20,313 nucleotides of DNA from Candidatus Poribacteria bacterium (lineage in GTDB: Bacteria > Poribacteria > DTPJ01 > WJIO01). Shown here one piece after another: positions 1-20,313 of this stretch. Location: the NCBI GenBank assembly GCA_014730235.1, contig WJIO01000358.1, positions 1 through 20,313 on the forward strand. Direction: 5' to 3'. A model generated the notes under the pieces. The model searched no databases. It was not told the origin of the DNA and saw only the letters and a list, made by a program, of their open reading frames with translations. The position numbers and the translations under genes were made by a program. Positions within the stretch are counted from its first letter, which is position 1, and every line of letters begins with the position of its first letter.

Positions 1-97
1 AAAGATAAGAAACTTCTTTATGCTGTCATTCCTGCGAAAGCAGGAATGACAGGCTGAGAGAATTTCTAATTATGACCACACTAAACCCGGAAGAGCC
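1..97. repeat. MITE-like element, type 2, left end outside window
   Basis: This is the right part of a short palindromic element. It contains a perfect 13-bp stem (arms 23-35 and 40-52) closing on a GAAA loop. Its end at 77-97 is the inverted form of the left end of the copy at 2467-2588 (ggctcttccgggtt at that copy's start). The stretch before and after the hairpin is nearly the same in both copies. It carries no coding potential. It lies just past the 3' end of the minus-strand gene at 109-486, so it could also end or stabilise that transcript. Confidence 0.75.
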
Positions 98-108
98 ATA
101 AATATTTA

Positions 109-486
109 CTACTCAGCTTTTTCTATTAATACTTTCTCACCATGAGAAACCTTTTTAAACTCTTTTGGATCACCAAGTAACCTACCTAATACATTGACTG
201 CGCTGGCAGGTCTGATTTCATTACCTGTGCTGGCTGGTGTAGGGCCAAAGAAAATGCAAAAGGCTGTACCGGGAGGCCAATAGGCAATATCACCCAATTC
301 AACAACTTCCCTGGAATCTTTTTCCTCCGATGCCTTTACAGGTATTGAAAAATATATTTCGTCACCCCAGGTATTGCCATTTTTTTCTATTGGTAAAGCG
401 TCCCAGAGCTTCTTGGCTGTATCTGAGTCGTTTAATTCAGCTTCCATGCTAAGGTTTCCTGCTGTTATCTTTATTTTTTCAGGCAT
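109..486 (-). CDS. Cyclophilin-like fold protein (TM1367/PF04126 type)
   Basis: This 125-residue cytoplasmic protein has the look of the small bacterial cyclophilin-like family typified by Thermotoga TM1367 (PF04126). The visible signatures are W40-GDEIYFSIPV, then G65-D-I-A-Y-W-P-P-G and a CIFFGPTP segment near 77-84. These match the conserved strands of that eight-stranded barrel. The family shares the cyclophilin fold but generally lacks the proline-isomerase active site, so I assign no enzyme activity. There is no signal peptide or membrane segment. An in-frame TAG at 511-513 leaves ATG at 486 as the only plausible start, yet the strong Shine-Dalgarno lies about 27 bases away behind a small hairpin (separate entry). 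It is transcribed alone from a strong promoter and is divergent from the FGGY kinase. Confidence 0.8.
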   Translation of the reverse strand: MPEKIKITAGNLSMEAELNDSDTAKKLWDALPIEKNGNTWGDEIYFSIPVKASEEKDSREVVELGDIAYWPPGTAFCIFFGPTPASTGNEIRPASAVNVLGRLLGDPKEFKKVSHGEKVLIEKAE

Positions 487-522
487 AGGTCTTTCAGGCT
501 GGTTTACAGCCTACCTCCTTTC
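484..522 (-). promoter_or_regulatory. Hairpin-bridged ribosome binding site
   Basis: Read on the minus strand, AAAGGAGGT (about 513-521) is separated from ATG 486 by about 27 bases, too far for normal use. In between lies a perfect 6-bp inverted repeat, AGGCTG/CAGCCT (arms 507-512 and 496-501, 5-base loop). Folding it out leaves about 10 bases between GGAGG and the ATG, a usual spacing. No other ATG, GTG or TTG in this frame lies between the upstream stop and 486. Confidence 0.5.
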
Positions 523-619
523 ATGTTTTTTAATACTATTATTAGTATTATACTATTTTCTATACTTATTCACAATTATTTTTAATAAATGCAGTGTTAA
601 TGGGATTTATTATAACTAA

Positions 620-647
620 ATTATAACAGAGATAGAAAAATTGTCAA
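620..647 (-). promoter_or_regulatory. Sigma-70-type promoter for the cyclophilin-like gene
   Basis: On the minus strand a perfect -35 box TTGACA (642-647) and a perfect -10 box TATAAT (620-625) are spaced by 16 bases. The predicted start near 613 gives a leader of about 125 bases before ATG 486. The -35 box lies in a small inverted repeat (ttgtca/tgacaa, 641-656), a possible operator. Confidence 0.65.
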
Positions 648-694
648 TGCTGACAAGTTATAAATTTATGTCATAGTCTTATCAAAGTAAATAC

Positions 695-723
695 TTGACA
701 ATATAATGGCACGGCTGTAAAAT
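695..723 (+). promoter_or_regulatory. Sigma-70-type promoter for the FGGY kinase
   Basis: TTGACA at 695-700 is followed after 17 bases by TAAAAT at 718-723, a strong sigma-70-like pair. The predicted start near 730 gives a leader of about 220 bases before ATG 949. The MITE at 785-908 would be wholly transcribed inside that leader. Confidence 0.55.
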
Positions 724-784
724 GGGCTTGATATTGAAATGGATATATTTTTGTATACATGAATTCCTGTAGAATATAAATACT

Positions 785-908
785 GTAATCGTTAAAAAAT
801 GAATACAATTTAGTTGTCATTCCTGCTTTCGCAGGAATGACAACTTTTGTAATTTACCATCATGGTAAGGGTATTATTCTAAACACATTTTCATTTTTTA
901 ACGATTAC
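785..908. repeat. MITE-like element, type 1, with terminal inverted repeats and target duplication
   Basis: This 124-bp element has perfect 18-bp terminal inverted repeats (gtaatcgttaaaaaatga at 785-802 and its complement at 891-908). It is flanked by a 7-bp direct duplication aaatact (778-784 and 909-915). The same sequence can be read as a 5-bp duplication, aatac, if the terminal repeats are taken one base longer. The interior holds a perfect 15-bp stem (812-826 with 831-845) around a tttc loop, which is GAAA on the other strand. There is no open reading frame, so an outside transposase would have to move it. Confidence 0.8.
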
Positions 909-948
909 AAATACTATATTATTTGATAAGAATAGAGGTAATCATAAC

Positions 949-2457
949 ATGAGTCTTCTAGGATTAGATATTGGAACCACTGGCTGTAAAGCCATCGTCT
1001 TTAGTGTCAAGGGTAAACAACTTGCCCATGCTTACCGTGAATATGGCGTTATTTATCCCAGGACAGGTTGGTCTGAGATAGATCCAAATAAAGTCTGGCA
1101 ATCTGTAAAAGAGGTTGTAAATGAAGCCGCTTCTCAGGTTAAGGGTGATCCTGTAAAGGCTTTAGCTGTAACAAGTATGGGGGAGGCCTTTACACCAGTT
1201 AAAAAGGATGGAACCCCATTATCAAACAGTATGACTTATGTTGATATAAGGGGAGTTGAGCAAAATCATTGGTGGGAAGAATACTTTGGTAAAGAAAGAA
1301 TTTTCCAGATAACAGGACAACCATTGCATCCAGGATATTCATTACCCAAGCTTATGTGGCTGAGGGATGAAAAGCCAGAAGTTTTTTATAAGTCCTACAA
1401 ATTCTTGTTGTATCAGGATTTTGCCTATTTCAAGATGGGGTTAGAACCTACTATTGATTATTCCCTGGCAGGACGCACAATGGCCTTTGATCTTAACACA
1501 AATGGATGGTCAGAGGAAATGTTTTCAGCCGTTGATATAGACCCTGAAGTTATGGCCACACCAAGGCCATCCGGCGAAGTGGTTGGTGTAATACCTGATT
1601 CCATCACAGAGGAGCTTGGATTACCCAAAGGAACTGTGGCTGTTACAGGTGGACATGATCAACCTGTCAATGCCCTTGGCGGGGGAGTGGTTTCCGAGGG
1701 CGTAGCTGTGGATGGTATGGGTTCCACAGAATGTGTGACTGTAGGATTTTATAAACCTATTCTCAATAAGGAGATGCTGGAATTTAATTATCCTGTTTAT
1801 CCTCATGTTAAAAAAGGTATGTATGTATCATTGGCGTTCAGTAATACAGGTGGAAACCTGCTGAGATGGTACCGGGATAACTTCGCCCTGGATAAGGTAA
1901 AAGAAGCCGAGGAAACCGGGGTTGATGTTTATGACCTTATACTAAAAGAAGTTCCTCATGAACCAACTGACGTATATGTGTTACCTTATTTCGTAGGCAG
2001 TGGAACTCCATATTTCGATCCTGAATCAAAAGGTGTAATATCCGGAATAACCCTTGCCACTACTCGCGGACAATTTGTAAAATCCCTTATCGAAGGTATA
2101 ACTTATGAGTTGAGGCTTAATCTGGAAACTCTGGAAAACGCCGCCGGGGTAAAAATAGACCGACTCAGGGCAATGGGTGGTGGTGCTCGATCAAAGATGT
2201 GGCTACAGCTAAAAGCTGATATGACAGGTAAGGAAGTTGTATCACTGGCTGTTTCAGAATGTGGATGTCTGGGGGCAGCAATGCTGGCTGGTGTGGGTAT
2301 AGGTGAATATGATTCGGTGGACCAGGCAGTTGATGCTCTGGTCTCAGAAGTCAATGTTTTTGAACCCAATCAGGAAATGTATGAAAAGTATTCTGAAAAA
2401 TTTAGTATATATTCAGAAATTTATCCTACTAATAGAGAATTACTTCACAAGATGTGA
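949..2457 (+). CDS. FGGY-family carbohydrate kinase (xylulokinase-like)
   Basis: This is an ATP-dependent sugar kinase of the FGGY family, acting in the cytoplasm to phosphorylate a free sugar or sugar acid. The N-terminal phosphate loop D7-IGTTG-12 and the motif GGHDQ (catalytic-base Asp 237) are present. So are the C-terminal nucleotide-binding stretches GSTE (258-261) and M-GGG-ARS (409-415). Its 502 residues match full-length xylulokinases. Substrate cannot be fixed from sequence: xylulose is the nearest guess, with fuculose, rhamnulose, ribulose or gluconate also possible. AGAGGT about 10 bases upstream supports ATG 949. A MITE separates its stop from the BNR gene. The isomerase/epimerase-type gene two positions downstream would fit an isomerise-then-phosphorylate route. 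Confidence 0.9.
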   Translation: MSLLGLDIGTTGCKAIVFSVKGKQLAHAYREYGVIYPRTGWSEIDPNKVWQSVKEVVNEAASQVKGDPVKALAVTSMGEAFTPVKKDGTPLSNSMTYVDIRGVEQNHWWEEYFGKERIFQITGQPLHPGYSLPKLMWLRDEKPEVFYKSYKFLLYQDFAYFKMGLEPTIDYSLAGRTMAFDLNTNGWSEEMFSAVDIDPEVMATPRPSGEVVGVIPDSITEELGLPKGTVAVTGGHDQPVNALGGGVVSEGVAVDGMGSTECVTVGFYKPILNKEMLEFNYPVYPHVKKGMYVSLAFSNTGGNLLRWYRDNFALDKVKEAEETGVDVYDLILKEVPHEPTDVYVLPYFVGSGTPYFDPESKGVISGITLATTRGQFVKSLIEGITYELRLNLETLENAAGVKIDRLRAMGGGARSKMWLQLKADMTGKEVVSLAVSECGCLGAAMLAGVGIGEYDSVDQAVDALVSEVNVFEPNQEMYEKYSEKFSIYSEIYPTNRELLHKM

Positions 2458-2466
2458 TAAAGGGTT

Positions 2467-2588
2467 TGGCTCTTCCGGGTTCATTGTGTTAAATATAAGA
2501 AACTTCTTTATGCTGTCATTCCTGTTTTTGCAGGAATGACAAGCTGAGAGAATTTTCAATTATAATCACACTGAAACCAGAAGAACCA
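2467..2588. repeat. MITE-like element, type 2, complete copy
   Basis: Imperfect terminal inverted repeats of about 21-22 bases (2467-2488 and 2567-2588, roughly 17-18 matches) bound an element of about 120 bp. The central hairpin (about 2513-2524 with 2531-2542) carries the same core, tgtcattcctg, as the other copies. The segment aaatataagaaacttctt before the core is shared with the elements at 1 and 6665. No clear target duplication is visible. It begins 9 bases after the kinase stop and ends 22 bases before the next start codon. Confidence 0.7.
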
Positions 2589-2610
2589 GGAATTTTAAGG
2601 GGGTAGATTT

Positions 2611-3681
2611 ATGAGGATAAATCACATGACATTCTGGATTTTCTTAATCCTAACAGTTTTATATGTTTTACCAATTCAGGCTGTTGAATGGCAGCTTGTA
2701 GCTGAGTATCCAGGCAGGGAAGGATGGATAAATCAACTGGTCATACATCCGGATAAGCCAGATGTCTTCTTCGCTGCCACAGAAGGTGCGGGTGTTCTGT
2801 TAAGTGAAGATGCAGGGAAAACATGGACACCTAAAAATCAGGGACTTACTCAGGCTGCTGAGGGCACAGTCTCAGGTTTACATGTGAGGTGTCTCGCATT
2901 GGATCCAAATGAAGAGGGAACCATGTACGCGGGTATGGCTGCTTTTGGTGTATTTAAAACTACCGATGGTGGTACAAGCTGGAGCACAATGAACGAAATG
3001 CTGGGAGATACTTTCACCAAGGTTATGGCAATTCATCCTGATAAGCCTGACACACTGTATCTTGGTACGGATGGCGGCGGGATTTATCGTTATAAATTTG
3101 ATTCTGAAGAACCAAAATGGGAAGAGATAATCGAAGGAATGAAAAATACATACGTCAAAACGATGGTTATGATTCCTGATAACCTTGATGTTATTTATGC
3201 TGGTACCGATGGAGGTATATCCATGACTAATAACGGCGGCGATTCCTGGATAAACATGACCAGTGGCCCTCGTTATGTATTGGCATTGGCTGTAAATCCG
3301 GAGAATCCAAAGATAATTTATGCCGGTTCTGACGGTAGTGGGTTAATGAAATCAGTGGATGGTGGTGATAGCTGGGTTGCTGTTGGTGGTGATATTTGGT
3401 TGACCAAAGGTATGGCTGATGAATTCGCTGCTCCCGGTGAAGATTCAATGACAACACCAATGGTATCTTCCATAGCAATCAATCCAGTCAATACATCTAT
3501 TGTTTATGCCGGTAACCCCAGCGGATTTTTCAGAAGCACCGACGCAGGTGAAACATGGACTCAGGAAAACACTGGATTGTCCAATATAAATGTCAAATGT
3601 ATAAAGGTTTCTCAAAACAAACCTGTTACAGTTTATACAGGCACTTCAGGTGCTAAACTTTTCTCTTATGTAGAGGAATAA
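2611..3681 (+). CDS. Exported BNR/Asp-box beta-propeller protein
   Basis: A signal peptide (charged MRINH start, hydrophobic 7-20, probable cleavage after A24 in IQA) sends this 356-residue protein out of the cytoplasm. The rest is a repeat beta-propeller with five Asp-box (S/T-x-D-x-G-x-T/S-W) motifs: 65-72, 117-124, 206-213 (one Asp replaced by Asn), 248-255 and 309-316. Such propellers occur in sialidases and in VPS10/YCF48-like proteins. I see no sialidase R-I-P motif or arginine triad, so a glycan-binding or structural role is more likely than hydrolysis. The start has a strong AAGGGGG site directly downstream of a MITE. It sits 19 bases before the sugar isomerase gene, suggesting co-transcription. 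Confidence 0.8.
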   Translation: MRINHMTFWIFLILTVLYVLPIQAVEWQLVAEYPGREGWINQLVIHPDKPDVFFAATEGAGVLLSEDAGKTWTPKNQGLTQAAEGTVSGLHVRCLALDPNEEGTMYAGMAAFGVFKTTDGGTSWSTMNEMLGDTFTKVMAIHPDKPDTLYLGTDGGGIYRYKFDSEEPKWEEIIEGMKNTYVKTMVMIPDNLDVIYAGTDGGISMTNNGGDSWINMTSGPRYVLALAVNPENPKIIYAGSDGSGLMKSVDGGDSWVAVGGDIWLTKGMADEFAAPGEDSMTTPMVSSIAINPVNTSIVYAGNPSGFFRSTDAGETWTQENTGLSNINVKCIKVSQNKPVTVYTGTSGAKLFSYVEE

Positions 3682-3700
3682 GAATTTTCGGAGGAATATA

Positions 3701-4441
3701 ATGGCAAAACCTAAAATTGCATGTCAACTAATAATATTTGGTCCCAGAAATAAGGATGACCTACCTGGAGTTTTAAAAGCAGTTGCTGACGCTGGATATG
3801 CTGGTATAGAAGGCGGCTCTTCCGCAGATCCAAAGGAACTGCAAAAAACGCTGGGTGATCTGAATCTGGAACTGGCTGGTATCCACAGTGGATACAGCAG
3901 CTTTGACGATCTGGATGATACCATTGCTTTTATGAAATCTATAGACTGCAAACTTCTTATGTGCTCAGGTGTTGGAGATATGAGCCGAGGCCTGGCGGCT
4001 TATGAAGACGCAGCCAAAGTTTTTAACGAGGTTGGTAAAAAATGCCATGATGAAGGCATAAAATTCTGTTATCACAACCATAGCTGGGAGTTTAAGAAAT
4101 TCGACGGCGTAGTTGCACTTGAGCATCTTTATAAACTTACAGATCCCAAGTATGTCTATACCTGTGTTGATGTATACTGGGTTCATCACGGCGGCGAAGA
4201 TCCTGTAGAATTTCTTACAAAAAATCTTGATCGTGTGGGCACAGTTCACTTTAAAGACATGAAAGACGATACATTTGCGGAGGTTGGTGAAGGTGTTATT
4301 AACTTCCCCGGTATTATGAAAGTGCTTGAGCAAAAAGATGATCTGGAATGGATTATAGTTGAACAGGACAGAACTAACAAGACACCAGAAGAAAGTATAA
4401 ATATAAGTCGTAAGTATATAAAGGAAAAACTCGGTTTGTAA
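3701..4441 (+). CDS. Sugar phosphate isomerase/epimerase-type TIM barrel protein
   Basis: This 246-residue protein belongs to the xylose-isomerase-like/AP-endonuclease-2 TIM barrel family (PF01261). Typical members interconvert keto- and aldo-sugars or epimerise inositols, hydroxypyruvate or sugars using a divalent metal. Likely metal or catalytic residues are H125-N-H127, D157 in the CVDVYW strand, H183 in VHFKD and E221 in VEQD. There is no signal peptide, so it is cytoplasmic. GGAGG seven bases upstream supports ATG 3701. It follows the BNR gene by 19 bases. The TAA stop lies inside the left inverted repeat of a MITE (first base 4438), so the native C-terminus may have been trimmed by the insertion. 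The exact substrate is unknown. Confidence 0.85.
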   Translation: MAKPKIACQLIIFGPRNKDDLPGVLKAVADAGYAGIEGGSSADPKELQKTLGDLNLELAGIHSGYSSFDDLDDTIAFMKSIDCKLLMCSGVGDMSRGLAAYEDAAKVFNEVGKKCHDEGIKFCYHNHSWEFKKFDGVVALEHLYKLTDPKYVYTCVDVYWVHHGGEDPVEFLTKNLDRVGTVHFKDMKDDTFAEVGEGVINFPGIMKVLEQKDDLEWIIVEQDRTNKTPEESINISRKYIKEKLGL

Positions 4442-4548
4442 TCGTTAAAAAATTGATATAATTTAGTTGTCATTCCTGCTTTTGCAGGAATGACAAATTT
4501 TGTAATTTAACATAGAGGTAATATCTTAAACACATTTTTTACGATTAT
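4438..4548. repeat. MITE-like element, type 1, overlapping a stop codon
   Basis: This 111-bp element starts gtaatcgttaaaaaat, identical to the left end of the copy at 785, and ends in a degenerate version of the right repeat (attttttacgattat, one A missing and the last base changed). The interior hairpin core is conserved with a tttt loop. Its second to fourth bases form the stop codon of the upstream isomerase gene. The right end stops 16 bases before the next ATG. No clear target duplication is visible. Confidence 0.75.
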
Positions 4549-4564
4549 TATCCAGGAGAAATAT

Positions 4565-5605
4565 ATGTATTTTGCTTCAATAGCGTTATTTACTCCCATA
4601 ATATTGTCTTTTGCAACTACGGGTAATTTTATACCAAAAACACAAACATCAATTAACGGTGATAAATTCCTTATAAATGGAGAATATACATACGAAAATC
4701 TCAATCCCAAAGCTGTTGGTAAACTTATGAATGTTCGAATGGTTAATTCGGTTTTTGACGATGAAAATCCTGAAACCAGGCCAGAAAACTTTGACCCTGA
4801 TAAAAATACCCAAAGTTTTATTGATTCTATGGATCAATATAAATCCAGAGGGATATTAGCCTTTACTATTAACTTACAGGGTGGTTTCCCTGGATATGAA
4901 AATGCAGTAAATACGGCTTTTGGTTCAGATTCCAGTTTGAAAACTGAATACATGAAACGAGTAAGCAAAGTTATTAAAGCGGCGGATAAGCGGGGAATAT
5001 TAATTATACTTGGATTATTCTATCAGCGGCAGGATCAGATATTGCCGGATAAAGACGCAGTCCGAAATGCTGCCGCTAACGCCGCTTTATGGGTTAAAAA
5101 CAAAGGCTATACCAACGTCATGATTGAAATAGCCAATGAGTATAATCATGGTGGGTTTTGTGACTATATCAAAAGTGAAGATGGCGAAGTTGAGCTAATC
5201 AACATAGTTCGGGAAAATGCACCAGGTTTGCTTGTGTCTACCAGCGGAATTGGCGATTGTAAATTTCATGAAAAACTGTGTGAAGCTGCGGATTTTATAT
5301 TGATTCATGGCAACGGATGTAATCCGGATATATACAGGGAAAGGGTTGACGTATTGAGGAAATATGGTAAACCTGTTGTATTCAACGAAGACTGGTGTTT
5401 TTCCAACGATCCCAGAGGTATTCCCGATGCTGTGGAAAAAGCCAGAGCCGCTTTTAATGCCGGTGCTTCATGGGGAATTATGAACCAAAAGAGAAATCAA
5501 CAGTATCCATTTGTATTTGGAATTGGCGATCCGGATGGCGATATGAATGCGAAGGAAGATTATGCCGCTTATGAGACTATAGCAGAACTTTTAGGCATTG
5601 ATTAA
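4565..5605 (+). CDS. Exported glycoside hydrolase-like TIM barrel protein
   Basis: The N-terminus (about residues 1-19, hydrophobic, little charge) looks like a signal peptide or anchor. The remaining ~320 residues resemble clan GH-A retaining glycosidases (GH5-like). An Asn-Glu pair at the end of a strand, E188-I-A-N191-E192-Y, is in the acid/base position. A later strand, VVFN274-E275-D, is in the nucleophile position. Strand-like stretches GILAFTINLQGG (96-107) and GILIILGLFYQ (144-154) fit barrel beta-strands. No family could be named with confidence and the substrate is unknown. CAGGAG seven bases upstream supports the start. The MITE at 4438-4548 separates it from the isomerase gene. 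Transcription ends at the hairpin 5611-5647. Confidence 0.65.
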   Translation: MYFASIALFTPIILSFATTGNFIPKTQTSINGDKFLINGEYTYENLNPKAVGKLMNVRMVNSVFDDENPETRPENFDPDKNTQSFIDSMDQYKSRGILAFTINLQGGFPGYENAVNTAFGSDSSLKTEYMKRVSKVIKAADKRGILIILGLFYQRQDQILPDKDAVRNAAANAALWVKNKGYTNVMIEIANEYNHGGFCDYIKSEDGEVELINIVRENAPGLLVSTSGIGDCKFHEKLCEAADFILIHGNGCNPDIYRERVDVLRKYGKPVVFNEDWCFSNDPRGIPDAVEKARAAFNAGASWGIMNQKRNQQYPFVFGIGDPDGDMNAKEDYAAYETIAELLGID

Positions 5606-5610
5606 CAAAT

Positions 5611-5647
5611 AAAAAAAGCCACCCGGATTAATCCGGGTGGCTTTTTT
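5611..5647. terminator. Bidirectional intrinsic terminator
   Basis: A perfect GC-rich stem (gccacccgg with ccgggtggc, centre 5629/5630) is flanked by an A-run at 5611-5617 and a T-run at 5642-5647. It works in both directions as a hairpin followed by U's, and it lies exactly between the convergent ends of the genes at 4565-5605 and 5667-6128. Confidence 0.93.
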
Positions 5648-5666
5648 GGGTAATCTGACACAGAGT

Positions 5667-6128
5667 TTAATATTCGTCGGCAGGGGCTTTTGTTGCTTTT
5701 GCAACGGATTCTGTAACTGTATAGACTGCCGCAGTTCCATTTTCGTCGACATCACCTGTAGCTGTTGCCGTATAAGAAGTTGTAATACCATCACCGCCAG
5801 CAGCTACTGCATATTGGTAACGTACCTGGCCGTCAGGCTCAAAACCTATAGTGTCAAAACCACCGGCATCGGCCCAATCATCAGGAGTAGCATCAGTACC
5901 ACCAGCGGCAGGGCTTGCAGCGCAAACCTGGTAAGTGTCCTGCTCAGCTTTAAAAGCTTCTTCGGCAGTTCTGATAGCTGCCAGGTTTATACGGGCTTCT
6001 GATTCTCTTGCCTTTAGCTGGAATCTTAAGTAACTGGGAATAGCAATTGCGGCTAATATAGCCATGATTGCAACAACGATCATAAGTTCGACCAACGAGA
6101 AACCTGCTGAATTCTTCAACTTAATCAT
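5667..6128 (-). CDS. Type IV pilin / pseudopilin
   Basis: This 153-residue prepilin has a short basic leader and a class III cleavage site at G9/F10. The following FSLVELMIVVAIMAILAAI helix has the conserved Glu at mature position 5. A leader peptidase would cut and N-methylate it in the inner membrane, and it would assemble into a pilus or secretion pseudopilus. The head domain is small, acidic and Ala/Gly/Thr-rich with a single cysteine (C69), so the usual pilin disulphide loop is absent. GGAGGT eight bases upstream supports ATG 6128. The gene is alone, with its own terminator and a possible sigma-54 promoter, as is usual for major pilins. No assembly genes are nearby. Major pilin versus minor pseudopilin cannot be decided. 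Confidence 0.9.
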   Translation of the reverse strand: MIKLKNSAGFSLVELMIVVAIMAILAAIAIPSYLRFQLKARESEARINLAAIRTAEEAFKAEQDTYQVCAASPAAGGTDATPDDWADAGGFDTIGFEPDGQVRYQYAVAAGGDGITTSYTATATGDVDENGTAAVYTVTESVAKATKAPADEY

Positions 6129-6279
6129 TTCTTACCTCCATTAAAATTTAATGTCCCTGAATGAAGTTTTAGTTAATTTAATAAAAGCTTCTTTCTAAAA
6201 ATTCCTGCGAAAACTTTTGAAGAAGCCGGAAGCCTGATTTATTTTCAAATAACTCCCAAGTTTCGTTGCCTGATATAAT

Positions 6280-6295
6280 TGCAATATATATACCA
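6280..6295 (-). promoter_or_regulatory. Possible sigma-54 (-24/-12) promoter of the pilin gene
   Basis: On the minus strand the sequence reads ctGGtatatatattGCaa: invariant GG (6293-6294) and GC (6281-6282) with exactly 10 bases between. TGG and TTGCA match the consensus halves, but the CAC part does not. The predicted start near 6269 gives a leader of about 140 bases. Pilin genes often use sigma-54, which supports the reading, but the match is partial and the region is AT-rich. Confidence 0.35.
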
Positions 6296-6489
6296 GGTTT
6301 GTTTTTATAGCTATATTAATTTAAAAAAAATCCGTAAATGCCCTTTAATATTAGCTTTAGAAAAATAAGAAAATATAGTTTTCTGATATCAGAAATTATT
6401 TAATGCTTTTAACAATATATTTTGTCTTCATTTATTGAATGACTATGATCGTTTTATGAAGTCAACTTTCGCGATAAGTAAAAATTGAT

Positions 6490-6518
6490 TGTTCTATTTG
6501 TAAAATCTTGATATAATG
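6490..6518 (+). promoter_or_regulatory. Possible sigma-70 promoter for the SGNH-sulfatase pair
   Basis: A perfect TATAAT (6513-6518) lies 17 bases after TTGTTC (6490-6495). A transcript starting near 6525 would carry the 36-bp palindrome and the MITE in a leader of about 290 bases before ATG 6812. The -35 match is weak. Confidence 0.35.
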
Positions 6519-6586
6519 GCAAAAACTAAGAATACAGTTTTTTACTTGGCAAAAAACTGTAAATATAGATTTCATAAGAGTTTTCG

Positions 6587-6622
6587 GCTTGTAGGGACAC
6601 GGCATGCCGTGTCCCTACAAGC
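6587..6622. repeat. 36-bp perfect palindrome
   Basis: This is a perfect inverted repeat with 18-base half gcttgtagggacacggca, centred at 6604/6605 with no loop. It is much more GC-rich than its surroundings. It is unlike the MITEs in sequence and has no T-run, so it is not a standard terminator. It resembles dispersed intergenic palindromes of the REP kind. Confidence 0.8.
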
Positions 6623-6664
6623 GCATAAATACTATGTCTTTTAAAAAGTGCGAAAGTATAGATA

Positions 6665-6784
6665 GTAATCATTAAAAATGAGGTTCTTACGGGTTTGGTG
6701 TGGTAAATATAAGGAACTTCCTTATGCTGTCATTCCTGCGAAAGCAGGAATGACAACTAAATATATTCATTTTTTAATGATTAC
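6665..6784. repeat. MITE-like element, chimeric type 1/type 2
   Basis: The ends are type 1-like: gtaatcattaaaaatga (6665-6681) and its near-perfect complement (6767-6784, one extra A). They are flanked by a 5-bp duplication agata (6660-6664 and 6785-6789). The left interior, from ggtaaatataagg to the hairpin, matches the type 2 copies. The right interior (gacaactaaatatattcat) is the inverted left arm of the type 1 copy at 785. The central stem has a GAAA loop as in the copy at 1-97. It ends 27 bases before ATG 6812. Confidence 0.75.
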
Positions 6785-6811
6785 AGATAATACAAAAAAA
6801 CGGAGAATAAA

Positions 6812-8011
6812 ATGTTATCTTATCAGCAGTATCTTCGGAACAGCACAGTTCCAAAGGAAATAATAGATACTTTCCTTGACGATAATCAACCAACCTGGGC
6901 TAAATACGATCCGGAAGTTGGTTATATCCTAGGCAATTCCATGCCGCGAGATGGAATAGACGGTAGTTCCACCATATCAACATCCCAAAAAAACGGAGCC
7001 AGAAAAGCCCATATGTATGCAGACAGAAAATGCAGGATAAATACATACGGAAACAGTTTTACACAATGCCACCAGGTAAGTGATGGGGAAACATGGCAGG
7101 AATATCTTGCTGGTCATCTTGGTGAACCTGTAAGGAATTTCGGTATGGGAGGATTTGGCGTATATCAGGCTTATCGAAGGATGCTCAAGACAGAGCAGAC
7201 ATGCCATGATGCAGAATATGTAATCCTCTATATTTGGGGTGATGACCACAACCGGAGCGTCATGCGATGCCGTTATGCGGTAACTTATCCCTGGTGGGAT
7301 GATCGGGGTGGCGTTGCTTTTCATGGTAATTTCTGGGCAAATGTAGAGATGGATCTGGATTCAGGTCAATTGGTGGTAAAGGAAAATATCCTTTCTACGC
7401 CGGAATCCCTTTATAATATGACCGATCCCGATTTTATGGTTCAGGCTTTGAATGAAGATCTGATGGTACAGCTTTATGCTACCAGGCAAGTTGATCCATC
7501 AAGTCTTGATATAGAAAGCCTGAATGCGTTGGCTGAAATTCTGGGTGTGTCTAAAATTGATAAAATGGATGAACCCAACTTAAGCAGTTCAATAGAGAAC
7601 ATAAAAAAAGCCTATGGTTTTGCTGCAACAAAATATATAATACAGAAAGCCTGTGATTACTGCAACGGCAAAAATAAAAAACTTATGATCGCTTTATTAT
7701 GCCCGACTGCAACCCGGCAACTACTTAACGGTCAACAGCGATACGAACAGGATATAATTAACTTTATTGATAAAAATGGAATCAGGTATTTTGATATGAA
7801 TCTGGTTCATCTGACGGACTATAAAGATTTTAATCTATCTGTAGAAGATTATATGCAGAGATATTTTATAGGGCATTATAGTCCTGCTGGGAATCATTTC
7901 TTCGCATATTCCATAAAGAATGCGATTGTTGGCTGGCTTGATCCTAAACCTATAACATACCGGGATGATGATCAAAAGATGTTTGATTTCAAAGGTTATC
8001 TTCCTGATTGA
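6812..8011 (+). CDS. SGNH/GDSL-like hydrolase
   Basis: This 399-residue protein has features of the SGNH esterase/deacetylase superfamily. There is a strand ending in Y79-G-N-S82-F (candidate Ser nucleophile block). It is followed by N109-F-G-M-G-G-F-G (oxyanion Gly block) and a strand YVILYIWGDDHNR (136-148). A C-terminal H355-Y-S-P-A-G-N-H362 is typical of the block V His. Such enzymes remove acyl groups from glycans or lipids. There is no signal peptide, so it is probably cytoplasmic. The substrate is unknown. CGGAG about 8 bases upstream supports ATG 6812. It lies 15 bases before the sulfatase-like gene, so the two are probably translated from one message and may remove acetyl-type and sulfate-type groups from the same sugar. 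Confidence 0.65.
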   Translation: MLSYQQYLRNSTVPKEIIDTFLDDNQPTWAKYDPEVGYILGNSMPRDGIDGSSTISTSQKNGARKAHMYADRKCRINTYGNSFTQCHQVSDGETWQEYLAGHLGEPVRNFGMGGFGVYQAYRRMLKTEQTCHDAEYVILYIWGDDHNRSVMRCRYAVTYPWWDDRGGVAFHGNFWANVEMDLDSGQLVVKENILSTPESLYNMTDPDFMVQALNEDLMVQLYATRQVDPSSLDIESLNALAEILGVSKIDKMDEPNLSSSIENIKKAYGFAATKYIIQKACDYCNGKNKKLMIALLCPTATRQLLNGQQRYEQDIINFIDKNGIRYFDMNLVHLTDYKDFNLSVEDYMQRYFIGHYSPAGNHFFAYSIKNAIVGWLDPKPITYRDDDQKMFDFKGYLPD

Positions 8012-8026
8012 ACCAAGGAGAAAGAA

Positions 8027-9415
8027 ATGAAAGTTGTATATATGATGGCTGATACCTTCCGGAGGGATCATCTTGGTGCTTATGGAAATGATTGGATTCA
8101 TACACCAAATCTGGACAAACTGGCATCAGAATCTGCATTGTTTGAAAATGCCTACATAGGTTCTTTTCCTACCGTTCCAAACCGTCGGGATACGCTCCTG
8201 GGGCGCGGGGATATTGGTCTACCCTTTAACCGATGGAAAACTATAGAAAGACAGGAGGTAACACTTCCAGAAAGACTTTCGCAAAAGAAAATAACTTCAA
8301 TGCTTATTACCGATACACAAAATAACGTTACTCGCGGAATCAACATGTATAAAGGCTATACCGCATGGTATTTAAACAGGGGACAGGAAGGTGATCCACA
8401 TTGGTTGGATGCAAACGTTCCTTTAGAATGGCCTGTACCTCATGAGCTTATTCGATACAGGGCGGAAATGTGGCACCAGGTTTTGATAAACCGCGCTCAT
8501 CGTAAGGTAGAAACCGACTGGTTCGCACCGGGAACATATTCAAAGGCCATAGAGTGGCTGGAACACAATTATCAGCGTGAAGATTTTTTCCTCTGGATTG
8601 ACACCTTTGATCCTCATGAACCCTGGGATCCACCTCAATATTATGTGGACATGTATGATCCGGGATATGAAGGGCGCATTTTCGACGCCCCAACTTATGG
8701 CCTGCGAAAGAAAATGGGAATTACCGATGAGGAAATGAAGCATATCCGGGCCTGTTATGCTGGTGAGGTTACAATGGTGGATACATGGATCGGAAGGCTT
8801 TTGAATACTGTAGAAAAGCTGGGAATATGGGATGAAACTATGATTATATTCACCAGCGATCATGGAACTATGTTTGACACACCGGGAGACAACGGTTTAA
8901 TATGCAAACCCAATACCGTTGGCGCAGATGGTATGCTCATGTCAGCAGGAAGACCAATGAAGGAACCTGTGCAGTATTTCCCAATTTTTCAGAATGTAGC
9001 CCGTATCCCATTGATTATACATCTCCCTGGAATGAAAGACGGAAAGCAGGTTAAATCTATAGTGCAGCCCTGGGACATGAATGTCACACTCCTTGATATT
9101 TTTGGTATTGAAAAGCCCGATGAATTAATCGGACAATCCCTGTTGCCGTTGATTAAAAAAGATAAACAATCAGGACGGGAAGTAGCCATCTGTGGAACAA
9201 ATACCCTGGCTCAAGCCATTAACAACAAATGGATTTATACAGTATGGCGGGGACAAAGGAAGCCATCTTTGATAAATCTGGAATCAGATCCCCTGGCAGA
9301 GACCAACATTATCAAAGAAAATACTGAAACAGCAAAATGGCTTCATGGTGAAATTGTAGACTTTATGGGTCAACAGGATATAGATTCTGATTTCATTGAA
9401 TCTTTTACTCATTAA
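8027..9415 (+). CDS. Sulfatase-superfamily hydrolase with Thr at the catalytic position
   Basis: This 462-residue alkaline phosphatase/sulfatase superfamily enzyme (PF00884) is full length. The N-terminal metal strand is MADTFRRDHLGAYG (7-20, metal ligand D9). The catalytic-loop region reads P48-T49-V-P51-N-R53, with the signature end TLLGR (56-60). The C-terminal metal motif is FTSD278-H279-G. FDPHEPW (194-200) gives another conserved His. Arylsulfatases need Cys or Ser at the first position of C/S-x-P-x-R for conversion to formylglycine. Here it is Thr, which is not a known substrate for that modification. Thr nucleophiles occur elsewhere in the superfamily, so a phosphodiesterase or other hydrolase is possible. 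There is no signal peptide. CAAGGAG precedes ATG 8027 by about 8 bases. Confidence 0.85.
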   Translation: MKVVYMMADTFRRDHLGAYGNDWIHTPNLDKLASESALFENAYIGSFPTVPNRRDTLLGRGDIGLPFNRWKTIERQEVTLPERLSQKKITSMLITDTQNNVTRGINMYKGYTAWYLNRGQEGDPHWLDANVPLEWPVPHELIRYRAEMWHQVLINRAHRKVETDWFAPGTYSKAIEWLEHNYQREDFFLWIDTFDPHEPWDPPQYYVDMYDPGYEGRIFDAPTYGLRKKMGITDEEMKHIRACYAGEVTMVDTWIGRLLNTVEKLGIWDETMIIFTSDHGTMFDTPGDNGLICKPNTVGADGMLMSAGRPMKEPVQYFPIFQNVARIPLIIHLPGMKDGKQVKSIVQPWDMNVTLLDIFGIEKPDELIGQSLLPLIKKDKQSGREVAICGTNTLAQAINNKWIYTVWRGQRKPSLINLESDPLAETNIIKENTETAKWLHGEIVDFMGQQDIDSDFIESFTH

Positions 9416-9498
9416 AATCCCAGCTTTTTAGTTATTAGCAGTCTGATAAGCAAACCGGATATTATTCTTATTGACTTGATAATATGAAATTCTTTGTG

Positions 9499-9546
9499 TA
9501 ATTTGTGTTGAGCAAAATTTCTAGAAATTTTGCTCAACACAAATTA
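9499..9546. repeat. 48-bp perfect palindrome between convergent genes
   Basis: This is a perfect, loop-less inverted repeat centred at 9522/9523. Each half is 24 bases and includes gtgttgagcaaaatttct. It sits between the stops of the convergent genes at 8027-9415 and 9600-11444, so it could end or protect both messages. It lacks a GC-rich stem next to a clean T-run, so a classical intrinsic terminator is uncertain. Confidence 0.8.
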
Positions 9547-9599
9547 AATTTACCTACTCTGTTTTTGCCAGTTTAACTAAATCAGGTATTAAAAGAGCC

Positions 9600-11444
9600 T
9601 CACCATTTATTCCCAACCGGTACTCTCCATTCAATATCCCGCAGCCAATCCCAGGATTCACCATCACCTATAGCCGTAAATAATTCACAATCATCACCAT
9701 CACCAACAGCTATAGTCATTTTATGCCATCCACGTTTTAGCTTTAAGTCTTTGCCGGTTTCACCACAGCGATGTATGGCTGGAACCAGGTACGTTCCTTT
9801 GTGATGGTTAATTTCAGTTCCGTCAATCCAGACTTTTACTTCCCTTGGGGCCTGAACTATGTATCTCATGGTCTGATCATGTGGTATGATAAAATCCGCA
9901 GTTAAGGCATGTGGATCTTTTGGAAGTCTCTGGAAATGTCCGGCAACTTCCAGCAATTCTGCATCTTTAACAGTTTTTGGACATTCATCAGGTATTTTAC
10001 TTATGGGCCAACGCAACCAGGGAATAGTATTTATTAAACCTGCACTTACAGTCCACTGCATGTTGTTTAGCTCAAAGCATAGATCAAGTAAATTTCGATA
10101 TACCCGATTTTTGTTCCCCGGTGGGGTTATGGAAAATCTGATATTTTCTGCCTGTCCGGGATCAAGTTTTATGCTATTATAAGAAAGACTGGATATCCAA
10201 CCATCAGGAACTCTTATTCTAAGATGTATATCCATATGATGTTTTGAGGGATTGATAACTTTTACATAGAAACCTGCTGGTTTTTCAGGAGATAAAGCTA
10301 CATTGAGGGGATAGTTTACATATACTATTAACGGTTCAGTTGCTACCAGACTTTCCGTAGGTTCGCTTTTTTCTCCCAGCATAATATGTTTATGACAGCA
10401 ATTTCTTGGGGGTGATATGTTCGTCTGCCAATGGGTTATAGAATCCGCATTACTCAATGTAATATTGGATTTATAATATGCCAGTGTGTGTATGGCTAAA
10501 CCTGCTACCTTTTCGGTAAAATCATCCAGCGTATTAGCGTTGTGCATACCTACTATTCCCGGAGATAGTAGGAGGTCTTTACCTATAGGCTTTAACCATT
10601 TGTTATCAATACCATCAGGATTTAAAATACCCAGCAATGCTCCGAGAGTTGCACCTGTGCAGTCAGTATCTTTTCCGCAGTTTACCGCGGTACATATAGA
10701 CTTTCCAAAATCACCTTCACCTGCTAACCATCCAAGCACTATAAAGGCCAGATTCTGAGCCACATCGGTGAAATTCTGACGACCATGTTCCCTTAGAATA
10801 AGCTTTCTCACTTCCTGCCAATCATGAAGTTCCGACCACCATGCTCTGGTATCTTCAATAGCGCGAGCTACTCGACTGCCGGATGGAATTACATTTTTTC
10901 CCTCATGCAGTAATTTTTCCTGATCATTTTCTATAAAAGCCGCACTTTCAATTGCTGCAAGATACCTGGCGGCATAAACACCTTCCGCTGCATGATCAAC
11001 ACAGGCATCTTCCCGGGCCAGGGTAGCTGCAAGTTCTGGATCTCCAGGAGCAAGGCATGCCCATATTTCTGTCCGTATAGCAGCTCCCATACCAGCAGTA
11101 AAACCATTGTCAAACCAACCACTTATGGGGGGACTTATACCATGATATAAATTCCTGCTGGCAACGCCATATTCATCAGGCCAGAAGTGTATATGTTCTA
11201 ACCATGTAGATGCTAACATATGACGTTCAATAGGTAAACCATGACGCCGGATTGCTTCAAGCCATACAACTTGTAAATCCAAATCATCATTAGGTAGCAT
11301 TTGGTCTGGTATAGGATCATAAAACGTCAGGGAAAGAGGCCCCTCTTTTCCCTCTACTGGTCCACCTAATGTTCCTCCCACAGCTTTACCTAACCAGCAT
11401 CCTAAAACTCTCCTGCGATAATCTGCCAGATCTATTTGATTCAT
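9600..11444 (-). CDS. ADP-ribosylglycohydrolase-family protein with C-terminal beta-sandwich region
   Basis: The protein has 614 residues from ATG 11444. The first ~320 match the ADP-ribosylglycohydrolase fold (PF03747). They include an N-terminal RRRVLGCWLGKAVGGTLGGP helix, the acidic metal motif N52-D-D54 (usually T-D-D) and the second metal motif G-K-D259-T-D261 before GATLGALLG. The family removes ADP-ribose from proteins or small molecules, but many members in glycan-degrading bacteria have unknown substrates. Residues ~350-614 look like two beta-rich domains: an NEW3/CARDB-like segment (NPSKHHMDIHLRIRVPDGW) and a carbohydrate-binding-like end. The reading frame extends upstream to ATG 11525, but that extension is Lys/aromatic-rich and unlike the family. 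Neither start has a good Shine-Dalgarno. The gene stands alone, convergent with the sulfatase-like gene. Confidence 0.8.
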   Translation of the reverse strand: MNQIDLADYRRRVLGCWLGKAVGGTLGGPVEGKEGPLSLTFYDPIPDQMLPNDDLDLQVVWLEAIRRHGLPIERHMLASTWLEHIHFWPDEYGVASRNLYHGISPPISGWFDNGFTAGMGAAIRTEIWACLAPGDPELAATLAREDACVDHAAEGVYAARYLAAIESAAFIENDQEKLLHEGKNVIPSGSRVARAIEDTRAWWSELHDWQEVRKLILREHGRQNFTDVAQNLAFIVLGWLAGEGDFGKSICTAVNCGKDTDCTGATLGALLGILNPDGIDNKWLKPIGKDLLLSPGIVGMHNANTLDDFTEKVAGLAIHTLAYYKSNITLSNADSITHWQTNISPPRNCCHKHIMLGEKSEPTESLVATEPLIVYVNYPLNVALSPEKPAGFYVKVINPSKHHMDIHLRIRVPDGWISSLSYNSIKLDPGQAENIRFSITPPGNKNRVYRNLLDLCFELNNMQWTVSAGLINTIPWLRWPISKIPDECPKTVKDAELLEVAGHFQRLPKDPHALTADFIIPHDQTMRYIVQAPREVKVWIDGTEINHHKGTYLVPAIHRCGETGKDLKLKRGWHKMTIAVGDGDDCELFTAIGDGESWDWLRDIEWRVPVGNKW

Positions 11445-11533
11445 TCCATAAACACCATCTTTCTTTAAAATTACTGTAAATATATAAGAGAGCTTTTTAA
11501 TATACCATATCCATCCCTCCAGCATCCATAAAT

Positions 11534-11562
11534 ATATTACCAGTTTTCATTTTTGTGTTCAA
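11534..11562 (-). promoter_or_regulatory. Possible promoter of the ADP-ribosylglycohydrolase-family gene
   Basis: On the minus strand TTGAAC (11557-11562) and TAATAT (11534-11539) are 17 bases apart, each matching 4 of 6 consensus bases. A transcript start near 11527 would fall just before the upstream ATG at 11525, which favours the internal start at 11444. The evidence is weak. Confidence 0.3.
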
Positions 11563-11628
11563 TATAAAATTAAGTAAAAACATTGTATATAAAATCCTGA
11601 TGTGTTAAAATACGTTATTAATCAGATA

Positions 11629-11657
11629 TTGATTAGTTAATTGGGTTCTGGTAAAAT
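11629..11657 (+). promoter_or_regulatory. Possible promoter of the lipoprotein-lyase-galET operon
   Basis: TTGATT (11629-11634) and TAAAAT (11652-11657) are 17 bases apart and match 4/6 and 5/6 of the sigma-70 consensus. The leader to ATG 11769 would be about 105 bases. A second TATAAT-like box near 11717 lacks a good -35 partner. Confidence 0.4.
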
Positions 11658-11768
11658 ACCTTTGTTAAAACTTTAAAACTTGGGGAATCAAAGAATAGTT
11701 CTGTTTCTTGCAAGTAAATATAATGCATGATAGGTCCGGAGTTACAGTCAAAACATAAGGAAAAATAT

Positions 11769-12215
11769 ATGAAAAGAATTAAGATTTTCTATATTAATAT
11801 TTTATCTTTAATCTTAGCTTTTATTGTTATAGGTTGCGCTGAAGAATCAAGCAGTGGAGTTCTGGAACTGGATGCCGGTGAACCTATGATTCTGGAATCA
11901 GAAACATGTCTGACCGTCTCGAGTTCTAAACCTGTGGGTATAACTGACTCTTTTTTCAGCTTTGATGATCGCATATATATATGGATACACTGGATGAATG
12001 TGGAGGATATGCGGGATGTTGGGGTGGAATGGTTTGAACCAGATGATGAAATACCTGCGTGGAGTGATGTTCAGACTATAGATTCAACCAGTGGTTATGC
12101 TATTACATGGTTCTATATAGAAAAACCTGAAGAAGGTTTTGTTGAAGGCGAATGGTCTGTGGATATATACCTGGATGACGATTTTCAAAGGAGTCATATC
12201 TTTTTTATTAATTAA
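11769..12215 (+). CDS. Small lipoprotein of unknown function
   Basis: The start at 11769 is preferred over an upstream in-frame ATG at 11727. It follows AAGGA by about 7 bases and opens directly with a basic, hydrophobic lipoprotein signal (MKRIKIF then ILSLILAFIVIG). The lipobox I-V-I-G-C gives the lipidated Cys at residue 23. The mature ~125 residues are acidic and rich in Trp/Asp, with alternating strand-like stretches (RIYIWIHWMNV; YAITWFYIEKP; GEWSVDIYLDDDF). This suggests a single beta-sandwich domain on the cell surface or in the periplasm. I do not recognise the family. It is first in a probable operon, 24 bases before the lyase, so a glycan-binding or lyase-partner role is possible but only inferred. 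Confidence 0.75.
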   Translation: MKRIKIFYINILSLILAFIVIGCAEESSSGVLELDAGEPMILESETCLTVSSSKPVGITDSFFSFDDRIYIWIHWMNVEDMRDVGVEWFEPDDEIPAWSDVQTIDSTSGYAITWFYIEKPEEGFVEGEWSVDIYLDDDFQRSHIFFIN

Positions 12216-12239
12216 TCCTTAAAGTGTCTGGAGCTTATT

Positions 12240-14663
12240 ATGTATCAGGAAATTACTTTAGTTATTTTATCTCTCAGTCTAGGAATATATACAGCAAATG
12301 CAGGAGAAGGATTAAGAGTAAATGATGATCCGGCTAAACCCGGTGAATGGGGGATTCGACCTTTTGATAACAGTAAGACTGCCGTAAATCCCCCAGGATT
12401 TATCTGGCGACCCCAGGAAAATGCCGTTTCATATAACTTGCAGTTATCTCGTAAGCGGGATTTCAGCAGCGTGGACTATGAAAAGAACAATTTAAAGCTT
12501 TTTTGTCACTGCCCACCCAAAAAACTTGGTGATGGTGACTGGTACTGGCGTTTTGCTTATACCACAGAAGATGGTCAAAAATCATCCTGGAGTAATATCA
12601 GAAGATTTACCATTCCAGTAAATACACAGGATTTTCCCATGCCTGAAAAAGAAGAACTTTTCGGCAGGATCCCGGATAAACATCCCAGATTATTTCTAAG
12701 ACCTGAAGACTTGCCTAAACTCAGGGATTTAGCCCAGGGGGAATTAAAAGACATATACCAATCTATGGTCAGCCAGTGTGAAAAGATAATGTCAAATCCG
12801 CCATCTACGGAAGAGCCACCGACTTATCCAGAAGGTACCGAACGTTTAAGCGAGGAATGGCGGGAAATATGGTGGGGAAATCGCAGATATACTATAAACG
12901 TGCTTAACAGTGCAGCTACCCTGGCCTTTACCCGACTTCTTGGAGGTAAGGAAGAATATGGATTAATAGCAAAAAAGCTTTTGATGGATGCAGCAGAATG
13001 GGATCCAAAAGGTGCTACTGGTTACAGATATAACGATGAAGCAGGTATGCCGTATAACTACTATTTTTCCCGAACATATACTTTTGTAAATGATTTATTG
13101 ACTGAAGAAGAAAAAGAAAAATGCCGGGAAATTATGAATATCAGGGGCAAAGAAATGTATAATCATCTCTGCCCTAACCATCTGTGGAAACCCTATGGAA
13201 GTCATTCAAATCGGGCATGGCATTTTCTTGGTGAAATAGCTATTGCTTTCTTTGATGAAATACCAGAAACCAGGGATTGGCTGTGGTTTACCATGAACGT
13301 ATTTTACAACGCCTATCCTGTATGGAGCGATGACGACGGTGGCTGGCACGAAGGTCTTGCATACTGGCGCAGTTATATCCGCCGTTTCCTGTGGTGGGCT
13401 GACATTATGCGTTCGGCGATGGATATTGATGCTTATAAGAAACCTTATTTCAGCAAGGTGGGTTATTATCCCATGTATCTACAGCCGCCCGGAGCAAAGA
13501 GGGGCGGATTCGGTGACTTGACTGGACACCTTAAATCAGATGGCAATGTTGATTTAATGAATATATTCGCCGCCCAGGCCCAGAATCCATACTGGCAGTG
13601 GTATGTTAAGGCTCATGACAATTCATCGGTAGATAACAGTTATGCCGGATTTATAAGAGGTGCGTTACCTAAAGTAATGTCAAAACCTCCAGTAGACCTA
13701 CCGGATTCACGACTTTTCAAAGGAACGGGTCTGGCCATGCTTCATACAGATTTAACTGATGCTACAAATGATATATTCATTGAATTTAAAAGCAGTCCTT
13801 TTGGTAGTTACAGTCATGGATATGATTCCCAGAATTCCTTTGTATTATATGCCTATTCAGAACCATTATTAATTCGCAGTGGACGAAGGGATATTTACGG
13901 AAGCGCTCATCATAAAAACTGGATGTGGGAGACGAAATCGGTTAATTCTATACTGGTAAATGGTCAAGGGCAGAAACCCCTTCGGTCGATGGAAGCTCAA
14001 GGGGAAATTATAGATTTTCATACTTCAGAATGTTACAGCTATGTTGTGGGTGAAGCAAAAAAAGCCTATGAAGGTCGGGTAAAGACTTTCACCCGTAGTA
14101 TATTATTCATAAAGCCAGAGGTGATCGTAATATATGATCATCTGGAAACCCCGGAACCCTCCACTTTCCAATGGCTAATGCACTCACCAAATGAAATGGA
14201 AGTTGCTGATCAAAAAAATATAATACTGGAAAACGGTGAAGCAGGATGCAAGGTATCATTTATGCTGCCTGATGGACTGGAAATAAGTCAGACAAACAAA
14301 TTCGATCCCCCACCCCGCCCCAGGGTAAAACTGACTCAATGGCATCTACAGGCCAGCACAGTTGAAAAAAAGGATGGGTGTAATTTTATTACCATAATCC
14401 GACCATATAAAAAAGACATGCCAGTTCCTATGGGCATTGATATGGAAAAACACGATTCAGGATATGTTTGTGATTTACAGCTTATAAGAGGTAAAGTAAA
14501 GGTAATAATAAGAACTGCTGAGAAAGGCAGTATATGCAGTGATGAAATAGAAACTAACGCTCGGGTTACGGCAGTTCGATTTAATAATGATAATAAAGTT
14601 ATGGATTATTTTACCGCAGACGGAGATATATTTGAATGTCCCGGTAAAACTTCCTATAAATAA
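12240..14663 (+). CDS. Exported heparinase II/III-type polysaccharide lyase (DUF4962-like N-terminus)
   Basis: This 807-residue protein begins with a signal peptide (cleavage probably after A21 in ANA). Residues ~22-127 form a beta-sandwich opening (FIWRPQ, YNLQLSRKRDF, WYWRFAY), as in DUF4962 proteins. Residues ~145-480 look like the alpha-toroid domain, with LFLRPEDLPKLR, R278-TYTFVND and K317-PYGSHSNRAWHF. A heparinase II/III domain follows (~495-800), with the diagnostic SHGYDSQNSFVLYAYSEP (525-542). In related lyases (PL12, PL15, PL17, PL21) His and Tyr of these regions cleave uronic-acid-containing chains by beta-elimination. Substrate class (glycosaminoglycan, alginate or other) cannot be set from sequence. 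A CTGGAG site precedes ATG 12240. It lies 24 bases from both its neighbours. Confidence 0.8.
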   Translation: MYQEITLVILSLSLGIYTANAGEGLRVNDDPAKPGEWGIRPFDNSKTAVNPPGFIWRPQENAVSYNLQLSRKRDFSSVDYEKNNLKLFCHCPPKKLGDGDWYWRFAYTTEDGQKSSWSNIRRFTIPVNTQDFPMPEKEELFGRIPDKHPRLFLRPEDLPKLRDLAQGELKDIYQSMVSQCEKIMSNPPSTEEPPTYPEGTERLSEEWREIWWGNRRYTINVLNSAATLAFTRLLGGKEEYGLIAKKLLMDAAEWDPKGATGYRYNDEAGMPYNYYFSRTYTFVNDLLTEEEKEKCREIMNIRGKEMYNHLCPNHLWKPYGSHSNRAWHFLGEIAIAFFDEIPETRDWLWFTMNVFYNAYPVWSDDDGGWHEGLAYWRSYIRRFLWWADIMRSAMDIDAYKKPYFSKVGYYPMYLQPPGAKRGGFGDLTGHLKSDGNVDLMNIFAAQAQNPYWQWYVKAHDNSSVDNSYAGFIRGALPKVMSKPPVDLPDSRLFKGTGLAMLHTDLTDATNDIFIEFKSSPFGSYSHGYDSQNSFVLYAYSEPLLIRSGRRDIYGSAHHKNWMWETKSVNSILVNGQGQKPLRSMEAQGEIIDFHTSECYSYVVGEAKKAYEGRVKTFTRSILFIKPEVIVIYDHLETPEPSTFQWLMHSPNEMEVADQKNIILENGEAGCKVSFMLPDGLEISQTNKFDPPPRPRVKLTQWHLQASTVEKKDGCNFITIIRPYKKDMPVPMGIDMEKHDSGYVCDLQLIRGKVKVIIRTAEKGSICSDEIETNARVTAVRFNNDNKVMDYFTADGDIFECPGKTSYK

Positions 14664-14687
14664 GTTTGCTATGGAGGAAAAGAAATA

Positions 14688-16862
14688 ATGCAAGGTGCTG
14701 TTCTGGTAACAGGTGGTGCGGGATATATAGGCAGTCATACTGTACGAAGGCTTCTGGAAGATAACCGACGTGTAGTGGTGCTGGATAATCTATCTACAGG
14801 TCATAGGGAAGTAATGTCGCTTTTCTCGCGTGTATACGGACCAAAACAATTTTGTTTCGAGGAAGTAAATTTGCTTGATGCTGATAGTATACAGGGAGTG
14901 TTTGAAGATCATGAAATAGTAGGCATTATAGATTTTGCCGCCCGAAGTCTTGTGGCCGAATCCCAGAAAACTCCTCGTTTATATTTTGATAATAACGTTA
15001 TAGCCTTTATGAATTTAATAACAGCCTCTCATGATGTTCCTGTGGTAAAATCCTCCACAGCAGCCACATACGGTGATCCTGATGATGAAAATATACCTCT
15101 GGTTGAGACATATCAGAGATCATGTGTGGATAAAAATATATTTCCCGACAGCCAGTTGATGGAAGCTGCCTATGATTTTGATACTATTATAGGATGGTAT
15201 AACCAGGAAATAGCTGGAAAGAATTCCGGATTTGAACTTACCGAGGAAAATCGGTCTTATCTCCGTATCCCTACAAATGTATACGGCATAACAAAGGTGA
15301 TGGATGAGATTATTCTGGACAGATGCGATGTTGATTGTGGTCGTCATTATATATCTTTACGATATTTCAACGCCGCTGGTGCAGATTCATCCCGCCTGAT
15401 CGGAGAAGACCATAATCCCGAGACCCATCTTATACCAATTGTTTTACAGGTGGTATCCGGTAAGCGGGATAAGATTAAGATATTTGGTAATGAATATGAA
15501 ACCCGGGATGGCACAGCAGTCCGGGATTATATTTCCGTTCAGGATTTAGCTGAAGCCCATGTTTTATGTATGGATCATCTTATTGCAGGCGGTTCCAGCA
15601 AAACCTATAATCTTGGTTCAGGTCTAGGTTACAGCGTCAAGGAGATCATAGAAACAGCGAGAAAAGTCACTGGCCATCCTATACCTGCAGAAGATGATGA
15701 CCCCCGCAGCGGTGACCCCGCAACCCTTATAGCCAATTCAAATCTCATTAAGGAGGAAATGGGTTGGGAGGTAAAAGCATCTCTTGAGGAAATCATAGAA
15801 TCCGCATGGCACTGGCACAGGCTTAACCCCGAAGGCTATCAGGTTAAGCAGGAGGAACGTTTCAATCCCTTCTGGAATCGCTGGGTAAACATCGCCGCCC
15901 ACAGATCAAGCCGTCCATGGAGCGGAGAAACTCAGAGTATGGATTCTGGAGAAACAAAGAAATATGATGAAGATTGTTATCTCTGCCCCAAAAACACCAG
16001 GGTTAAAGGTGATGTAAACCCTGATTACAGCAGCGTATGGACATTTGTCAATGATTTTTCAACCCTGGTAATGGACGCTTATGAAACCAGTGAAGAACAC
16101 GGCCCCTATAAAGCCCATACATCCAAAGGCATTTGTGAGGTTATAGTATACAGTCGAGATCATTCCCAGATGATGTCAACCATGTATGTTGATGAAATTG
16201 CCAACGTTGTGGATGAATGGGCAAAAATTTACCAGCGATTGGGCGAGATAGAAGAGATAAAATATCCTCTGATATTTGAAAATCGTGGTAATATAATGGG
16301 CAATTCTCAACCCCATCCTCATGGACAGGTATATGCTTATGGGTCAATACCTGACCTGATTTTAAAACCCCAGTTGGAAGTAATCGAAGATTATAAAGAC
16401 AAAAATGATGGAAATTGTTTTGTCTGTGATGCCAATAAATTCGAAATAGAGGATTCCAGGAGAATTCTGGCAAAGAATGATAGCATGGTTGCGTATGTTC
16501 CCTATGCTGCCCAATTTCCTTATGATGTTATGATCGTTCCAATAACTCATGCAAGTAGTTTACTTGAACTGGATAAAAAACAGCGTATGGATTTAGCCGG
16601 GATTTTAAAGAGAGTGCTTAACGGTCTTGATGAATTGTTTAAGTCCCCGTATCACTATTCCCTGGCTCTTATTCAGACACCTACTGATGATATTGATTAT
16701 GATTTCCACATGCAGTTACATATAACCTCTTTGCTGAGAGGCCCCGGACTCAGAAAGCATGTAGTAGGTGCGGACATTTTCGGCAGACTTATTAATCCCT
16801 CTGATCCCAATCATACAGCTGAAGAGATCAGACATGCTATGCGGCAACACTATCGCAGTTAA
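14688..16862 (+). CDS. Fused UDP-glucose 4-epimerase / galactose-1-phosphate uridylyltransferase
   Basis: One continuous 724-residue frame carries two Leloir enzymes. Residues 1 to ~380 are GalE: NAD-binding GGAGYIGSH (9-17), the S-S-T124 strand before ATYG, and catalytic Y199-G-I-T-K203. RYFNAAGA (225-232) and DGTAVRDYI (274-282) are also present. Residues ~390-724 are GalT: RFNPFWNRWVNIAAHRSSRP aligns with the E. coli GalT start. C430/C433 and H492 match its zinc ligands, and H543-P-H545-G-Q contains the uridylylated His 545. Together they turn galactose-1-P and UDP-glucose into glucose-1-P and UDP-galactose, and recycle the latter. GalE has ~50 extra residues (~143-193) before the catalytic Tyr. 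GGAGG lies about 10 bases upstream of ATG 14688. No frameshift or internal start signal is apparent. Confidence 0.92.
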   Translation: MQGAVLVTGGAGYIGSHTVRRLLEDNRRVVVLDNLSTGHREVMSLFSRVYGPKQFCFEEVNLLDADSIQGVFEDHEIVGIIDFAARSLVAESQKTPRLYFDNNVIAFMNLITASHDVPVVKSSTAATYGDPDDENIPLVETYQRSCVDKNIFPDSQLMEAAYDFDTIIGWYNQEIAGKNSGFELTEENRSYLRIPTNVYGITKVMDEIILDRCDVDCGRHYISLRYFNAAGADSSRLIGEDHNPETHLIPIVLQVVSGKRDKIKIFGNEYETRDGTAVRDYISVQDLAEAHVLCMDHLIAGGSSKTYNLGSGLGYSVKEIIETARKVTGHPIPAEDDDPRSGDPATLIANSNLIKEEMGWEVKASLEEIIESAWHWHRLNPEGYQVKQEERFNPFWNRWVNIAAHRSSRPWSGETQSMDSGETKKYDEDCYLCPKNTRVKGDVNPDYSSVWTFVNDFSTLVMDAYETSEEHGPYKAHTSKGICEVIVYSRDHSQMMSTMYVDEIANVVDEWAKIYQRLGEIEEIKYPLIFENRGNIMGNSQPHPHGQVYAYGSIPDLILKPQLEVIEDYKDKNDGNCFVCDANKFEIEDSRRILAKNDSMVAYVPYAAQFPYDVMIVPITHASSLLELDKKQRMDLAGILKRVLNGLDELFKSPYHYSLALIQTPTDDIDYDFHMQLHITSLLRGPGLRKHVVGADIFGRLINPSDPNHTAEEIRHAMRQHYRS

Positions 16863-16874
16863 ATTTTATTCAAT

Positions 16875-17492
16875 ATGAAAGACAAAAAACACTGGTATGA
16901 CGGATGGTTTTATTCAAGGGTAATCGATCCCTGGGGTGCATGGGTTCGAGAATGTGTATATGAATTTATAACGGTGGGTAGTTCTGTAATTGATATAGGC
17001 TGCGGGACTGGTAAACTTGCATTTAGGCTGTCTGAAAAATGCGATTTTGTTATGGGGATCGAAGCTTCAAAACGCATGGTAAATTTTGCCAAACGGTATA
17101 AACTTTCTGGAAATTACGGTAATGTAGATTTTATCCATCTGGATGCGCTAAAATTATCAGAAATTATTGAGGAACACTTTGATTATGCTGTAGTTGCCCT
17201 GATGCTTCATGAAGTGTCAGAAGATAAGAGAATAAATATATTGAAAGAAGTTATGAAAATTTCGGACAGGATAATTATTGCGGATCTTAATTCCCCACAA
17301 CCTTCAAGCCTTAGAGGTATGCAAAACGTTTTCCCCGAATTAGGTGGGGGAATCAAACATTTTTTAAATTCTATAAATTTCATAAAAAATCATGGTATAG
17401 AAGCATTAATAAATCAAACTGGACTTGTGGTTTTAGATCAACATATTGATAATTCAGGCAAATATAAAGTAATATTGGCAGAATCGATATAA
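16875..17492 (+). CDS. Class I SAM-dependent methyltransferase
   Basis: This 205-residue cytoplasmic protein has the Rossmann methyltransferase core. Motif I is V38-I-D-I-G-C-G-T-G46, an acidic residue ends strand 2 (GIEASKRMV), FIHLDALKL is motif II, and DYAVVALMLHEV is the post-II strand. It resembles the UbiE/Methyltransf_11-25 group, whose substrates range from quinones to small metabolites, so the substrate is unknown. It starts 12 bases after the galE-galT stop without a good Shine-Dalgarno, suggesting translation coupled to the upstream gene. Its sequence looks more AT-rich and lysine-rich than its neighbours, so it may be a later addition to the operon. Its link to glycan use is unclear. 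Confidence 0.85.
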   Translation: MKDKKHWYDGWFYSRVIDPWGAWVRECVYEFITVGSSVIDIGCGTGKLAFRLSEKCDFVMGIEASKRMVNFAKRYKLSGNYGNVDFIHLDALKLSEIIEEHFDYAVVALMLHEVSEDKRINILKEVMKISDRIIIADLNSPQPSSLRGMQNVFPELGGGIKHFLNSINFIKNHGIEALINQTGLVVLDQHIDNSGKYKVILAESI

Positions 17493-17531
17493 ACTAACCT
17501 TTTTAATTGATTCAAAGAAAGGAGCTTAAAG

Positions 17532-18602
17532 GTGGCATCAAAATTAGCTTTTAAGAAGCATGTTATTGACGAAGGTATGAATGAAACATGCGCAGTTGTA
17601 GATGTAGACGGTGATGGCGTTCTGGATATAGTTGGGGGAACTCACTGGTACAAAGGTCCTGACTGGAAAAAATATCCCATGCGGGAAATCCCGTTTGAAA
17701 ATAATTATGTGGATAATTTCGCCGATTATGTCCTGGATGTAAACACAGATGGTAAACCGGACATAATTTCAGGAAGCTGGTTCCGAAAGCAGATCGCATG
17801 GTATGAAAATCCTGGAGAAGCCGGTAAGATATGGACTGAGCATGTAATTGATGTTCCCGGCAATGTGGAGACCCTTTGTATGGTTGATCTTGACGGTGAC
17901 GGCATACCCGATATATTGCCAAATGTCATGGGGGTTGATAATATATCATGGTATAAATCCATCCCCGGTAAAAATCCTGAGTTTAAAAGAGTTATAATTG
18001 GTCATGAGGGAGTTGGTCATGGTCTGGGGTATGGCGACATCAACGGTGACAGCAGAATTGATATAATAACTCCGAATGGATGGTATGAAGGGCCGAAAGA
18101 TCCTGTCAATGATGAGTGGAAATGGCATCCTGAATTCAACCTGGAATCAACCGGTGTTCCTGTTCTTACTTATGATATAACCGGAAACGGACTTATGGAC
18201 ATTATTTGGGGTGCAGGCCATAATTACGGTTTATACTGGGAAGAGCAGAAAATTGACAGCGCTGGCAACCGCACATGGGTTCGTCATGAAATTGATTCCG
18301 ACTGGTCACAGAGCCACGCCTTGGCCCTGGCTGATCTGGATAAAGACGGTGTTATGGAACTAATCACCGGCAAACGCCTTTTTGCCCATAATGGCAATGA
18401 CCCCGGCGGTAAAGACCCATCATGTCTGTACTGGTATAAGCTGAATCATGATGACTTTACATGGAAGCGAAATGTGATTGATGAAGGAACAAAAGTCGGC
18501 GCAGGTATGCAAATATGCGTCGCAGATGTGTTTAATCGCGGTAAGCTGGATATTGTTGCCCCCGGCAAGGGTGGATTGTATCTATTTGAAAATATTGGTT
18601 GA
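17532..18602 (+). CDS. FG-GAP/VCBS seven-repeat beta-propeller protein
   Basis: The gene starts with GTG at 17532, supported by AAAGGAG about 8 bases upstream. The 356 residues hold seven regularly spaced calcium-loop motifs of the D-x-(D/N)-x-D-G-x-x-D type: 24-32, 69-77, 119-127, 169-177, 215-223, 268-276 and 332-340. The last four are more degenerate. Seven repeats of about 50 residues fit one closed seven-bladed propeller like an integrin alpha or FG-GAP domain. Repeated WY-x-x-P segments follow most blades. No signal peptide or membrane helix is visible, which is odd for a calcium-type propeller. It either works in the cytoplasm or leaves by another route. It is the last gene of the operon, and a palindrome at 18616-18655 follows. 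Confidence 0.8.
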   Translation: MASKLAFKKHVIDEGMNETCAVVDVDGDGVLDIVGGTHWYKGPDWKKYPMREIPFENNYVDNFADYVLDVNTDGKPDIISGSWFRKQIAWYENPGEAGKIWTEHVIDVPGNVETLCMVDLDGDGIPDILPNVMGVDNISWYKSIPGKNPEFKRVIIGHEGVGHGLGYGDINGDSRIDIITPNGWYEGPKDPVNDEWKWHPEFNLESTGVPVLTYDITGNGLMDIIWGAGHNYGLYWEEQKIDSAGNRTWVRHEIDSDWSQSHALALADLDKDGVMELITGKRLFAHNGNDPGGKDPSCLYWYKLNHDDFTWKRNVIDEGTKVGAGMQICVADVFNRGKLDIVAPGKGGLYLFENIG

Positions 18603-18615
18603 TACCATTCATGCG

Positions 18616-18655
18616 ATACAACATGGGTGCATGTATACATGCACCCATGTTGTAT
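18616..18655. repeat. 40-bp perfect palindrome between convergent genes
   Basis: This is a perfect loop-less inverted repeat, half-site atacaacatgggtgcatgta, centred at 18635/18636. It starts 14 bases after the FG-GAP gene stop and ends 15 bases before the end of the convergent sulfatase gene. In RNA it would form a long stem in either direction. It lacks a clear T-run, so it may be a stabilising or dispersed repeat rather than a plain terminator. Confidence 0.75.
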
Positions 18656-18670
18656 TATAAAATACTTAAA

Positions 18671-20089
18671 TTACACAAAGGCCTTGCGACCTTTATTTTT
18701 TGGCCCTGCCAGATCGATCTGACCTTTCCCTGTAACAGCTAAGCGGCTGCCGTCCAGCATTGGTTCTGAATACTGACAGAACCATTCATCAATCTGGCCT
18801 CGCATTTTCACAATGATTTCATCATAAGCTTTATCTTCCACCAGGTTATTTATTTCATCCGGGTCATTTTCCAGATTATACAACTCATGAGGGCCGTAAG
18901 GATACCTGTGAATATACTTCCATTCGTGATTTCGGATCATCCTTACCGGGCCGTATTCGTCAAAGACTACCACATTTTCATTTCCCTTATCCTCTTTGCC
19001 TTTGAGGACATCGGCAAAGCTGCGACCGGGAAGCTTTTCTCCTTCCGGGTTTTCAAAACCCAGGTAGTCAAGAACAGTAGGCATGAAATCGTATTGGCTG
19101 TAAAGGCCACAGTTTACAATATCCTGGGGAATTCTGCCTGGACAGGAGATAAGGAGAGGAACTTTTACTGAAGTGTCATACATATTCATTGGGAAAGTGC
19201 CGTTGCCTTTGCCGCATATACCGTGATGTCCCATATTCATGCCGTTATCGGCCAGGAAAACTATAATAGTGTTATCCCGGATACCCATATCTTCCAGTTT
19301 CTGGATAACCCGACCTATATTGGTATCCATTGCCGTCACTGCTGAGAAATATCCCTGTAACGCTTCTCTGCGTTTTTCAGGACTTGGATTCCAACCTCTC
19401 CAGGGATGCGGCGGTTCAACTGGTATGGAATCAAAAGGACAATCAGCATACAGGTCAAAAACATGAGGATGATTATCCCTGCCCCAGGGTGCATGGGGTG
19501 CTGTATAGTGCAAACTCAGGCAAAATGGCTTTTCATTTGAAGCATTGTCATCCAAAAAGTCAATGGCTTTATCTGTAAAATAGTCTGTTACATACTGGGT
19601 TTTATTCACAAGCTCAGGGGAATTTTCAAATACAAAGTAGTTTACGTAGCTGTCACCGCCCAGGGAATGGGCATACCAGTATGAATGACTCTTTTGCGGT
19701 TTTGCACTGTGACCCACATGCCATTTACCCGAAAGTCCACATGTATAACCGTTATCCGCCAGAATATCGGTAAATCCGGTCATGCCTTGCAGGTATTCAA
19801 TATGATGGTCTGCTCCGCACCAAGTCACGCCGTCCTCTACGTCTATATTACCGCTTTTGATCCAGTCGTGAACTCCATGCTGAGATGGTATCCTGCCGGT
19901 TAAAAACGAAGCCCTGGCAGGAGAGCAGACCGGGGAAGTACAGAAAAAGTTGTGAAAACGTATTCCTTCTCCCGCAATTTTATCCAGGTTAGGGGTTTGG
20001 ATTTCACTATTTCCAGCGCATCCCATAGCCCATGCGCCTTGATCGTCTGACATGATAATAAGAAAATTAGGTTTTTTATCCTGCTTCAT
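18671..20089 (-). CDS. Formylglycine-type sulfatase
   Basis: This 472-residue sulfatase of the S1 family type (PF00884) hydrolyses a sulfate ester, here probably on a sugar. All core motifs are present: metal pair S14-D15-D16, catalytic C55-S-P-A-R59 followed by ASFLTGR, GKWHVG, APHAPW, and FLADNGMNMGHHG. C55 must be converted to formylglycine by a maturation enzyme that is not encoded in this window. There is no signal peptide, so it probably acts in the cytoplasm on imported oligosaccharides. The C-terminal LYNLENDPDEINNL is typical of the family. CGGAG eight bases upstream supports ATG 20089. It is transcribed alone, towards the operon, from a strong promoter at 20137-20165. Confidence 0.93.
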   Translation of the reverse strand: MKQDKKPNFLIIMSDDQGAWAMGCAGNSEIQTPNLDKIAGEGIRFHNFFCTSPVCSPARASFLTGRIPSQHGVHDWIKSGNIDVEDGVTWCGADHHIEYLQGMTGFTDILADNGYTCGLSGKWHVGHSAKPQKSHSYWYAHSLGGDSYVNYFVFENSPELVNKTQYVTDYFTDKAIDFLDDNASNEKPFCLSLHYTAPHAPWGRDNHPHVFDLYADCPFDSIPVEPPHPWRGWNPSPEKRREALQGYFSAVTAMDTNIGRVIQKLEDMGIRDNTIIVFLADNGMNMGHHGICGKGNGTFPMNMYDTSVKVPLLISCPGRIPQDIVNCGLYSQYDFMPTVLDYLGFENPEGEKLPGRSFADVLKGKEDKGNENVVVFDEYGPVRMIRNHEWKYIHRYPYGPHELYNLENDPDEINNLVEDKAYDEIIVKMRGQIDEWFCQYSEPMLDGSRLAVTGKGQIDLAGPKNKGRKAFV

Positions 20090-20136
20090 GGTTATTTCTC
20101 CGTATGTTTTATCAGAAATATATATAATTGTATTTC

Positions 20137-20165
20137 ATTATAACTTCTGAATTCAATTCTGTAAA
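20137..20165 (-). promoter_or_regulatory. Sigma-70-type promoter of the sulfatase gene
   Basis: On the minus strand TTTACA (20160-20165, 5/6) and a perfect TATAAT (20137-20142) are separated by 17 bases. The transcript would start near 20130, giving a leader of about 40 bases with the Shine-Dalgarno CGGAG close to ATG 20089. Confidence 0.7.
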
Positions 20166-20194
20166 TAATAATTGAGTGCGATTTAAAATTGTAT

Positions 20195-20313
20195 TTATGC
20201 CGCCAACCCTTTTCTATACCTTCCCCAATATTCTTTCCATTTGTCGTTCTTCCACTTCAGCCTCAATAAAGTGGTGTATTGAGCACCTTCTGTGGTCCAT
20301 CGCATTCCACTCC
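20195..20313 (-). CDS. C-terminal end of a probable transposase (partial)
   Basis: The minus strand reads open from the window edge for 39 codons to a TAA at 20195-20197. The end contains S-G-M-R-W-T-T-E-G-A-Q followed by LLRLKWKNDKWKEYW. This resembles the C-terminus of ISKra4-type transposases, whose ends read like GMRW-x-x-x-GA-(x)n-LR-(x)n-N-x-x-W. The start and catalytic residues lie outside the window, so family and intactness cannot be judged. It is on the same strand as the sulfatase and upstream of it. Confidence 0.5.
   Translation of the reverse strand, partial: SGMRWTTEGAQYTTLLRLKWKNDKWKEYWGRYRKGLAA

Follow-up and report, generated by a model that had tools for sequence, protein, structure and literature searches.

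An apparently undescribed, conserved GalE-GalT fusion protein, predicted to be a bifunctional Leloir enzyme, in three bacterial phyla

Known galactose enzymes and the fused gene

The Leloir pathway is a textbook route of galactose metabolism, in which the epimerase GalE and the uridylyltransferase GalT are normally separate proteins and defects in GalT and GalE lead to human galactosemia. Among known natural fusions, Gal10, in which GalE is joined to a mutarotase, comes nearest to such a protein. Near the galE/galT junction of E. coli, a site of Rho-dependent termination has been described (PMC9239205). A fusion of GalE to a uridylyltransferase was not found in searches covering 5.39 million open-access papers, and the only GalE fusions of a related sort encountered there were engineered GalE:galactosyltransferase proteins. 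The prospect raised by an earlier note on this DNA, that many fusions of GalE and GalT might already be described, found no support in that literature. The GalE-GalT architecture reported here is clearly conserved and apparently undescribed.

We examined a 20,313-nucleotide contig (WJIO01000358.1, below the window) of a Candidatus Poribacteria bacterium (assembly GCA_014730235.1). Its plus strand carries a galE-galT fusion gene of 724 codons (14688-16862) in one open frame from ATG to TAA, with a Shine-Dalgarno-like GGAGG (14673-14677) ten bases 5' of the ATG. The order of Pfam matches along the protein, all above their gathering scores, was Epimerase/GDP_Man_Dehyd, then GalP_UDP_transf (PF01087; residues 387-555, 15846-16352) and GalP_UDP_tr_C (PF02744; residues 566-723, 16383-16856). 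The GalE domain spans residues 1-385 (14688-15842) and is supported by NCBIfam, 18 fused sequences, an AlphaFold2 model and structure matches; GalT takes up residues 386-724. At the domain junction (residues 381-395, 15828-15872), the GalE end, NPEGY, is followed after approximately four residues by EERFNPFW of GalT, so that the join is almost free of linker, and its length was constant in all 18 aligned fused sequences. The protein scored 349.2 bits against the galE model TIGR01179 (cut-off 262.3; other fused members, 305-351 bits) and 240.0 bits against the galT_1 model TIGR00209 (cut-off 102.1). In divergent fused homologues, too, both halves scored above the curated cut-offs. The earlier note had claimed two complete domains in a single uninterrupted frame with eight key residues in place (T124, Y199 and K203 of GalE; C430, C433, H492, H543 and H545 of GalT), and on each of these points it proved correct. 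A search of the window genome located GalT in the fused gene alone, which is also the sole GalE above the galE cut-off. Judged by sequence, the fusion is genuine and conserved.

Distribution, origin and selection

The fusion was found in 20 genomes from three little-studied bacterial phyla, with identities of 53-66%. It was carried by 3 of 84 Poribacteria genomes, 16 of 64 Latescibacterota genomes and one of six genomes from a third phylum, that of CSMAG_1171. A pattern-based alignment scan of approximately 85,000 species genomes returned seven fused loci labelled as Latescibacterota, Poribacteria, Gemmatimonadota or only "bacterium", and the Gemmatimonadota-labelled genome (G085) also belongs to the Latescibacterota phylum set. 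A first scan of genome contigs using a single protein as query had given no match. Among plasmid records, galE and galT were separate at the three inspected places (H1, H2 and H8); no phage record covered 80% of the query, and a search of viral contigs for GalT relatives found none. It was also noted that one Latescibacterota genome (G084, contig C657) possessed a stand-alone GalT in addition to its fused copy.

A sequencing or assembly error joining two adjacent genes was the other outcome that, according to the earlier note, could undo the claim. Errors of a comparable sort do occur in this kind of data: an apparent 707-aa GalK-GalT fusion (L104; G138:C134, 298-2421, minus strand) was rejected as the product of a frameshift in the last part of galK, and in a relative of this locus (L103) galK and galT are intact and separate. 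For the GalE-GalT gene, however, such an error is almost out of the question. It is countered by an independent full-length homologue in another Poribacteria genome (G061; 62% identical, with 763 codons in a single open frame), by the occurrence in 20 genomes of three phyla, by two fused loci on single-chromosome assemblies (OX638329 and OY282377), by the fixed junction length and by purifying selection. A chance open reading frame was rejected on account of the same full-length homologue and spread of genomes. The fused gene of a further Poribacteria genome (G055; 61% identity) is interrupted solely by the contig end at residue 120/121.

We then considered the origin of the fusion with two trees, one built on GalE (40 rows) and the other on GalT (38 rows). 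In each tree, all fused sequences lay on one side of one branch with a support of 100/100. Because fused GalE and fused GalT each form one clade, a single origin of the fusion is most likely. Across six close pairs, dN was well below dS in nearly every region, the short insert and junction stretches included, and the selection on the fused gene is purifying. At four unfused Latescibacterota loci (L102, L107, L108 and L109), the genes were adjacent in the order galE-galT-galK; at L102, the base that follows the galE stop is the first of the galT ATG, and both genes share the same frame. By analogy with such loci, the fusion most likely originated when the stop codon separating galE from a directly abutting galT was lost. 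The unfused loci would serve only as analogues of the precursor, since the fused clade does not have its closest relatives among them. A helical insert in the GalE half would have been gained on the same stem as the fusion.

The two halves of the protein

The GalE half contains the NAD motif GGAGYIG (Rossmann type GGxGYIG) together with T124, Y199, K203, N228 and R279. T124, Y199 and K203 (the S/T...YxxxK set) and R279 were identical in 18/18 fused sequences, where present. The gatekeeper position is occupied by L347, and in the alignment the B. anthracis-type GalE (2c20) likewise has leucine at this position. A model of the domain (AlphaFold2, 57 sequences) reached a pLDDT of 96.7 and a pTM of 0.94. 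The nearest solved structures were all GalE (Z 44-48, rmsd 1.0-1.8 A), with the best match at Z 48.4 and 1.0 A over 324 residues. On these grounds, the GalE half is predicted to act as an epimerase on UDP-Gal/UDP-Glc.

Approximately 50-60 residues of the GalE model were not matched by solved GalE structures. Between T124 and Y199, in sequence just before the catalytic tyrosine, lies an insert (residues 141-194; 15108-15269) some 50 residues long, which was confidently folded in the model as three helices (142-148, 164-176 and 186-192). The spacing from T to Y was 68-75 in 17/17 distinct fused sequences as compared to 24-27 in 127 unfused ones, and the insert was absent from all 127 distinct unfused GalE-like proteins drawn from bacteria and viral contigs. 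Neither this insert nor the loss of a second metal site from GalT, described below, had been mentioned in the earlier note.

Another reading is that the fusion evolved for channelling, in which the insert near the GalE catalytic tyrosine would dock GalT and the UDP-hexose would be handed over without release. The presence of the insert in every distinct fused sequence scored and in none of the 127 unfused proteins, its confident fold and the very short junction of fixed length are all consistent with such an arrangement. However, the full-length AlphaFold2 model (8 sequences; mean pLDDT 50, pTM 0.46) is too poor to indicate how the domains are arranged, and the insert may contribute to nothing more than folding or oligomerisation. 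We consider channelling unlikely. A slightly less probable form of the idea is a self-contained machine converting Gal-1-P to Glc-1-P, with the insert as the GalT interface and the UDP-hexose passed between the sites like a bound cofactor.

The GalT half was compared with E. coli GalT, and equivalent residues were read from the alignment of the two. The essential zinc site is formed by C430, C433, H492 and H543 (C52, C55, H115 and H164 of E. coli), and the nucleophile H545 lies within an HPHGQ motif. All 18 fused sequences were identical at R406, C430, C433, H492, N532, S540, H543, H545 and Q547, and in the C-terminal half K690, D696 and N703 were invariant among fused sequences. Uridylyltransferase activity on Gal-1-P is accordingly the predicted role by sequence, in a half that passes the galT_1 cut-off but misses the narrower PRK11720 model (290 bits vs a cut-off of 448).

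The second (iron) site of E. coli GalT is mostly lost from the fused form, with three of its four ligands replaced (E182 by P561 and H281 by I662, while H298 falls in a deletion); H678, at the fourth ligand position, was kept in 17/18 fused sequences. Geeganage and Frey (1999, as listed in PMC5081055) describe this site as non-essential. As the site is non-essential and no defining feature of the family, its loss leaves the assignment to GalT standing. Near the sugar, A695 takes the place of E. coli Y316 and D696 that of E317, and the fused GalT is strongly diverged, with a stem length of 1.58 changes per column in the GalT tree. Because of this divergence, the mostly missing second-site ligands and the residues A695 and D696, the hexose specificity of the fused GalT could be shifted.

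Gene neighbourhood, proposed function and known systems

A galactokinase gene directly follows the fusion in 17/17 other fused loci that have downstream sequence, and the one galactokinase that was scored (L059) passed the NF003705 and TIGR00131 cut-offs. This constant neighbour points to a role in the Leloir pathway. In the window, there is no galK after the fusion gene; a methyltransferase gene stands there and the galactokinase lies elsewhere in the genome. Its gene is divided between two contig ends (C428 and C184 of G000), probably by an assembly break. The methyltransferase (16875-17492) is a small class I protein weakly resembling the corrinoid-associated CpaM; it starts 12 bases 3' of the fusion stop and may share a transcript with the fusion. 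When 11500-18700 was scanned for promoters and terminators, matches were no more numerous than in shuffled sequence.

The earlier note had taken the galactose to come from a polymer degraded by a neighbouring lyase, and this suggestion was not supported. The upstream protein carries DUF4962 and Hepar_II_III_C, its heparin-lyase match reached 40.8 bits vs a cut-off of 600, and wherever the flanking ORFs of other fused loci were read, none next to the fusion was a lyase gene. The neighbours in those loci were ribosomal-protein genes, a sulfatase and unrelated genes. Two sulfatase genes occur in the window (8027-9415 and, on the minus strand, 18671-20089), and a sulfatase-like gene also adjoins the fused gene in two other Poribacteria (L050 of G061 and L029 of G055). 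Directly before the first window sulfatase gene, a 399-aa protein without a Pfam match is encoded (6812-8011). A further gene (9600-11525, minus strand) encodes an ADP-ribosylglycohydrolase domain, and the long stretch C-terminal to this domain has no Pfam match.

Could the substrate be a relative of galactose, such as another hexose-1-phosphate? The sugar-side GalT residues A695, D696 and N703 differ from those of E. coli and would allow it. The galactokinase gene next to the fusion at 17/17 other loci, with the scored one above curated cut-offs, argues against it, as do the equivalog match of the GalE half and its gatekeeper leucine of the B. anthracis type. We regard a different substrate as improbable.

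Taken as a whole, the sequence features make GalE-GalT very probably a genuine and conserved bifunctional Leloir enzyme. From them we infer both activities, the net reaction, the loss of a stop codon as the origin and whatever benefit fusing may bring. The chemistry of GalT is established and includes a uridylyl-His intermediate and the HPH motif (PMC5081055). The GalT half would transfer UMP from UDP-glucose to galactose-1-phosphate by way of uridylyl-His545, yielding glucose-1-phosphate and UDP-galactose, and the GalE half would return UDP-galactose to UDP-glucose with NAD+ and Y199, K203 and T124. The net outcome on one polypeptide would be the conversion of Gal-1-P to Glc-1-P, with the UDP-hexose as a recycled carrier and a separate galactokinase as feeder. 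The fusion joins known enzymes of a known pathway and involves no new biochemistry.

Within the bifunctional reading, the advantage may lie in expression. The fusion would eliminate the galE/galT cistron junction and fix the ratio of the two activities, and a 1:1 ratio, which the earlier note had anticipated, is a direct consequence of the single polypeptide. That a fixed ratio and freedom from galE/galT polarity account for the fusion, with the two sites not directly coupled, is a possibility to which we give slightly less than an even chance. Termination at the E. coli galE-galT junction is Rho-dependent and is lowered when the galE stop is replaced (PMC9239205), which favours this account; however, it leaves the fusion-specific insert unexplained. 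It is nevertheless likelier than a coupling of the two sites.

As a natural fusion, apparently of single origin and bearing an insert before the epimerase tyrosine, the protein offers a ready test object for direct transfer of UDP-galactose. It may also allow UDP-galactose to be recycled with a single gene, and as a marker trait it spans Latescibacterota and some Poribacteria.

Three known systems stand close to this protein. Like the fusion described here, Saccharomyces Gal10 (1z45) joins an N-terminal GalE to another Leloir enzyme, and the GalE domain model aligned to it with Z 44.4 and an rmsd of 1.5. However, a Gal10-type mutarotase domain is absent after GalE in our protein, whose C-terminal half is GalT by Pfam and whose GalE carries the extra insert, and the two fusions are unrelated. 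An engineered GalE:alpha1,3-GalT (PMC2818619) likewise joins the epimerase to an enzyme sharing UDP-galactose, but it is artificial and its "GalT" is a glycosyltransferase rather than a uridylyltransferase. The E. coli-type galE-galT-galK operon encodes the same enzymes in the same order, with galK following the fusion in the relatives of the window gene; there, however, they are separate proteins, comprising a GalE without the insert and a GalT with its second metal site.
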